From Clostridiaceae bacterium (GTDB taxonomy: Bacteria > Bacillota > Clostridia > Saccharofermentanales > Saccharofermentanaceae): a stretch of DNA of 64,000 bases. The notes below the pieces were generated by a model. It was not told the origin of the DNA. It searched no databases and was given only the letters and a program-made list of their open reading frames with translations. Location of the stretch: NCBI GenBank assembly GCA_012729635.1, contig JAAYCT010000033.1, positions 62,001-126,000 of the forward strand, written 5' to 3'. The position numbers and the translations under genes are program-made. Below, in pieces: positions 1 to 64,000 of this stretch (positions within the stretch are counted from its first letter, which is position 1; each line of letters begins with the position of its first letter).

Positions 1-710
1 GAAATCGCTATCGCTTGTGCGTTCTGGCTTTCGGCAATTTTCTGTACTTCCGAAAAATAAGGGGTATCGGGGCCGGAGATATCCGCTTCCGAAATATTGG
101 CGGCAAAGAGAACGGGTTTGAGTGAAAGAAGTGGTAAGTCCTTGAGCATTTCCTTTTCCTCGTTCGTGTACTCGATTCGTCTGGCAGAAATCCCCTCGCC
201 CAATGAGTCGTTTATTTTTTCGTAAAGGCGGAGGATCGCCGCCGCCCCTTGGATATTGGTTTTAGCGATTTTACGTTGTTTATCGAGCCTGCGTTCCAGA
301 TATTCGATATCGGAAAGAATCAATTCGAGTTCAATCGTTTCGATATCTCGTTTTGGATCCGGTTCGCCGTCCACATGAACGACGTTTGAGTCGTTAAAGC
401 AGCGAACCACATGAACGATTGCGTCCACTTCACGAATATTGGATAAAAACTTGTTCCCGAGACCCTCGCCTTTGCTTGCGCCCCTGACAAGTCCTGCGAT
501 GTCAACAAATTCTACGACAGCCGGGGTATATTTTTCCGGGCTGTATAGAGACGCGAGAAAATCCAGACGAGGATCCGGAACCGCGACCACACCTACATTC
601 GGTTCAATCGTACAAAAAGGATAATTTGCGCACTCTGCTCCCGCTTTTGTGATTGCATTGAACAATGTGCTTTTGCCGACGTTGGGCAACCCTACAATTC
701 CAAGCCTCAT
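1..710 (-). CDS. ychF: Ribosome-binding ATPase YchF/EngD (partial; C-terminus outside the window)
   Basis: OBG-HflX-family P-loop protein that binds the ribosome and, unlike most of its relatives, prefers ATP to GTP (family knowledge). Read on the minus strand, the protein opens [20 protein letters not shown], which carries the G1/Walker A motif. It continues with the YchF-typical stretch around [13 protein letters not shown], a G3 region [17 protein letters not shown] and a G4-like NISEAD near residue 210. The start is fixed by an AAGGAG SD at 715-720. About 236 codons are present, so the C-terminal TGS domain lies beyond base 1. It is divergent from comM. Confidence 0.95.
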
Positions 711-921
711 ATTTCTCCTTGAATACCGGTAATCAGTTAACCCGGTAATTATACATTAATACGGAGTTTATTTCGATATGTTCTGATATAAACGGGGCCA
801 TGGATATCTTTTCGAATGCTGCGTTTTTTGTAGTTTGGGCGAAAACAACGCGGCAATTGTCGAAAAACGGTCGGATTTTCAAATAAACGATCACATAAGA
901 TTAGCTGGACTGGAGATTGCT

Positions 922-2643
922 ATGGCTGTAAGAAAAAATCGATTTGCGAAAATATATACTTGCTTTCTGGACGGTCTTGAGGGCGTAGAAGCAAGCGTGG
1001 AAATATCTATTCTTCCGGGACTTCCCTCTGTGGATATCGTCGGACTCTGCGACTCTTGTGTTCGAGAGTCAAAAGAACGTGTTCGTGCTTCGGTCCGGCA
1101 ACTCGGTTATGAGTTTCCTTCCGCACGAATCACGGTCGGTATTTTCCCTTCGTACATTCATAAATCCGGTTCATCATTTGATCTGCCTCTTGCGATCGGC
1201 ATTTTGATGGCCTCGGGACAAATTCATGTTTCGGATTCAGTTCCGATCGTTGCTTTCGGTGAGCTGTCTCTTACCGGTGCGATCAGAGACACACCCGGAT
1301 CGATTGCGAAGCTTTCATCGATTCGTAATCCAGAGAAAGCACATGTCATTGTTCCCGAATCAAACCGTCACGAGGCAAAGATTATGGGGATGAAAGTATT
1401 TGCAGCATGCTGTCTGAAGAGTGTCGTTTGTTATCTTGAACATTCTGAGAGCAGTAAATGCGACTGCAGGCGCAAACCGGACAGAATCGAAAATAATAAA
1501 ACATATATATCACTCAATGACCCGGATACTGTAGGTTATGATTGCGATAAAGCAGGATGCAAAACAGAGTCGGATTTATCGGAATGCATGGGGGATGACA
1601 TACCGGATTTTTCATGTCTGAAAGGTCAGGAGAAAGCATCACGAGCCCTGATCATTGCAGCCGCGGGAATGCACAATCTTTTGATGATCGGAAGTCCGGG
1701 GAGCGGAAAGACAACCGCGGCTCGGGTCCTGAGCGGGTTGCTTCCGCCGATGAATACGGATGAACGAATCGACCATTTAAAAATCATCGGCGTTTCACGT
1801 TTGCTCAATCCAAAAGAGATAACTTCTGAAACGAGACCTTTTCGGTATGTACACCACTCAATCACGTTGATGAAATTAATCGGAGATGTCGTAAAACACA
1901 TCCCGGGAGAGCTTGCTATGTCTGCTCACGGAATTCTATTTTTGGATGAGATGGCAGAATTCAATCCGCGTGTTTTGGATGCGCTTCGACAGCCGCTGGA
2001 ACAGTCAAGAGACAGTAATTCGATATCCTTTCATTCGATTTTGTGTCCGTCACGGTTTCTCTTGGTCGGAGCAATGAATCCGTGCAAATGCGGTCGACTG
2101 TTGGATGCCCCTTCAACTTGTACGTGCTCAGTCCTTCAGAAGAAACAATACTATCGACGTATCAGCGGTCCGATACTGGATCGTATCGATCTGTTTTGTG
2201 AAATGCATCGGCTCGACCGTAAGGGGCTTTATGAGTCCATATCGAGCAAAGAGGGCACCGAGAGCCTTAAAATGCGAGAACAGGTAAAGGAATGCTGGGA
2301 CAGACAATCGGAACGATGTGTTCAGCACGGATTACCGCCGTCATTAAACGGGGATGTGACGGGATACCCGATTCATGAGATTTTTCGAATCGGAAAAAAT
2401 GTTTTGGAGTATGCCGTCGATTCCGCGGAGCGTATGAGACTTTCCGCAAGAGGTCTCAATAAATTACTGCGCGTTGGTCGAACCATTGCGGATCTTTCTT
2501 GCGAGACGGACGTATTGACCGATCATATTTCCGAAGCGCTTCTGTTCAGAAACAAACGATTCTTAGGAGAAGATATGCACAGTTTGAAATACGGGTCTGA
2601 TTTTATGAAAGGGGGATTGAGAATATCGAAAATAATCAAATGA
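922..2643 (+). CDS. comM: YifB/ComM family Mg-chelatase-like AAA+ ATPase
   Basis: Member of the ComM/YifB family; in transformable bacteria ComM is a helicase promoting branch migration of incoming DNA (family knowledge). An N-terminal ChlI-like domain (roughly residues 1-130; LPGLPSVDIVGL, RESKERVRAS) precedes an AAA+ core with Walker A GSPGSGKTT and Walker B GILFLDEMAEF, a zinc-type CKCGRLLDAPSTCTC segment, and the C-terminal ARGLNKLLRVGRTIADL signature. An in-frame TTG at 835 would add 29 residues, but ATG 922 has an SD (CTGGAG, 910-915) and gives the family's usual N-terminus. The linker before the AAA+ core is unusually cysteine-rich (see findings). It overlaps dprA by 4 nt, consistent with a DNA-uptake role. 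Confidence 0.92.
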   Translation: MAVRKNRFAKIYTCFLDGLEGVEASVEISILPGLPSVDIVGLCDSCVRESKERVRASVRQLGYEFPSARITVGIFPSYIHKSGSSFDLPLAIGILMASGQIHVSDSVPIVAFGELSLTGAIRDTPGSIAKLSSIRNPEKAHVIVPESNRHEAKIMGMKVFAACCLKSVVCYLEHSESSKCDCRRKPDRIENNKTYISLNDPDTVGYDCDKAGCKTESDLSECMGDDIPDFSCLKGQEKASRALIIAAAGMHNLLMIGSPGSGKTTAARVLSGLLPPMNTDERIDHLKIIGVSRLLNPKEITSETRPFRYVHHSITLMKLIGDVVKHIPGELAMSAHGILFLDEMAEFNPRVLDALRQPLEQSRDSNSISFHSILCPSRFLLVGAMNPCKCGRLLDAPSTCTCSVLQKKQYYRRISGPILDRIDLFCEMHRLDRKGLYESISSKEGTESLKMREQVKECWDRQSERCVQHGLPPSLNGDVTGYPIHEIFRIGKNVLEYAVDSAERMRLSARGLNKLLRVGRTIADLSCETDVLTDHISEALLFRNKRFLGEDMHSLKYGSDFMKGGLRISKIIK

Positions 2644-3818
2644 ATCATTTGGCGGCTGATCTTTTTCTTTCTGATCTGTTGAGCAAAAGGATTATCCGAT
2701 CACGAATGATTCGAAAAATGTTGGAAGAGAAAATAATAGAGTGCACACGAGAACTATTTTATGATATCTCCGTGCTCGGGAAAATAGTATCGGATTTTCG
2801 GTTTTCGGAATCGGAACGGGAAAAGGCATCTCAGATATCCAAAATCAAAACGGATCGGGAGAAGTATATTGAAAAGGCACATCAGTGTTTTGTCTCGGGA
2901 ATCCGGTCGTTGACCGAGTCGGATCCACATTATCCGCCCTCCTTCAAAAACTTGACCGGTATGCCTCTGATTCTTTATACAAGAGGGGAGGAGAAACTAT
3001 TGTGTGAAGCCGGAAATTCGGTTGCTGTGGTGGGAAGCAGAAACCCGAGCGGATATGGATTGCGTGCGACCGATGAAATCGTCGGTGAGTTATCGCGTCA
3101 AAACGTGAACATCATCAGCGGTTTGGCCAGAGGGATCGATACGGCTGCACATAAGGCCGCACTCAAAGAGTCCAAAAAAACAGTTGCGGTTACCGCTTGC
3201 GGATTAGATCGGGTTTATCCTCCGGAAAACCGTGACCTGTTTGAGGAAATCGCAATGGAGGGACTATTGATTTCCGAAATGCCACCGGGTCAAGAAGCGG
3301 TTCGAAGATATTTTCCCGCCCGCAATCGGATTATGTCCGCATTAAGTGACGTTGTGGCCATTATTGAGGCGGGTGAATTCAGCGGAACCTTACACACGGC
3401 AAGTTTTGCGATCGCACAGGGCAGAGATGTTTATGTTCTTCCGGGAGGAATTTACTCGCCTTTTTGCAAGGGGAATTTGATGCTTCTTCGTGACGGTGCA
3501 GAGCTGTTATTGAATGCTCAAGATATACTGTATTCGTTATCCGGAGCTGTATTTTCCCGAGAAATGGATGACATACGCTCCGGTTTAATGCAAACCAGAA
3601 TCAGAGATAAAATCATATCCGCGCCCGAAAAATTGAGCCGAAACGAAATCAGTCACTTGCTTGTCGATGAGCTTAAGGGAGGCGACAAGACGATTGATGA
3701 GTTGGTTGAAACGACACGGATACCCTTTGCGACCATTGCCCCCGTGATGTCCGAACTTCTTTTATCCGGTATGGTTTCCGAAAGGAACGAGCGATTTACT
3801 TTGACTTTTCCGTTTTAA
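2640..3818 (+). CDS. dprA: DNA-processing protein DprA/Smf
   Basis: DprA binds incoming single-stranded DNA during transformation and loads RecA on it (family knowledge). The 392-residue protein has a helical N-terminal region (to about 110), then the Rossmann-like DprA domain with VAVVGSRNPSGYG, ISGLARGIDTAAHKAAL, a VYPPEN segment and YFPARNRIMSALSD, then AGEFSGTLHTASFAI and VLPGG. A C-terminal winged-helix segment (KGGDKTIDELVETT, about 335-385) matches the usual DprA tail. ATG 2640 overlaps the comM stop as ATGA, so the two are translationally coupled. A promoter for topA lies in its last codons. Confidence 0.95.
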   Translation: MNHLAADLFLSDLLSKRIIRSRMIRKMLEEKIIECTRELFYDISVLGKIVSDFRFSESEREKASQISKIKTDREKYIEKAHQCFVSGIRSLTESDPHYPPSFKNLTGMPLILYTRGEEKLLCEAGNSVAVVGSRNPSGYGLRATDEIVGELSRQNVNIISGLARGIDTAAHKAALKESKKTVAVTACGLDRVYPPENRDLFEEIAMEGLLISEMPPGQEAVRRYFPARNRIMSALSDVVAIIEAGEFSGTLHTASFAIAQGRDVYVLPGGIYSPFCKGNLMLLRDGAELLLNAQDILYSLSGAVFSREMDDIRSGLMQTRIRDKIISAPEKLSRNEISHLLVDELKGGDKTIDELVETTRIPFATIAPVMSELLLSGMVSERNERFTLTFPF

Positions 3819-3829
3819 TGAAGTATATA
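3801..3829 (+). promoter_or_regulatory. Putative sigma-70 promoter for topA
   Basis: TTGACT (3801-3806), 17 bp, TATATA (3824-3829); the overlapping TATAAT at 3826-3831 would give a 19 bp spacer. It lies at the end of dprA and upstream of topA (ATG 3878), giving a leader of about 40 nt. Inferred from consensus match only. Confidence 0.5.
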
Positions 3830-3877
3830 ATGGTAAATGATTTTTTTATTAAATGAAATATACGGAAGCGAGGAACA

Positions 3878-6043
3878 ATGGGTAAAAACTTATTGATTGT
3901 TGAGTCCCCGGCAAAGGCCAAAACGATCGGAAGATATCTCGGGAAAGATTACAAGATAGCCGCATCGGTGGGGCACATACGTGATCTTCCCTCTTCGACT
4001 GTCGGAGTTGATGTGCGCAGAGGTTTTAAACCGATGTATATCAATATGCGTGGAAAGGAAAAAGTAATTCGTGAGCTCAAAGAGCTTGCATCTGTTTCGG
4101 AATCGATTTTAATCGCAACGGACCCGGACCGCGAGGGCGAAGCAATCGCATGGCATATCGCCGCTATACTTAAAATTGACCCATTATCCTTGTGCAGGGT
4201 TTCCTTTAATGAGATCACACAAAAAGCGGTAAAAGAAGCAATAGAGAAACCCAGGCCGATTGATCTGGATTTGGTAAACGCTCAGCAAGCAAGAAGGATT
4301 CTGGACCGTTTGGTCGGATATGAATTAAGTCCTTTTCTGTGGAAAAAAATCCGCAAGGGTTTATCCGCGGGTCGCGTGCAGTCGGTTGCCACCCGAATGG
4401 TTGTTGAGCGCGAATCCGAGATTCATGCATTTACTCCCGTCGAATATTGGCTTTTGACTGCAGAACTTACCCCAACGGATAAGCATATTCCCTTCAAAAC
4501 TAAATATTACGGGAAGATCAGGGGGAATAAAACAGAAAAGGTAAAACTAAGTAACGAGACAGAAACGAAACAGGTCATCCGGGATCTTGAGAGTGGGGAG
4601 TACCGTGTTCTTTATGTCAAAAAGGGTAGCAGGAAAACCAATCCATACCCTCCGTTTACTACGAGTTCTCTTCAGCAGGAAGCCTCAAGAAAGCTTTCAT
4701 TCTCTTCAAGAAAAACGATGAGTGTCGCCCAGCAGCTTTACGAGGGAATTGAGGTCGTCGGGTACGGACAAGTTGCGCTGGTATCATACATTCGTACCGA
4801 CTCCGTTCGTGTTTCCGATGATGCCGCTGCGGAAGCACGAACAATCATCACCGACAAATTCGGCGCGCGGTACCTGCCCAAGAGTACAAGAAAGTTTTCA
4901 AATAAAAACGCCTCTCAGGATGCTCATGAAGCAATTCGGCCGGCTCATTTCGAATTAAGCCCGGATCTTATTCAAAATTCACTATCATATGATCAGTACC
5001 GGCTATATAAACTGATATGGGATCGCTTTATCGCTTCTCAAATGGCATCCGCTGAAATGGATACGGTAACGCTGGATGTTTCCTGTAATGAAAGTGTTTT
5101 TCGCACGTCCGGAGAGACGGTCACGTTCCCCGGTTTTTTGGCTCAATATACAGAGACTTTAGACGAGAAACCCGATGCGGATGCTTCTGAGGGGAAGGCA
5201 AAACTCCCGGTGCTTGAAGCGGGAGAATTGCTGCGTCTGATTTCTCTCGTGCCGGAACAAAAATACACGCAACCGCCGGCAAGGTATACTGAGGCTACAC
5301 TGATTAAAGCCATGGAAGAGAAGGGAATCGGTCGTCCGTCCACATATTCCCCCACCATTTCGACAATTCTTGAACGAAATTATGTTGAAAAGCAGGGCAA
5401 ATATCTTCATCCCACCGATCTCGGAGGGATTGTAACCAAGCTTTTAGCGGCCAGTTTTGACCATATAGTCGACACCGATTTCACCGCAAAAATGGAGGAG
5501 TCACTCGATGAAATCGAGGTTGGGAAACGGGATTGGGTGGAAACCTTATCGGAGTTCTATGTGCCTTTTCATGAAAAAGTGGAAAAAGCATCCGCTGAAG
5601 TTGCCAAGGTAGAGGTGGTTGCCAAGGAAACAGGTGAAAAATGCCCGCTATGCGAAAAAGGTAACCTTGTAATAAAGGAAGGTCGATTTGGTCGATTTGT
5701 CGCCTGCTCTGATTTTCCGGAGTGTAAATATACAACCAATATGAACACGCCGGTCAACGGAAAATGTCCGATTTGCGGATCAGGTCTTGTGTCCAGAATC
5801 TCCAGGAAATTCAAAGGGAGAGTCTTCTATACCTGTGACAAGAAAGGCAACGACCCGGAATGTCCGTTCATCAGTTGGGATCTGCCCATAGAGGGGAAAA
5901 ACTGTGAGGTCTGCAACAGTTATATGGTCTTAAAGAAATTCCGCGGAAAGACGTACCCCAAATGCTCTTCCAAGGATTGCCCGACCAATCAAAGAAAGAA
6001 ACGTGAAGGAAGCAAGGAAAAGATAGACGGAGAAGAGCAATGA
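3878..6043 (+). CDS. topA: DNA topoisomerase I (type IA)
   Basis: Relaxes negative supercoils by single-strand passage. The N-terminal TOPRIM domain has LLIVESPAKAKTIGRYLG and the acidic triad in TDPDREGEAIAWH. The catalytic tyrosine sits in ALVSYIRTDSVRVS (about residue 308). GIGRPSTYSPTISTI and the SAGRVQSVATRMVV motif are intact. At the C-terminus are three four-cysteine zinc ribbons beginning CPLCEKGNL, CPICGSGLV and CEVCNSYMV. At 721 residues this is a full-length Firmicutes enzyme. The SD is AAGCGAGGA before ATG 3878. It overlaps trmFO by 4 nt; dprA-topA-trmFO is a conserved Firmicutes order. Confidence 0.97.
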   Translation: MGKNLLIVESPAKAKTIGRYLGKDYKIAASVGHIRDLPSSTVGVDVRRGFKPMYINMRGKEKVIRELKELASVSESILIATDPDREGEAIAWHIAAILKIDPLSLCRVSFNEITQKAVKEAIEKPRPIDLDLVNAQQARRILDRLVGYELSPFLWKKIRKGLSAGRVQSVATRMVVERESEIHAFTPVEYWLLTAELTPTDKHIPFKTKYYGKIRGNKTEKVKLSNETETKQVIRDLESGEYRVLYVKKGSRKTNPYPPFTTSSLQQEASRKLSFSSRKTMSVAQQLYEGIEVVGYGQVALVSYIRTDSVRVSDDAAAEARTIITDKFGARYLPKSTRKFSNKNASQDAHEAIRPAHFELSPDLIQNSLSYDQYRLYKLIWDRFIASQMASAEMDTVTLDVSCNESVFRTSGETVTFPGFLAQYTETLDEKPDADASEGKAKLPVLEAGELLRLISLVPEQKYTQPPARYTEATLIKAMEEKGIGRPSTYSPTISTILERNYVEKQGKYLHPTDLGGIVTKLLAASFDHIVDTDFTAKMEESLDEIEVGKRDWVETLSEFYVPFHEKVEKASAEVAKVEVVAKETGEKCPLCEKGNLVIKEGRFGRFVACSDFPECKYTTNMNTPVNGKCPICGSGLVSRISRKFKGRVFYTCDKKGNDPECPFISWDLPIEGKNCEVCNSYMVLKKFRGKTYPKCSSKDCPTNQRKKREGSKEKIDGEEQ

Positions 6044-7377
6044 CTTCCGAACGTTTAACCGTGATCGGAGCGGGTCTCGCCGGTTGTGAGGCCGCTTGGC
6101 AAGCCGCAGAATGCGGTGTTCCGGTGGATCTTTACGAAATGAAGCCGACTCGAATGTCGCCGGCTCATCATAAGAACGGATTTGCGGAACTGGTGTGCAG
6201 CAATTCATTCCGATCGAATCAAATCGAAAACGCAGTCGGTCTCCTGAAAGAAGAAATGCGCCGGATCGGGTCGCTGGTCCTTACTTGCGCGGATCAAACA
6301 TCGGTTCCTGCGGGCGGAGCACTCGCGGTTGACCGTGATGAGTTTTCGGATATGGTCACCTTAAAACTATCCAAGCATCCGCTTATTTGTATATTTCGAG
6401 AAGAAATAAAGGATATTCCGACCTCGGGAACGTGTATCATTGCGACCGGTCCGCTGACGGACGACGGTTTGTTTGATTCGATTCAGTCTGTCATTGGAAG
6501 GAAGTTTCTTCATTTTTTTGATGCCGCCGCTCCGATTGTCCAGGCGGAAGGGCTTGATATGAGCATCGTATTTGCCGCTTCCCGTTATGAAAAGGGCGGA
6601 GCCGATTATCTGAATTGCCCGATGAACGAGTCAGAGTATCGCGCTTTTTATGATGAATTAGTCAACGCGGAGCTTGGATCCGTGAAGGATTTTGACAAAG
6701 AGACGGTATTTGAAGGCTGTATGCCGATTGAGACAATGGCCAAACGCGGCTTCGATACAATTCGTTTCGGTCCGCTTAAGCCGGTCGGCCTAACGGATCC
6801 GCGAACCGGAAGAACTCCATATGCATGCGTTCAGCTTCGTCGGGATGATCGGAGCGCAAGCTTGTATAACATGGTAGGGTTTCAAACGCGGTTAAAATAT
6901 TCGGAACAGGAACGCGTTTTTCGGATGATTCCCGGACTTCATAACGCAAATTTTTCCCGCTTCGGAGTGATGCACAGAAATACTTATCTACAATCTCCCG
7001 AGCTTTTAACAAGGCGATATTCGCTAAAAAATAACCCGAACATTTTTTTCGCGGGACAAATAACGGGAGTTGAAGGATACGTCGAGTCGGCCGGGTCGGG
7101 CCTTTTAGCGGGAATCTACTCGGCAGGGAAGATCTTAAAAAAAGAGCCGATTGAACCGATATCGGATCGAACGGTTTTGGGAGCGATGGCAGCGTATATC
7201 TCAGATCCTCAAATACGTGTGTTTCAGCCGATGAATGCAAATTTCGGCATAATCCCCGCGCTTAGCATGCGGATACGCAACAAGAAAGAGAAAAATCTTG
7301 CGTATGCCGAAAGATCGTTGGCTGAAGTCAGTCTTTTTCGGGACACTCTTTTCGAAACGATGCGGAAAAGTATATAA
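6040..7377 (+). CDS. trmFO: Methylenetetrahydrofolate-tRNA-(uracil-54-C5)-methyltransferase TrmFO
   Basis: FAD- and folate-dependent enzyme that makes ribothymidine at position 54 of tRNA (family knowledge). The N-terminal dinucleotide fold is VIGAGLAGCEAAWQAAE, followed by the family signature YEMKPTRMSPAHH and the conserved cysteine motif ELVCSNSFRSN, at about residue 53. Near the C-terminus are FAGQITGVEGYVESAGSG and an NANFGIIP segment typical of TrmFO rather than of the long relative MnmG. At 445 residues it is full length. ATG 6040 overlaps the topA stop. Confidence 0.96.
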   Translation: MTSERLTVIGAGLAGCEAAWQAAECGVPVDLYEMKPTRMSPAHHKNGFAELVCSNSFRSNQIENAVGLLKEEMRRIGSLVLTCADQTSVPAGGALAVDRDEFSDMVTLKLSKHPLICIFREEIKDIPTSGTCIIATGPLTDDGLFDSIQSVIGRKFLHFFDAAAPIVQAEGLDMSIVFAASRYEKGGADYLNCPMNESEYRAFYDELVNAELGSVKDFDKETVFEGCMPIETMAKRGFDTIRFGPLKPVGLTDPRTGRTPYACVQLRRDDRSASLYNMVGFQTRLKYSEQERVFRMIPGLHNANFSRFGVMHRNTYLQSPELLTRRYSLKNNPNIFFAGQITGVEGYVESAGSGLLAGIYSAGKILKKEPIEPISDRTVLGAMAAYISDPQIRVFQPMNANFGIIPALSMRIRNKKEKNLAYAERSLAEVSLFRDTLFETMRKSI

Positions 7378-7416
7378 TCAATAACATAAATCTTTTTTAA
7401 AAGCGGGGTATAATAT

Positions 7417-8436
7417 ATGGGTTTATTTGGTGGATTGGATCAGCCCGGTCCCGGTGTGTATGCGGATGAACAAAAGGAAGGCGCCTTTATTCGCTTTTTT
7501 CGAGTGCTTGCGCTTCGCTTTTTCCCGATATGTTTATGCAATCTTCTTTTTGTTGTCGTTAACTTACCGTTTTTTGCATTGGTGTACTTTTTGGCGGATA
7601 TCATTCTTCCTTATTTGAGTCCTACGCTTCATCCCGAAGCTGTTGTGCTGGACATTGTTAACAGGCTTGAAGTGACCGGCCCGGAAGAAATGGAAGCAGC
7701 ATTTGAACTCGCGGGAGTCATTCAATTTTTCATGATTTTCATCGGAACTTTTCTTGTCGTCGGGCTGTTACTGATTGCAAATGGCCCCCTACAAACCGGA
7801 TTCAGTTATGTTTACCGGAATTTCTCCAGGCAGATTCCTGCCTTTTATTGGCAGGACTTTGCTCGTTCCGTTAAGCAAAACTGGAAGCAATCGTTTCAGG
7901 CGACGGGTATTTCGCTGATCGCTTCCGCATTAATTCTCTTTAATGTTCTTTTTTACGCGACCCACCTGGAAGGCTTACTTTCTCAGATTATGCTCGGGGT
8001 TTTCTCGGTGCTTCTTGTGCTTTTCTGTTGTGTCCAAATGTATGTTTATCCTCTGATCGCTTCTTTGGAACTTCCTCTTAAACAAATCTATAAGAACGCA
8101 ATGATTTTTACATTGATCCGTCTTTTCCCGACGCTTGGGATATTGATGATTCAAACCATTATTATTATGGTTATACCCGCTTTATTGATTCTTTTCGGGA
8201 CTGCCCTGGGATCGACAATCGCGATCGTATTCTATATCGTTCTGGCATTCGGATTATCCCATTTTCTCGGGGTATTCTTCGTTTGGCACCAAATAGAAAA
8301 ACATTTGATGCCGGAAAACGCCGATGAAACGGTAGATCTACAAAAAATACCCGAAGATGAAAGCATCGACGAATCAGTAAAGATTGATGACGACCCAACC
8401 GAAAATGTGATCATTAAAGAGAAATCGGAGTCCTAA
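7417..8436 (+). CDS. YesL-like (DUF624-type) multi-pass membrane protein
   Basis: A 339-residue integral membrane protein of unknown function. It opens with MGLFGGLDQPGPGVYADE, resembling the cytosolic N-terminus of YesL-type proteins, which carry a similar FGG..PGPGV.K(D/E) box and are often found near carbohydrate uptake genes. I count about five or six hydrophobic segments (near 33-60, 105-125, 165-190, 190-215, 240-290) and an acidic cytosolic tail after about residue 300. The SD GCGGGG is 8 nt before ATG 7417. Its stop codon overlaps the dapB stop on the other strand. No function is proposed. Confidence 0.75.
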   Translation: MGLFGGLDQPGPGVYADEQKEGAFIRFFRVLALRFFPICLCNLLFVVVNLPFFALVYFLADIILPYLSPTLHPEAVVLDIVNRLEVTGPEEMEAAFELAGVIQFFMIFIGTFLVVGLLLIANGPLQTGFSYVYRNFSRQIPAFYWQDFARSVKQNWKQSFQATGISLIASALILFNVLFYATHLEGLLSQIMLGVFSVLLVLFCCVQMYVYPLIASLELPLKQIYKNAMIFTLIRLFPTLGILMIQTIIIMVIPALLILFGTALGSTIAIVFYIVLAFGLSHFLGVFFVWHQIEKHLMPENADETVDLQKIPEDESIDESVKIDDDPTENVIIKEKSES

Positions 8437-9200
8437 CCGAGAAGATCCTTCATGGTGTATAGACCGGGCGTTTTACCGATCATAAATACAGCGGCCTTTA
8501 CCGCACCTCTTGCAAAAACATTCCTTGTGCTTGCACTGTGGCTGATGGTTATGTTCTCCTCCGGTCCGGCAAAAAGCACTGAATGCTCTCCGACGATGTT
8601 TCCGCCGCGGACGGAGTGAATTCCAATTGTCGTGCTTTCCCGTGCTTTTCGATCATCGTGACGGTCGTATACATACTCCATTTTATTTGATAAGGTATCG
8701 TTGATTTCATCGGCAATCATCAGAGCCGTTCCGGACGGAGCGTCGACTTTTCTTCTGTGGTGCTGCTCAACAATCTCAATATCGAAATCCGGATAAAGAA
8801 CTTGCGCGGCTTTCCTTACCAGATGAATCAGAACGTTGATCCCGAGGGACATGTTCCCGGAATAAAACACGGGACAGGTTTGAGAAAGAGATTGTATGAA
8901 GGAAATCTGCTCATCGGAAAACCCGGTCGTACATATTACAAGAGGTTTCCCGGTTCGTTCGGCAAGAGAAATTACGGAATGGAGTGCGGAAGGGTTTGAA
9001 AAGTCCACAATCACATCAAATTCTTCCTTGCTGTCGGTAGCCGAAGGATATACGGGGAAATCAACATCGCAGACATTTTTATCCGCGCCGGCAACGACCA
9101 GCGCTTCACCGGTCGAAACACAGATGTCATGAATCACTCTGCCCATATGACCACAACAGCCGTTAAGGAATATTCGAGTCTTAGAAATATAGGGACTCAT
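8433..9200 (-). CDS. dapB: 4-hydroxy-tetrahydrodipicolinate reductase
   Basis: NAD(P)H-dependent second committed step of the diaminopimelate/lysine pathway. The 255-residue protein has a nucleotide-binding glycine motif GCCGHMGRVI near the N-terminus (the usual arginine of GRMG is histidine here), the catalytic segment VEQHHRRKVDAPSGTAL with the histidine pair and substrate lysine, and GIHSVRGGNIVGEHSVLF. It is transcribed with dapA: ATG 9200 overlaps the dapA stop as ATGA. The product feeds peptidoglycan and lysine synthesis. Confidence 0.96.
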   Translation of the reverse strand: MSPYISKTRIFLNGCCGHMGRVIHDICVSTGEALVVAGADKNVCDVDFPVYPSATDSKEEFDVIVDFSNPSALHSVISLAERTGKPLVICTTGFSDEQISFIQSLSQTCPVFYSGNMSLGINVLIHLVRKAAQVLYPDFDIEIVEQHHRRKVDAPSGTALMIADEINDTLSNKMEYVYDRHDDRKARESTTIGIHSVRGGNIVGEHSVLFAGPEENITISHSASTRNVFARGAVKAAVFMIGKTPGLYTMKDLLG

Positions 9201-10108
9201 GAGATTCCTCCGGCGATTTCAACGGAGTGAGAGGTCAAATCGTAGGTATTCAGGACGGAGGTAAGATTTTTACGGGCCTCCGACGACATATCACAAAGCG
9301 GTAAACGGCAGTGTCCGATGTCCCAACCGAGGATGTTCAGCGCTTCCTTGACGGGAATCGGGTTCACATCGGAAAACAATGCTTGGACTAAAGGGACGAT
9401 GCTTATTTGTATATTCATCGCGGTCTGTGTATCACCTTGAAGGTACGCGTGGACCATTTGACTCATCAAAGCGGGTGCTACGTTCGCGGCGACGGAGATT
9501 ACACCTTTCGCACCCAAGGAAAGCATCGGAATGACAACCCCGTCCTCACCGGAATAAATCACAACATCATCCCCGCACAGGAAGCGAACCTCGGCTACCT
9601 GATTCAGATTACACTCCTTAACACCCACAATGTTTGAGATTTCAGTCAATCTCTTTATGGTCGACGGAGCGATATTCAGATTTGTCCTCGAGGGGACGTT
9701 ATACAGGATAATCGGCTTATCAGTCACCTTGGAAATGGAGTCATAATGGCGATATAAGCCTTCTTGCGAAGTCTTGTTGTAGTAAGGAGTAACGATAAGG
9801 AGGGCGTCCGCACCGATTGCTGACGCTTCTTTCGTAAGCATTGCACCGTGTGCCGTATCATTGCTTCCGGAGCCTGCGACTACGGGGATACGGCCGTTAA
9901 CCTGTTCGACGACAATCTGAATGGTTTTCAGATGCTCGCTGTCCGGCATTGTCGATGCCTCGCCGGTCGTTCCGCAAACAATAATGGCATCCGTATGGTT
10001 TCGAAGATGGAAGTCAACCAGTTTCCGTAGCTTCTTTTCATCAACACCTCCCTGAGCAAACGGTGTGACAATGGCAACTGCGGAACCGACAAAAACGGGT
10101 GTTTTCAT
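9197..10108 (-). CDS. dapA: 4-hydroxy-tetrahydrodipicolinate synthase
   Basis: Condenses pyruvate with aspartate semialdehyde, the branch point into lysine and diaminopimelate. The TIM-barrel protein (303 residues) shows the GTTGEASTM motif (near 46), the catalytic tyrosine in LYNVPSRTN (about 136) and the Schiff-base lysine in IVGVKECN (about 165). The G-D-D/GEDG segment is also present. It is first gene of a dapA-dapB pair, with an SD (GGAGGTC) 7-8 nt before ATG 10108 and a well-formed minus-strand promoter at 10164-10193. Confidence 0.97.
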   Translation of the reverse strand: MKTPVFVGSAVAIVTPFAQGGVDEKKLRKLVDFHLRNHTDAIIVCGTTGEASTMPDSEHLKTIQIVVEQVNGRIPVVAGSGSNDTAHGAMLTKEASAIGADALLIVTPYYNKTSQEGLYRHYDSISKVTDKPIILYNVPSRTNLNIAPSTIKRLTEISNIVGVKECNLNQVAEVRFLCGDDVVIYSGEDGVVIPMLSLGAKGVISVAANVAPALMSQMVHAYLQGDTQTAMNIQISIVPLVQALFSDVNPIPVKEALNILGWDIGHCRLPLCDMSSEARKNLTSVLNTYDLTSHSVEIAGGIS

Positions 10109-10163
10109 GTGCTTGACCTCCTATTCTCCGGGATCGGGTGTTATAGTTTTTCGGTATGAAGAA

Positions 10164-10193
10164 ATCATAGCATTTACTGTACTTAAGCGTCAA
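10164..10193 (-). promoter_or_regulatory. Putative sigma-70 promoter for dapA-dapB
   Basis: On the minus strand TTGACG (10193-10188), 18 bp, TATGAT (10169-10164). The predicted transcription start near 10157 leaves a leader of about 50 nt with the dapA SD. It lies back to back with the queA -10 element at 10202. Confidence 0.6.
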
Positions 10194-10201
10194 TTGTGTA
10201 A

Positions 10202-10207
10202 TATAAT
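10202..10207 (+). promoter_or_regulatory. -10 element for queA, eight bases before the start codon
   Basis: Perfect TATAAT at 10202-10207. Transcription would begin near 10213-10215, at the queA ATG (10216). No good -35 is visible; TGTACT at 10178 with an 18 bp spacer is the best. No SD precedes the ATG. Confidence 0.5.
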
Positions 10208-10215
10208 AGTTTCTC

Positions 10216-12415
<2,200 letters not shown>

Positions 12416-12622
12416 CAGGGAAACAATAAGAACGAGTGCATCCCGATTAAAAGTAACGACACGTTCGATTTGGTCTTGTTTATTTTGAATTCTTTTTTGA
12501 CGCATGCCCTTGAAGAACCGGCAAAGGATGCTTTCGGCTGTTTACAATGTAAGGCGTTATATCAAGAAAGAGGGATGTTACAGTTGACATGCTTTGTATT
12601 TATTCGGAATTATCGGTTTAAC

Positions 12623-12652
12623 TTGCGCAAACGCGTAAACAGGTGGTAAAAT
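12623..12652 (+). promoter_or_regulatory. Putative promoter for yajC
   Basis: TTGCGC (12623-12628), 18 bp, TAAAAT (12647-12652), about 45 nt upstream of yajC. The rest of the 12416-12697 gap holds no gene I can support. Confidence 0.45.
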
Positions 12653-12697
12653 CAAATGCGTTGAATTAAACACTAAGAAACGATTCGGAGGAATTTT

Positions 12698-13036
12698 ATG
12701 AATAGATTTTTTTACGAAGCGGCACAGGCCGCGGATGCCACGGCTGCCAGCCCGTCCTTACAGGATATGCTTCCGCTTCTTCTCATGAGCGGTGCATTTG
12801 TTTTCGTGATTTATTTCTTTATGATTCGCCCCCAAAGGAAACGCGACAAGGAATTGAAGGCGCAGGTTAACTCGATGACCGTAGGCGATCGTATCGTAAC
12901 AATCGGCGGGGTTGTCGGAACCATTGCGAATATTCGTGACGATGAAATAACAATTGCCACAAGCATAGCAAACACGATGATTACGTTCAAAAAAACTGCG
13001 ATCGGCTCGGTCGTTAAGAAAGAAACCGCGACTTGA
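12698..13036 (+). CDS. yajC: Preprotein translocase accessory subunit YajC
   Basis: Small membrane partner of SecDF and the holotranslocon. The 112-residue protein has one hydrophobic segment (about 26-45, LLLMSGAFVFVIYFFMI) followed at once by the family box RPQRKRDKELKAQV, then GDRIVTIGGVVGTI. The SD CGGAGG is 9 nt before ATG 12698. In many Clostridia yajC stands beside the SCIFF genes and secDF; here the SCIFF pair follows, but secD and secF are not in the window. Confidence 0.95.
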   Translation: MNRFFYEAAQAADATAASPSLQDMLPLLLMSGAFVFVIYFFMIRPQRKRDKELKAQVNSMTVGDRIVTIGGVVGTIANIRDDEITIATSIANTMITFKKTAIGSVVKKETAT

Positions 13037-13078
13037 TCGGATCGGGTTTTGAATCGTGAAGGGTATGGAGGGAAAGAA

Positions 13079-13222
13079 ATGAAGCATATTCAGATTGTCC
13101 GCGAGGCGAAAATAAAATATCCATGTTCCGGAAAAGCATGCGGTGAATGTCAGACTTCCTGTCAGTCCGCGTGTAAAACCAGTTGTACGGTAGCGAATCA
13201 GCCTTGTGAGTCCGAAAGCTGA
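13079..13222 (+). CDS. scfA: SCIFF ranthipeptide precursor (six-cysteines-in-forty-five family), seven-cysteine form
   Basis: A 47-residue ribosomally made peptide. The C-terminal half CGECQTSCQSACKTSC plus TVANQPC is the near-invariant SCIFF core; the N-terminus MKHIQIVREAK is leader-like and family-typical. In the related CteA peptide of C. thermocellum a thioether is reported between Cys32 and Thr37; both residues are at the same positions here. Cysteines are at 16, 21, 24, 28, 32, 36 and 43; Cys16 is extra relative to the six canonical ones. The SD GGAGGGAAAG lies just upstream of ATG 13079. The maturase follows after a hairpin. The biological role of SCIFF peptides is not established. 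Confidence 0.95.
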   Translation: MKHIQIVREAKIKYPCSGKACGECQTSCQSACKTSCTVANQPCESES

Positions 13223-13243
13223 ACATGATAGAGCAATGGTTTT

Positions 13244-13280
13244 AATAATGAAGGCGACTCGAATCGTCTTCATTATTTTA
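13244..13280 (+). terminator. Hairpin with T-rich tail between SCIFF peptide and maturase (attenuator or processing element)
   Basis: The arms 13244-13257 and 13264-13277 are complementary over 14 bp with one G-T pair (AATAATGAAGGCGA against TCGTCTTCATTATT), with a 6 nt loop, followed by TTTTATTA. It resembles a leaky terminator that would make the peptide transcript more abundant than that of the maturase. Confidence 0.65.
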
Positions 13281-13295
13281 TTATGGGGGTAGTCA

Positions 13296-14747
13296 TTGGT
13301 CCATTTATTTGAACTTATGGGTAAGAAGCTGGCCTATGATTCGGAGTGTTCTTCGATATATTCGCTCGACGAATTGTCTTATCGTATTTTAGTTCTCTAT
13401 CGTGAAGCAAACGGACTCAGACCCTGTGATGAAAAAATCGGACAGGTTTGTGAGAGCATACAAGCGGATCGGAAGGAAGGAATCGAAATCTGTGATTCCT
13501 TTGACGAACTGATTGATCGTGAAGCACTTTTCGCCCCGAAAATCAAAGCGGGGCTTTCCGTATTGTATCCGGACAGTCCGAAAATCAAAGCGATGTGTCT
13601 CCATATCTGTCATGATTGCAATATGCGTTGTAGATACTGCTTTGCCGGGACCGGGGATTACGGGACACATCACCGATCGATGTTGTCTGTTTCGACCGGC
13701 AAAAAAGCCATTGATTTTTTGATTGCCGCTTCCGGAGACCGACATCATCTCGACATTGATTTTTTCGGCGGCGAGCCGCTGATGAACTGGAATGTAGTTC
13801 GTGAGTTGACGCAATACTGTGAAATGAAGGGGGAAATTTCAGGGAAAGACATACGATTGACCATCACAACCAATGCATTGCTCCTGGATAAAGAGAAAAC
13901 GGATTTTATCAACGAACATATGAAAAACTGCGTTTTGAGTATCGACGGGCGTCCCGAGGTTCATAACCGAATGCGTCCCGGCATCGGCGGGAAACCGACA
14001 TATCAGCCGATCAGTGAAAACATCCGCCGTTTCATCAAAGCAAGAGAATCCGAACCGACCCATCACAAAGAATATTATGTTCGGGGAACATTTACGCGGT
14101 TAAACACTGATTTTTCCGAAGATGTCCGCCATATCGCTCAAGAACTCGGGGCACGTCATGTATCGATGGAGCCGGTTGTTTCAGCTCCCGGAACAGGCTA
14201 TGAAATCAGAACTCAGGATCTTGAGGCGATCAAAACCGAATATGAGCGGCTGGCCGAATACATTGATCAAACACGATTGGACGGGAGGCCGATTCATTTT
14301 TTTCATTTTCATATGGATTTTGAAGGAGGGCCTTGTGTCTATAAACGTCTCAAGGGGTGCGGAGTCGGCTCGGAATATTGTGCGGTAACCCCCGAGGGGG
14401 ACATATACCCTTGCCACCAGTTTGTCGGTGAAAAGAACTTTCTTATGGGTAATGTATCGGATCTGGATAAAATCACGGACGATAACGGGGATCTTTTGAC
14501 CGGGCATTCCGTTGAAAACATTTTGGATCCGAATGTTCGAAAGATCTTTTCGGACCGTCTGCTCCCGAATCGTCCCGAGTGCGAAATCTGTTTTGCCCGA
14601 TACCATTGCGGCGGCGGATGTGCGGCAAATCGATATTTTTCGACAGGCTCGCTCGATAAAGAATACGAAATCGGGTGTTCGTTAATAAGGAAACGTTTGG
14701 AGTGTTCCATTTGGCTTGCATGCGTTAAGAGCGAACGAGAAGTGTGA
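13296..14747 (+). CDS. scfB: Radical SAM SCIFF maturase (SPASM domain, thioether-forming)
   Basis: Installs a Cys-Thr thioether in the SCIFF peptide (family knowledge). After an N-terminal peptide-binding region, the radical SAM cluster motif is CNMRCRYC near residue 107, within HICHDCNMRCRYCF. FFGGEPLMNW follows. The SPASM/auxiliary-cluster cysteines appear late: EYCAVTPEGDIYPCHQF, then CEICFARYHCGGGCAANRYF. At 483 residues it has the normal family length. The start is TTG 13296 behind a GGGGG tract; it gives MVHLFE, matching the conserved MVH N-terminus of SCIFF maturases, while no ATG fits. Confidence 0.95.
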   Translation: MVHLFELMGKKLAYDSECSSIYSLDELSYRILVLYREANGLRPCDEKIGQVCESIQADRKEGIEICDSFDELIDREALFAPKIKAGLSVLYPDSPKIKAMCLHICHDCNMRCRYCFAGTGDYGTHHRSMLSVSTGKKAIDFLIAASGDRHHLDIDFFGGEPLMNWNVVRELTQYCEMKGEISGKDIRLTITTNALLLDKEKTDFINEHMKNCVLSIDGRPEVHNRMRPGIGGKPTYQPISENIRRFIKARESEPTHHKEYYVRGTFTRLNTDFSEDVRHIAQELGARHVSMEPVVSAPGTGYEIRTQDLEAIKTEYERLAEYIDQTRLDGRPIHFFHFHMDFEGGPCVYKRLKGCGVGSEYCAVTPEGDIYPCHQFVGEKNFLMGNVSDLDKITDDNGDLLTGHSVENILDPNVRKIFSDRLLPNRPECEICFARYHCGGGCAANRYFSTGSLDKEYEIGCSLIRKRLECSIWLACVKSEREV

Positions 14748-14753
14748 TACAAT
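14725..14753 (+). promoter_or_regulatory. Putative extended -10 promoter for the HD-domain gene
   Basis: TTAAGA (14725-14730), 17 bp, TACAAT (14748-14753) preceded by TGA (extended -10). It lies across the end of scfB and about 35 nt before the HD gene. Confidence 0.45.
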
Positions 14754-14787
14754 TTATATATTATGAAGAGAGCATCAGGGAGCCGAT

Positions 14788-15450
14788 ATGGAAAATGAAC
14801 TGACAATCAAGGATATACAGAAAAGCAGCGAAGTGAAGACACTTCTTCAGGCGGCCGGCATCCAGATGGACTCGCTCGGTTATACGGAGCATACATTTCG
14901 GCATTGTCGACTCGTATCCAACAAGTGCGGTGAAATTCTTGAAATACTTGGGGAGGAACAAAAGACCGTCGAGCTCGGAAGGATTGCGGCGTATCTTCAT
15001 GATATCGGAAATGCGGTGAGCCGAAATAATCACGCGGCTTTGGGTGCGATTATGGCATATGATATGCTTATTCGCAAAGGAATGTCATATGATGATGCCG
15101 CAATCGTTATGATGGCGATCGCAAACCATGACGAGGGCGAGGGGATCCCGGTGAGTAAAATTGCCGCCGCATTGATCTTGTCGGATAAGGCGGACGTCCA
15201 CAGAAGCAGGGTTCGGAACCGCAATTCCGACACGTTCGACATCCATGACCGAGTGAATTATGCGGCAACACATTCTTCCATTGATGTGATCGGAGATCGT
15301 GCGCGTCTGGAAATTGAGATCGATACAAGCATCAGCCCGGTGATGGATTATTTCGAGATTTTCCTGGAGCGGATGAAGCTTTGCCGTAACGCGGCCATTT
15401 TTCTGAATTTGAAGTTTGAACTTTTCATAAACGGTAATCAACTTCTCTGA
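14788..15450 (+). CDS. HD-domain metal-dependent phosphohydrolase
   Basis: A 220-residue HD-superfamily protein. Metal ligands are visible as a first histidine in EHTFRHCRLV, the HD pair in AAYLHDIGNAVSRNNHA (about residues 71-80), and further conserved positions in MAIANHDEGEG and ILSDKADVHRSRVR. No other catalytic or sensory domain is attached. The substrate cannot be read from sequence; relatives include nucleotide phosphohydrolases. HD proteins of this kind often accompany yajC and SCIFF genes in Clostridia. dnaG follows after 34 nt. Confidence 0.8.
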   Translation: MENELTIKDIQKSSEVKTLLQAAGIQMDSLGYTEHTFRHCRLVSNKCGEILEILGEEQKTVELGRIAAYLHDIGNAVSRNNHAALGAIMAYDMLIRKGMSYDDAAIVMMAIANHDEGEGIPVSKIAAALILSDKADVHRSRVRNRNSDTFDIHDRVNYAATHSSIDVIGDRARLEIEIDTSISPVMDYFEIFLERMKLCRNAAIFLNLKFELFINGNQLL

Positions 15451-15484
15451 ACAGAGACCAAAAATATTAAAAAGAGGGACTTCG

Positions 15485-17350
15485 ATGGCGAGTTATTCCG
15501 GCGGAATTCCCGAAAACATCATTGAAGAAGTTATCGCGCGCAACGATATTGTATCCGTTGTCAGTCAGTATGTTCGATTTACGAAAACAAGCGGTCAAAA
15601 TCAATTTGCTCTTTGTCCGTTTCATTCCGAAGATACTCCGTCCTTTTCCGTTTCCGTCAATAAACAGATCTTTTATTGCTTCGGATGCCATAAAGGCGGG
15701 AATGTTCTGCATTTTATTATGGAAATCGAGAAACTTTCCTTTATCGAAGCACTGAAGTTACTTGCTCAAAGAGCACAAATTTCGCTTCCCGAGCCGAAAG
15801 ATGACGCACTCAGGAAAGCATCCGCCCTTCGTGACGAGCTTCGTGAAGCCCTTCTTGAGGCTGCACGATATTTTTATACCTCACTGCATTCGCCCAAAGG
15901 AAGGGCAGCTGCGGAATATCTCGTTAAAAGAAAAATCGACCCCAAAACGGCGGCGAAATTCGGTCTCGGCTATGCACCCGATATTTGGGAGGGTCTTTAC
16001 GGCCATCTGCGTCAGAAAGGTTTCCGTGACGAGATTCTTGAAAACTGCGGGCTTTTCACAAAAAGCAAGAAGGGAGGATTGATTGATCTTTTCCGCGGTC
16101 GCCTGATGTTTCCGATTTTTGATCCGATGGGAAAGATTGTTGCTTTCGGCGGACGGATTTTGTCGGATCAGTTGCCGAAATACATCAATTCACCGGAAAC
16201 TGACGTATATTCGAAGCAGAGAATTCTGTACGGGTTGAATTTCGCAAAAGCGTCAAAGGAAAAATCACTGATTATCGTCGAAGGGTACATGGATGTCATA
16301 TCCATGCACCAAGCGGGTGTCACGAACGCGGTTGCGTCGCTTGGGACGGCGCTGACGGATCGTCAGTTGACGCTTGCATCACGATACGCAGAAGATATCA
16401 TACTTTTTTTTGACTCGGATTCCGCGGGGCAAAATGCTGCGGTGAGAAGTTTAGAAACCTTGATGACAAGAATGAATCGTCCGTCCGGTTCCAATACCCG
16501 CCTTTCGGTCGGAAGGGTGCCGGACGGAAAAGACCCCGACCAATATATTCGCGAGCACGGAGCATCGGCTTTTCGAAGCGTAGTTTCGGAAGCATTACCC
16601 GTATTGGATTACCTGATTGAAGCCGCACGTTTTCAAAGCACGGAAAATGGCAGATTTGACCCGAGATTATTCCAAACGCTTTCCTGCAAATATCTTTCCT
16701 GGGAATCCAATGCGGTGCTTAGAGAAAGAGCAGCCGGACAAGTTGCTGAAATTCTAAAGGTTTCGGTCGCCAGTGTTCTTGCGGAGGCGAAAAGAGCAGA
16801 GCAAGATGACCGAGCTCCTCTCCTGGGAGGTCCCGTCCGAAATGCGAAACCGAATCAAAACAAAATGAATGAGGACAAGAGTTTGCAAGCGACATATCAG
16901 GAGATGGTATTGCTGTGTTTTCTTTGTGAAAACCCGGAGATATTTGCGGAAATGCCCGATAAGCCGATTGCTACTGATTTTTCGGCAGGAAGCATGCGCG
17001 AAATCGCCGTTGAAATGCTTCGCATGCTGAATCGTGGTGTTTCCGGACCGGCAAAACTGCTTGAAATCGCGGATGGAAAAGAGCTTAACGGGAAACCCGC
17101 ACGCGACCTGTTTTCCGAGATTTTGATTCGAACAACGGATGTCCGAGACAAGGATAAATTATCGCGACTGGTTCTCGACTATCTGTATCGTGTTCGCGAA
17201 CAGGTGTATTCGAATCGAAAAGAGTATTTAGCGGTTCAGATTGACGGAATGCCGATCGGTCCCGACCGAGATGCATCGGTTCATGATTTCCGCGAGGTAA
17301 ATGATTATTTGAAGTATCTCCGAGCAAGAATCAGGGAGCTGTCCGAATGA
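15485..17350 (+). CDS. dnaG: DNA primase
   Basis: Synthesises RNA primers at the replication fork. The N-terminal CHC2 zinc finger is CPFHSEDTPSFSV with CFGCHKGG (about residues 40-65). The catalytic core follows: KYINSPETDVYSK, the TOPRIM motif LIIVEGYMDVISM (about 262) and the acidic FFDSDSAGQNA. The C-terminal helicase-binding region (about 450-621) is diverged, as is usual. The SD AAAGAGGGA is upstream of ATG 15485. It overlaps trmK by 4 nt. In most Firmicutes rpoD (sigma-A) sits between these two genes; it is absent here. Confidence 0.96.
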   Translation: MASYSGGIPENIIEEVIARNDIVSVVSQYVRFTKTSGQNQFALCPFHSEDTPSFSVSVNKQIFYCFGCHKGGNVLHFIMEIEKLSFIEALKLLAQRAQISLPEPKDDALRKASALRDELREALLEAARYFYTSLHSPKGRAAAEYLVKRKIDPKTAAKFGLGYAPDIWEGLYGHLRQKGFRDEILENCGLFTKSKKGGLIDLFRGRLMFPIFDPMGKIVAFGGRILSDQLPKYINSPETDVYSKQRILYGLNFAKASKEKSLIIVEGYMDVISMHQAGVTNAVASLGTALTDRQLTLASRYAEDIILFFDSDSAGQNAAVRSLETLMTRMNRPSGSNTRLSVGRVPDGKDPDQYIREHGASAFRSVVSEALPVLDYLIEAARFQSTENGRFDPRLFQTLSCKYLSWESNAVLRERAAGQVAEILKVSVASVLAEAKRAEQDDRAPLLGGPVRNAKPNQNKMNEDKSLQATYQEMVLLCFLCENPEIFAEMPDKPIATDFSAGSMREIAVEMLRMLNRGVSGPAKLLEIADGKELNGKPARDLFSEILIRTTDVRDKDKLSRLVLDYLYRVREQVYSNRKEYLAVQIDGMPIGPDRDASVHDFREVNDYLKYLRARIRELSE

Positions 17351-18054
17351 CGAGACTAAAGAACGATCGGGTTGGATTAACGAAGCTTTCGGATAGGCTG
17401 ACGTGTATAGCGCAGGCGATTGACCCGGTTCGTCTTTTAATTGACGTGGGATCGGATCACGGATTTATCGGCTCGTTTGCTCTTGAGAACAACATCGCCG
17501 AGAAGGTGATTGCGACCGACATTCATCGCGCACCCTCGGAAAGAACTCGCGAGTATTTTGATAAAATGGGGTTTTCAAAATCAGCAAGAGTATTTTGCAG
17601 GGATGGATTACACGAAATTGAGCCGGAAGGGAAAACGGCAATTGTCATTGCGGGGATCGGAGGGCTGGAAATCGCCCGGATAATAGATGAAGCAATGAGT
17701 GAAAGTGATTTGTATCACGATGAGAATGTAGTATTTTATCTTCAACCGCAACGGTCCGAGGAGGAGCTTCGTGAATTTCTTTCCATCCATGGAATGAGGA
17801 TCCTTTCGGAAAAAATATGTTTTGATCGCGGAAAACATTATATATTAATTGTATCCCAATATTCCGGTGAACCGTACTCGCTCAATGATGCCGAGAAAAT
17901 AATCGGTCCGATCATTTTACGGGATCGGCCGCTCGGAACCGATCAATATATCGAACATCGACTTCGATCCATCCGGAAACAGAGTATCGGTCGACCGGAA
18001 CTGAAGGAAGTGATTCGAGTCTTGTGTCAAACCGATGATAACGAAGGGAGGTAA
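17347..18054 (+). CDS. trmK: tRNA (adenine(22)-N1)-methyltransferase TrmK
   Basis: SAM-dependent methyltransferase acting on A22 of tRNA (family knowledge). The N-terminal region reads LSDRLTCIAQAI, then the SAM motif LLIDVGSDHGFIGSFAL; VIAGIGGLEIARII and VFYLQPQRSEEELREFL are family motifs. At 235 residues it is full length. ATG 17347 overlaps the dnaG stop as ATGA. nif3 follows 4 nt after its stop, the usual trmK-nif3 order. Confidence 0.92.
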   Translation: MTRLKNDRVGLTKLSDRLTCIAQAIDPVRLLIDVGSDHGFIGSFALENNIAEKVIATDIHRAPSERTREYFDKMGFSKSARVFCRDGLHEIEPEGKTAIVIAGIGGLEIARIIDEAMSESDLYHDENVVFYLQPQRSEEELREFLSIHGMRILSEKICFDRGKHYILIVSQYSGEPYSLNDAEKIIGPIILRDRPLGTDQYIEHRLRSIRKQSIGRPELKEVIRVLCQTDDNEGR

Positions 18055-18058
18055 TCCA

Positions 18059-18838
18059 ATGCAAGGAAGCTATCCTCTTAAAGAAATCAGAACCTATATC
18101 GAAACATTGGCACCTCCGGAAAGGGCGGAAGAGTGGGACCGCGTCGGACTGATGATCGGAAGCGATTCCGATTGGGTCACAGGCATCGTCCTTTCGCTTG
18201 ATGTCACCTCCGAAGGAATGGATCTTTGCACGAAAACCGGAGCCAACCTGATGATTACGCACCATCCGATTTTCTTTGAGCCATGCTTTTCAATTGTCAC
18301 CGACATGCCGTCCGGGAAAAGAATCGCACGGTTAATCGAGGAAAAAATATCCGTATATTCCGCGCACACAAATCTGGATCGTGCCGATTACGGTGTGAAT
18401 CAAGCGTTATGTGACGCTATCCATTTTGACTCGTCCTTATGTTCACCGAAAAACGACTATGCTTTATATGTTACGGCTTCTTCCGGAACCGGACTGATTG
18501 AGTTTGCGCAACGCTCCGCCAATCGACTCGGATCATCCGGTATACTACTAAATACGAATAAGGACAGAGAAATTCACAACATTTGCCTTTGTGCCGGTTC
18601 TTTTGACGAACGGCTGATTCCTTCATTGATCCGCGATCATATCGATACCGTACTTACCGGTGAAATAAAGCACCATATCTCTGTATTGCTTGATGAAGCG
18701 GGCATCGCCTGTATCGCACTGGGACATGAAGCGACGGAACGAGTGGTATTGCCCTATTTGGGGAAAAAACTTAGCGAGGTCTTCCCGGATATTCCCGTAA
18801 ACATTGTAAGAGGCAATGTGTTTACAAATCGAATATAG
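18059..18838 (+). CDS. Nif3-like dinuclear metal centre protein
   Basis: NIF3/YqfO/YbgI family; forms a toroid with a two-metal site, function unsettled. Metal ligands are visible in NLMITHHPIFFEP (His-His), SAHTNLDRADYG and IALGHEATE. At 259 residues this is the short form without the inserted PII-like domain. An in-frame ATG at 18035 lies within trmK, but ATG 18059 has a strong SD (AGGGAGGT, 18045-18052). It is co-transcribed with trmK. The rnpB promoter begins within its last two bases. Confidence 0.9.
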   Translation: MQGSYPLKEIRTYIETLAPPERAEEWDRVGLMIGSDSDWVTGIVLSLDVTSEGMDLCTKTGANLMITHHPIFFEPCFSIVTDMPSGKRIARLIEEKISVYSAHTNLDRADYGVNQALCDAIHFDSSLCSPKNDYALYVTASSGTGLIEFAQRSANRLGSSGILLNTNKDREIHNICLCAGSFDERLIPSLIRDHIDTVLTGEIKHHISVLLDEAGIACIALGHEATERVVLPYLGKKLSEVFPDIPVNIVRGNVFTNRI

Positions 18839-18839
18839 G

Positions 18840-18868
18840 TGGACAACCGACGAGCGTTTGATTATGAT
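18840..18868 (+). promoter_or_regulatory. Promoter of rnpB
   Basis: TGGACA (18840-18845), 17 bp, TATGAT (18863-18868). It predicts a transcription start near 18875, which agrees within two bases with the independently inferred 5' end of RNase P RNA. Confidence 0.7.
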
Positions 18869-18876
18869 GGTTTTGT

Positions 18877-19237
18877 TTTCCGAGTAAACTGGGCGATCGC
18901 GGGCGATGATCCGAAAGGATTCGCACGAGGAAAGTCCGGGCTCCACAGGACGAGGGTGCCGGGTAACTCCCGGTGAAGGCGACTTTAAGGACAGTGCAAC
19001 AGAAAGTAAACCGCCGTCGTGTCGATGACATGACGGTAAGGGTGAAACGGCGGGGTAAGAGCCCACCGGCGGGACGGAGACGTTTCGGCCATGTAAACCC
19101 CACCCGGAGCAACGCCGCGGCGAGACAATAACTGTGGTCCGCAGGTCTCATGGAGGCGGCTTGAATCGGCGGGAAACCGCCGATCTAGACAGATGATCGC
19201 TCAAGACAGAACCCGGCTTACAGGTTTACTCGGAAAA
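18877..19237 (+). ncRNA. rnpB: RNase P RNA (bacterial class)
   Basis: Catalytic RNA of RNase P, which removes tRNA 5' leaders. The universal core elements are present: GAGGAAAGTCCGGGCTCC early (from about 18926), GGGTAAGAGCCCACCGG in the middle, and AGACAGAACCCGGCTTA near the 3' end. Helix P1 can be drawn directly, as TTTTCCGAGTAAAC at the 5' end pairs with GTTTACTCGGAAAA at the 3' end; this set the borders. About 361 nt, a usual size. Confidence 0.95.
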
Positions 19238-19266
19238 CACTGATATCGCGCGAAAAGGAGATTCTT

Positions 19267-20439
19267 ATGTCCGCACAATCCTATTTAAGCAGGGGTGTTT
19301 CCCCGACGAAGGACGATGTGAAAAAAGCGGTTTCGACACAATCCGCCGGAGCTTTTCCCGGCGCTTTTTGTAAATTAATTGAGGATATGTCCGGAGATCC
19401 AAACTATGTTTGCGCCATTCATGCGGATGGAGCGGGAACCAAATCCTCGGTTGCGTATCTGAAATATATGGAGACCGGTGACCCGAAATGCTTTTTTTCT
19501 CTTGCGCAGGATTCTCTGGTCATGAATATCGATGATCTTTCTTGCGTTGGAGCAACGGACGGTTTTATTTTATCGAATACGATCGGCCGAAACGCTCACC
19601 GAATCGACGGACACTGTATTTCGGAAATCATCCGCGGATATGATCACACAATTAATATGCTCAAGGAATACGGCGTCAACATATTGATGGCCGGCGGAGA
19701 AACCGCAGATGTCGGAGATCTTGTTCGTACGGTGATTATCGACTCTACCGTTGTTGTTCGGCTTCGAAGGGAATTTGTGATCGGTGCCGCAGAGATCCGA
19801 CCCGGGGATGTCATTGTCGGTCTTTCGTCATTCGGCAAAGCCGTGTACGAAAAAGAAGAGAATTCCGGCATTTCATCAAACGGACTGACGGCGGCAAGAC
19901 ACATCCTTTTGTCAAAATATTACTACGAAAAGTATCCGGAATCTCTTTCGGAAACCATTCCCGAGGATAAGGCGTACTGCGGTAAATATCTTCTTTCCGA
20001 TCAAATGCCGAATACCTGTATGACGGTGGGCGATGCCATACTGTCTCCGACGCGAACGTTTTTACCGATCCTTTCCGCAGCTTTGCCGAAAATAAGAGAC
20101 CAGGTTTCAGGAATCATTCACTGTACCGGCGGGGGGTTGGTGAAGTGCCGGGATTTCGGTCGGGGAGTCCGTTATATAAAGGATCGTCTTTTCGACCGTC
20201 CGGCCATTTTTGAAGAAATTTATCGATCCGGTGAAATACCGGAGCGTGAGCTTTTTCAGGTATTCAATTGTGGCCATCGTATGGAGATTTGTTGTTCACG
20301 GAAAGCGGTGAATACAATCATTTCCGAATCGGAAAGGTTGGGCGTGGAAGCAAAGATCATCGGGCGTGTCGAGGAATCTTCCGATCCGAATCACAATGAG
20401 GTCGTGATCCACGGAAAAGAAGGAATACACCGATATTGA
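19267..20439 (+). CDS. AIR synthase (PurM)-family protein, Bacteroidetes-type form
   Basis: PurM-superfamily ATP-binding protein. The opening SYLSRGVSPTKDDVKKAV and the segments IHADGAGTKSS, AQDSLVMNIDDLSCVGA and LMAGGETADVGD resemble the long AIR synthases (about 390 residues) common in Bacteroidetes, where they serve as phosphoribosylformylglycinamidine cyclo-ligase. It lacks the YKxAGVD opening of the usual Firmicutes PurM. The SD AAAAGGAG is before ATG 19267. The most likely function is the fifth step of purine synthesis, but no other pur gene is nearby, so a paralogous role is possible. It lies between rnpB and a tRNA gene. Confidence 0.75.
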   Translation: MSAQSYLSRGVSPTKDDVKKAVSTQSAGAFPGAFCKLIEDMSGDPNYVCAIHADGAGTKSSVAYLKYMETGDPKCFFSLAQDSLVMNIDDLSCVGATDGFILSNTIGRNAHRIDGHCISEIIRGYDHTINMLKEYGVNILMAGGETADVGDLVRTVIIDSTVVVRLRREFVIGAAEIRPGDVIVGLSSFGKAVYEKEENSGISSNGLTAARHILLSKYYYEKYPESLSETIPEDKAYCGKYLLSDQMPNTCMTVGDAILSPTRTFLPILSAALPKIRDQVSGIIHCTGGGLVKCRDFGRGVRYIKDRLFDRPAIFEEIYRSGEIPERELFQVFNCGHRMEICCSRKAVNTIISESERLGVEAKIIGRVEESSDPNHNEVVIHGKEGIHRY

Positions 20440-20520
20440 ACCGGTTTTCTCTCGGGAAATATTTCAAAAGGGTTATTGGGTGATGTGGTATACTCATCTG
20501 CTGAAAGTAACTCAAGTTTA

Positions 20521-20549
20521 TTGACAATCCATTTGCTCATCGTTATAAT
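20521..20549 (+). promoter_or_regulatory. Consensus promoter of tRNA-Lys
   Basis: TTGACA (20521-20526), 17 bp, TATAAT (20544-20549): full consensus. The tRNA 5' end is 25 nt downstream of the -10 element. Confidence 0.8.
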
Positions 20550-20573
20550 TGCAATGTTCGTTTGAACGGATAT

Positions 20574-20649
20574 GCACCTTTAGCTCAGTTGGTAGAGCAA
20601 CTGACTCTTAATCAGTGGGCCCCGGGTTCGAGTCCCTGAAGGTGCACCA
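20574..20649 (+). tRNA. tRNA-Lys (anticodon CTT)
   Basis: A 76-nt cloverleaf. The acceptor stem GCACCTT pairs with AAGGTGC; the D arm is AGCTCAGTTGGTAGAGC; the anticodon loop CTCTTAA carries CTT at 20607-20609; the T loop is GGTTCGAGTCC; the discriminator is A and CCA is encoded. CTT reads AAG lysine codons. Confidence 0.97.
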
Positions 20650-20650
20650 G

Positions 20651-20681
20651 AAAGCCCCGGCATTCGTGTCGGGGCTTTTTT
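20651..20681 (+). terminator. Rho-independent terminator after tRNA-Lys
   Basis: AAGCCCCG and CGGGGCTT form a GC-rich stem around a 10 nt loop, followed by a run of T. It isolates the tRNA from the downstream sulfhydrylase gene. Confidence 0.9.
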
Positions 20682-20712
20682 CGCGGAAGAAGAAACATTC
20701 GTTTCCGCAATG

Positions 20713-20721
20713 TGATATAAT
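20713..20721 (+). promoter_or_regulatory. Extended -10 promoter element for the sulfhydrylase gene
   Basis: TGATATAAT, an extended -10 (TGn followed by TATAAT at 20716-20721), about 50 nt before ATG 20770. No clear -35 is seen, as expected for extended -10 promoters. Confidence 0.5.
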
Positions 20722-20769
20722 ACACCAAAATTCATGGTTATCTGCCGATAAGAGTAAGGGGGCAACAGG

Positions 20770-22050
20770 ATGAGTGATTATCACATCGAAACGAAGTGTG
20801 TCCAGGCCGGATATGATCCTGCGAACGGAGAGCCTCGAATTCCGCCCATCGTTCAGAGTACCACGTTTAAGTACGATTCTACCGAACACATGGGCAGGTT
20901 GTTTGATTTGGAGGAGTCCGGTTATTTCTACTCAAGACTGGCGAATCCGACCTGCGATTGTGTAGCGAAGAAAATAGCCGAGTTGGAGGGCGGTGTAGCC
21001 GGTATGCTGACATCATCCGGTCAAGCGGCCATAATGATGACTATTCTAAACCTTTGCGGAGCCGGCGATCATTTCATCTCCTCATCGGCTTTGTACGGAG
21101 GAACCTTTAATCTCTTTGCGGTCACCCTGAAGAAGCTCGGGGTTTCCGTTTCGTTTGTTCGTCCGGATGCGGGCGTGGACGAGATTATTTCCGAAGTTAA
21201 AGAGAACACAAAGCTGATTTACGGCGAGATGGTTGCCAATCCGGCGATGAGCATCCTTGACCTTGATGTTTTTGTTAAGGCCGCACACATTGTCGGTGTG
21301 CCATTGATTGTTGACAACACATTTCCGACGCCCATCCTGTGTCGTCCGTTGTTGATGGGAGCCGATATCGTTGTTCATTCAACGACAAAATATCTGGACG
21401 GCCATGCGGTAGGAATCGGAGGATGTGTAATCGACAGCGGTAATTTTGAGTGGAATCGATACTCCGAACGATTCCCGGGGCTGACTCAACCGGACTCTTC
21501 CTATCACGGCATTATTTATGCGAGCAAATTCGGATCCGGAGCGTTTATCGCGAAAATGACGGCGCAGTTAATGCGAGACATGGGTTGCTCTCCGTCGCCG
21601 ATGAATGCTTTTCTTTTAAACATCGGACTGGAAACGCTTCACTTACGTGTCCCGAGACACGTATCCAACGCGATGAAAGTTGCCTTGTTTCTTAAAAATC
21701 ATCCGAATGTATCATGGGTAAGATATCCGGGACTCCCGGAAGATCCGCAATATCTTCTCGGCCGGAAATATTTACCGAACGGGATTTGTGGCGTACTTAC
21801 GTTTGGTGTCAAAGGAAATCGGGAGGAAGCCGTCCGGTTTATGGATTCGCTAAAACTGGCCGCAATCGTTACACATGTTTGTGATGCAAGAACCTCCGTA
21901 TTGCATCCGGCCAGTCATACGCATCGACAGCTTTCCGATTCAGAACTCGAAAAAACAGGCGTCACTCCGGATATGATTCGCTTGTCGGTCGGAATAGAAA
22001 ACTCCGATGATATCATCGGAGATCTAAATCAGGCACTCAGTCAAGTGTAA
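20770..22050 (+). CDS. O-acetylhomoserine sulfhydrylase / Cys-Met metabolism PLP enzyme
   Basis: PLP-dependent gamma-family enzyme, most like O-acetylhomoserine aminocarboxypropyltransferase (MetY-type), which makes homocysteine from O-acetylhomoserine and sulfide. Opening ETKCVQAGYDP, then PPIVQSTTFKYDS, YSRLANPT, SSGQAAIMMT, VDNTFPTP and the PLP lysine in VHSTTKYLDGH (about residue 210). LHPASHTHRQLS near the C-terminus is typical of OAH sulfhydrylases. 426 residues. Methionine gamma-lyase is the main alternative, being close in sequence. The SD AAGGGGG is before ATG 20770. Confidence 0.85.
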   Translation: MSDYHIETKCVQAGYDPANGEPRIPPIVQSTTFKYDSTEHMGRLFDLEESGYFYSRLANPTCDCVAKKIAELEGGVAGMLTSSGQAAIMMTILNLCGAGDHFISSSALYGGTFNLFAVTLKKLGVSVSFVRPDAGVDEIISEVKENTKLIYGEMVANPAMSILDLDVFVKAAHIVGVPLIVDNTFPTPILCRPLLMGADIVVHSTTKYLDGHAVGIGGCVIDSGNFEWNRYSERFPGLTQPDSSYHGIIYASKFGSGAFIAKMTAQLMRDMGCSPSPMNAFLLNIGLETLHLRVPRHVSNAMKVALFLKNHPNVSWVRYPGLPEDPQYLLGRKYLPNGICGVLTFGVKGNREEAVRFMDSLKLAAIVTHVCDARTSVLHPASHTHRQLSDSELEKTGVTPDMIRLSVGIENSDDIIGDLNQALSQV

Positions 22051-22051
22051 C

Positions 22052-22082
22052 AAAACGACCCCTGTACCGGGGCCGTTTTTTG
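22052..22082. terminator. Bidirectional terminator between the sulfhydrylase gene and trxA
   Basis: AAAACGaCCCC pairs with GGGGcCGTTTT around a short loop, with T runs on both strands. It separates two convergent genes. Confidence 0.85.
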
Positions 22083-22084
22083 TG

Positions 22085-22405
22085 TTATTGAGCGTTTTTA
22101 ATCATTTGATCATATGCTGATTTATCTGCCATGCCTATTTTTTGAGCAACGGGTTCCCCATCCTTGAACAAAATCACTGTGGGTATACTCATCACGCCAT
22201 ATTTTGCCGCAATGGAAGGTGCTTCGTCAATATTCAATTTTCCGACCTTAACCTGACCATCGTAATCGGATGCCAATGATGAAATGGTCGGCGCCAGCAT
22301 TCTGCATGGCATGCACCAGTTTGCGTACATATCGACCAAAGTTAATCCCGTGCCGATTGTTTCATTAAAAGTTTTTTCAGTCAGTTCCATCGTTCCTTTT
22401 CCCAT
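22085..22405 (-). CDS. trxA: Thioredoxin
   Basis: Cytosolic disulfide reductase of 106 residues. The active site is YANWCMPCRMLAP (WCMPC rather than the common WCGPC), and the cis-proline loop is MSIPTVILF. A longer frame starts at 22423, but ATG 22405 has an AAAGGGGA SD and gives a normal thioredoxin length. It is divergent from an ArsR-type regulator; its promoter carries a palindrome over the -10 region, suggesting control by that regulator. Confidence 0.93.
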   Translation of the reverse strand: MGKGTMELTEKTFNETIGTGLTLVDMYANWCMPCRMLAPTISSLASDYDGQVKVGKLNIDEAPSIAAKYGVMSIPTVILFKDGEPVAQKIGMADKSAYDQMIKNAQ

Positions 22406-22500
22406 AATTATTTCCCCTTTCAAAATTAGTATTCGTTATCGGTGGTTCGTTAATCTGTCGATTTTCGGTTTACGGATAAGCCCTAAAGAGTTATAATATC

Positions 22501-22510
22501 ATCATATGAT
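22501..22510. promoter_or_regulatory. Palindrome ATCATATGAT (putative operator 1)
   Basis: Perfect 10-bp palindrome in the trxA/arsR intergenic region, about 20 bp downstream of the predicted trxA transcription start. It shares ATCAT/ATGAT half-sites with operator 2, 36 bp away centre to centre. Confidence 0.45.
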
Positions 22511-22532
22511 AATTATTTAATCGACTGACTTT

Positions 22533-22560
22533 ATTATATCATGATAGATGAATATGTCAA
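22533..22560 (-). promoter_or_regulatory. Promoter of trxA
   Basis: On the minus strand TTGACA (22560-22555), 16 bp, TATAAT (22538-22533): both hexamers are consensus. The palindrome TATCATGATA overlaps its -10 and spacer. Confidence 0.75.
22537..22546. promoter_or_regulatory. Palindrome TATCATGATA (putative operator 2)
   Basis: Perfect 10-bp palindrome overlapping the -10 element and spacer of the trxA promoter, placed to block RNA polymerase if bound by the adjacent ArsR-family protein. Confidence 0.5.
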
Positions 22561-22582
22561 CACTTAACGAAGGGAGTTCATC

Positions 22583-22858
22583 ATGAATCAGGAAGAAATT
22601 ATGAGAAGAGCTGAGATACTTAAGGTGATGGCGCATCCTCATCGGTTAATGATCCTTAACGGTTTACATAAATCCCGTTGCAAGGTCGGAGATATCCAGA
22701 AAAAAATCGGACTTTCGCAAAGCGGACTTTCTCAACATCTTTCGAAAATGCGGGATATCGGAATCATTATCGGGGAAAGAAGCGGCAAAGAAATCTGCTA
22801 CCGCATCTCAGATGATTTTGCGCTTGAAATTTTAAAAATATCATTTAGAGACTGTTGA
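22583..22858 (+). CDS. ArsR-family winged-helix transcriptional regulator
   Basis: A 91-residue DNA-binding protein. It begins with ARS-type AEILKVMAHPHRLMILNGL, then the recognition region IQKKIGLSQSGLSQHLSKM and the wing GERSGKEICYRISDD. Cysteines lie at about positions 34 (SRCKVGDI), 75 (KEICYRI) and the C-terminus (FRDC). They do not form the classic CVC metal site of ArsR, so thiol or redox sensing is possible but unproven. The SD AAGGGAG is before ATG 22583. It stands divergent to trxA with two palindromes between, suggesting auto- and trxA regulation. Confidence 0.88.
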   Translation: MNQEEIMRRAEILKVMAHPHRLMILNGLHKSRCKVGDIQKKIGLSQSGLSQHLSKMRDIGIIIGERSGKEICYRISDDFALEILKISFRDC

Positions 22859-22867
22859 GAGGAATAA

Positions 22868-24016
22868 TTATAAGTGCGGGAAAAAGCCGGTCATCTCGTG
22901 TAAGGAAAAATCACGGTCCCCCGGTATATTTATTCGAACACCTTCCTTAGCCGATCGGTACGCCGAGAGCATAGACATAACAGAAATGTATCCCGAATAA
23001 GCATCTGCGATCGGAGTATCACCCGAAATGATAGAATCCCGAAGATTTCTATAGATCTGAATGTGAGGATTCCTCGTTTCAAGAAAACCCTTGATACCGA
23101 TGCGCTTTAGTTCGCGTCGTAAATATTTACCGCGGATGTTTTTACCTTTTATGTCCCGAATATCGAAAAAGGGAATTCCGTTTCGAAGTCCGATACGGAT
23201 ATTTCCCCGTTCTGCATTAATAAAAAAGGATGCTTCATGATCGTTTGGACCGGTCGCCGTTGTGCCTTCCAACAGACATAAACTACCGTCTTCCATGCCG
23301 AAAACCACTCCGCCGACATCCTCAGCCTCCATGTTCCGGTATCTTTTGGCAAGATGGGCAAATGCGGAGGAAGGAGTTGTGTTCATCAGGTAGCACATCA
23401 GATCCAAGGCATGAATACTCTGATTCATCAAAGCACCGCCGTCGAGTTTCCATGTTCCTCTCCACGCGGCCTGATCGTAATATGCTTGATCATGACCCCA
23501 GCGGACGATGACCGAACCGTGGCTGATCTTTCCCCAGGCCCCTTCTTTGATTTCATTATGAAGCGTTTGCATCAGGGGAAAATATCGGTAAATATGCCCC
23601 ATCGCAATTTTTAGAGATTTGCTTTCAGAAAATTCAAACAGCTCTCTTGCTTCGGATATTCTTAGGGTCATCGGTTTTTCCATAATGATGTGACAACCCG
23701 CCTCTAATGCTGGAAGAGCCGTCGCGTAATGAAGGCCGGAAGGAAGGGTGACGGCAGCAATGTCCGGGGGATCAACGGCAAGCATCGCTTCAGTCGAAGG
23801 AAATAACTTCACTTTCTTGCCAAGATCCGAATTTCTTCGGTCGCTCAAAACGGTTTCTTCGAGCAATGCAAGAGCGGCTTTTTTATCGGAATCGACCAAT
23901 GCACATATTTCAAGACCGTTTTCTTCATGGAGAACAGCTTTCATATGCTTCTTTGCGACTCGTCCGCAACCGATGATCGCCACGCGGAGCGGAGTTTCAT
24001 GATGATTTTTTTCCAT
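22868..24016 (-). CDS. Gfo/Idh/MocA-family NAD(P)-dependent oxidoreductase
   Basis: A 382-residue sugar- or inositol-type dehydrogenase. The N-terminal Rossmann fold has VAIIGCGRVAKKHMKAVL; the catalytic-face motif is IIMEKPMTLRISEAREL (about residue 105); the C-terminal alpha/beta domain contains GTWKLDGGALMNQSIHALDLM and EAEDVGGVVF. The substrate cannot be assigned. A catabolic partner or transporter is not adjacent. It is convergent with the ArsR gene (9 nt apart) and divergent from the nucleoside phosphorylase. Confidence 0.88.
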   Translation of the reverse strand: MEKNHHETPLRVAIIGCGRVAKKHMKAVLHEENGLEICALVDSDKKAALALLEETVLSDRRNSDLGKKVKLFPSTEAMLAVDPPDIAAVTLPSGLHYATALPALEAGCHIIMEKPMTLRISEARELFEFSESKSLKIAMGHIYRYFPLMQTLHNEIKEGAWGKISHGSVIVRWGHDQAYYDQAAWRGTWKLDGGALMNQSIHALDLMCYLMNTTPSSAFAHLAKRYRNMEAEDVGGVVFGMEDGSLCLLEGTTATGPNDHEASFFINAERGNIRIGLRNGIPFFDIRDIKGKNIRGKYLRRELKRIGIKGFLETRNPHIQIYRNLRDSIISGDTPIADAYSGYISVMSMLSAYRSAKEGVRINIPGDRDFSLHEMTGFFPHL

Positions 24017-24168
24017 GGTATCCTCAATAAATTTATAATCGGATAAAGATAGTATATCAAGTTTGTCAAGAAAACACGGAATGCCGTTGTTTTACTCAAG
24101 TCTTTTCGGGAAATAATGACTGCCGTTAGTGTACAATATATGCAATAAATTGAAATGAGAGTGGTGGA

Positions 24169-25497
24169 ATGGATATAATCGATATCATTTTGGATAAGAG
24201 AAACAAAAAACATCTTTCCCGTGAGCAGATAGAATATTTTGTCCGTGGAGTTACGCAGAAATCGATTCCGGATTATCAGATATCGGCACTTTTAATGGCC
24301 ATTGTTTTAAATGGCATGGATACGGAAGAAATGACGAATTTGACTTTGCTTATGGCTGAATCCGGCTCGACCTGTGATCTTGCGAATATCGGGGATCTTA
24401 TTATCGACAAGCACAGCACGGGCGGTGTAGGCGATAAGTGTACTCCGATTATTCTTCCGCTGGTTGCCTCCTTCGGCGTACCGGTAGTTAAATTATCCGG
24501 TCGCGGTCTCGGGTTTACGGGCGGTACTATCGACAAAATGGAGTCTGTAACCGGTTTCAATACGGCAATACCTGTTTCCGATTTTCCGGCGTATGTCAAT
24601 CAATGCCATATTGTACTGTCCGCTCAAACCCCGGAGTTGGCACCCGCTGATAAGGAACTGTATTCGATTCGCGATGTGACCGGAACGGTGGATTCAATTC
24701 CCTTAATTGCATCAAGCATCATGAGCAAAAAAATCGCCGGCGGGGCGAATGCCATTGTTCTGGACATCACCTGCGGTGACGGTGCTTTTATGAAAGAAGA
24801 AAAGGATGCCAGACTTCTTGCGGAGGCGATGATCGGAATCGGAAGGAAAGCTAAGCGATCGGTTACATGTGTGATTTCCTCCATGCGGCAACCACTCGGA
24901 TTTTCGGTCGGGAATATTTTGGAGATGAGAGAAGTCGAGGAATTCTTTTCGGGAAGTCGTTCAAAGGATTTGGAACATGTTTGTTTTGTGTTGGCGGCGT
25001 CGATGCTTCAATTTTCTTCGTTAGACAAGGGGGAGGAATTGAGTGTCTGGATAAAACGATGCCGGAATAAATTGAAGTCCGGAGAAGCAAAAGAAGCTTT
25101 TTTGCGCTTTATTCGATCACAAGGAGGACGGATGAATCGGGATGGTTCACCGGTGTATCGGGATACACCGAAAGCGATTGCGGAAATTCGGTCATCTACG
25201 AGTGGATTTGTTCAAGATGTATTCGCTTCCGAAATCGGCAAGGCCTCCGTTCGATTGGGAGCCGGAAGAATGAATCGATCGGATCGAATCGATTATGGTG
25301 CGGGTATATTGTTGAATAGAAAGATTGGAGATTGTGTGTCGGAAGGCGATTTGTTATGTACGCTATATCTGGGGGAAAAGAGTACACTCGGTCCGGACCG
25401 TATATCGGAGGCGACAGAGCTTTGCCGAAACGCCTATGTCATAAGCACGAGCGAGGTGAATCCGCCAACAGAGGTCATTGATATTTTGAACGGATAA
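24169..25497 (+). CDS. Pyrimidine-nucleoside (thymidine) phosphorylase
   Basis: Cleaves uridine, thymidine or deoxyuridine with phosphate in pyrimidine salvage. The family signature DKHSTGGVGDKCTPIILP (phosphate-binding KHSTGGVGDK) is at about residues 80-100; SGRGLGFTGGTIDKMESV, LYSIRDVTGTVDSIPLIASSIMSKK and the C-terminal barrel-sandwich region with RLGAGR complete the enzyme. At 442 residues it is normal length. SD GAGAGTGGTGGA before ATG 24169. Whether it prefers thymidine (DeoA) or is broad (Pdp) cannot be told, though the Firmicutes enzyme is usually broad. Confidence 0.94.
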   Translation: MDIIDIILDKRNKKHLSREQIEYFVRGVTQKSIPDYQISALLMAIVLNGMDTEEMTNLTLLMAESGSTCDLANIGDLIIDKHSTGGVGDKCTPIILPLVASFGVPVVKLSGRGLGFTGGTIDKMESVTGFNTAIPVSDFPAYVNQCHIVLSAQTPELAPADKELYSIRDVTGTVDSIPLIASSIMSKKIAGGANAIVLDITCGDGAFMKEEKDARLLAEAMIGIGRKAKRSVTCVISSMRQPLGFSVGNILEMREVEEFFSGSRSKDLEHVCFVLAASMLQFSSLDKGEELSVWIKRCRNKLKSGEAKEAFLRFIRSQGGRMNRDGSPVYRDTPKAIAEIRSSTSGFVQDVFASEIGKASVRLGAGRMNRSDRIDYGAGILLNRKIGDCVSEGDLLCTLYLGEKSTLGPDRISEATELCRNAYVISTSEVNPPTEVIDILNG

Positions 25498-25569
25498 GAC
25501 TCTGGTATATAAAATATTCCGGGGATCGATCTTCTTAACAATGACAGAATGTTCGGGTAATTGACTTGC

Positions 25570-25598
25570 TTGCATGCACGAAAACGGATTGTTATAAT
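25570..25598 (+). promoter_or_regulatory. Putative promoter of the ruvCAB-queH operon
   Basis: TTGCAT (25570-25575), 17 bp, TATAAT (25593-25598), 35 nt before ruvC. Confidence 0.6.
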
Positions 25599-25633
25599 AA
25601 ATAGAACGAATGTTTGATATGGAAGGGAACATA

Positions 25634-26182
25634 ATGATTATCATTGGAATTGATCCCGGCTACGCGATAACCGGATACGGACTGATCGAGCATGTATCAA
25701 ATCGTTCGAGAGTTTTGGATTTCGGAGTGATATCAACCCGTTCCAAGGAGCCTTTTGAGTTTCGTTTGTTAAAAATATTCAATGAGCTTGAAGCCTTGAT
25801 CAGCCGATATCGGCCGGATATTATGGCGGTAGAAGAAATCTTTTTTTCAAGAAACACAACGACGGCGATCGGTTCCGCACAGGCCAGAGGAGTTGCGATT
25901 CTTGCCGGAGCCAAAGCGGGTATCCCGGTTTTTGAATACACGCCGATGCAGGTTAAACTTGCGGTCACCGGGTATGGCAGGGCGGATAAGAATCAGGTAT
26001 CCCAAATGGTTAAGACGCTTCTTTGTCTGGACAAGATTCCCTGTAAGGACGACGCATCGGATGCCTTGGCCGTGGCTATCTGCCAGGCTCATACCGGTTT
26101 GCTTCACGGAAACAAAGTGGTTGGTGGGTATCAATACGGACCCTCGTCCGGAAACGATATGACCAATTACAATTTGGGATAA
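25634..26182 (+). CDS. ruvC: Holliday junction resolvase RuvC
   Basis: Dimeric endonuclease that cuts Holliday junctions. The catalytic acids are visible: Asp in GIDPGYAITGYG (residue 7 of the chosen start), Glu in MAVEEIFFSRN, and the C-terminal DDASDALAVAICQAH pair. 182 residues. The longer frame from 25610 adds eight residues, but ATG 25634 has an SD (GGAAGGG, 25621-25627) and the standard MIIIGIDPG start. First gene of ruvC-ruvA-ruvB. Confidence 0.96.
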   Translation: MIIIGIDPGYAITGYGLIEHVSNRSRVLDFGVISTRSKEPFEFRLLKIFNELEALISRYRPDIMAVEEIFFSRNTTTAIGSAQARGVAILAGAKAGIPVFEYTPMQVKLAVTGYGRADKNQVSQMVKTLLCLDKIPCKDDASDALAVAICQAHTGLLHGNKVVGGYQYGPSSGNDMTNYNLG

Positions 26183-26195
26183 AGGAAGGAACAAG

Positions 26196-26807
26196 ATGTT
26201 TTCATACATTAAGGGAACGTTGGTTCAAAAAAATGAAGATTCGATTATCGTTGAGAACTCCGGAATCGGATATAAAATATTTTGTCCTCAACTTATGCAG
26301 GAAAAGATCGGAAAACTAAACGAGCCGGTTTGCGTTTATACATACTATTATGTCCGTGAAGATACCGCCGCCTTGTATGGGTTTCCCGGTTCCGCGGAGC
26401 ACGATCTTTTTGTTTTACTATTACAGGTTAGCGGGATCGGTCCGAAGGTTGCTGTTTCGCTTTCCGGAACCATTCCGCCCAGTGAGTTTGCTTTGGCGGT
26501 CATTACCGGAGATACGACTCGCCTGACTCAGGTGAAGGGTGTCGGGAAAAAAGTTGCGGAGCGCATTTTCCTTGAACTTAAAGATAAACTGAAGGGATTT
26601 GCGCAGGATATCGAAGGGATAGATTCATCCCGGACGGTTGCCGGGGTACCGGAAGGAACCGACACATCCTCCGTAATTCACGAGGCCGCAAGCGCATTAA
26701 TGTTCCTCGGATATTCTTCCTCCCAAGCGGTTAAGGTCACCAGAGACGCATACGAGGATGGAATCAATACAGAAGAGTTGATACGAAAAGCACTTCGCAT
26801 GTTATAA
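26196..26807 (+). CDS. ruvA: Holliday junction branch migration protein RuvA
   Basis: Binds four-way junctions and tethers RuvB. The N-terminal OB fold starts MFSYIKGTLVQKNEDSIIVE; helix-hairpin-helix motifs LLQVSGIGPKVAVSLSG and LTQVKGVGKKVAERIFLELKDKL follow (about 70-130); the flexible linker leads to the C-terminal RuvB-binding domain (ASALMFLGYSSSQAVK). 203 residues. SD AAAGGAAGGAA. It lies 13 nt after ruvC. Confidence 0.96.
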   Translation: MFSYIKGTLVQKNEDSIIVENSGIGYKIFCPQLMQEKIGKLNEPVCVYTYYYVREDTAALYGFPGSAEHDLFVLLLQVSGIGPKVAVSLSGTIPPSEFALAVITGDTTRLTQVKGVGKKVAERIFLELKDKLKGFAQDIEGIDSSRTVAGVPEGTDTSSVIHEAASALMFLGYSSSQAVKVTRDAYEDGINTEELIRKALRML

Positions 26808-26904
26808 AATGAGATGAGAAATCAATGTTTTGCGTATAATTTTTATCAAATGGATTAGTATTGAACCGTCGGAATGAATCGATCGGTTTGACTGGAGAAG
26901 GCGA

Positions 26905-28005
26905 ATGGATTTTAGCGAGTTTGAAGGAGAAGATCGGATCATCGGCCGGGAGAGGCTGTCGGAGGATCGGGATGAGAACAGCCTTCGACCGACATGCTGG
27001 GATGATTATGCGGGACAGACAAAGGTAAAAGAGAATTTAAAGGTCTTTATTGAGGCCGCAGCAAGAAGAGAGGAATCATTAGATCACGTTCTTCTTTACG
27101 GACCGCCCGGCCTCGGAAAGACGACCTTAGCGGGGATCATTGCCGCTGAGATGGGTGTTACCCTTCGCATTACAACCGGCCCTGCGATCGAGAAACCCGG
27201 GGAACTTGCTGCAATTTTAACCAATTTGAATGCCAGAGAAGTCTTGTTTATTGATGAAATTCACCGACTGAATCGCAGTGTTGAAGAAATCTTGTATCCG
27301 GCAATGGAGGATTATTGTTTGGATATCATGATCGGAAAGGGCCCCTCGGCACGATCGATTCGTTTGGATCTTCCGCGATTTACCCTGATCGGGGCGACCA
27401 CGCGTGCGGGCTTGCTTTCCGCTCCTCTTCGGGACCGTTTCGGGATGATTCACCGTCTGGATCTTTATGATTCGAACGATCTGATCCGTATCCTTCGGCG
27501 TGATGCGAAAATATTGAATATCGTTATCGATGAGGAGGGCCTGACAACCATTGCTTCACGATCGCGAGGAACTCCACGAATCGCAATTCGCCTGTTAAAG
27601 AGAATGCGTGATTTTGCACAAATTAAAGGAAACGGTGTGATTGACTCCGCGATTGCGGATTACGGTCTGAATGCGCTTGAAATCGATGATATCGGATTAG
27701 ACGCTACGGATCGCCGTATTTTAAAGAACATGGCAGAGATGTTTTCCGGTGGTCCGGTCGGCTTGGATACGCTTGCGGCTTGTACGGGGGAAGATCCGGT
27801 CACCATCGAGGACGTATATGAGCCATTCCTGATGCAAATCGGTTTTATAGCCAAGACGCCGAGAGGAAGAGTGTTGACTGTACCGGCATGGCAACATATC
27901 GGACTGCCCTGCCCGGATAATTATGAAGGAAGGACCGGTAATATATCCGGATATGATCCTGAGAACGAAAAAGGTGTCGATTATCCGGTTCAAATGGAAT
28001 TATAA
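26905..28005 (+). CDS. ruvB: Holliday junction branch migration helicase RuvB
   Basis: AAA+ motor that drives branch migration. Opening [19 protein letters not shown], Walker [14 protein letters not shown] (about residue 68), Walker [13 protein letters not shown], sensor 1 LIGATTRAG, arginine-finger region [14 protein letters not shown] and a C-terminal winged helix ([18 protein letters not shown]). 366 residues, slightly longer than typical (about 330-350) because of a C-terminal tail. SD GGAGAAGG before ATG 26905. A 97-nt gap after ruvA contains a TATAAT (26835-26840) but no convincing -35. Confidence 0.97.
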
Positions 28006-28015
28006 AGAGGAAAAC

Positions 28016-28597
28016 ATGAGTAAATTGAATGAAAAACTATTTCTTCATACCTGTTGTGCGCCATGTGCGGAATGGCCGATATTCCTTTTGTCCGGGGAAG
28101 GATTTCAAACAACGCTGTTCTTTTACAATCCGAACATTCATCCGAAGTTTGAATGGGATCGGCGTCTTCAAACGCTTCACAAGCTCGGCGATATCAAGGG
28201 TGTTCCGGTGATTTCGGACACTGCGTTCGAACAAGAAAAATGGACGAATGAAAAGTGGATTAAAAAATATGAATCCAGATGTGAAATGTGCTACGATCTT
28301 CGCATGAGCAATACGGCAAGGGAAGCAAAAGAAAGAGGCTTTGATTCATTTTCAACGACTCTTCTGGTAAGCATCTATCAAAATCATGATGCGATTATTG
28401 AAGCCGCGAATCGTGCGTCGCAGCGTTTCTCCATACCTTTTCATTATGTGGATTTTCGGGATGGTTTTCGAAAGGGACAACAAATGGCACGAGAGGATGG
28501 ACTTTACCGACAGAAATACTGCGGTTGTATTTGCTCGCTGGACGAGTCGGAATATAAAGAAAAAATCTACGCCGGATTTCCCGGAAGTCCCGGATGA
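28016..28597 (+). CDS. queH: Epoxyqueuosine reductase QueH
   Basis: Iron-sulfur enzyme reducing epoxyqueuosine to queuosine in tRNA; it replaces the cobalamin-dependent QueG (family knowledge). Diagnostic cysteines: LHTCCAPCAEWP at the N-terminus, ESRCEMCYDLRMSNTA mid-protein, and YCGCICSLDESEY near the end. 193 residues. The longer frame from 27923 lies inside ruvB; ATG 28016 has an AGAGG SD. It follows ruvB by 10 nt. Its last 31 nt overlap the end of the convergent rqcH gene. Confidence 0.94.
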   Translation: MSKLNEKLFLHTCCAPCAEWPIFLLSGEGFQTTLFFYNPNIHPKFEWDRRLQTLHKLGDIKGVPVISDTAFEQEKWTNEKWIKKYESRCEMCYDLRMSNTAREAKERGFDSFSTTLLVSIYQNHDAIIEAANRASQRFSIPFHYVDFRDGFRKGQQMAREDGLYRQKYCGCICSLDESEYKEKIYAGFPGSPG

Positions 28598-30489
28598 ACC
28601 AAAAGTGTTTTATGCTGATCATAGGTTACCATTCCGGGCTTGGCCCCCGGAATTTTTTTGACTCGTTTCACTGCACAATAATCCACTTCGACAGTGAACG
28701 AAAATGATAAGGATACGTTGTTTTGTCCTGCATCGCCACGAGAATCAGTCATTGCGGAAGAGTAGTATGCGGCGACACGGGCCGCTGATTCAATGGAACT
28801 GTTTTCGGGATTATTACCGAAGCAACGAAGGACGACATGGGACCCCGGTCGGTTTTTTGCGTGAAACCATAAATCATCCGATGCCGCGGTCCGGAAGGTA
28901 AGCGCATCGTTCTGGATATTGTTTCGACCGCAAAGAATCAACGTCCCGTCCGAATTATCGAATTTTCGAAATAGATCCGTATCGTTTCGGGATCGTTTTT
29001 TCTTGCCTGTTCGTATACGTTCGGTTTTTTCGGCGGCACGCGAAGCAGCGGATCGCATGGCACGGGATCGTTGTTTACCCGTTTTTGATTTTCCGGGAGA
29101 TGCGCTTTCGGAGGAAGGCGCCTTAGGATTATCCGAACTCCGGGACGAAAGGTTCATTTCGGATATTTCATGGCGAATAGCGTTGATGTCCGCATCATCC
29201 GAAGCGCTTTTTACCACCTGCAGCAGTGAAAGAAGATACGAAATGACGGAATCATCCTCTTTGATGAATGAAGCCGCAGACTCCGTTCTTGTTTTTAATT
29301 TTCTGTATTTTCGAAAATAGATTTGAGCGTTTGCGGAGGGGCGTAACGATGGATTTAATGGTATGCGATGAAAAACACCGGGTTGCTCAAAATCCTCCGC
29401 TATCCATTCCGTCGATTCATCCCCTATGTTCCCTTGATCCACAAGAATCAAATCACCGTATTTTTTATAAAGCATATAATCTTTCGAGTCATTGATATCC
29501 GACTCGTGTTGTTGTTTTTTCCGGATTGCGTGAGACAGAGCATTTTGAACGAAGGAGATAAGCGGTTTCTGTGATTGTTCGAAGGAGTTATCGCGCATTG
29601 ATTTCTCATGGAGCCGATCAATGGCTTCGGACAAAGAAGACACGGAAATCGGGATCCCGAAACTCTGAAGCCTTAGCGCGTGAAAATCAATCGGAGCCGC
29701 ATCTTTGGTTGCCCGGTATAGTGTCGGAGATGAAGGGCCGTTTTGAATTTCGAGAAGGATGGGTAAAGCGGCGTCGAGAAGTAGACGAACTTCCTTTTTA
29801 TCCAATTGGCGATAACCTTTTCTGGGATCGACCGGGGTTCTTAAGCAAAGCTCCAGGGCCAGCTTCGGACTGAAACCTTTAAGTGATTCGAGAAAAGCTT
29901 TCTCGATCGGTCGTGATTTTGCTTCTTCCAGAACGGGCAGATCACCGTTTTGAATCATGGAAATGGCATCGGACGGGAGGATTTTCCCCTGGTTCGGCGG
30001 ATAATCGTATTTTCGCGCCGGCATAATCTCACGAACCCTGCTGGTACGGGAGTCAATATGAAGCGCACTATCAATAATGATCGAATCGGAATTAAGAAGA
30101 ATGATATTGCTGTATCGGCCCATCATCTCAATGATCAAACGATATTGTGTAATATCTTGGAGTTCATTCAGCGACGAGAGATGTAATTCGATGATTCGTT
30201 CATAAGGCGGAGAGGTCACTTTTACAACTCTCCCGCCGGAAACATGCTTTCTTAAAAGCATACAAAAAGAGGGAGGAAGCTTCGGATTATCGCGCAGATG
30301 ATCGGTCAAATGAATACGAGGGAAAGAGGGATTGCACGACATAAGAAGCCGAACGTGACCTCGCGCGGTTCTTATATGGAAACAGACCTCATAACGATCC
30401 GGTTGGTAAATTTTTTCGATCCGAGCATCGTGCAGAGCTGAATTCAGTTCGATTGCAAGAAAATGAGCGGAAACACCGTCTAAAGGCAT
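28567..30489 (-). CDS. rqcH: Ribosome quality control protein RqcH (NFACT/FbpA family)
   Basis: Binds obstructed 50S subunits and adds C-terminal alanine tails with tRNA-Ala in RqcH-type systems (family knowledge). The 640-residue protein has NFACT-N (1-~200; GVSAHFLAIELNSAL, RIEKIYQPDRYEV, then YERIIELHLSS), helix-hairpin-helix and coiled-coil regions (about 200-430), a Ser/Lys/Arg-rich linker (about 445-510) and NFACT-R with DDLWFHAKNRPGSHVVL. The residue pair recalled as Asp-Arg in NFACT-N appears as Glu-Arg. The SD AGAGG is upstream of ATG 30489. Its end overlaps queH by 31 nt. Confidence 0.93.
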   Translation of the reverse strand: MPLDGVSAHFLAIELNSALHDARIEKIYQPDRYEVCFHIRTARGHVRLLMSCNPSFPRIHLTDHLRDNPKLPPSFCMLLRKHVSGGRVVKVTSPPYERIIELHLSSLNELQDITQYRLIIEMMGRYSNIILLNSDSIIIDSALHIDSRTSRVREIMPARKYDYPPNQGKILPSDAISMIQNGDLPVLEEAKSRPIEKAFLESLKGFSPKLALELCLRTPVDPRKGYRQLDKKEVRLLLDAALPILLEIQNGPSSPTLYRATKDAAPIDFHALRLQSFGIPISVSSLSEAIDRLHEKSMRDNSFEQSQKPLISFVQNALSHAIRKKQQHESDINDSKDYMLYKKYGDLILVDQGNIGDESTEWIAEDFEQPGVFHRIPLNPSLRPSANAQIYFRKYRKLKTRTESAASFIKEDDSVISYLLSLLQVVKSASDDADINAIRHEISEMNLSSRSSDNPKAPSSESASPGKSKTGKQRSRAMRSAASRAAEKTERIRTGKKKRSRNDTDLFRKFDNSDGTLILCGRNNIQNDALTFRTAASDDLWFHAKNRPGSHVVLRCFGNNPENSSIESAARVAAYYSSAMTDSRGDAGQNNVSLSFSFTVEVDYCAVKRVKKIPGAKPGMVTYDQHKTLLVHPGLPGNPA

Positions 30490-30501
30490 CGTTAACCTCT
30501 G

Positions 30502-30804
30502 TTAAGCTTTCAACTTGTCTTTGAATACAAACATAATCCATCCAACCAAGGTAGCAACAATCCATTCAACTCCGAGAAGAATAAAAAATCGCTCAAAATG
30601 ATTCAGAGTAATCAGCAAATTCAAACCGAAAACGACGATAACCGCTAAGATAATAAGAATCGTTTTTCCGACGGGATGGCGATACATTCGAGTAATGGCT
30701 GAAGTTTTCGACTTCGAAGCGGTGACGGTTGAGGTTCGATTTCTTTTTACGGGCGTATTGCGGGACGCCGGATTGTTTCGTGATGTTTTTGGGGTTGTCG
30801 CCAT
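30502..30804 (-). CDS. Small two-helix membrane protein with basic N-terminus
   Basis: A 100-residue protein I do not recognise. Residues 1-45 are rich in Thr, Ser, Lys, Arg and Asn and probably disordered. Two hydrophobic helices follow (about 48-66, TILIILAVIVVFGLNLLI, and 73-93, FILLGVEWIVATLVGWIMF), with a short basic tail, so both ends are likely cytosolic. The SD GGGAGGATC before ATG 30804 is strong, supporting a real gene. It lies 12 nt upstream of rqcH and is probably co-transcribed with it. Confidence 0.7.
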   Translation of the reverse strand: MATTPKTSRNNPASRNTPVKRNRTSTVTASKSKTSAITRMYRHPVGKTILIILAVIVVFGLNLLITLNHFERFFILLGVEWIVATLVGWIMFVFKDKLKA

Positions 30805-30834
30805 GTGGATCCTCCCTTTCTTATGCCCACATCA

Positions 30835-30872
30835 TTATACCAAAAAAGTGCCTGCCATTCGGCAAACACTTT
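30835..30872 (-). terminator. Terminator of the prs-prs-oadB-oadG operon
   Basis: Reading the minus strand, AAAGTG..TGCC and GGCA..CACTTT form a hairpin (30872 to 30845), followed by a T run (30846-30841). It lies 26 nt after the small gamma-subunit gene. Confidence 0.8.
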
Positions 30873-30898
30873 AATGTCAAAAATCTACGCGCAGGTCA

Positions 30899-31123
30899 TT
30901 ACGATTCCTTCAATTTCTTGCGGGTGCCAACGGATCCGAAAACCTTTTGAATCAAGATAATGGTAACAAAGAAAAGAAGAAGGATTAAAAACACGCCGAT
31001 CAGACCGAAAGCGACGACAATGAAACCTTTTTCGTTCAAACTGTAGGAAGAAGTCCCTGCAACGGAAGATACTTCAGCCGCGGAAAAAGGAAACGATGAA
31101 ATGAGATTTTTCATGTAATGCAT
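30899..31123 (-). CDS. Sodium-pumping decarboxylase gamma-like subunit (OadG family)
   Basis: A 74-residue protein with one strong transmembrane helix (about 33-58, FIVVAFGLIGVFLILLLFFV) and a basic C-terminus with VFGSVGTRKK. The size, single helix and position right after the beta subunit match OadG-like gamma chains, which anchor the carboxyltransferase to the membrane (inference mostly from context). Strong SD GGAGGTG 7 nt before ATG 31123. No alpha or biotin-carrier gene is in the window. Confidence 0.7.
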   Translation of the reverse strand: MHYMKNLISSFPFSAAEVSSVAGTSSYSLNEKGFIVVAFGLIGVFLILLLFFVTIILIQKVFGSVGTRKKLKES

Positions 31124-31140
31124 TATTTCACCTCCGATAA

Positions 31141-32343
31141 TCAGGTTAGAATGGTTACAAGTGCGATCACCAGACCGCCGGCGACGATTGAACCGAGCTG
31201 GCCCGATACATTGGCGCTGATCGCCTGCATCAGAATGAAGTTCGTAGGATCCTCTTCCTTAGCCATCTTCTGAACGACTCGTGCCGACATCGGGAATGCG
31301 GAAATTCCGGCGGCTCCGATCATGGGATTGACCTTCTTTTTGAGGAACAGGTTCAGGAATTTTGCAAAAAGTACTCCGCCGGCAGTGTCAAAGATAAAGG
31401 CGAATAAGCCGAGAAGGAGAATCAGACCGGTAACAGGATCAATGAATTTATCGGCGAGCATCGTCGACCCGATTGTGATTCCGAGAAGAAGAGTGACCAG
31501 ATTGGCCAACTCGTTCTGGGCGGACTGAGAAAGACGCTCCAGCACCCCGCACTCGCGAATCAGGTTGCCGAACATCAGAGAACCGACCAATGGCGCACTC
31601 ATTGGCACCAATATCCCGGCGATGACGGTTACGATAATCGGGAAGAGGATCTTAACGAGCTTCGGAACGGACTCTTCATGATAATCCATACGTATGAGTC
31701 GCTCACTTTTGGTGGTCAGAGCACGAATGACGGGAGGTTGAATAATCGGTACCAATGACATATAGGAATATGCCGCTACCGAAATCGGTCCCATATAATC
31801 CCAAAGCTCGAAATGGTTGCCGACGTAAATGGTTGTCGGGCCGTCCGCCGCTCCGATAATACCGATGGCGGCCGAAAGTTTTAAAGCCTCGTCGCCGAAA
31901 ATGCCGAGCATAGGGAGAAGAAAAAGTGCCACAAGGAAGGTAATAAAGATTCCGAACTGAGCGGCGGCACCAAAGAAAATCATAAAGGGATTCTTAAAAA
32001 GCGGCGTGAAATCAATCATTGCGCCGATCGCAATAAAAATGAGAATAGGGAAGAGTTCTGTCGCTATTCCCGCACTGCGAAGAACCTCGAGAAACCCGAC
32101 CTCACCTCCTGCGGAGGTGACCATCTCACCTCCGGACCACTCGGTTACAATACCGACAATATTAAAGGGAAGATTAACCAGAATCGCTCCAAACCCGATC
32201 GGAAGAAGCAAAGCCGGTTCGTATTCCTTTTTAATGGCCAGATAAATCAGAACGCCGCCGATCAGATACATGATCAGAGCCTTCCAGTTGTCCCCGATTC
32301 CAAAATAGAGAACACCTTCAAATACCTGCTTCAGGATTTCCAT
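31141..32343 (-). CDS. Sodium ion-translocating decarboxylase beta subunit (OadB/GcdB/MmdB family)
   Basis: Integral membrane subunit coupling decarboxylation of a carboxybiotin to sodium export. 400 residues with about ten hydrophobic segments. Family motifs: FPILIFIAIGAMIDFTPL, AAIGIIGAADGPTTIYVGNHF (the functional GADGPT segment), SYMSLVPIIQPPVIRAL, and IGAAGISAFPMSARV near the C-terminus. The decarboxylated acid (oxaloacetate, methylmalonyl-CoA or glutaconyl-CoA) cannot be told from this subunit. The SD TTAGGAGGATG is strong. The gene starts 20 nt after the PRPP synthetase pair, an unusual operon partner. Confidence 0.92.
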   Translation of the reverse strand: MEILKQVFEGVLYFGIGDNWKALIMYLIGGVLIYLAIKKEYEPALLLPIGFGAILVNLPFNIVGIVTEWSGGEMVTSAGGEVGFLEVLRSAGIATELFPILIFIAIGAMIDFTPLFKNPFMIFFGAAAQFGIFITFLVALFLLPMLGIFGDEALKLSAAIGIIGAADGPTTIYVGNHFELWDYMGPISVAAYSYMSLVPIIQPPVIRALTTKSERLIRMDYHEESVPKLVKILFPIIVTVIAGILVPMSAPLVGSLMFGNLIRECGVLERLSQSAQNELANLVTLLLGITIGSTMLADKFIDPVTGLILLLGLFAFIFDTAGGVLFAKFLNLFLKKKVNPMIGAAGISAFPMSARVVQKMAKEEDPTNFILMQAISANVSGQLGSIVAGGLVIALVTILT

Positions 32344-32363
32344 ACATCATCCTCCTAAGATTG

Positions 32364-33578
32364 TTACTGGGGAAGGTTGCGTTTTTCGAGCAAGAGACGA
32401 ATTTTTTCGGTCGGGTTGATCAGGTTAGACAATGAAGCATCGTGATTGATCGCATCAATCAAAAGAGCGACGAACTTCGATAAGTTTACATCAACAAACC
32501 ATGGGGATGCAAGAAGTTCCGGGCGTCTGTATATCAAATTGGTCGCGAATACCTTTGAAAGCAGGCCGTCATCGTATGCTTTCGCAAAATTTTCGATTCC
32601 TTCGGTAAAAAGAGCAAAGGTAACCGCACAGTAAATGTTCCGCGCTCCGCGGTCCTTCATTTCTTGGGCGATGTCCAGAATCGAATCGCCGGAAGAAATC
32701 ATGTCATCCACTACCAGAATATCCATGCCTTCGACGGAATCTCCGAGAAATTCATGGGCGATAATCGGATTTCTTCCGTTGATGACCGTGGTATAATCGC
32801 GTCTTTTGTAGAACGTACCGAGCGGGACTCCGAGAACGGAAGCCATATACATCGCTCTCATGATACCGCCCTCATCCGGGCTTACAATCATGAATTTTCC
32901 CTCAGACAAATCCAAATCAGGCAGTTCTCGAAACATGGCCTTAATAATTTGATAGGCCGCAGACAGGCTTTCAAATCCAGATGTCGGAATGGCGTTGGCC
33001 ACTCGTTCATCGTGCGCATCAAAGGTGATGATGTTCTCGACACCGAGGCCGTAAATTTCCTCCAAGGCAAACGCGCAGTCCAGTGATTCCCTTGCATTTC
33101 GCTTGTGCTGTCGGCTTTCATACAGGAACGGCATAATAACATTGATTCTTCTGGCCTTGCCGGAGCAGGCAAGAATAACGCGTTTAAGATCCTGATAATG
33201 ATCATCGGGACTCATATTGTTTTCTAACCCGAACATTTTGTATGTACAGGAAAAATTCATTACATCACTGATGATAAACAGATCGTGTCCCCTTACCGAA
33301 TGGGCGATAACCGCCTTTCCCTCTCCGGACGAAAAACGTGTGTTGTCGACATCAATCGTATAGTCATTTCGGTAAAACCCCGGATATTTGCTGATTAACT
33401 GATGCTCCTGATATTCAGAGCGTCTCTTATTCAGGAAAAAGTTGACGCTATTGGTGAATTCGACGCTTCCTTTTAACGGAATCATCCCAATCGGCCCGAC
33501 AGGAGCCATCGGATTATCCCCGTATTGGTTGTATCTGGAGTATGCTTTTTCGTCTGATCCGAGTGGTATTGAATTCAT
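32364..33578 (-). CDS. Ribose-phosphate pyrophosphokinase, long form (paralogue with canonical loop)
   Basis: Makes PRPP from ribose-5-phosphate and ATP. 404 residues against about 315 in classical Prs. Visible: GPIGMIPLKGSVEF opening, metal histidines of FDAHDERVANAIP, a flexible loop containing FYKRRDYTT (the KRR of classical enzymes is kept), and the PRPP-binding loop LVVDDMISSGDS. The N-terminal extension and NLIYRRPELLASPWFVDV tail are shared with its neighbour. A frame from 33593 starts 5 residues earlier; ATG 33578 has a GGGGG SD. It lies 18 nt after its paralogue. Confidence 0.88.
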   Translation of the reverse strand: MNSIPLGSDEKAYSRYNQYGDNPMAPVGPIGMIPLKGSVEFTNSVNFFLNKRRSEYQEHQLISKYPGFYRNDYTIDVDNTRFSSGEGKAVIAHSVRGHDLFIISDVMNFSCTYKMFGLENNMSPDDHYQDLKRVILACSGKARRINVIMPFLYESRQHKRNARESLDCAFALEEIYGLGVENIITFDAHDERVANAIPTSGFESLSAAYQIIKAMFRELPDLDLSEGKFMIVSPDEGGIMRAMYMASVLGVPLGTFYKRRDYTTVINGRNPIIAHEFLGDSVEGMDILVVDDMISSGDSILDIAQEMKDRGARNIYCAVTFALFTEGIENFAKAYDDGLLSKVFATNLIYRRPELLASPWFVDVNLSKFVALLIDAINHDASLSNLINPTEKIRLLLEKRNLPQ

Positions 33579-33596
33579 AATGATCCCCCGCATTAA

Positions 33597-34823
33597 TTAT
33601 TCGAAAAGTTCGCCGATACGCATCTGATTTAAGAGGTCCGAAATCATGTAACTGGGATTGATGAGCTTGCTTAACGATTCGTCAACATTAATCGCATCAA
33701 TCAGACGCGCGACAAAAGGTGTCATGTTCACGTCAATGTACCATGGTGCCGATAAAAGCTCCGGGCGACGGTAAATCAGATTTGTGCATAAAACCTGCTT
33801 AATAATCTTTTTGTCTACGGCATCCTGTATTCTCCCGATTCCTTCTGTGAAAAGACCGAAAGGAGCGATACAGTAGATGTCCTTCGCTCCTTCTTTTTTA
33901 AGGACAGTCGCCGTATCTATCATCGTTTTACCGGAATTGATCATATCGTCAATGATTAAAACATCACGTCCTTCAATCGGATCGGAGAGCAGTCGGATTT
34001 CCTTAACCGGATGATTACCGTCAATGACGACCGAATAATCCTTATGGCGATAGAAGATACCCAGAGGGACACCCATCATGGAGGAATAGAAAATGGATCT
34101 GGATATCGCGGTTTCGTCCGGACTAATTACCATCATGGAATCTTTGTTGATTTTAAGATTCGGATTTACCGATATCAGGGTGCTGATTATTTTATAAGAA
34201 GACTTCGGCATTTCGATCCCCATCAGCGGAACCGCATTGGCGATACGGGCGTCATGCGGGTCAAAAATGATCAGATTGGCCACGCCGAGCGCGTAAAGTT
34301 GTTGCAGCATCGCCGCACAGTCAAGAGACTCGCGAGCGTGCCGATGATCTTGCCGTCCCTCATAAAGGAAGGGCATGATTACATTGATTCTTCTGGCCTT
34401 TCCGCTGACCGCCATGATAATCCGCAAAAGATCCCGATAATAATCGTCCGGACTGGTTCGGTGCTCCGTTCCGAAGACGGAAAATTTAGAATAGTGAGAA
34501 AGTACGTCCGTGACAATGAAAATATCGTGACCGCGAACGGTTTGGTTGAGCGTTACCTTCCCTTCGCCGGTGTCGAACCGAACGATTTGGGACTGTATCA
34601 TATAATCGGATCGAAGATAACCCGCACTATCAACATACGGGTTACTGTACTCCGTTTTTCTCTTTAATCGTTTGGTATAGAGTATATCGTTGATTTGTTT
34701 TGCAAATTCCTCGTTTGCGGAATGGGATATTATTCCGATCGGACCGAACGGTTCGAGCAGGTATCCGCGAAAATCGGGATCTTGCCGCTCGGTGCTTACC
34801 GGTGATTGAAATGACGAAGTCAT
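33597..34823 (-). CDS. Ribose-phosphate pyrophosphokinase paralogue with altered catalytic loop
   Basis: A 408-residue PRPP-synthetase-family protein, clearly homologous along its whole length to the downstream copy (shared GPIGII, RINVIMPFLYE, CTNLIYRRPELLSAPWYIDV). Metal-binding FDPHDARIANAVP and PRPP loop LIIDDMINSGKT are intact. The flexible loop reads FYRHKDYSV where the neighbour has FYKRRDYTT: the catalytic Lys and Arg of classical Prs are swapped for Arg and Lys. It may be a less active or regulatory subunit, as PRPP-synthetase-associated proteins are in animals (inference). It is first gene of the operon prs-prs-oadB-oadG. Confidence 0.85.
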   Translation of the reverse strand: MTSSFQSPVSTERQDPDFRGYLLEPFGPIGIISHSANEEFAKQINDILYTKRLKRKTEYSNPYVDSAGYLRSDYMIQSQIVRFDTGEGKVTLNQTVRGHDIFIVTDVLSHYSKFSVFGTEHRTSPDDYYRDLLRIIMAVSGKARRINVIMPFLYEGRQDHRHARESLDCAAMLQQLYALGVANLIIFDPHDARIANAVPLMGIEMPKSSYKIISTLISVNPNLKINKDSMMVISPDETAISRSIFYSSMMGVPLGIFYRHKDYSVVIDGNHPVKEIRLLSDPIEGRDVLIIDDMINSGKTMIDTATVLKKEGAKDIYCIAPFGLFTEGIGRIQDAVDKKIIKQVLCTNLIYRRPELLSAPWYIDVNMTPFVARLIDAINVDESLSKLINPSYMISDLLNQMRIGELFE

Positions 34824-35058
34824 CGGAGCCCCCCAGAAAGGATCATATTGCCTGACCTGATTCTACCATGTACTTAATTTATAGTATATCGCTATTCATA
34901 AACCTTTTGTATCGTGAAAAGTGCATGAATTATTTACACAGGAGTAAAAGGGGAATGGATGCTTTGATCAATTTCCGGTAACAAGCCGCATAATATCGGC
35001 TTTCTTAGGAAGAAGATTCATGGTACATTTAACGAAAAAGAGCGGGGAGGAGCAACCA

Positions 35059-35661
35059 ATGGATATTTGTTTTCGAAATACGGTGCTTTACAAAGTAGTC
35101 GCCGACATTTCCTCCTTACCGGAACCCGATCGCCCCGAAATCGTTTTTTCCGGGAAATCCAACGTAGGAAAATCGTCTCTTCTGAATGCCTTGGCGGATA
35201 ACAGCAAACTCTGCAGAGTAAGCGGACAGCCGGGAAAAACGAGACTTGTTTTTTTCTTTAATACGGACGACCGCATATTTCTTGTCGATCTGCCGGGTTA
35301 CGGCTTTGCGAAAGCATCCATTGCGCAGAAAGAAAAGTACTCGGAACTGGTTGATGGCTATTTCGGTGTCAATCGACCGATTGCTCTGGTACTTCATTTG
35401 ATGGATGCCAGACATAAGCCCGGTGAGAACGACCGCATAATGCTTCGTTATTTATCGGAACAAAATATTCCTTTTTTCATCGTATTTACGAAGGCCGATA
35501 AATTATCATCTTCCGCTCTCGCAAAACAGATCAAAGAGAATCTGTCCGCTTTCGAGATCCCGTTATCCGTCCCCGTATTCTGCGTTTCTTCACTGAAAAA
35601 AAGAGGCGTCGAAGAGCTCAGAGTAAAAATCAACGGCTTTGTTAATGATATGACGGTATGA
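35059..35661 (+). CDS. engB: Ribosome biogenesis GTPase EngB/YsxC
   Basis: YihA/EngB-family GTPase needed for 50S assembly. G1 FSGKSNVGKSSLLNAL, G2 region QPGKTRLVFFF, G3 VDLPGYGFAKAS, G4 FTKADKLSS and G5 VSSLKKRGVEEL are all visible. The chosen start gives 200 residues. An upstream ATG at 35020 would add 13 residues, but the SD GGGAGGAG (35044-35052 region) sits 7 nt before ATG 35059. It stands alone, divergent from the PRPP synthetase operon; the usual neighbour lon is not present. Confidence 0.95.
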   Translation: MDICFRNTVLYKVVADISSLPEPDRPEIVFSGKSNVGKSSLLNALADNSKLCRVSGQPGKTRLVFFFNTDDRIFLVDLPGYGFAKASIAQKEKYSELVDGYFGVNRPIALVLHLMDARHKPGENDRIMLRYLSEQNIPFFIVFTKADKLSSSALAKQIKENLSAFEIPLSVPVFCVSSLKKRGVEELRVKINGFVNDMTV

Positions 35662-35758
35662 TTTCCCGTATTGGTCCGTATTGTCGAATATAAGTCGATT
35701 CAAATTATAAGTATGGCGCTAAAATCTTGAAGAAAAGAAACTTTAAGGATACGCGCCG

Positions 35759-38263
35759 ATGCTTTTATCTATCAGAAATGAATTCAGAACGATCCCCTTC
35801 CGTGTGATAACGGGTTTTTCTAATGTTCGATCGATCGTTTTCGATTATTATCGCGTTTTCATTGAAAAATCATTCGGCAGACCTATCGTTATTTTCGGAG
35901 CAGCTTCCTTTATCGGTGTTGCCTTCGGGATGAATCTTGATTTTTTTACTGGGATGATCACCTGTATTTTATCTTCGGTTCTTCTGATTTGTCTTTCTAT
36001 TTTGTATCCCGAGGATACTATATTTCGATGCGCCCGAGCTCCGGAGAAAAGATTGGATAAGACGTATCTTGTTCAAGTGTCCTTCGTTGCAATAGTGATT
36101 ATATGCTACGGTTTTCTTTATATATCAATCGGACGATATCGATCCGATTGTTTCTATTTGCGTCGACTGCAAGAGGGCGATTATGATCAACAATATTTCG
36201 GATACATCACGGATGCCCCCGTTTTTCCCAATCTCGACGGGTATGATTCCTATGTGTTTGAAACGGATATGGGGGTGAAAATATCATTTGCTTCGTCATT
36301 AGAAGGACTTAAATGCGGCGAATATACAGAGATTAAGGGTCAACTGTTACGACACAAAAGCGCTTCCAATCCGGGGTGTTTTGACGCTAAGTCCTATTAT
36401 GCCTCAAAGGGCGTGTACCTGAAATTGTCCGCATCGGATTCCGACATACGCATTATTCGGGAAAGGTATAAATCTCCCGGTCTTTTTACTGAAATATCGA
36501 ATCCGTTTGATTCCGTAAGAATGTGGATTCGTAATGCATGGGGTGATGTTTTTTCCGAGGAGGAAGCCGCCGTCATTTCGGCAATGATATTGGGAGATAA
36601 GAGCGAATTATCAAATGAACTGAAAAATCGCTTTCGACTATCGAATCTATCCCATCTGATTGCGGTTTCGGGTCTGCATGTAGGGTGTTTTTTGGGATTT
36701 ATATCCTCATTTTCCCGAATAAGCAGCAAAAGAAAACTCAGACTTATATTCGCATTGGTGACACTTATAGCTTTCGGGTTTCTTACCGGATGGACTGCAT
36801 CCGTTACAAGGGCCGTGCTGATGAGCTCCTACGGTATCGTTTGCTCAATTATCGGGAAACGTGCGGACTCGATTACCGGTCTTTTCGGCTCGTCTTTCTT
36901 AATGATGATAATCCATCCTTTTTACTTGTCGAATATCGGTTTTCGATTATCGTTTTTTGCGACATTATCCATTCTGTTGGTTTCCCGTCGGATGGCAGAT
37001 CAATTGTCTGCCGTTTTTCCACTCGGAATTTCTTCCTCATTGGCAACGATGACTTCCGCATGGATCGGAATGCTGCCGATTCTTATGACACTTCATTCGA
37101 AGCAGTCTCTGATGCTTCTGGTGATATGCTTAATCGGAACGCTTTTGTCACAATGGATATGCTTACTTACGATTCCTTTAACATTGCTAATGATTCCGCT
37201 TTCCCTGATCATTCCCGGCCATGAAGCCGTTCGGTATCTTTTTTGGCCGATTCGCGGATTAGTTCAACTGCTGTTATCAGTAACGGAGATCGGTTCCTTT
37301 GAAAACATTCGGGCGCTGAGATTACAAAGTGTTCATCCGATCTTACTCGCAGGGATAGTATGTCTTATGATTTCACTGATCATCGGGAAAAGTTTCTTAA
37401 AAAAGATATTGATATGTATTTCCGTCATCAACATGTTGACCGGGTCCGTAATTCAAACATATGCCTTTGTTCATCGTCCGATCGCAACCGTAATTTTCAT
37501 GGATGTCGGGCAGGGAGACGGCACATTAATTGTCACGGAAAGCAAATCCGTTCTAATCGACGGCGGCGAAAAAGAAATGGCTGAACGGGTTTTGTTACCG
37601 GTAATGAATTATTATGGAGTTGTAAAGACGGATATCACCGTGATGTCTCATCTGCACTCGGATCACGGCGGCGGACTTCTTGCACTTTCTGAATTGGGAA
37701 GAGTCGGAAGAATCGGAGTTTCGGCTTGGGGCGAAGGGAAAGACTACGAAGAGTTGGTGAAGGGATATGATATTGAAAGAGACTGTTATATCCTCGGGTA
37801 TAACGACCGAATTCAGATCGAAGACGAGGTCGAGATGCTGGTTCTTCATCCGGATGAACCTACCTGCGAGGGTGGGAATGAAGACTCTTTAGTCATATTG
37901 CTTCGGGTCGGAGAAACCGGCGTTTTATTTATGGGGGATGCCGGATTTGATACCGAGGAGCGGATTATGAGCAATTCGGAAATCTATTCGATAATCACGA
38001 ACAATACGGATATAATAAAGGTCGGACATCACGGAAGCAAATATTCATCGTCCGGGGAGTTCTTGAATTCGCTTTCTCCGACGATCGCGGTGATATCGGT
38101 CGGAACGAACTTTTACGGACACCCTACTCAGGAAGCAATCGATCGCTTAACGGAAGCGAAAGCGGATGTTTTTCGAACGGATCTGGATGGAGCGATTATC
38201 ATAGATATCTATTCAAACAAGTCGGTGATTCAAACGATGCTCGGCGAATGGAGAAATAAATGA
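35759..38263 (+). CDS. comEC: DNA internalization competence protein ComEC/Rec2
   Basis: Forms the inner-membrane channel for transforming single-stranded DNA. The 834-residue protein has two N-terminal helices and an OB-like DUF4131 region (about 90-240, GYITDAPVFPN), the polytopic competence domain (about 245-560; LSHLIAVSGLHVG, FLTGWTASVTRAVLM) and a C-terminal metallo-beta-lactamase domain with FMDVGQGDGTLI, MSHLHSDHGGGL, LFMGDAGF and KVGHHGSKYSS. All expected domains are intact. It overlaps holA by 4 nt, the conserved comEC-holA order. With dprA and comM in the same window, transformation capacity is plausible. Confidence 0.95.
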   Translation: MLLSIRNEFRTIPFRVITGFSNVRSIVFDYYRVFIEKSFGRPIVIFGAASFIGVAFGMNLDFFTGMITCILSSVLLICLSILYPEDTIFRCARAPEKRLDKTYLVQVSFVAIVIICYGFLYISIGRYRSDCFYLRRLQEGDYDQQYFGYITDAPVFPNLDGYDSYVFETDMGVKISFASSLEGLKCGEYTEIKGQLLRHKSASNPGCFDAKSYYASKGVYLKLSASDSDIRIIRERYKSPGLFTEISNPFDSVRMWIRNAWGDVFSEEEAAVISAMILGDKSELSNELKNRFRLSNLSHLIAVSGLHVGCFLGFISSFSRISSKRKLRLIFALVTLIAFGFLTGWTASVTRAVLMSSYGIVCSIIGKRADSITGLFGSSFLMMIIHPFYLSNIGFRLSFFATLSILLVSRRMADQLSAVFPLGISSSLATMTSAWIGMLPILMTLHSKQSLMLLVICLIGTLLSQWICLLTIPLTLLMIPLSLIIPGHEAVRYLFWPIRGLVQLLLSVTEIGSFENIRALRLQSVHPILLAGIVCLMISLIIGKSFLKKILICISVINMLTGSVIQTYAFVHRPIATVIFMDVGQGDGTLIVTESKSVLIDGGEKEMAERVLLPVMNYYGVVKTDITVMSHLHSDHGGGLLALSELGRVGRIGVSAWGEGKDYEELVKGYDIERDCYILGYNDRIQIEDEVEMLVLHPDEPTCEGGNEDSLVILLRVGETGVLFMGDAGFDTEERIMSNSEIYSIITNNTDIIKVGHHGSKYSSSGEFLNSLSPTIAVISVGTNFYGHPTQEAIDRLTEAKADVFRTDLDGAIIIDIYSNKSVIQTMLGEWRNK

Positions 38264-39300
38264 CTCGAAAAGAATCAAAATCAAAAAGCACCGTGTTTGA
38301 TTATTCGAACATCGCTTCGGAAATCAAGGCAGGAAGGATTCGTCCTATCTATCTGATCACCGGTGATGAGGAGTATCTTCTGGAAAAAATAACGAATGCC
38401 ATAAAAAGAAAAGTGCTGGCCGAAGGATCCGGGGAAGCGGACCTTTATGTGTCGGACCGATCCGGGAGCAAGACGGATGCGGACGAGTTGAGATCACTTT
38501 CATATACGCCGCCTTTCCTGTCGACAAGACGGATGACCATACTTAAAGAAACCGGTCTTTTTTCGGATCGATATCCGGAAGCCCCGCTATTATTGAACGA
38601 ATACATTGATGTGGTTTCCAATATCCCCGATTTTTCATGCTTGATTTTTTTAGAGTCGAAGGTCGATAAAAGGAGGAAAGTTCTGATTGAAGCTATATCC
38701 GAACGCGGCGTTTTTGTGCAAATCGATCGTCAGAGCGAAAACGATCTGGAGGCGTGGGTTATTGGATTATTACGACGGGATGGAATTCGCATATCCCCAG
38801 CTGCCGTGTCCGGATTGATTGAAAGAACGGAAAAACAGATGGGGGTACTGGAACAGGAAATCAAAAAACTTGCGCTCTTTGCTAAGTCGACCTGTTTATC
38901 GGTGATTGATATCGATGACGTTGATCAGATCTGCATTCCGGATATCCGAGGCTCCGTGTTCAAAATGACAGACGCAATCGGTATGAGAAAAACGGAGGAA
39001 TCCTTGTTAATTCTGGAAAAATTAATAGCACTGAAAGAGCCGATTCCCAAAATTCGCTTTATGTTATCAAGGCATGTCCGGCAACTGATATGTGCAAAGG
39101 AAATGGGGAAAAGCGATGCAATTATCGAAAGTCTCGGGGTCAGGCCCTTTGTAGCCAGGAATCTTTTACATCAGTCGGCCATGTTCACTTTGCAGGAAAT
39201 TGTTGATTTATATAAGCGGTGTCGAGAATCCGATGCAATGGTCAAGTCAGGGCGGATGGAAGAGCGACAGGCATTAGAGTGGATTTTTTTAGCATCATAA
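38260..39300 (+). CDS. holA: DNA polymerase III subunit delta
   Basis: Clamp-loader wrench subunit that opens the beta ring. The 346-residue protein opens with the typical IRPIYLITGDEEYLLEKIT (a degenerate AAA+ P-loop site), then SYTPPFLSTRRMTILKE, EQEIKKLALFA, and the C-terminal collar region GMRKTEESLLILEKL and VRQLICAKEMG. ATG 38260 overlaps the comEC stop as ATGA. Confidence 0.93.
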   Translation: MTRKESKSKSTVFDYSNIASEIKAGRIRPIYLITGDEEYLLEKITNAIKRKVLAEGSGEADLYVSDRSGSKTDADELRSLSYTPPFLSTRRMTILKETGLFSDRYPEAPLLLNEYIDVVSNIPDFSCLIFLESKVDKRRKVLIEAISERGVFVQIDRQSENDLEAWVIGLLRRDGIRISPAAVSGLIERTEKQMGVLEQEIKKLALFAKSTCLSVIDIDDVDQICIPDIRGSVFKMTDAIGMRKTEESLLILEKLIALKEPIPKIRFMLSRHVRQLICAKEMGKSDAIIESLGVRPFVARNLLHQSAMFTLQEIVDLYKRCRESDAMVKSGRMEERQALEWIFLAS

Positions 39301-39357
39301 CGGGCGTGACGACGAAAAAGTGTCTGTTTTATTACGTTCTTAACCATCTGTGATTCG

Positions 39358-39389
39358 TTGACGCTGTCTGACGAATCATGTAGTATAAA
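39358..39389 (+). promoter_or_regulatory. Putative promoter of icd
   Basis: TTGACG (39358-39363) with TAGTAT (39381-39386, 17 bp spacer), or the overlapping TATAAA (39384-39389, 20 bp). About 33 nt before the icd start. Confidence 0.45.
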
Positions 39390-39421
39390 CGCGATTGTTG
39401 AAAAGTAGGGAGGTATTGATT

Positions 39422-40630
39422 ATGACCAGAATTCAGATGAAAACCCCATTGGTTGAGATGGACGGGGACGAGATGACGCGGATTATGTGGAATCAAATCA
39501 AAGATATCGTCATCCATCCGTTTGTAGATCTGAAAACGGAATATTTCGATCTCTCTTTGGTCAACAGAGATGCCACGGATGATCAGATTACGATTGACTC
39601 CGCAAATCGTACGCGAGAGCTTGGAGTTGCGGTCAAATGCGCGACAATTACTCCGAACGCTCAAAGAATGGATGAGTATAAACTCAAGGAAATGTGGAAG
39701 AGTCCGAACGGTACAATCCGTGCGATTCTTGACGGAACCGTTTTTCGCGCCCCGATTCTTGTGAGAGGAATCACTCCTTTTGTATCGGTTTGGAAAAAAC
39801 CGATTACCATTGCTCGTCATGCTTATGGAGATGTATACCGCGATGCGGAGATGGAAATATCGGGCCCTGCGGTTGCCGAGCTGGTCGTTACTTATCCGAA
39901 CGGACAAACACAAATCAAGCGAATTCATGATTTTGACGGTTCCGGTGTTCTTCTCGGGATGCACAATACCGACCGATCAATTGCAGCATTTGCACGCTCT
40001 TGTTTTCGTTACGCAATCGATGCCCGTCAGGATTTGTGGTTTGCAACCAAGGATACAATCTCAAAAACGTACGATCATCGCTTCAAGGATATTTTTGCCG
40101 ATGTTTTTGAAACGGAGTACAAAGCGCTCTTTGATGATGCCGGTATTGATTATTTTTATACGTTAATTGACGATGTGGTTGCACGTGTAATGCGATCCGA
40201 GGGCGGATTCGTCTGGGCATGCAAAAACTATGACGGGGATGTTATGTCCGATATGATCGCATCCGCGTGCGGAAGTCTTGCAATGATGACTTCCGTGCTG
40301 GTGTCTCCCGACGGAAAATACGAATACGAGGCGGCACACGGAACGGTTACTCGTCATTATTATAAACATCTCCGGGGAGAAAGCACTTCAACGAATCCGA
40401 TGGCGACGTTATTTGCATGGACCGGTGCGCTTCGGAAAAGAGCTCAATTGGATGGGCTGAGCGAGTTGGAAATGTTTGCGGATCTTGTTGAAAAAGTCTC
40501 TATTGAAACGATTGAATCCGGAATAATTACCGGTGATTTAAACGCACTGTTGGTACATCCCGATAAAAAGGTTGTCAATACAACCGATTTTCTTGCGGCG
40601 ATCGCATCCGGCCTTAAGAAAGAGGGGTAA
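39422..40630 (+). CDS. icd: NADP-dependent isocitrate dehydrogenase (homodimeric, eukaryote-like type)
   Basis: Oxidative decarboxylation of isocitrate to 2-oxoglutarate. The protein (402 residues) matches the subfamily shared with eukaryotic NADP-IDH: opening [59 protein letters not shown], and the metal and substrate region [29 protein letters not shown], then [15 protein letters not shown]. The alternative upstream start 39395 is less likely; ATG 39422 has a GGGAGGT SD at 7 nt. It probably supplies 2-oxoglutarate and NADPH in an incomplete TCA pathway (inference). Confidence 0.95.
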
Positions 40631-40635
40631 TCGGA

Positions 40636-41151
40636 ATGAGTTATTTGGACATATGGAACGAAAGATCCGAGAATACGCAGAATCAGTCGTTGTATACCGC
40701 ATATGTGAATACTTATTATGAGAAGGAAAAAGAGGCTTACCATAAAATTCTATCGGATTTTCCAAGGGACGACGCATACAAAAATGTATCAGCTCTTTCG
40801 ATGGCAAATTCTTTCGGTTATTCGAAGGACGAGATGGATCTGTTCCTTGGTTTTTTGGACGGAATCAATCAAAGCCTGCTGAAACCTCTCGAATTGGGTG
40901 AGGTTGATGATCATTCCGTAATTTCCCTGGAAATCGATTTTGAAAAGTTATATCTCAACATGAGAGACGCGAAGGCAGATTGGCTGTACGGGCTTTCATC
41001 CTGGAAAAATGTATTCCCGACCGAGAAACTGGATCACCTTTCCGCTGTTTACAGAGAATCAAAGATCGTTCGAAGTGATAAGATCGGTCGAAATGATCCG
41101 TGTCCGTGCGGTAGCGGGAAAAAATACAAGCAGTGTTGCATGAACAAATAG
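40636..41151 (+). CDS. SEC-C motif protein of unknown function
   Basis: A 171-residue protein ending in a complete SEC-C zinc motif, [19 protein letters not shown], like that at the C-terminus of SecA. The helical region before it (about 1-145) shares features with small SEC-C/YecA-type proteins: [30 protein letters not shown] motifs bind zinc and often contact ribosomes or SecB (family knowledge). It starts 5 nt after icd and is probably co-transcribed. No enzyme motif is visible. Confidence 0.82.
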
Positions 41152-41203
41152 AACAATTTATATCAGGTTATTTATATTTATCCGAAGAAAAACGAGGTGT
41201 AAT

Positions 41204-41896
41204 ATGAGTGACCGAATTTCCAATATGCATATCGCGGTTCGTCCGTATGAGCGGCTGGAGAGAAACGGAGCGTCTGCGCTTTCCGATGCGGAATTGCTGG
41301 CCATTTTGATCCGATCGGGTGCTCAGGGTATGTCAGCCGTTCAGGTTGCAAATGAAATTCTGAATCTGGATAGTGCGGGTGAAGGGATATGCTTCCTTAA
41401 AGACCTTACATTAGAGGAATTGATATCCTGTAGAGGTATGGGCAGAGTGAAGGCAATTACGATAAAGTCGGCACTCGAGCTCGGGAAAAGATCAATGAAC
41501 CATCATCCGTTTTGGAAAAATACTCAGATTAAATCCCCCGAAGACGCGATTTCCTTACTTGAGCATCAAATGTCCGACCTGAAAAAGGAAGAGGTTCATG
41601 TTTTGTTATTGGATACAAGACATCGGATCATTCGTCATGTGGTGATTTCTTCGGGCGGGCTTGCCTCTACCGGAGTATTTCCGCGCGAGCTGTTCCGGGA
41701 GGCGATAAAATCGAATGCTTCCGCCGTCGTTTTAGCACACAATCATCCGAGCGGAGATCCGAAACCGAGTCAGGACGACATCACCACTACCCAAAGCCTT
41801 CACAAGGCGGCTTCCTTAATGGGCATTGACCTGATTGACCACATCATTATCGGAAGAGGAGAAAGCACAAGTATGAAACGCGAGGGACTTCTGTAA
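41204..41896 (+). CDS. radC: RadC/JAB-domain family protein
   Basis: The 230-residue protein has helix-hairpin-helix elements (SDAELLAILIRSG; LISCRGMGRVKAI) followed by a JAB1/MPN+ metalloprotease-like fold with EVHVLLLDTRHRI, the metal motif VLAHNHPSGDPKPSQDD (His-x-His ten residues before Asp) and DHIIIG. The SD CGAGGTG is before ATG 41204. The name is historical: the biochemical role is not settled. In Firmicutes it stands before mreB-mreC-mreD; here mreC follows directly and mreB is absent. Confidence 0.92.
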   Translation: MSDRISNMHIAVRPYERLERNGASALSDAELLAILIRSGAQGMSAVQVANEILNLDSAGEGICFLKDLTLEELISCRGMGRVKAITIKSALELGKRSMNHHPFWKNTQIKSPEDAISLLEHQMSDLKKEEVHVLLLDTRHRIIRHVVISSGGLASTGVFPRELFREAIKSNASAVVLAHNHPSGDPKPSQDDITTTQSLHKAASLMGIDLIDHIIIGRGESTSMKREGLL

Positions 41897-41918
41897 TCAC
41901 AATTTTCGTTCATACCTG

Positions 41919-41927
41919 TGGTATACT
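41919..41927 (+). promoter_or_regulatory. Extended -10 promoter element before mreC
   Basis: TGGTATACT (TGn plus TATACT), 63 nt before the chosen mreC start. No matching -35 was found. Confidence 0.4.
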
Positions 41928-41989
41928 GATAAATTGATCGGATTACTCGTTTTGCAGAACATAATAACGGAATGATCGAGGTGTGTATT

Positions 41990-42859
41990 TTGCGCAGACT
42001 CCTTTCAAATAAGATATTTTTAGTGCTTATGCTGACACTGCTTATCGTCGCGATCATCATTATGAGCACGATTCCCGGTAGTCCGATTCATGGACTGACT
42101 TCGCCCGCATCCTTCGTCATCGACCCGATGCAAAAGGGTGTAAAATCCGCGGGTGAAGGATTTTCTGACTTTTTTGCGGCCATATCAAACGGTATGACCA
42201 TTCGAAAAGAAAACGAAGAGTTGAAAGCGGAGATTGCGGAGCTTGAATACCAGGTCGCGCAAGGTGAAGAAGCGATTCGGAGATGGGAGGAGCTAAAGGA
42301 AGCGTTTCTTATTAAGGATACCTTTGAGAATTATCTGGTCGTTGGGGCCTCGATTTTGACTCGTGAAGCCGATGAATGGTTTAGTGTCATTCGGGTGGAT
42401 TTGGGTGAAAACGATGGTTTTGTTCTAGCGGAAGGCGACTCATATGCCGTGGTGGACGCAAGAATGAATCTGGTCGGACGAATCATGACCACGGATCCGG
42501 AATCCTCAAAAGTGCTCCCGTTGTTGCACGAGGGTTTCTCGGTAAGCGCAAAAGTCAATACCGTAAACGGTGCGGTGGTAAAAATAAGCGGTGAAACCTC
42601 TTTGAAACAGGATGGTCTTTGTAAGGTCACACGAATCCCTTCTACAGTGGAATTGAAGGTCGGAGATGAGTTGGTTACGAGCGGACAAGGCGGACTGTTT
42701 CCGGCGGGAATACCGATCGGGGTGATTGTGTCCGTCGATTATTCCTCCGAGTTGAATCGGACGGCCGTATTAAAGCCTCATGTAATAATCGGCGAATTAA
42801 AAGATATTTTCATCATGGTGGCGGTTGAAGATTCCACCGATAGCAATGAGAATGAGTAG
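41990..42859 (+). CDS. mreC: Rod shape-determining protein MreC
   Basis: Bitopic elongasome scaffold that activates PBP2/RodA. One N-terminal transmembrane helix (KIFLVLMLTLLIVAIIIM), a coiled coil (about 60-95, ENEELKAEIAELEYQVAQGEEA) and the periplasmic beta-barrel domains with DEWFSVIRVDLGENDGF and GDELVTSGQGGLFPAGIPIG. The start is uncertain: TTG 41990 has SD GAGGTG at 6 nt, while ATG 41972 adds six residues with a weaker SD. It forms an operon with mreD and the PBP2 gene. Confidence 0.9.
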   Translation: MRRLLSNKIFLVLMLTLLIVAIIIMSTIPGSPIHGLTSPASFVIDPMQKGVKSAGEGFSDFFAAISNGMTIRKENEELKAEIAELEYQVAQGEEAIRRWEELKEAFLIKDTFENYLVVGASILTREADEWFSVIRVDLGENDGFVLAEGDSYAVVDARMNLVGRIMTTDPESSKVLPLLHEGFSVSAKVNTVNGAVVKISGETSLKQDGLCKVTRIPSTVELKVGDELVTSGQGGLFPAGIPIGVIVSVDYSSELNRTAVLKPHVIIGELKDIFIMVAVEDSTDSNENE

Positions 42860-42909
42860 AAAACATTATTTTTGTTGACCTGCCGTATCAGACAATCCCG
42901 GAGAAATTC

Positions 42910-43527
42910 ATGAAGAACAAAATTCTGATTCGAAAAATAATCATTTATGCGTTATATATAATCATCCTTTCCGCGATACAGGTTTCCTTTTCCGATACCC
43001 TTATACTGTTCGGACAAGTAGCGGATCTGATGTTGGTGTTCGTTATTGTCTGCGGGTATCTTTTCGGAACCAAAGATGCGATTTTCGTTGGACTGATTAC
43101 CGGTTTTTTCCGTGACTATTATTCCGGACCGGCTTTGGGAGGAAGCCCGGATCAGCCTTCCGCAATTTTTGGAATCGGAATGCTTTTACTTCTTTATGCG
43201 GGCGTTCTTTCCTCTGTGCTTTTCAAAAGAGCTTTTCACAGAAAATTGCCACTGGCCTTTGTTCAGGTTATGATTGTTACCGTAGCGTATAAAGCGATCG
43301 GACATGCGATCGCATTGGGCGTTCAGATTTTGTCCGGAAACGGATCGGAATACTTGTCGCTTATCAGCATTCTGATTAACAGTATTTTACCGCAGTTGCT
43401 TATAAATTTGATCGCTGTTGTACCCATAATCTTCATGATGAAGTATTTCGGACCATACAAAAAGGGTATCAATCCCGATCTGTCGGATGAAAAATCCGAT
43501 TCGGAGGCAATATGGCAAAGCGTGTAG
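42910..43527 (+). CDS. mreD: Rod shape-determining protein MreD
   Basis: Membrane component of the elongasome. The 205-residue protein has about five hydrophobic segments. The N-terminal IIIYALYIIILSAIQVSF, then ADLMLVFVIVCGYLFGTKDAIFVGLITGFFRDYYSG (split here by helices), match the family. It lies between mreC (50 nt gap) and the PBP2 gene, whose start overlaps its end by 16 nt. Identification rests on topology, motif and position. Confidence 0.88.
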   Translation: MKNKILIRKIIIYALYIIILSAIQVSFSDTLILFGQVADLMLVFVIVCGYLFGTKDAIFVGLITGFFRDYYSGPALGGSPDQPSAIFGIGMLLLLYAGVLSSVLFKRAFHRKLPLAFVQVMIVTVAYKAIGHAIALGVQILSGNGSEYLSLISILINSILPQLLINLIAVVPIIFMMKYFGPYKKGINPDLSDEKSDSEAIWQSV

Positions 43528-45824
43528 AAGAATACGGAAACTTCGTATTCGATCAGGAACATATCTCGGACGGAAGGATCGAATCGCCAAAACCGGCGGA
43601 ACGAATTTCCGCAATTTTGGGGAACCGTTTCTTTATTCTTTCTTTTGTTTTCGTTGCTTTTGGGTTCATGATTCTCATATATACGGCAGCGCTACAGTTT
43701 TCCGGATCCAATCGTTCCTTCGTTTCATCTGAAAAGGGTGTTCCGAGCCAATACACGGTAACGGCTCCGAGAGGAAGTATATACGACAGGAACGGTTTTG
43801 TATTGGCTTCCTCGACGGAAGTGAATACGATTCTACTTTCCGACGCCGGAATGGAAGAACAGGAACTTAACGAAATGCTATTGGAGTTGTCCTATCTTTT
43901 TGATCAATATAATGCGACTCCGGTTTCCGGTCTTATGGATTATTTCTCCGTTGATCCCGTTGCTTTTTTGAAGAGTGAGGAAGAGGTAACCATTTGGCAA
44001 ACCGGGAAAAATCTGTTTGCGCTGAAGGATGTATCCGGAAATATCGTTGTTACACATACAGACCAATATGTAAAAAAAGATCCGCAGGTTTTCTTTTTGT
44101 ATTTAAGAAATAAGTTTAATGTCGATGGAAATTATTCGTCGGATGAGGCATATCGGATTATTCGATTTCGCTATCAGATATTTGCAGATAACTGGGCTTT
44201 CAAGACCGGCACCCCGGTTCCGATCGCAACCGACGTTCCCGAGGAGATGATTCAGCTCCTGATGGAACAAAACTACAAATATATGGGGTTAATCGCTTCC
44301 AAAGATTATCGGAGAGCGTATTCTCCGCTTGCCAAATTTTCATCCCATGTGGTTGGATACGTCGGACAAATATCACAGGAACGACTCGCCGAATTAAAGG
44401 ACATCGGATATTCAATCAACGATATCGTCGGTCAGGCGGGTATCGAAGCACAAATGGAAAGATATCTGCACGGACAGGCCGGGAAAAAACCCTACAATGT
44501 TTGGACGGAGTCGATGAGTGACGGAGCTTTTTATTCGGAAGAAATGGGGATTGATCCGGTTCCGGGCGCCAATGTGTATTTGACGATTGATTCGAGAATA
44601 CAAAAAGCCGGGTTGGACGCAATCAAAAAGTACATTGAAGACGCAGCGAACGATCCGGACAGAAAACCGGGGTATAAAACCGCTTCTGCGGGAGCGTTCA
44701 TTGTTTTGGATGTTCGAAACGGAGAGGTGATCGGAATGGGTTCCTATCCTGATTTCGATCCAAATGATTTTTTGCTTGCTATGGAAGGAGACGCACAAGC
44801 GAGAGAGCAAGTCAAATATTATTTGGGTGTTGAGGAGTACAAGGAGATAACTGAAGCGGATATGCCTATGTGGAATCGCGCAATCATGTCGCAATATGCT
44901 CCCGGATCGACCTTCAAACCGGTCACTGCACTTGCGGCACTTGAGAACGGGATAATCACCACAACCGCCAATTATCGGAAATGTGAAAGTCCCGTCGAGA
45001 TCGGCGGTTATCCGTTTAAGTGCCTGGAAAGACCCAACGGCGGACACGGATTTCTGACGCTTCAAAACGCACTCGCTACTTCATGTAACATTTATTTTCA
45101 AAAACTGGGCGTAGAAACAGGAATCGATAATATTGACGCAATGGGTAAAAAGCTTGGCCTCGGGGAATTAACCGGGATTGATTTGCCCGGAGAGAATTCC
45201 GGTATACGTGCGAGCAGAGAGACAAAGAGGCTTTTGCGAGAAGATGTTTACGACCGGCTTTGGATGCCCGCGGATACAGCCCAAAGTGCAATCGGGCAAT
45301 TTGACAACTGTTTTACGATTCTCCAATTGGCGCGATATACGGCGGCGATTGCGACCAACCATCTGGTTAGTCCTCATGTGATTCGGGAGGTTGTATCGGA
45401 TGACGGAACGGTTCTTTACTCCGGAGCGACGGATACGATTCCGCTTGACCTGAATGAAGATAACCTTAATCTTGTGAAGGAGGGTATGATCGGGGTTGTT
45501 GAATTTCAGATCGGTACTGCACACAGGTATTTATATAAATTTAAGGACAGAGATGATTATCGACTGACGCTCGCTTGTAAGACGGGAACGGCGGAAACCG
45601 GATTTGAAGAAGCTCGAAAAGAATACTCGAACGGATTAATTATCGGCTTTGCGCCGGCACATAATCCGGAAATTGCAATCGCTCTCGTTGTCGAGAAGGG
45701 GGAATGGGGATCCTCAACGGCGGTTATTATGGAAGAACTCCTGATCGCATATTTCGGCATACCCGATCCCGATATCCCGGAAGAGAGTCAGACGAGTCCC
45801 GTAATCGGTGACGTACCGTTCTGA
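43512..45824 (+). CDS. mrdA: Penicillin-binding protein 2 (elongasome transpeptidase)
   Basis: Class B PBP cross-linking lateral wall peptidoglycan. A cytosolic N-terminal segment (1-~38), one transmembrane helix (about 40-65), the dimerisation domain with TAPRGSIYDRNGFVLAS, and the transpeptidase: SxxK as APGSTFKPVTA, SxN as ATSCNIYFQK, KTG as ACKTGTAETG. 770 residues. The start has a GGAGG SD inside the mreD tail. Normally minC-minD and rodA may follow in Firmicutes; here they are absent. Confidence 0.95.
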   Translation: MAKRVEEYGNFVFDQEHISDGRIESPKPAERISAILGNRFFILSFVFVAFGFMILIYTAALQFSGSNRSFVSSEKGVPSQYTVTAPRGSIYDRNGFVLASSTEVNTILLSDAGMEEQELNEMLLELSYLFDQYNATPVSGLMDYFSVDPVAFLKSEEEVTIWQTGKNLFALKDVSGNIVVTHTDQYVKKDPQVFFLYLRNKFNVDGNYSSDEAYRIIRFRYQIFADNWAFKTGTPVPIATDVPEEMIQLLMEQNYKYMGLIASKDYRRAYSPLAKFSSHVVGYVGQISQERLAELKDIGYSINDIVGQAGIEAQMERYLHGQAGKKPYNVWTESMSDGAFYSEEMGIDPVPGANVYLTIDSRIQKAGLDAIKKYIEDAANDPDRKPGYKTASAGAFIVLDVRNGEVIGMGSYPDFDPNDFLLAMEGDAQAREQVKYYLGVEEYKEITEADMPMWNRAIMSQYAPGSTFKPVTALAALENGIITTTANYRKCESPVEIGGYPFKCLERPNGGHGFLTLQNALATSCNIYFQKLGVETGIDNIDAMGKKLGLGELTGIDLPGENSGIRASRETKRLLREDVYDRLWMPADTAQSAIGQFDNCFTILQLARYTAAIATNHLVSPHVIREVVSDDGTVLYSGATDTIPLDLNEDNLNLVKEGMIGVVEFQIGTAHRYLYKFKDRDDYRLTLACKTGTAETGFEEARKEYSNGLIIGFAPAHNPEIAIALVVEKGEWGSSTAVIMEELLIAYFGIPDPDIPEESQTSPVIGDVPF

Positions 45825-45873
45825 TAACTTACAATACTTTTGCGTTATTCGTTTTACTCGGAGACAAATTTTC

Positions 45874-45902
45874 TTGAAGTATAAGTGAATAATTTGTACA
45901 AT
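45874..45902 (+). promoter_or_regulatory. Putative promoter for the methylglyoxal-synthase-like gene
   Basis: TTGAAG (45874-45879), 17 bp, TACAAT (45897-45902), 32 nt before the ATG. Confidence 0.55.
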
Positions 45903-45933
45903 ATATTCGAATGATCATAGGAGGAGGACGTGA

Positions 45934-46326
45934 ATGAAAATCGTTCTGCTGGCAGACAACCGAAAAAACGAACTCCTCGTAAATTTTTGTATTGCGTATT
46001 CACAGCTTCTTGCGAATCATTCACTGTATTCGCTTATGAATACTGCAACTTTGCTGGAAGCGTCTACCGATCTTCAGGTTTTCGGTATTTCAACCGATTA
46101 CTCGGGCGGTTATGAACAACTTGCCTCACGAACCATGTTTAATGAAATTGATGCGGTCATCTATTTGAGGGACACACAATATCCCGCTTATGATGATCCG
46201 AATCCTTTGCTGAAGGCGTGCGACTACAACAGCATCCCTTATGCTACAAATTTGGCGAGTGCGGAAATACTCATATTATCCATCGATCGAGGTGACTTGG
46301 ATTGGCGGGAGCTTGTCCGGGACTGA
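45934..46326 (+). CDS. Methylglyoxal-synthase-like domain protein lacking catalytic residues
   Basis: A 130-residue protein alignable from end to end with methylglyoxal synthase (start MKIVLLAD, VIYLRD, SIPYATNLASAEIL, GDLDWRELVR). Functional positions differ: the N-terminal His of AHDKK is Asp (ADNRK), the catalytic Asp of GGDQQ is Tyr (GGYEQ), the His of PHEPD is Ala (PAYDD), and the phosphate-binding ATGTTG is SLMNTA. Enzyme activity is therefore unlikely; a ligand-binding or structural role is possible. SD AGGAGGA before ATG 45934. In many Firmicutes an intact mgsA occupies this position behind the mre/mrd genes. Confidence 0.85.
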   Translation: MKIVLLADNRKNELLVNFCIAYSQLLANHSLYSLMNTATLLEASTDLQVFGISTDYSGGYEQLASRTMFNEIDAVIYLRDTQYPAYDDPNPLLKACDYNSIPYATNLASAEILILSIDRGDLDWRELVRD

Positions 46327-46444
46327 TGGAGCACACGTATTGTCTTGATTTTCAAATTAATACAAGTTATTTTCACATTTGATTGGAATTTCAAATAAAA
46401 ATTAATGGTATAATCCTTTCTTGAGTAAGAATTCGGGAGGATGT

Positions 46445-47113
46445 ATGGAGGTACGAATTTATCCGTTTGGTCCGCTTCAGGCAAATATGTATATGGTTGT
46501 AGTCGGTAAAGAAGCCTTGATTATCGACCCTTGTGTTTCATTTGATTCGATTGATTTGGAAGGAATCGATGTAAAGGGAATATTTTGTACCCATGCCCAC
46601 TATGATCATATTATCGAAGCGGATAATCTTTCGCGAAAAACAAAAAGTGTTTTGATGGCATACTCTGAAGAAATCCCCGTAATGAAAGATTCGATTCGTA
46701 ACGGCTCCGCAATGCGATTTCTTCCGTACTCTGTAAAATCCCATGTTATTCCGTTGACGGACGGTGCGGAATTCGGTCCCGACGATTTTTTAATGAGCGG
46801 AAGCGAACCATTTTTGATTCGAGTTATCCATACTCCGGGACACACGATGGGCTCCATTTCTTTGTTTTTTGAATTTTCGGAAATAAAGAAAGGCGGGAAA
46901 ATTCTTTTTACCGGCGATACGATCTTTGCCGGCTCGATCGGACGAACGGATCTCGGCGGTGATATGGACGAAATGAAACAATCCATTGCGAAAATTGCAG
47001 CCATGGATGAGGATGTAATCATATACCCCGGGCACGGAGAATCGACAACGGTAGGTGAGGAAACACTGCATAGCCCGTTCTTTACAGCCGCATTTTACAA
47101 TGATATCATTTAG
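46445..47113 (+). CDS. Metallo-beta-lactamase-fold hydrolase (glyoxalase II-like)
   Basis: A 222-residue MBL-fold protein with the full metal set: CTHAHYDHIIEAD (HxHxDH), IHTPGHTMGS, FTGDTIFAGSIGRTDL and YPGHGESTT. The opening RIYPFGPLQANMYMV is typical of the YcbL-like branch, which hydrolyses S-lactoylglutathione or other thioesters. The substrate is unknown here. The start at ATG 46445 has GGGAGG four to five nt upstream; the longer TTG frame from 46421 is less likely. A TATAAT lies at 46409-46414. Confidence 0.9.
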   Translation: MEVRIYPFGPLQANMYMVVVGKEALIIDPCVSFDSIDLEGIDVKGIFCTHAHYDHIIEADNLSRKTKSVLMAYSEEIPVMKDSIRNGSAMRFLPYSVKSHVIPLTDGAEFGPDDFLMSGSEPFLIRVIHTPGHTMGSISLFFEFSEIKKGGKILFTGDTIFAGSIGRTDLGGDMDEMKQSIAKIAAMDEDVIIYPGHGESTTVGEETLHSPFFTAAFYNDII

Positions 47114-47494
47114 GCCTTGTCTTTTACGGAGGGTTCATTATACTTCATAGCAGAGATTCACTTCAGAGTATTCGTGACTCGTTTAACGAGAATCTGATGA
47201 ACGTCAGATCATATGCGGAAGCAGAGGCGCTCAGAATTCGCTAATTAGGGGAAAAGGGTCAAATGACGGCTCTTTTGCGAGGTATGTGAAGCTTATCGCC
47301 GGAATGTGCCACCGATCCGGATCGCGTCATCCTCTGAATATGGTTATTGATGAGATTTGCGATTTTTTCTGAAATTCGGATACACAATTGCGTTACATTA
47401 TTTGTCGTATATTCACGCATATACGGGTTGTTGTCGATAATATCCGACTTTTCCTGAATCACTTCCTGTTACCATAACGGCGGAGGTGATTTCC
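47114..47494. other. Intergenic stretch without a supported gene
   Basis: About 380 bp between the MBL hydrolase and the TadE-like cluster. It contains an SD-like GGAGGG (47128-47133) before a 34-codon open frame lacking ATG, GTG or TTG at the right distance, and weak promoter-like hexamers (TTGCGT 47388, TATATT 47408, spacer only 14). A 67-codon minus-strand frame (47259-47462) has no convincing SD. No RNA gene, repeat or clear terminator is visible. Confidence 0.6.
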
Positions 47495-47788
47495 ATGTCA
47501 CATACAATACAGACGACTTTAGCCCTGCCGGTTGTTTTCGGATTTCTCTCGGCACTTCTTCTAATCGGTCCTCAAATGTATTCGAATACCAATAATTCAG
47601 CCGTTATCAGTTATCAATATCTTTGTGAGCAAAGCAAGAATAAATCCATTTACAAAGTCAGCTCCATACATGTCAATCAGGAAACCGCGGTGACAGTTTA
47701 TACTTCTCCGGAAAGATTGATGTATGCAATTGACTCATTTCGTGATTCGGTTGAATTGATTACGGAGGGGGTGCAATCACTGTGGTGA
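47495..47788 (+). CDS. Small TadE-like / pilin-type membrane protein
   Basis: A 97-residue protein with an N-terminal hydrophobic helix after a few polar residues (TLALPVVFGFLSALLLIG, about 7-27) and a polar C-terminal part. The arrangement resembles TadE-type pseudopilins, but the match is weak by eye. The frame opens at 47486 (GTG); ATG 47495 is preferred because GGAGGTGA (47482-47489) sits 5 nt upstream. It overlaps the next gene by 7 nt, so the two are coupled. Function unknown. Confidence 0.65.
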   Translation: MSHTIQTTLALPVVFGFLSALLLIGPQMYSNTNNSAVISYQYLCEQSKNKSIYKVSSIHVNQETAVTVYTSPERLMYAIDSFRDSVELITEGVQSLW

Positions 47789-49194
47789 AATTGAACAGAA
47801 GAGGTCGTAATGGCGGAGCCACTTTATTCTTATGCATTATCCTGAGCGCCTTGATTTTATCACAAACTGTCTTGCTTCAAGGTGCCATCATGAGATTTGA
47901 AGAGGGCGAAATTTCGAGAGCCGCGCATCTTCAGGCGGAAAACATTCTTTCCGGCTATAATGATCGACTCTATGATCATTACGGTGTATATGCCTTCGAT
48001 CAAAGCTCCGTAAATTCGGACATTTTCGCGTTATGCTGTCGAGTAAATCATATCGACTCGTTCACTGCATGCGGAACAGATGAGCTAAGTACTGATCAAT
48101 TAAAACAAATAATCAACGATTATATGAAGCTTCGTTTCCCTGCGATAATGGGAAATGAACTGCTCATTCGAGTCGGCAATGCCTTGGATCATGTGAAGGC
48201 GTCCGAATTGCTGGAACAGGCCAACGAAGGCAGTCCGGGAGTTTTGAAGAAATATCTGGTTGAGTATATGTCCTCCTCGGAAAATTGGGCGGATATTTTG
48301 AATAATGTCGAAAACTTTGTTCATCTGATTGACTTCAATGACAAGCTTAAAGATTTCGAGAAGTTTATCGGTGATTTAAAAGAGACGATTCAACGGGTCG
48401 GAACCTTGAAGCTTCAAAGCGGCGACTCCGGAACTTTTCGACTCAACATTTTTGATCCGAACAGCATTGAAAAACTAATGAATATTCTCTCTTTTTCCAT
48501 AGACAGCGACGTTCCGGAGTTGTTCAATTATTTCTACATCAATAAATATGCCGTATCACTTTTTGACTCCAACCTGACCGTCATTAAAGAAGACGGGGCA
48601 TCAGAAGATGAAGCAAATATTTACGGCGAATCGTTCATGACAATAAACAAAGCAAATTTCGCGGATATTGAATATCTTTTGACAGGTAAGAAAAATGAGT
48701 CGGCAATTAATTATGTCAAGACGATGATATTTTCAACACGAGCAGTGATTAATCTTGCATCCATGTTACTCGATAAAGAGAAAATGAGTGAAGCGGAAGG
48801 AATTGCCGCGATAATATCCGTGTGTATAGCAATAGTTTCCGGAGGAACCGCTGCCGTCGAACCGTCCCTGATCAAATATATTGTTATTGGTACTTGGGCG
48901 ATATGTAAAAGCGTATCGGAACTGAATACGCTCTGTGATGGAGGATCGGTAACGCTCATTGATCACAGCGCACTGAACAATCAGGGCACGTTCCAAGGGT
49001 TATTGAGCACACGATACCGAGATTATATCGAGATGTTCATTTTATTTGTAAATCGAGATGTTCTTCTTAACAGAATGGTGGATGTTTTTAAAAGATATAC
49101 AGACGGGTATTTGTTTGTAAGCGTAAGAACGGAAGCAAAATACAAAAGAAGGGAGTTTATACATGAAGAAGGTTATGATTCGTACAAAAAATAA
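47782..49194 (+). CDS. DUF5702-like / TadG-type protein with N-terminal membrane anchor
   Basis: A 470-residue protein. A basic start (KLNRRGRNGG) leads into one hydrophobic helix (ATLFLCIILSALILSQTVLL, about 13-32), then ISRAAHLQAENILSGYNDRLYDHYGVYAFD, a segment typical of the DUF5702 proteins that accompany Tad pilus genes in Clostridia. The remainder is presumably extracytoplasmic, with a hydrophobic patch around 345-380. The start is GTG 47782 behind GGAGGGGG. It overlaps the following gene by 32 nt. Role inferred: minor pilin or pilus-associated protein. Confidence 0.7.
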   Translation: MVKLNRRGRNGGATLFLCIILSALILSQTVLLQGAIMRFEEGEISRAAHLQAENILSGYNDRLYDHYGVYAFDQSSVNSDIFALCCRVNHIDSFTACGTDELSTDQLKQIINDYMKLRFPAIMGNELLIRVGNALDHVKASELLEQANEGSPGVLKKYLVEYMSSSENWADILNNVENFVHLIDFNDKLKDFEKFIGDLKETIQRVGTLKLQSGDSGTFRLNIFDPNSIEKLMNILSFSIDSDVPELFNYFYINKYAVSLFDSNLTVIKEDGASEDEANIYGESFMTINKANFADIEYLLTGKKNESAINYVKTMIFSTRAVINLASMLLDKEKMSEAEGIAAIISVCIAIVSGGTAAVEPSLIKYIVIGTWAICKSVSELNTLCDGGSVTLIDHSALNNQGTFQGLLSTRYRDYIEMFILFVNRDVLLNRMVDVFKRYTDGYLFVSVRTEAKYKRREFIHEEGYDSYKK

Positions 49195-50272
49195 AAAAAC
49201 CGGTCCGGCAATAACCCCGGGAAGTCGCTCGGAAGGTCAAAGACGTAATGAAAACAGAGGATCAATAATTCTGGAATTGTCGATTGCGATACCGATATTT
49301 ATCGCTGTTTCGATCATAGCGTTGAGTGCAATCAACATCAAAAGAGCGGAAATATCATTTGCACAGGCTGTTGATCAAACAACCAACGAGGTAGCGTTGG
49401 CAATACCGATACTCAACACCGGGTCCGAAATCATTTCCGATATTCTATCAGGAGTCGGTGCAAAAGCGGAAGAAGAGAACGATAATGAAAACTACTCCGG
49501 AATTGCGGGTGCCTTGGGAATTGTGAATGCTCTTTCCGATTATGTCGGGTTCGAGGGCGAAGATGTCGTGGGTACACTTATTTTCGGCAAGGCAATCCGG
49601 GATCGTATCATGGATAATTTTCTGCTCAATTGCGAGAATGAAATCATCATTCAATCCATTGATAATGTCAGTGTATATGTTGACGTTGACTTCCCAAACC
49701 ACACGGTATATATGTACACTTATTATCGGTGTAATACTCCGTTTAATTCTTTTGAGCGGAAAATTGTTTCGGCTATTCCGATGTACGGAAGAATCCGTCT
49801 TTCACTTACGGACAATCAACAAGATCCCGAAAAGGACTCCGTATGGTCACTGCATAATTTTGACCGTGGTCAGTATTTCAGAGAATTATTTGGTGCCAAC
49901 TTACCATTCAGTTATCCTGTTATTGCAAGTTTTATCGGCGGAACGGCAACGTCCATAAAAAGCATTGATTTAACAGCACCGTATTATGAAAGCGGGGACG
50001 GTTTACATAATAAAATACAAAATCACATAAATGAACTGGCACAATTCAGCGGTACCGAACAGCCATGGGGGTCGGATAATATTCAAATAGATGGTCAATC
50101 AATTACGGATAGGGTATTGAAAATTGTTATTCCGGAAAACTCGCCGGAGCATCTGGTATCCGAAATTTCAGGTTATCAGTCTTATGCCAATGATCATGGC
50201 GTAAAAATCGAAATACAAACATATGGTGTATCCGATCGGTATTCAGAATCATCCGAATCGGAGTCCGGATAA
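49163..50272 (+). CDS. TadE-like pseudopilin with large C-terminal domain
   Basis: A 369-residue protein. After a basic stretch of about 34 residues comes GSIILELSIAIPIFIAVSII, which fits the TadE/pilin processing and helix signature (Gly, then a conserved Glu five residues into the helix and a Pro). The rest (about 60-369) is polar and not recognised; the tail is Ser/Glu-rich. SD AAGGGAG before ATG 49163. It overlaps the previous gene by 32 nt. No prepilin peptidase, ATPase or TadB/TadC gene is in the window. Confidence 0.7.
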   Translation: MKKVMIRTKNKKTGPAITPGSRSEGQRRNENRGSIILELSIAIPIFIAVSIIALSAINIKRAEISFAQAVDQTTNEVALAIPILNTGSEIISDILSGVGAKAEEENDNENYSGIAGALGIVNALSDYVGFEGEDVVGTLIFGKAIRDRIMDNFLLNCENEIIIQSIDNVSVYVDVDFPNHTVYMYTYYRCNTPFNSFERKIVSAIPMYGRIRLSLTDNQQDPEKDSVWSLHNFDRGQYFRELFGANLPFSYPVIASFIGGTATSIKSIDLTAPYYESGDGLHNKIQNHINELAQFSGTEQPWGSDNIQIDGQSITDRVLKIVIPENSPEHLVSEISGYQSYANDHGVKIEIQTYGVSDRYSESSESESG

Positions 50273-50406
50273 ATAAATGATCAAACAAGTAAAATAAACC
50301 GAAATGATAATGCGTAATCATTATGCGTATAATTCGGATTGTAACATTCGAATCGTTGCGGTATCATATCTTTGGAAATCTGACTGAGAAATATCGGAGG
50401 CTGATT

Positions 50407-50649
50407 TTGAAAACGAATCATGACAAGGTACGTTTGCCAGCATATATGCGTTCCGCTCGCGGTGAAGATCATTCGGATCAAGACCGATCGGTTGGTGATG
50501 TTTTACGGATTGCGCGGAAAAGGCTGATTATCCGTCAGCTTGTCATCTTCTTGCTATTTTTAATTATCGCGGCTGCGCTCGTTTTCTTTGTTGTCTTCGG
50601 ATATTTTGATTATGCTTTAGACTTTCTTTCCGATCGTCTTCTCGGTTGA
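50407..50649 (+). CDS. Small single-helix membrane protein
   Basis: An 80-residue protein from TTG 50407, chosen because GGAGG (50396-50400) lies 6 nt upstream; the frame is open back to ATG 50323 without an SD. A polar, charged N-terminal half (RSARGEDHSDQDRSVGDVLRI) is followed by basic residues and one hydrophobic helix (LVIFLLFLIIAAALVFFVVF, about 43-63). The basic residues before the helix predict a cytosolic N-terminus. It sits between the TadE-like genes and yerC; function unknown. Confidence 0.6.
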   Translation: MKTNHDKVRLPAYMRSARGEDHSDQDRSVGDVLRIARKRLIIRQLVIFLLFLIIAAALVFFVVFGYFDYALDFLSDRLLG

Positions 50650-50661
50650 CGGGGTCATGCT

Positions 50662-50979
50662 ATGAACGATAAAATCCGGGATGAATTGACCGATGGTCTG
50701 TTTGATGCCATTCTTTCGCTGGAAGACAGGGAGGAGTGTTATCGATTTTTTGAAGATCTGTGCACCGTATCGGAGATCAAGTCGTTAGCGTCAAGACTGC
50801 GTGTTGCTTCTTTGCTGAGTAAGGGACATACCTATACAGAAATATTTGAGCTTACCGGAGTAAGTACCGCAACAATCAGCAGAGTTAATCGCTGTCTGGA
50901 GTATGGTGCGGATGGATATCGAACCGTACTTGACCGGATATCACATAATCTTCCCGACGGAAAGGAAACGCCCGAATGA
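50662..50979 (+). CDS. YerC/YecD family TrpR-like DNA-binding protein
   Basis: A 105-residue helix-turn-helix protein. FEDLCTVSEIKSLASRLRVASLLSKGHTY is the TrpR-superfamily helix pattern (with spacing as in YerC), and the recognition region is EIFELTGVSTATISRVNRCL. Tryptophan binding is not expected for this subgroup; targets are unknown. Start ATG 50662, with only a weak SD. Its end overlaps secA as ATGA, suggesting co-expression with secA. Confidence 0.9.
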   Translation: MNDKIRDELTDGLFDAILSLEDREECYRFFEDLCTVSEIKSLASRLRVASLLSKGHTYTEIFELTGVSTATISRVNRCLEYGADGYRTVLDRISHNLPDGKETPE

Positions 50980-53789
50980 ATTTATTTACGAAAATTTTCG
51001 GAACGCACAGCACAAGAGAAATTAAGCGAATTATGCCAATCGTTGATACGATTGAATCATTAGACGAGAAGTATTCAAGGATGACCGAGGACGAATTGAT
51101 CGGAACGACCGAATCGCTTAAGAATCGATTGGCCTCGGGAGAAACACTGGATGATATTCTTCCGGACGCATTTGCAGCAGTAAGGGAAGCATCAAAACGA
51201 GTGCTCGGAATGAGGCCTTATAAAGTGCAGTTGATCGGCGGTATCATTCTTCATCAAGGACGAATCGCCGAAATGAAGACGGGTGAAGGTAAAACGCTTG
51301 TCGCAACAATGCCCGTATATCTGAATGCACTCACGGGGAAAGGTGTTCATATTGTTACGGTCAACGATTACCTGGCAAAACGCGACAGCGAGTGGATGGG
51401 TAAGATCTACCGTTATTTAGGGATGTCGGTCGGTTTGATCATACATGATCTTTCCAACGATCAGAGAAGAAAATCCTATGATGCCGATATCACCTACGGA
51501 ACGAACAACGAATTCGGATTTGATTATCTCAGGGATAATATGGTAGACAGAAAATCAAGAATGGTTCAGAGGGATCTGAATTTTGCAATCGTTGACGAAG
51601 TCGACAGCATATTGATCGATGAGGCCCGAACACCGCTTATTATATCGGGAATGGGCGAAGAATCATCCGAAATGTACATGAAAGCGGATCGGTTCGTAAA
51701 AGGACTGAAAAAATATGTTGTTGTTGAAACCGACGACAAAATCGATATGGAAGAAATAGTCGGTGATTGTGATTATATTGTCGACGAAAAAGCAAAAACG
51801 GCGGTTTTAACCGCAAGGGGTGTACGGAAGGCTGAAAATCATTTTGGAGTTGAAAATCTTTCGGATCAGGATAATTTCGAGTTTCTTCACTTCATCAATA
51901 ATGCGCTTAAAGCAAATGGTACGATGATGCGGGATCAAAAATATGTTGTAACCGACGGAGAGGTTATAATCGTCGATGATTTTACGGGCCGGTTGATGTA
52001 CGGAAGACGTTTCAGCGACGGCCTTCATCAGGCGATTGAGGCCAAGGAAGGCGTTAAAGTTGAAAGAGAGAGCAAAACCCTTGCAACGATTACATTTCAG
52101 AATTACTTCCGCATGTACCAGAAACTATCCGGAATGACCGGAACGGCATATACCGAGGAAGCAGAGTTTCGTTCCATTTATAATCTGGACGTAATCCAAA
52201 TCCCGACGAACATGCCGATGATTCGTCACGATGACAGTGATGCTGTTTACAAGAATCAAATCGGAAAACAAAGGGCGGTTTTGCAAACAGTAGTTGAAGC
52301 GCACAAACGCGGACAACCCGTTTTGGTCGGTACGGTAAGCGTTGAAAAATCAGAACTTTTTTCTAAATATTTCACAAAGGCAGGAATTCGACATGAAGTC
52401 CTAAATGCGAAAAACCATTTAAGAGAAGCTGAAATTGTTGCACAAGCGGGAAGATACGGAACGGTTACCATCGCTACAAATATGGCCGGAAGAGGCACCG
52501 ACATTATTCTTGGCGGAAATCCGGAATATATGGCAAAACTCGAAATGAGAAAGCTCGGTTACTCGGATGAGCTCATTGAAATGTCCACCGCGCATAACGA
52601 AACGGATGATCCGGTAATTCTGGAATCCAGACAACGATTTTCTGAACTTCATTCGCATTTCAAGGTCCAGACTTCTGACGAGGCGAAGAAAGTAGTGGAG
52701 GCGGGCGGTCTTCTGATCGTAGGTACCGAGCGCCATGAGTCGAGAAGAATCGACAATCAGTTGCGCGGCAGATCCGGACGACAGGGTGATCCCGGCAGAT
52801 CCAGATTTTTTCTTGCACTGGATGATGACCTTCTTCGCCTATTTGGTGGCGAGCGAGCAAACGCTATTTTTAATACGTTTGGTGTTGACGACTCGATTGA
52901 AATCAAATCCGGATATCTGTCCAAGCAAATAGAAATTGCTCAGAAGAAAATTGAAGGCCTAAACTTCAGTTCAAGAAAGCATGTCCTTGAATATGACGAT
53001 GTAATGAATGTACAGCGAAATATTACGTATGCCCAGAGAAGAAAAGTTCTTGACGGCGAGGACATCCATGAAACATTCCTTAAGATGATCCGGGTGATCG
53101 CGGAGCGAATTGTAAACATTTATGCTCTTGATGGTGTGATTTCTTCCGGTGAGAAGCTTTCTCTTTCTCTTAAGATCTCTGATATTTTCGGTGATATTGA
53201 GGTGGCAGAATATCTGCGAGAGTCAAACGACGACTCGTTTGATGTTGATGATATTACCGAGAAACTGATTACGCAGGCGCTGAATAAGTTAGAATTGCGT
53301 GAAAGGGAAGCAACGTCGGAAATATTCAGAGAAGCGGAACGTCAGATACTCCTTTACAATGTTGATCAAAAATGGATGGATCATATCGATTCTATGGATC
53401 AACTGCGGTATGCCATCGGAATGCGAAGCATCGGACAAAAGGATCCGGTGGTTGAGTACCGTCTGGAAGGTTCAGAAATGTTTGATGAGATGAATGCTTC
53501 GATCCAGATGGATACCGTTCGAATGATTATGAGAGCCAATATCGTTCCGGATCAAAGAATCTCGAGAAAATCATCGGTTCGAAAGCTTCAGGAGGGACAC
53601 GGAGATTCGGTTTCTCCCGGAGTGAAGACTCCTACGAATCGACCGGATTCGTCAAGAGGAGCGGCAGGAACCCCGACCGCCAGACAACCGGTGAAAAGAG
53701 ACCAATCGAAGATAGGCAGAAACGACCCTTGCTTCTGCGGAAGCGGGAAGAAATATAAGAATTGCTGCGGCAAGGAGCAAAACGAGTGA
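50976..53789 (+). CDS. secA: Preprotein translocase ATPase SecA
   Basis: Drives post-translational export through SecYEG. The 937-residue protein has NBD1 with Walker A MKTGEGKTLVA (about residue 104), Walker B FAIVDEVDSILIDEARTPL, the preprotein cross-linking domain, NBD2 with ATNMAGRGTDIILGGNP and GRSGRQGDPGRSRFFL, the helical scaffold and wing, a Ser/Pro-rich linker, and a C-terminal SEC-C zinc motif [22 protein letters not shown] 50976 overlaps the yerC stop. It is full length. Confidence 0.97.
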   Translation: MNLFTKIFGTHSTREIKRIMPIVDTIESLDEKYSRMTEDELIGTTESLKNRLASGETLDDILPDAFAAVREASKRVLGMRPYKVQLIGGIILHQGRIAEMKTGEGKTLVATMPVYLNALTGKGVHIVTVNDYLAKRDSEWMGKIYRYLGMSVGLIIHDLSNDQRRKSYDADITYGTNNEFGFDYLRDNMVDRKSRMVQRDLNFAIVDEVDSILIDEARTPLIISGMGEESSEMYMKADRFVKGLKKYVVVETDDKIDMEEIVGDCDYIVDEKAKTAVLTARGVRKAENHFGVENLSDQDNFEFLHFINNALKANGTMMRDQKYVVTDGEVIIVDDFTGRLMYGRRFSDGLHQAIEAKEGVKVERESKTLATITFQNYFRMYQKLSGMTGTAYTEEAEFRSIYNLDVIQIPTNMPMIRHDDSDAVYKNQIGKQRAVLQTVVEAHKRGQPVLVGTVSVEKSELFSKYFTKAGIRHEVLNAKNHLREAEIVAQAGRYGTVTIATNMAGRGTDIILGGNPEYMAKLEMRKLGYSDELIEMSTAHNETDDPVILESRQRFSELHSHFKVQTSDEAKKVVEAGGLLIVGTERHESRRIDNQLRGRSGRQGDPGRSRFFLALDDDLLRLFGGERANAIFNTFGVDDSIEIKSGYLSKQIEIAQKKIEGLNFSSRKHVLEYDDVMNVQRNITYAQRRKVLDGEDIHETFLKMIRVIAERIVNIYALDGVISSGEKLSLSLKISDIFGDIEVAEYLRESNDDSFDVDDITEKLITQALNKLELREREATSEIFREAERQILLYNVDQKWMDHIDSMDQLRYAIGMRSIGQKDPVVEYRLEGSEMFDEMNASIQMDTVRMIMRANIVPDQRISRKSSVRKLQEGHGDSVSPGVKTPTNRPDSSRGAAGTPTARQPVKRDQSKIGRNDPCFCGSGKKYKNCCGKEQNE

Positions 53790-54610
53790 GTAATGAATCC
53801 GAATACAGAAGCATTGAAGATGCTTGCCAGAGAATTCGCGATGTTTTTCCGCCCGGAATCCGTTCCGCGGTCGTGCTCGGATCCGGATTATCAGAGCTTG
53901 TTGAAGGAGCTCCTCTATCAGAGTGCATCGCATATGCGGATATTCCGCATTTCATGAAACCGACCGTAAAAGGCCATTCGGGAACTCTCTCTTCATTGAA
54001 AATCGGGAATACGGACACATTCATTCTTCAAGGAAGATATCATTGCTACGAAGGTTATTCCGCTCATGAAGCAACTTTTCCGATTCGGGTGCTTTCAGAA
54101 CTCGGAGTGAATCGATTGATTCTGACCAACTCGGCCGGAGGAATTTCCAAAGATATGAAGCCCGGAGATTTGATGCTCATATCGGATCATTTGTCATTTT
54201 TCTGCGACTCGCCGTTACGCGGCCCGAATCTGGATCGTTACGGACCGAGGTTTCCGGATCAGAGCATGGTTTACGATCCCGAATTACTCAACACAGCGGT
54301 TCGTCTGGCGAAGGATTTATCGATTCCTGTTCATGTAGGTATATATGCCTTTATGAGAGGTCCTCAGTATGAAACGCCTTCAGAAATTAGAGCACTCTCT
54401 TTATTGGGTGCTTCCGCTGTTGGAATGTCAACGGTTCCCGAGGCAATTGTTGCTTCGCATTGCGGGATGAAGGTTCTCGGCCTCTCATGCATTTCGAATT
54501 TGGCGAGTGGGATATCCGATCATCCGTTATCACATGAGGAAGTGATTCATACCGCAAAAATATCGGCGAGCGATACCATTCATTTGATTCGTGCGTTGTT
54601 TTCCTCATAG
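53786..54610 (+). CDS. punA: Purine-nucleoside phosphorylase (trimeric type)
   Basis: Phosphorolysis of inosine, guanosine and their deoxy forms. Class signatures of the low-molecular-mass trimeric PNPs: VVLGSGLSELVEG, VKGHSGTLSSLKIG, LQGRYHCYEGY, LTNSAGGI, AFMRGPQYETPSEIRAL, VGMSTVPEAIVASH and the Asn in CISNLASG. 274 residues from GTG 53786, which overlaps the secA stop (GTGA) and has AAGGAG upstream; the TTG at 53762 is less likely. It stands before ahcY and mtaD, forming a nucleoside salvage block. Confidence 0.95.
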   Translation: MSNESEYRSIEDACQRIRDVFPPGIRSAVVLGSGLSELVEGAPLSECIAYADIPHFMKPTVKGHSGTLSSLKIGNTDTFILQGRYHCYEGYSAHEATFPIRVLSELGVNRLILTNSAGGISKDMKPGDLMLISDHLSFFCDSPLRGPNLDRYGPRFPDQSMVYDPELLNTAVRLAKDLSIPVHVGIYAFMRGPQYETPSEIRALSLLGASAVGMSTVPEAIVASHCGMKVLGLSCISNLASGISDHPLSHEEVIHTAKISASDTIHLIRALFSS

Positions 54611-54649
54611 TGGAAAAAGGAATCGAAACCTATCGGGAAGGTGTAGAAA

Positions 54650-55909
54650 ATGAATTTATCTGATTATGAAATAAAGGATATCAAACTGGCTTCGAACGGT
54701 CACAAGAAAATTGCATGGGCGAAAAGGAATATGCCTGTACTTCAAACGATCGAAAAGGAGTTGGTTATCGAAAAACCGTTTACAGGATTACGGATCGCCA
54801 TCAGCGTTCATGTTGAGGCGAAAACCGCTTGTCTTGCGAAAACCTTGCGTTCGGGCGGAGCGGATGTGTATCTGACCGGTTGTAACCCCCTTTCTACGCA
54901 GGATGATGTTGCGGCGGCTTTGGCGGAAGATGGGATACACGTGTACTGCATTCACGGTGCCGATGAAAAGACGTATCTCCGCCATCTTGCAATGGCACTG
55001 TCTTGTCATCCGGATATCATTATAGATGACGGTGGGGATTTTACCATGCTGCTTCATTCGACGAATAAAAATCTTGCCGATCGGTTGATCGGTTGTTTGG
55101 AAGAAACGACCACCGGAGTTCATCGTCTGAAGATTCTTGATCGCGAGAAACGTCTTGCATTTCCGGCAATATCGGTAAATGATGCGCGATGCAAACACCT
55201 TTTTGATAACCGATACGGAACCGGGCAATCTGTCTGGACCGCCATTATGACAACAACCAATCTCTTGGTATCCGGTAAAAATGTCGTCGTCGCCGGATTC
55301 GGCATGTGCGGAAAAGGGGTGGCGATGAGAGCCAAAGGACTCGGAGCAAGAGTAATCATTACCGAAATCGATCCGGTAAAGGCATGCGAAGCCTTGATGG
55401 AAGGATACGAAGTCATGACAATGAACGAAGCGGCTGCCATCGGAGATTTTTTTGTTACGGTAACCGGATGCAAGGATGTTATTTGCCAAAGGCATTTCGA
55501 AAAAATGAAGGACGGCGCGATTTGTTGCAACGCAGGGCATTTTGATGTGGAAGTCAACCTGGATGAATTGTCGGCATACTCAGTCCGTCATTCCTTTCTT
55601 CGTGACGGAATTGAAGGGTATGTAACGAAGGACGGGAGAACAATCAGTATTCTTGCCGAGGGTCGGCTGGTCAACCTGGCTTCCGGTGACGGACACCCCG
55701 CAGAAATTATGGACATGAGTTTTTCACTTCAGACACTTGCCGCGCGTTATTTGGCTATAAACGGAAAAGATTTGGAAGTCAAATTATATGATATACCGGA
55801 AGAGATTGACGAAAAAGTCGCTCGACTTCTTCTTTCCCACAAAAAAAAGAATGTAGACACACTGACCGAAGATCAATATACGTACTTATACTCGTGGGAC
55901 TTATCGTGA
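54650..55909 (+). CDS. ahcY: Adenosylhomocysteinase (SAH hydrolase)
   Basis: Reversibly splits S-adenosylhomocysteine, the product of methyltransferases, to adenosine and homocysteine. Opening YEIKDIKLASNGHKKIAWAK, IIDDGGDFTMLLH, EETTTGVHRLKIL, the substrate/NAD region NDARCKHLFDNRYGTGQS and the NAD-binding fold VVAGFGMCGKGVAMRA. FLRDGIEGYVTKDGR and the NLASGDGHPAEIMDMSF tail complete the enzyme. 419 residues. SD GGGAAGG. mtaD follows directly at its stop. Confidence 0.95.
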   Translation: MNLSDYEIKDIKLASNGHKKIAWAKRNMPVLQTIEKELVIEKPFTGLRIAISVHVEAKTACLAKTLRSGGADVYLTGCNPLSTQDDVAAALAEDGIHVYCIHGADEKTYLRHLAMALSCHPDIIIDDGGDFTMLLHSTNKNLADRLIGCLEETTTGVHRLKILDREKRLAFPAISVNDARCKHLFDNRYGTGQSVWTAIMTTTNLLVSGKNVVVAGFGMCGKGVAMRAKGLGARVIITEIDPVKACEALMEGYEVMTMNEAAAIGDFFVTVTGCKDVICQRHFEKMKDGAICCNAGHFDVEVNLDELSAYSVRHSFLRDGIEGYVTKDGRTISILAEGRLVNLASGDGHPAEIMDMSFSLQTLAARYLAINGKDLEVKLYDIPEEIDEKVARLLLSHKKKNVDTLTEDQYTYLYSWDLS

Positions 55910-57295
55910 ATGAATATGAAGAATTCGGTTTTATATAAAAATATCACCGTAGTGACGCCGACGGAAGACGGCCGGGTCGAGTGTATTCCGGACTGTTTCG
56001 TATCGGTCGGAAACGGAATAATTCTTTATATCGGAAAAGATATCTCGACTGCAAGAAATGTGTTTTCACCGATCTGTAATTGGAATAATTCCGAAGATAA
56101 ACCGGGAACGGCGAGTAATGTATCTTTGAATCAATCCTATGAGGAGTATTCCGGTGCGGATCGGATCATGTTACCGACGTTTGCGAACGGCCATTCCCAT
56201 TTACCGATGACCCTCCTAAAGAACTCCGCGGATGATTTAAATTTGAATGAATGGCTCTTTGATGTTATCCTGCCGAGAGAAAAAAACCTTCGGCAATCGG
56301 ATATATACTACGGAAGTCTTCTCGGAATGGCAGAGATGATTGACAGCGGAACCGGTTGCACGGCGGATATGTATTTTATGCCCGAGGAAACAGCTCGAGC
56401 CGCTTTGGAGAGTGGGTTTCGTATCAATTTGTGCCACGAAGGGAAATACCAGGATAACGACAAATGGTTCGCAGATGATTCCTCTCTTCTGGCCTTTAAA
56501 AACAAATATCACCATGCAGGTGAGGGACTGCTAAAGATTTCACTGATGGTTCACTCCGTATACCTTTACCCGGAGTATTTATACGAACTGCTTGCAGTTG
56601 AAGCGAAACGTGCGGGAGTCTCGGTTCTTGTTCATTTAAGCGAGACCATAACGGAAAATCAAAACTGCATAATGAAATACGGAAAAACACCTGCAGAAGC
56701 ACTTCGGGACTTCGGATTATTCGATTGTCCTTGCATTGCCGCACACGGTGTCCATTTGTCCGAAACAGATATGGACATCCTTGCCGATAAGAAAGTAACC
56801 GTTGCGCATAATCCTTCAAGCAATCTTAAACTCGCATCCGGAGTTTGCGATGTTCGGTCTTTGCTTAATAAGGGCGTAAATGTTTGCATCGGTACGGATG
56901 GCAGTGCGAGCAACAATAATCTGGACATGTATATTGAAATGCGCTTTGCGTCCCTGGTTGCTAAGGAGAGGTTTTCCGACCCTGCCAACATGAACGCAAA
57001 TACCACCTTATACCTGGCGACACGTGGAGGTTATACGGGAATGGGATTTACTAATTGCGGCCTGATTCGGCCGGGGATGAGCGCGGATCTGCAAATCGTC
57101 CGTTGTGACCTTCCGTCAATCTGGCCGGTCGGGAATCCGATATCCGCGTTGGTTTACAGCACACCTTCCTCGGCCGTAGAATCCGTAATGATTGCGGGTA
57201 AATTTGTAAAGTATCGAGGAGAATTAAAAACCATTGACTTTGAAAAAGTAAAATATGAGGTTTTTCAGGCGTCAAAAAGACTGACATCCGAATAA
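55910..57295 (+). CDS. mtaD: 5'-methylthioadenosine/S-adenosylhomocysteine deaminase (amidohydrolase)
   Basis: Amidohydrolase of the MtaD/TrzN-like branch deaminating MTA, SAH and often adenosine. Metal and substrate motifs: FANGHSHLPMTLLKN (HxH), VLVHLSETITEN, CIAAHGVHLSE and CIGTDGSASNNNLDM. 461 residues. It begins right at the ahcY stop, so the two are coupled. With PNP upstream, adenosine from SAH can be deaminated to inosine and cleaved to hypoxanthine (inference from gene order). A tRNA-Thr gene and terminator follow. Confidence 0.9.
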   Translation: MNMKNSVLYKNITVVTPTEDGRVECIPDCFVSVGNGIILYIGKDISTARNVFSPICNWNNSEDKPGTASNVSLNQSYEEYSGADRIMLPTFANGHSHLPMTLLKNSADDLNLNEWLFDVILPREKNLRQSDIYYGSLLGMAEMIDSGTGCTADMYFMPEETARAALESGFRINLCHEGKYQDNDKWFADDSSLLAFKNKYHHAGEGLLKISLMVHSVYLYPEYLYELLAVEAKRAGVSVLVHLSETITENQNCIMKYGKTPAEALRDFGLFDCPCIAAHGVHLSETDMDILADKKVTVAHNPSSNLKLASGVCDVRSLLNKGVNVCIGTDGSASNNNLDMYIEMRFASLVAKERFSDPANMNANTTLYLATRGGYTGMGFTNCGLIRPGMSADLQIVRCDLPSIWPVGNPISALVYSTPSSAVESVMIAGKFVKYRGELKTIDFEKVKYEVFQASKRLTSE

Positions 57296-57315
57296 TGATC
57301 ATACCTTTTTCGGTA

Positions 57316-57344
57316 TTGACATTGGAGAGGTATATTTGTATATT
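57316..57344 (+). promoter_or_regulatory. Promoter of tRNA-Thr
   Basis: TTGACA (57316-57321), 17 bp, TATATT (57339-57344), 25 nt before the tRNA 5' end. Confidence 0.75.
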
Positions 57345-57369
57345 TTAATGCATGTCCGGGCTATTTTTC

Positions 57370-57444
57370 GCCGATGTGGCTCAGCGGTAGAGCAATTCAC
57401 TCGTAATGAATAGGTCGTGAGTTCGATTCTCACCATCGGCTCCA
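57370..57444 (+). tRNA. tRNA-Thr (anticodon CGT)
   Basis: A 75-nt cloverleaf. The acceptor stem GCCGATG pairs with CATCGGC; the D arm is GGCTCAGCGGTAGAGC; the anticodon stem ATTCA/TGAAT encloses CTCGTAA with CGT at 57402-57404; the T loop is GTTCGATTC; the discriminator is T and CCA is encoded. CGT reads ACG threonine codons. Confidence 0.97.
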
Positions 57445-57447
57445 CGT

Positions 57448-57486
57448 AAACTGTACAGACGATTCGTCGCTTGTACAGTTTTTTTA
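57448..57486 (+). terminator. Terminator after tRNA-Thr
   Basis: AAACTGTACA and TGTACAGTTT form a 10-bp stem around a 14 nt loop, followed by a T run. Confidence 0.9.
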
Positions 57487-57542
57487 ATGCTATAATATTT
57501 TTATTGTATTGGCTTTTGACGGAGGAGCGCGGAGGACGACGG

Positions 57543-59042
57543 GTGATTGCATTATTCGGCCCTTATCGTTATTCGAAAATCAGTTATGCTCGGAAGGATC
57601 GAGCATACATGCTTCTTTTCACAGCATTCCTATTTCTTTGTATGACCGTTCTCATCCCCGGATGCACACAAAAGCCGTCATTGTTTCCGGAAATTCCCGA
57701 TGCGTCGGATTCTGCGATTGTTTCTTCTTTTCCGTCCGAGCCCGTGCCGTCCACAACTGAAAATGCACCGGAAATCATTCGAATAGCGGCTCCTTTTTCC
57801 CAAGAAACCATGACGTTTCTGGTGCGACTTTATACGGCAAAAAAATATGAATCTCTCGGTATGGGGGTCACGGGACAAACGGTATCACTGGATTATCTTT
57901 CCACCGTTCAGCCTGAATTTGCCGTGGAAGTGATTAACACATCATTAACCGGAGCTGATTATTCCTCAATTATGAATTGGAGTAAATCAGGAACCATTCC
58001 GGATATTATGTTGACGGATTCTATCGCAGAGCTGACGGACAGGGGTTTTGTATTGCCGATGGATCAATATCTGGCAAAAAACGATCTGGTTTTACCTTCT
58101 CATGCCTACTACGACATGTTGACTCTTTTTGAGAAGTCCGGAAAGCGTTACGGCATCCCTTTTTCTGCTTCTGTGGCTGTCATTTTTTATAATTCCGAAA
58201 TACTAAACAAGACCGGTATCCCGGTTTCCTTTGAGCCGGACATGGAAGTGTTGATGGAGTATGCGTCTTTCATTCATCGATATAATGAGGACCAATCAGA
58301 TCCGGAGTCTGCCGTTTTTCCTTTCTTTTCCGCGTCCGAGCTATTCCCTTATCTCCCTTCGTCTTATGATTCGGATGCCAAGTATTTTGCATTCGAAGAA
58401 GGGTATATCGACGTGGATTCGGATGCATTTATTAAGTCAATTGAGTATATTCGTAGTTTTGAATCCCATTCATTTATAGAGGGATTGACGGCAGAGGAGA
58501 TATCGGAATATTTTGGTGCACTGCATCCGATTATTGCAAAAAGAGTTGCTTTTTGGGCCGGTCGAAGTGATGAAGTATCACGATGGGCGAATTATATGCC
58601 ACATACGCTCGGGCTTGCGCCCATTCCGAACGATCTTGGTTTAGAAAGCGGACCTTTCGCCGTAACCGTGTACCCTTTATGTGTTTCCTCCGATACCCTT
58701 CATCCCGGTTACTCGGTCGATTTTGCGACTTTTATTTCCCTGGATGCGGATGCAATTTTATTACGACTACGGCTAGAAAATCACGAGGGATTTATCCCCG
58801 TGATTAAATCGCCCGAGGTTTGGATGGCCACATTTGCTGAAGCAACATACTGCGGCCCCTTGGTCACGATTAAGGACAGCATGGATTGGGCGTATTATAC
58901 GCCGATCGGATCCAACCCGACTTTCCTTACCGAAACAGAAATGTTTCTCGGGGAGTACGGAGATCTATTGTTTTTTGAGAACACAAATATCGACGAGATA
59001 TTGGAATCGTATCGGGAAAATCGTGATATTTACGGAGGATGA
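57543..59042 (+). CDS. Extracellular solute-binding lipoprotein (ABC-type, family 1-like)
   Basis: Predicted surface lipoprotein of 499 residues. The hydrophobic signal (MLLFTAFLFLCMTVLIPG) ends in the lipobox LIPGC, at about residue 41 of the chosen frame. After a Ser/Pro-rich spacer, the mature part resembles sugar- or peptide-type solute-binding proteins: SIMNWSKSGTIPDIMLTD, VLPMDQYLAKND and YGIPFSASVAVIFYNSEILNKTG. The frame opens at 57471 inside the terminator; GTG 57543 with GGAGG (57531-57535) is preferred. No permease or ATPase is adjacent. Its ligand is unknown. It forms an operon with the next two genes. Confidence 0.8.
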   Translation: MIALFGPYRYSKISYARKDRAYMLLFTAFLFLCMTVLIPGCTQKPSLFPEIPDASDSAIVSSFPSEPVPSTTENAPEIIRIAAPFSQETMTFLVRLYTAKKYESLGMGVTGQTVSLDYLSTVQPEFAVEVINTSLTGADYSSIMNWSKSGTIPDIMLTDSIAELTDRGFVLPMDQYLAKNDLVLPSHAYYDMLTLFEKSGKRYGIPFSASVAVIFYNSEILNKTGIPVSFEPDMEVLMEYASFIHRYNEDQSDPESAVFPFFSASELFPYLPSSYDSDAKYFAFEEGYIDVDSDAFIKSIEYIRSFESHSFIEGLTAEEISEYFGALHPIIAKRVAFWAGRSDEVSRWANYMPHTLGLAPIPNDLGLESGPFAVTVYPLCVSSDTLHPGYSVDFATFISLDADAILLRLRLENHEGFIPVIKSPEVWMATFAEATYCGPLVTIKDSMDWAYYTPIGSNPTFLTETEMFLGEYGDLLFFENTNIDEILESYRENRDIYGG

Positions 59043-59054
59043 GGGGGAACGTTT

Positions 59055-60170
59055 ATGCCTGAAGTCACGTTGACTCCGGTTCGGATTAACGACTCATCAA
59101 GATTGAAAGAACATATCTTTCCGGAGATGAAGCCGGGAGATATCGCGGCGTTTATTCGTTCCTCAATCTCCGATCCTTCCGTCCGGCTTTACATGGCAAC
59201 TTCTTCCGACGCTTCCGATAATCAGGTTTGCGGACTAGTAGGCTTATACGGGATTCAACAAATCCATAACAATGCTTGGGTGTATTGTAGATTTTCGGAT
59301 ATTCTTGGTGACCTTACGGACCATGTAAAAGAGATAAAAAGAAAAATGATAGATACGGTTCTTCGAATCGCGTTTTTCTCCATGCACCTTCATAAGGTAA
59401 GTTGGAATATCGCGATATCGGACTTTGTCTCGGGAGATACGGCAGAAGTTTGCGGAATGAGACAGGAAGCAATTTTGGAGGAAGCACTTTGTGTGGATAA
59501 TGTTTACGTGGATGCCGGAATGTTCTCATTGCTCGCTTCGGAGTATCCGGATTATTCTGTTGCTTTTGTCTGTTTTCCGAAGGGGTTCATTGCAGTCCGG
59601 GGAAGTTCTGAGTTTGTTGAGGGTGTGCGATTTTATTCGTTCGGAGAAGTGATTGAAGATCCTTTTGATCGAACCGTTGCGATTCGAACCGGTGTTGCGG
59701 ATACATCAGGCGCAATCCGAACGGTTGCAGATAACGATTACCGAGACACAAAACCCGCTTTGCCGAGTGAAGTCGCCAAAGCCGCAAGGGAAATTTCCGA
59801 GTACCTGAAAAAGGCGAGAACCAAATTCAGTGTTAATGTTCGTTTTTCTCACGGAAGCGATTTTCAACGACATGTTTGGGAAGAAATCCGGAAGATTCCG
59901 TATGGAGTAACGGTCAGTTACGAGGACATCGCAATGGCATTAACGGGGAATGATCGAGTTGCCGCAAGAAACCTGACTCGGGCTGTGGGGTCCGCTTGCT
60001 CCGATAATCCGATCCCGGTCGTTATTCCGTGTCATCGAGTGATCGGAAAAGATGGAAAATTAGTCGGCTTTTCAAGTGGCGTGGAAATAAAGGAATTTTT
60101 AATTGAACACGAGATTTTCGGCTACTTTGGTAAAAAAATACCGGAACGGAGATGCCATGAAGACAAATAG
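59055..60170 (+). CDS. Fusion of GNAT acetyltransferase-like domain and O6-alkylguanine-DNA alkyltransferase (Ogt)
   Basis: Two-domain protein of 371 residues. The N-terminal part (about 1-185) resembles RimJ/RimL-type GNAT proteins: GLVGLYGIQQIHNNAWVYC, LHKVSWNIAISDF and AEVCGMRQEAILEEAL. The C-terminal part (about 225-360) is an Ogt-type DNA methyltransferase: HGSDFQRHVWEEIRKIPYG, VSYEDIAMAL, AVGSACSDNPIPVVIPCHRV with the acceptor cysteine in PCHRV, and GKLVGFSSGVEIKEFLIEHE. Ogt repairs O6-methylguanine by irreversible self-alkylation. The role of the fused domain is unknown. It lies 12 nt after the lipoprotein gene and overlaps the flavin reductase by 14 nt. Confidence 0.87.
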   Translation: MPEVTLTPVRINDSSRLKEHIFPEMKPGDIAAFIRSSISDPSVRLYMATSSDASDNQVCGLVGLYGIQQIHNNAWVYCRFSDILGDLTDHVKEIKRKMIDTVLRIAFFSMHLHKVSWNIAISDFVSGDTAEVCGMRQEAILEEALCVDNVYVDAGMFSLLASEYPDYSVAFVCFPKGFIAVRGSSEFVEGVRFYSFGEVIEDPFDRTVAIRTGVADTSGAIRTVADNDYRDTKPALPSEVAKAAREISEYLKKARTKFSVNVRFSHGSDFQRHVWEEIRKIPYGVTVSYEDIAMALTGNDRVAARNLTRAVGSACSDNPIPVVIPCHRVIGKDGKLVGFSSGVEIKEFLIEHEIFGYFGKKIPERRCHEDK

Positions 60171-60846
60171 TGAAACCCCCGATCGGATTGATTTTCCTCC
60201 CTCTGTTATGTTGTATCCTCTTCCTGTCGTAATGGTTTCGTGTGCGGGAAATCAATCCGATTATGAAGAAGACCGAGCGAACATAGTCACGGTTGCATGG
60301 GCGGGAACGGTTTGCTCGGATCCTCCGATGATTTCGATTTCACTAAGAAAATCAAGACACTCACATCGATTGATATCGGACACGAAAGAATTGGTCGTTA
60401 ATCTTGTCAGTCAGTCACTGGTTCATTCCTGCGACTATTGCGGAGTGCGATCCGGTCAAACGGAGGATAAGTTCGCATCCTGCCATTTGACGGCTGTTCC
60501 GGCATCCGGACTTAAACATGCTCCGGCCATCCTGGAGGCTCCGATTTATTTATCGTGTATCGTCGAAAAGACGATTGAGCTTGGCTCTCATGATATGTTC
60601 ATAGCAAGAATTATCTCTGTTTCCGTTGATCAGAGGATCGTCGGAGCCGACGGGAAAATCCGTATAGACAACGCTGACTTGGTTACGTATGTTCACGGAG
60701 ACTATTATTCCATAGGGAAGATGCTCGGATTTTTCGGTTACTCGGTTGCGTCCGCGGACAAACTGAGGAAACGAATGAAGAATGCAATCTTTGTAGCAAA
60801 AAGCACAACAAAGAAAATTTCCAAAAAGAAAAAACCGCGGAAGTGA
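60157..60846 (+). CDS. Flavin reductase / FMN-binding split-barrel protein (flavoredoxin-like)
   Basis: The 229-residue FMN-binding split-barrel protein opens PLPVVMVSCAGN and carries ANIVTVAWAGTVCSDPPMISISLRKSRHSH (in parts), a loop that binds FMN, then LVVNLVSQSLVHSCDYCGVRSG and GSHDMFIARIISVSVD, typical of RutF/flavoredoxin-like reductases. A basic KKISKKKKPRK tail ends it. ATG 60157 with an ACGGAG SD is preferred over the longer frame from 60103, which lies inside the preceding gene. The electron acceptor is unknown. Its last bases form part of a terminator. Confidence 0.87.
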   Translation: MKTNSETPDRIDFPPSVMLYPLPVVMVSCAGNQSDYEEDRANIVTVAWAGTVCSDPPMISISLRKSRHSHRLISDTKELVVNLVSQSLVHSCDYCGVRSGQTEDKFASCHLTAVPASGLKHAPAILEAPIYLSCIVEKTIELGSHDMFIARIISVSVDQRIVGADGKIRIDNADLVTYVHGDYYSIGKMLGFFGYSVASADKLRKRMKNAIFVAKSTTKKISKKKKPRK

Positions 60847-60858
60847 ATCCGCGGTTTT
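60831..60858. terminator. Bidirectional terminator between the flavin reductase gene and pfp
   Basis: AAAACCGCGGA pairs with TCCGCGGTTTT around a 6 nt loop. It overlaps the stop of the upstream gene and separates convergent transcripts. Confidence 0.85.
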
Positions 60859-60876
60859 CATTCGGATAATCCCTAA

Positions 60877-62124
60877 TCACCTTACCCAAACCTTTTTCAG
60901 GTGAGCAAAACGGGGCAACCCGTCCACGATTTGTTGTTGGGTCTCATTTTGAATGAGAGGGAGTGCATATTCGACAAAATCTTCGTTAACAAAATTACCT
61001 GCGGGATTGATCCACTCGCGCGGCACCTTCTTTTCGGTATTTGCTACATCATCAAGCGGAATCAATTGAATTTCGCATTTGTACTCTTTCCCGGGTGCTC
61101 TTTCGAACCCGATCATGTAATCCGTTAACCCTTCAATTGCCTTTTTAACGGCGGTTTGACCGGCAAGGAATGATTCTTCGATGTCGGTTTGAGAGGCGCA
61201 GTGAGAAGCGCATCTTTGCATCAGAGAGAGTTCAATTCCGCGCACCTTGGCTCCGGTTGCTTTCTTTAGAATGTCGGCGAGCACAAGAGCCGTTCCACCC
61301 AGTTGCTTGTGTCCGAAAGAATCAACCGCGACGTCATCACCGGCGACAAGTTCCGGAATAAAAAGCCCGTCCTTTGTTTGAACCCCTTCCGAAACGGCAA
61401 CAATAACCTTATGGTTTTTTTCGTAGATACGACGAACATCGTTAATCATTTCATCGATATCAAAAGGAACCTCGGGAAGATAAATTAAATCCGGACCGCA
61501 ACCCTTTTCGTTGGCCAGACGGGTCGCTGCGGTAAGCCAACCCGCATGACGTCCCATTACCTCTATAACACAAATCATGCCGGTATCATATACCCTTGCG
61601 TCCAGGTACACTTCCATTGTTGTAGTCGCGATATATTTCGCTGCGGAAGCAAATCCGGGACAATGATCGGTTCCGTAAAGATCGTTATCGATTGTCTTCG
61701 GAACACCCATGACTCTACATTCATAACCGGATTTCTGAAGGTATTTAGAAATCTTATTACATGTGTCCATGGAGTCGTTTCCTCCGTTATAAAGGAAATA
61801 GCGAATGTTATATTTCCTGAAAACCTCGAGTAAACGCTTGTAATCCGAATCGTCCTTGTTGACATCGGCAAGTTTATACCTGCAAGAGCCCAGGCTGGAG
61901 GAAGGGGTATACTTGAGCATCTCCAGTTCCTCGGTATCTTCTTGACCGATATCGTAGAACCGCTCGTTCAGAATACCGACAATACCGTTTGCGGCACCGT
62001 ATACTTTTTCGATTACTTCTTTGTTCTTCAGTGCTTCGATAAAAACACCGGCTGCGGATGCATTGATTACGGAAGTCGGTCCTCCGGATTGTCCGAACAT
62101 TAAATTGCCCTTAATGGTAGTCAT
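60877..62124 (-). CDS. Pyrophosphate-dependent phosphofructokinase
   Basis: Phosphorylates fructose-6-phosphate with PPi; reversible glycolytic step. 415 residues. MFGQSGGPTSVINASAAG is the donor site; GGNDSMDTCNKI (Asp in place of the Gly of ATP-PFK) and the PKTIDNDL segment (Lys) are hallmarks of PPi-dependent forms. MRCASHCASQTDIEESFLAG near the C-terminus includes the substrate site. The frame opens at 62151, but ATG 62124 has a strong AAGGAGGAA SD. A minus-strand promoter lies at 62192-62220. It is convergent with the flavin reductase operon. Confidence 0.9.
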   Translation of the reverse strand: MTTIKGNLMFGQSGGPTSVINASAAGVFIEALKNKEVIEKVYGAANGIVGILNERFYDIGQEDTEELEMLKYTPSSSLGSCRYKLADVNKDDSDYKRLLEVFRKYNIRYFLYNGGNDSMDTCNKISKYLQKSGYECRVMGVPKTIDNDLYGTDHCPGFASAAKYIATTTMEVYLDARVYDTGMICVIEVMGRHAGWLTAATRLANEKGCGPDLIYLPEVPFDIDEMINDVRRIYEKNHKVIVAVSEGVQTKDGLFIPELVAGDDVAVDSFGHKQLGGTALVLADILKKATGAKVRGIELSLMQRCASHCASQTDIEESFLAGQTAVKKAIEGLTDYMIGFERAPGKEYKCEIQLIPLDDVANTEKKVPREWINPAGNFVNEDFVEYALPLIQNETQQQIVDGLPRFAHLKKVWVR

Positions 62125-62191
62125 GAAAATTCCTCCTTTTTGGATCATCATTCGATATTGTCTCCGAAATGGATATCATATCGGAATAAAT

Positions 62192-62220
62192 ATGATATAA
62201 CGACATAACTGCCGGTTCAA
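62192..62220 (-). promoter_or_regulatory. Putative promoter of the PPi-PFK gene
   Basis: On the minus strand TTGAAC (62220-62215), 17 bp, TATCAT (62197-62192), about 70 nt before the ATG. Confidence 0.55.
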
Positions 62221-62387
62221 GTGTATATATTATCATCATTGAGTTTGATTCTGCAAAAAAATATAACGTAATCATTTACATATTATTTTATATTCATCAA
62301 AAGTTGGAGTGCTATAATCTTTCTAAAGACGATATTCCGATTCATCGAACCGAATGGTGTCGTACTAAATCGTTTGTATAGGTGAGA

Positions 62388-63569
62388 ATGAAGAAAAAAC
62401 TGGGTAGCCTGTTTGATAAAATACAATCCCTCGGAACATGGGAGTTCATGTGGCATGTTGCGAGATATTTATTTGCTTTTGTTTTAGTGTTCTCATTATT
62501 TACGGGACTGTTGATCTATTTCGCGGTTTGTATCGGTATGGGCTACACTCCGTTTTCCTCTTGGGGGGAGCTCAATAACATGCACGTCAAGTTTGTCATA
62601 TCGCTCGGGATCGGAATCGTGATATTCTCCGTTTTGCTGACCATTATGCTGATCGAGATATACGAGCGCGTCATCTATGATCCGGTCAAAAAGTTGTTGT
62701 CTGATCTGGAACTGAAAATCAAACAAAAAGAATCGACCGTTGATTCAATGGCTTATTACAAAACCGATGATATTAAAATATCCGACTTAAACAGTTTGGA
62801 CGAGTCCTGGATCGATCGGGTTAAGAATTATATGCAAATGGCCTCCACCGAGGTGTATGTGGACGAGTTGACGGGTTGTCTGAATCGAAAGTATCTTTCA
62901 TCCATACTGACCGAAATACTGAGCACGCAGATGCTTTGCTCATTACCGGAGAAAAAATTACCGAAGACCAATGCCACCGTTTGTTACGGATTGTTTTTGA
63001 TTGATATTGATTTTTTCAAGTCGATAAATGACGAATATGGGCATGCGGTAGGGGATCTGGTGCTAAAACAGGTGGGAGCGACCCTTCGCGGCGTCGTGGG
63101 CGCCGGGGGTGCTGTGATTCGAAACGGAGGCGAGGAATTTCTGATTGTTGCATCGCATCAATTCCCGTTTGATTATTCTGAATACGCGGAATTAATCCGG
63201 AAAAGTTTCAGCGATAGCATTCATGTGCCCGGAGATATAGCTCATCCGGGGCATCGCGTTACATGCAGTATCGGATATACTCCTTATCCGCTTTTCGACA
63301 GCATGAGCTCTACCGTTAACCTTCAGGAGCATGTCGATTTGGCTGATCAGGCGATGTATTTGGCAAAAGGCGGCGGTCGTAACACCTGGCGCGGAGTCGA
63401 TCCGGTTTTTGATCCGGAAAATTCCGATGAGCATGAGTCATCATTAGCTTCTATAGATTACGGATTAAAAAAAGGATATTACAAAATAACAAAACCGGAC
63501 GAAAAGGTTTTGTTTGAGGGGGTATACAGACCCGGGAATTATTTTGCGCGTAATAATGATTTGCGGTAA
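62388..63569 (+). CDS. Membrane-bound GGDEF-domain protein (putative diguanylate cyclase)
   Basis: The 393-residue protein has two transmembrane helices (about 24-50 and 67-92) and a juxtamembrane coiled segment, then a GGDEF domain (about 160-335): YVDELTGCLNRKYLSSIL, LIDIDFFKSINDEYGHAVGD and the active-site loop AVIRNGGEEFLIV (GGEEF). Active-site residues look intact, so c-di-GMP synthesis is likely. No RxxD inhibitory site is visible before GGEEF. The last 60 residues are not recognised. Start between GTG 62382 and ATG 62388 is undecided. A TATAAT at 62313-62318 is upstream. Confidence 0.88.
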   Translation: MKKKLGSLFDKIQSLGTWEFMWHVARYLFAFVLVFSLFTGLLIYFAVCIGMGYTPFSSWGELNNMHVKFVISLGIGIVIFSVLLTIMLIEIYERVIYDPVKKLLSDLELKIKQKESTVDSMAYYKTDDIKISDLNSLDESWIDRVKNYMQMASTEVYVDELTGCLNRKYLSSILTEILSTQMLCSLPEKKLPKTNATVCYGLFLIDIDFFKSINDEYGHAVGDLVLKQVGATLRGVVGAGGAVIRNGGEEFLIVASHQFPFDYSEYAELIRKSFSDSIHVPGDIAHPGHRVTCSIGYTPYPLFDSMSSTVNLQEHVDLADQAMYLAKGGGRNTWRGVDPVFDPENSDEHESSLASIDYGLKKGYYKITKPDEKVLFEGVYRPGNYFARNNDLR

Positions 63570-63624
63570 GGCGATTTTCATGATCCGCTCCGATTGAGCT
63601 ATGTATTTGTTAGAGGTTGCGGTG

Positions 63625-63653
63625 TTTACAAGAAAAAGGTTCTGTGATAAAAT
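63625..63653 (+). promoter_or_regulatory. Promoter of rpsO
   Basis: TTTACA (63625-63630), 17 bp, TAAAAT (63648-63653), the -10 preceded by TGA (extended). It gives a leader of about 75 nt before rpsO. Confidence 0.65.
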
Positions 63654-63675
63654 CCTCGGGTATTAACCTCTGCCA

Positions 63676-63698
63676 CGGTTTTCGGAAGAGTCCGACCG
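63676..63698 (+). promoter_or_regulatory. Hairpin in the rpsO leader (possible S15 autoregulatory site)
   Basis: CGG..TCGGA pairs with TCCGA.CCG around the loop AGAG, upstream of the rpsO SD. S15 represses its own mRNA through leader structures in several bacteria; here this is only inferred from a small hairpin. Confidence 0.35.
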
Positions 63699-63734
63699 AC
63701 TACTGTGCATCAGGATGTAAAGGAGATATTGGAC

Positions 63735-63992
63735 ATGATCAACAAAGCGGAAATTATTAAAGAATACGGTCTGAAGGAAGGCGATACCGGTTCCCCTGAG
63801 GTCCAGATTGCAATACTTACAGCTCGCATTAACCATTTGACAGAACACCTTAAGATTCATGCGAACGATCACCACTCGAGGCGCGGACTTTTGATGATGG
63901 TCGGTCAGAGAAGAGGACTTCTCGATTACCTGATGAAGATTGATGTTGAACGTTATCGTTCCATCATTTCTCGACTCGGTATAAGAAAGTAA
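63735..63992 (+). CDS. rpsO: 30S ribosomal protein S15
   Basis: Binds 16S rRNA early in assembly. The 85-residue protein shows the family pattern [25 protein letters not shown] (in overlapping parts), [25 protein letters not shown] and [12 protein letters not shown]. An upstream GTG at 63705 is open, but ATG 63735 with AAAGGAG (63719-63725) gives the conserved S15 start. It is the last gene of the window; pnp usually follows in bacteria. Confidence 0.96.
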
Positions 63993-64000
63993 GAACTTAA

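Follow-up and report, generated by a model that had tools for sequence, protein, structure and literature searches.

What does an acetyltransferase-like domain do at the head of a DNA repair protein? The question is raised by one reading frame in the window, a 64,000-nucleotide stretch of contig JAAYCT010000033.1 from a Clostridiaceae bacterium, in which an N-terminal domain resembling GNAT acetyltransferases precedes an O6-alkylguanine-DNA alkyltransferase (Ogt; Table 1). The 371-codon frame contains no internal stop codons or frame problems. It begins 12 nt after the gene for a solute-binding-like lipoprotein and shares a 14 nt overlap with a flavin-reductase-like gene, after which a phosphofructokinase gene follows on the opposite strand. 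The frame is neither accidental nor the product of an assembly join: a sister MAG (L031) encodes a protein of 76% identity next to the same neighbouring genes, and the fused frame recurs throughout the order. The fusion is the sole PF01035 protein detected in its genome (96.65% complete). As this single Ogt was found, and a Pfam search returned no Ada zinc-binding domain (PF02805) in the window protein or its genome, a classical adaptive response is not evident in this organism.

Table 1. Coordinates of the fusion gene, its parts and its neighbours (positions of the window), and of two related frames (positions of their own loci).
Feature	Position	Strand	Basis
Extracellular solute-binding-like lipoprotein, 5' neighbour	57471..59042	+	PF01547 E=9e-6; syntenic across the family
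Whole ORF, putative pseudo-GNAT plus Ogt, 371 aa	59055..60170	+	ORF reading: 371 codons, ATG start
GNAT-derived N-terminal domain, aa 1-166	59055..59552	+	phmmer, family profile, Foldseek
P-loop position, aa 82-96, DILGDLTDHVKEIKR	59298..59342	+	Q/R-x-x-G-x-G/A motif absent; alignment with SpeG and 18 GNATs
Asp123 in place of conserved GNAT Asn	59421..59423	+	Alignment-column counts
Ala130 where SpeG has Tyr	59442..59444	+	Alignment with SpeG and controls
Ogt N-terminal RNase H-like (Methyltransf_1N-like) region, aa about 167-262	59553..59840	+	Position; weak matches in relatives
Ogt catalytic, DNA-binding domain, aa 263-356	59841..60122	+	PF01035 match at 269-353, E=1.4e-27
PCHR active site	60027..60038	+	Cys326 codon at 60030-60032
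Flavin-reductase-like protein, 3' neighbour	60157..60846	+	PF01613 E=6e-29; syntenic
DHFR, N-domain and Ogt in one uninterrupted ORF (f2), 510-513 aa range	L050:5042-6580	-	DHFR_1 E=6e-37 / 1e-32 (pair with L064)
DHFR, N-domain and Ogt in one uninterrupted ORF (f2), 510-513 aa range	L064:4774-6303	-	DHFR_1 E=6e-37 / 1e-32 (pair with L050)

The first-pass annotation had described an acetyltransferase-like domain fused in frame to a complete Ogt with an intact PCHRV site, and both parts of that description hold. The catalytic domain scores 95.8 bits against PF01035 (cut-off 27) and 94.1 against TIGR00589 (cut-off 46.4, E=4e-27), and PCHRV is intact in the window protein, with PCHR kept throughout the family alignment. 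In an alignment with a human MGMT fragment, Y289, R309, N318, C326, H327, K346 and E353 correspond to MGMT Y114, R128, N137, C145, H146, K165 and E172, respectively, and F339 occupies the position of MGMT Y158. The Arg finger (R309), Asn (N318), Glu (E353) and acceptor Cys (C326) of an Ogt are all present, and the segment leading up to the Arg finger exceeds that of human MGMT by 6 residues. Upstream of the catalytic domain, stand-alone Ogt orthologues begin with the same RNase H-like region as aa 167-262 of the fusion, and relatives give weak Pfam matches to the Ogt N-terminal region (L064 E=0.004, L008 0.07, L037 0.26). Because these residues correspond to the RNase H-like region, the Ogt is complete, and the GNAT-like part is an addition rather than a replacement. 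The window protein therefore shares with known Ogt/MGMT proteins (TIGR00589, PF01035) the catalytic domain, PCHR, Arg finger, Asn, Glu and RNase H-like region, and adds to them a GNAT-derived N-terminal domain of 166 residues.

The ancestry of this domain emerges at the profile level. Pfam and NCBIfam gave no match to the N-terminal 166 residues of the window protein, even at E=1, and a single-sequence phmmer search of the PDB returned weak SpeG matches (E about 1.3e-4). A profile of 13 family N-domains, however, recovered SpeG-type GNATs from the PDB at E=2.6e-11, followed by further diamine acetyltransferases (about 1e-10) and, lower in the list, RimJ/RimL-like proteins, and one relative (L053, family f4) exceeds the Pfam gathering score for Acetyltransf_3 (30.3 vs 25.4 bits). 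AlphaFold2 models were of low confidence (pLDDT 38 for the full length and 56 for the N-domain); the top Foldseek PDB matches of the N-domain model are all GNATs, with TM at most 0.45, which counts as support and not as proof. Profiles connect the N-domains of families f1, f3 and part of f4, and for these a descent from GNATs is a sound, if remote, assignment, whereas the f2 N-domains are too diverged to carry the claim.

Since the models were poor, the state of the acetyl-CoA pocket was assessed on the sequences, with controls, namely 18 stand-alone GNATs retrieved with the same profile from elsewhere in the phylum and aligned with the fused domains and SpeG. An initial P-loop pattern proved too strict (it matched 8/18 controls) and was replaced by alignment-column counts. 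Of the 18 controls, 17 carry the P-loop glycine, against 4 of the 47 fusion domains (Fisher p 5e-11, rows not independent), and the conserved cofactor-site Asn is found in 18/18 and 2/47, respectively (Fisher p 4e-14, again with non-independent rows), with Asp taking the place of this Asn in all 28 core family rows, two of which come from one contig. The segment at the P-loop position varies in length and sequence across the fused domains, a partial GxA being retained in some f4 members (L048, L053). The column of the SpeG Tyr, where filled in fused domains, holds Ala, Leu, Val or Ile, and varies among the controls too; Tyr often serves as the general acid of GNATs but is not universal among them. 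Compared with SpeG/RimJ-type acetyltransferases, the window domain has profile-level sequence homology and the same predicted element order, but lacks the acetyl-CoA P-loop, the conserved Asn and the Tyr. The N-domain has thus lost its acetyl-CoA-binding and catalytic signatures across the family, although the absence of motifs is no proof that ligand binding has gone too. With the P-loop glycine, Asn and Tyr gone, acetylation of a repair partner or sensing of acetyl-CoA, as proposed for this domain in the first-pass annotation, is unlikely, and a "GNAT" label on this fusion should not be taken as acetyltransferase activity.

Relatives of the fusion protein were found in 91 of the 98 genomes searched in one order, spanning four families, with most frames 350-430 aa in length; 63 fused sequences were extracted and two more added (L044, L045), a same-genus sister being counted twice. 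Outside this order, almost all Ogts of the class are stand-alone, at about 150-220 aa, and the Ogt tree sets the order apart from stand-alone Ogts with support of 100/99. The GNAT-Ogt fusion is therefore a real, lineage-specific variant of nearly order-wide occurrence. Its f1 locus is conserved as solute-binding protein, ogt and flavin reductase, all or part of which recurs in f3, often with phosphofructokinase. The solute-binding-like lipoprotein gene lies directly 5' of ogt throughout f1 and in part of f3, a pairing with a repair gene that has no evident reason. At the same conserved locus, four genomes of genus g7 in family f3 (L067-L070) encode an Ogt of 180-190 aa without the N-domain. 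The Ogt tree requires two changes, a single fused clade not being rejected (AU p=0.44), and g7 may either have lost the N-domain or never have had it.

Between sister species, the N-domain is 66% identical and the catalytic domain 92%. Raw substitution proportions were used in place of dN/dS as synonymous sites are saturated; in the N-domain the nonsynonymous proportion is 0.23 vs a synonymous proportion of 0.74, and in the Ogt catalytic domain the nonsynonymous proportion is 0.05. The N-domain therefore evolves much faster than Ogt, yet under purifying selection, and this constraint indicates that it is kept for something. Outside the family of the window protein, N-domain identity to it falls to 10-24%. 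The domain is acidic in f1, f3 and f4 (pI 4.9 in the window protein, median net charge -11 in the family core) and near neutral in f2. Non-specific DNA binding is disfavoured by this acidity, which leaves oligomerisation, stabilisation or partner docking as its likeliest task.

We consider it probable that the protein is a functional suicidal Ogt with a GNAT-derived pseudoenzyme as accessory domain. The Ogt would scan DNA and flip out O6-alkylguanine, the alkyl group of which would pass irreversibly to Cys326. A SpeG/RimJ-like GNAT may have been joined to Ogt in the order's common ancestor, or close to it, and afterwards have lost acetyl-CoA binding and catalysis, the pseudoenzyme domain being retained for structure, most likely for oligomerisation, partner docking or stabilisation of Ogt. 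We infer the docking or oligomerisation role by exclusion; GNATs often dimerise, which would suit oligomerisation. Ligand sensing without catalysis, in which the domain would regulate Ogt by binding a polyamine, or a nucleotide or CoA derivative in a new way, is a weaker alternative that we hold to be improbable: SpeG carries an allosteric polyamine site, and within the family core the N-domain is both acidic and well kept, but no conserved ligand-binding motif was recognised and the domain is highly divergent in the order. Still less probable is a passive, slowly decaying fusion remnant without important function, as might be suggested by the fast divergence and by the domain-free Ogt of g7, since an open frame is kept in nearly all other genomes of the four families and nonsynonymous change between sister species is held well below synonymous change. 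An active bifunctional enzyme acetylating a repair partner, a polyamine or Ogt itself is very unlikely, as the relationship to SpeG spermidine acetyltransferases and the purifying selection on the domain are outweighed by the disappearance of P-loop, Asn and Tyr across the core family and by the freely varying length of the P-loop segment.

The accessory pseudoenzyme reading is open to direct study, because the natural series at one locus (fused, fused with DHFR, and domain-free) lets such a role in DNA repair be tested. In every f2 locus read, DHFR is encoded either directly 5' of ogt or within one frame with it, and in two fused f3 loci it likewise lies 5' of ogt; in two f2 genomes DHFR, N-domain and Ogt form one uninterrupted frame (Table 1). 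A further-reaching proposal, which we regard as improbable, is that in this order an acetyltransferase fold has come to serve the sole alkyltransferase as a dedicated partner without enzymatic activity, with a specific task in regulation or docking. If so, the repeated DHFR link, as an adjacent gene in two families and as one polypeptide in two genomes, would physically connect the synthesis of nucleotide precursors with direct DNA repair.

Known Ogt fusions, among them Ada and AGT-EndoV, likewise join the alkyltransferase to a second domain, the reported partners being the Ada zinc domain, EndoV and a histone-like domain (PMC10779285). The word "acetyltransferase" occurs nowhere in that review of Ogt fusions, and we could not find a description of a GNAT-derived domain as an Ogt/MGMT partner in the literature searched, which covered few subscription journals. 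The earlier view of a GNAT partner as unusual stands to that extent with regard to the literature, but not with regard to occurrence in its own lineage, as the architecture runs through a whole order. Ogt was also seen in other large or composite frames. It is N-terminal in a 1111-aa ORF (L110:644-3976, minus strand, genome G185) and in a 574-aa ORF (L112:402-2123, minus strand, genome G310), the C-terminal parts of which have no Pfam match at E=0.001. A 795-aa frame (L111:584-2968, minus strand, genome G161) combines an NYN nuclease-type domain (E=1e-18) with a complete Ogt, and a 364-aa ORF (L113:852-1943, plus strand, genome G156) carries an HhH-GPD base-excision glycosylase domain C-terminal to Ogt.
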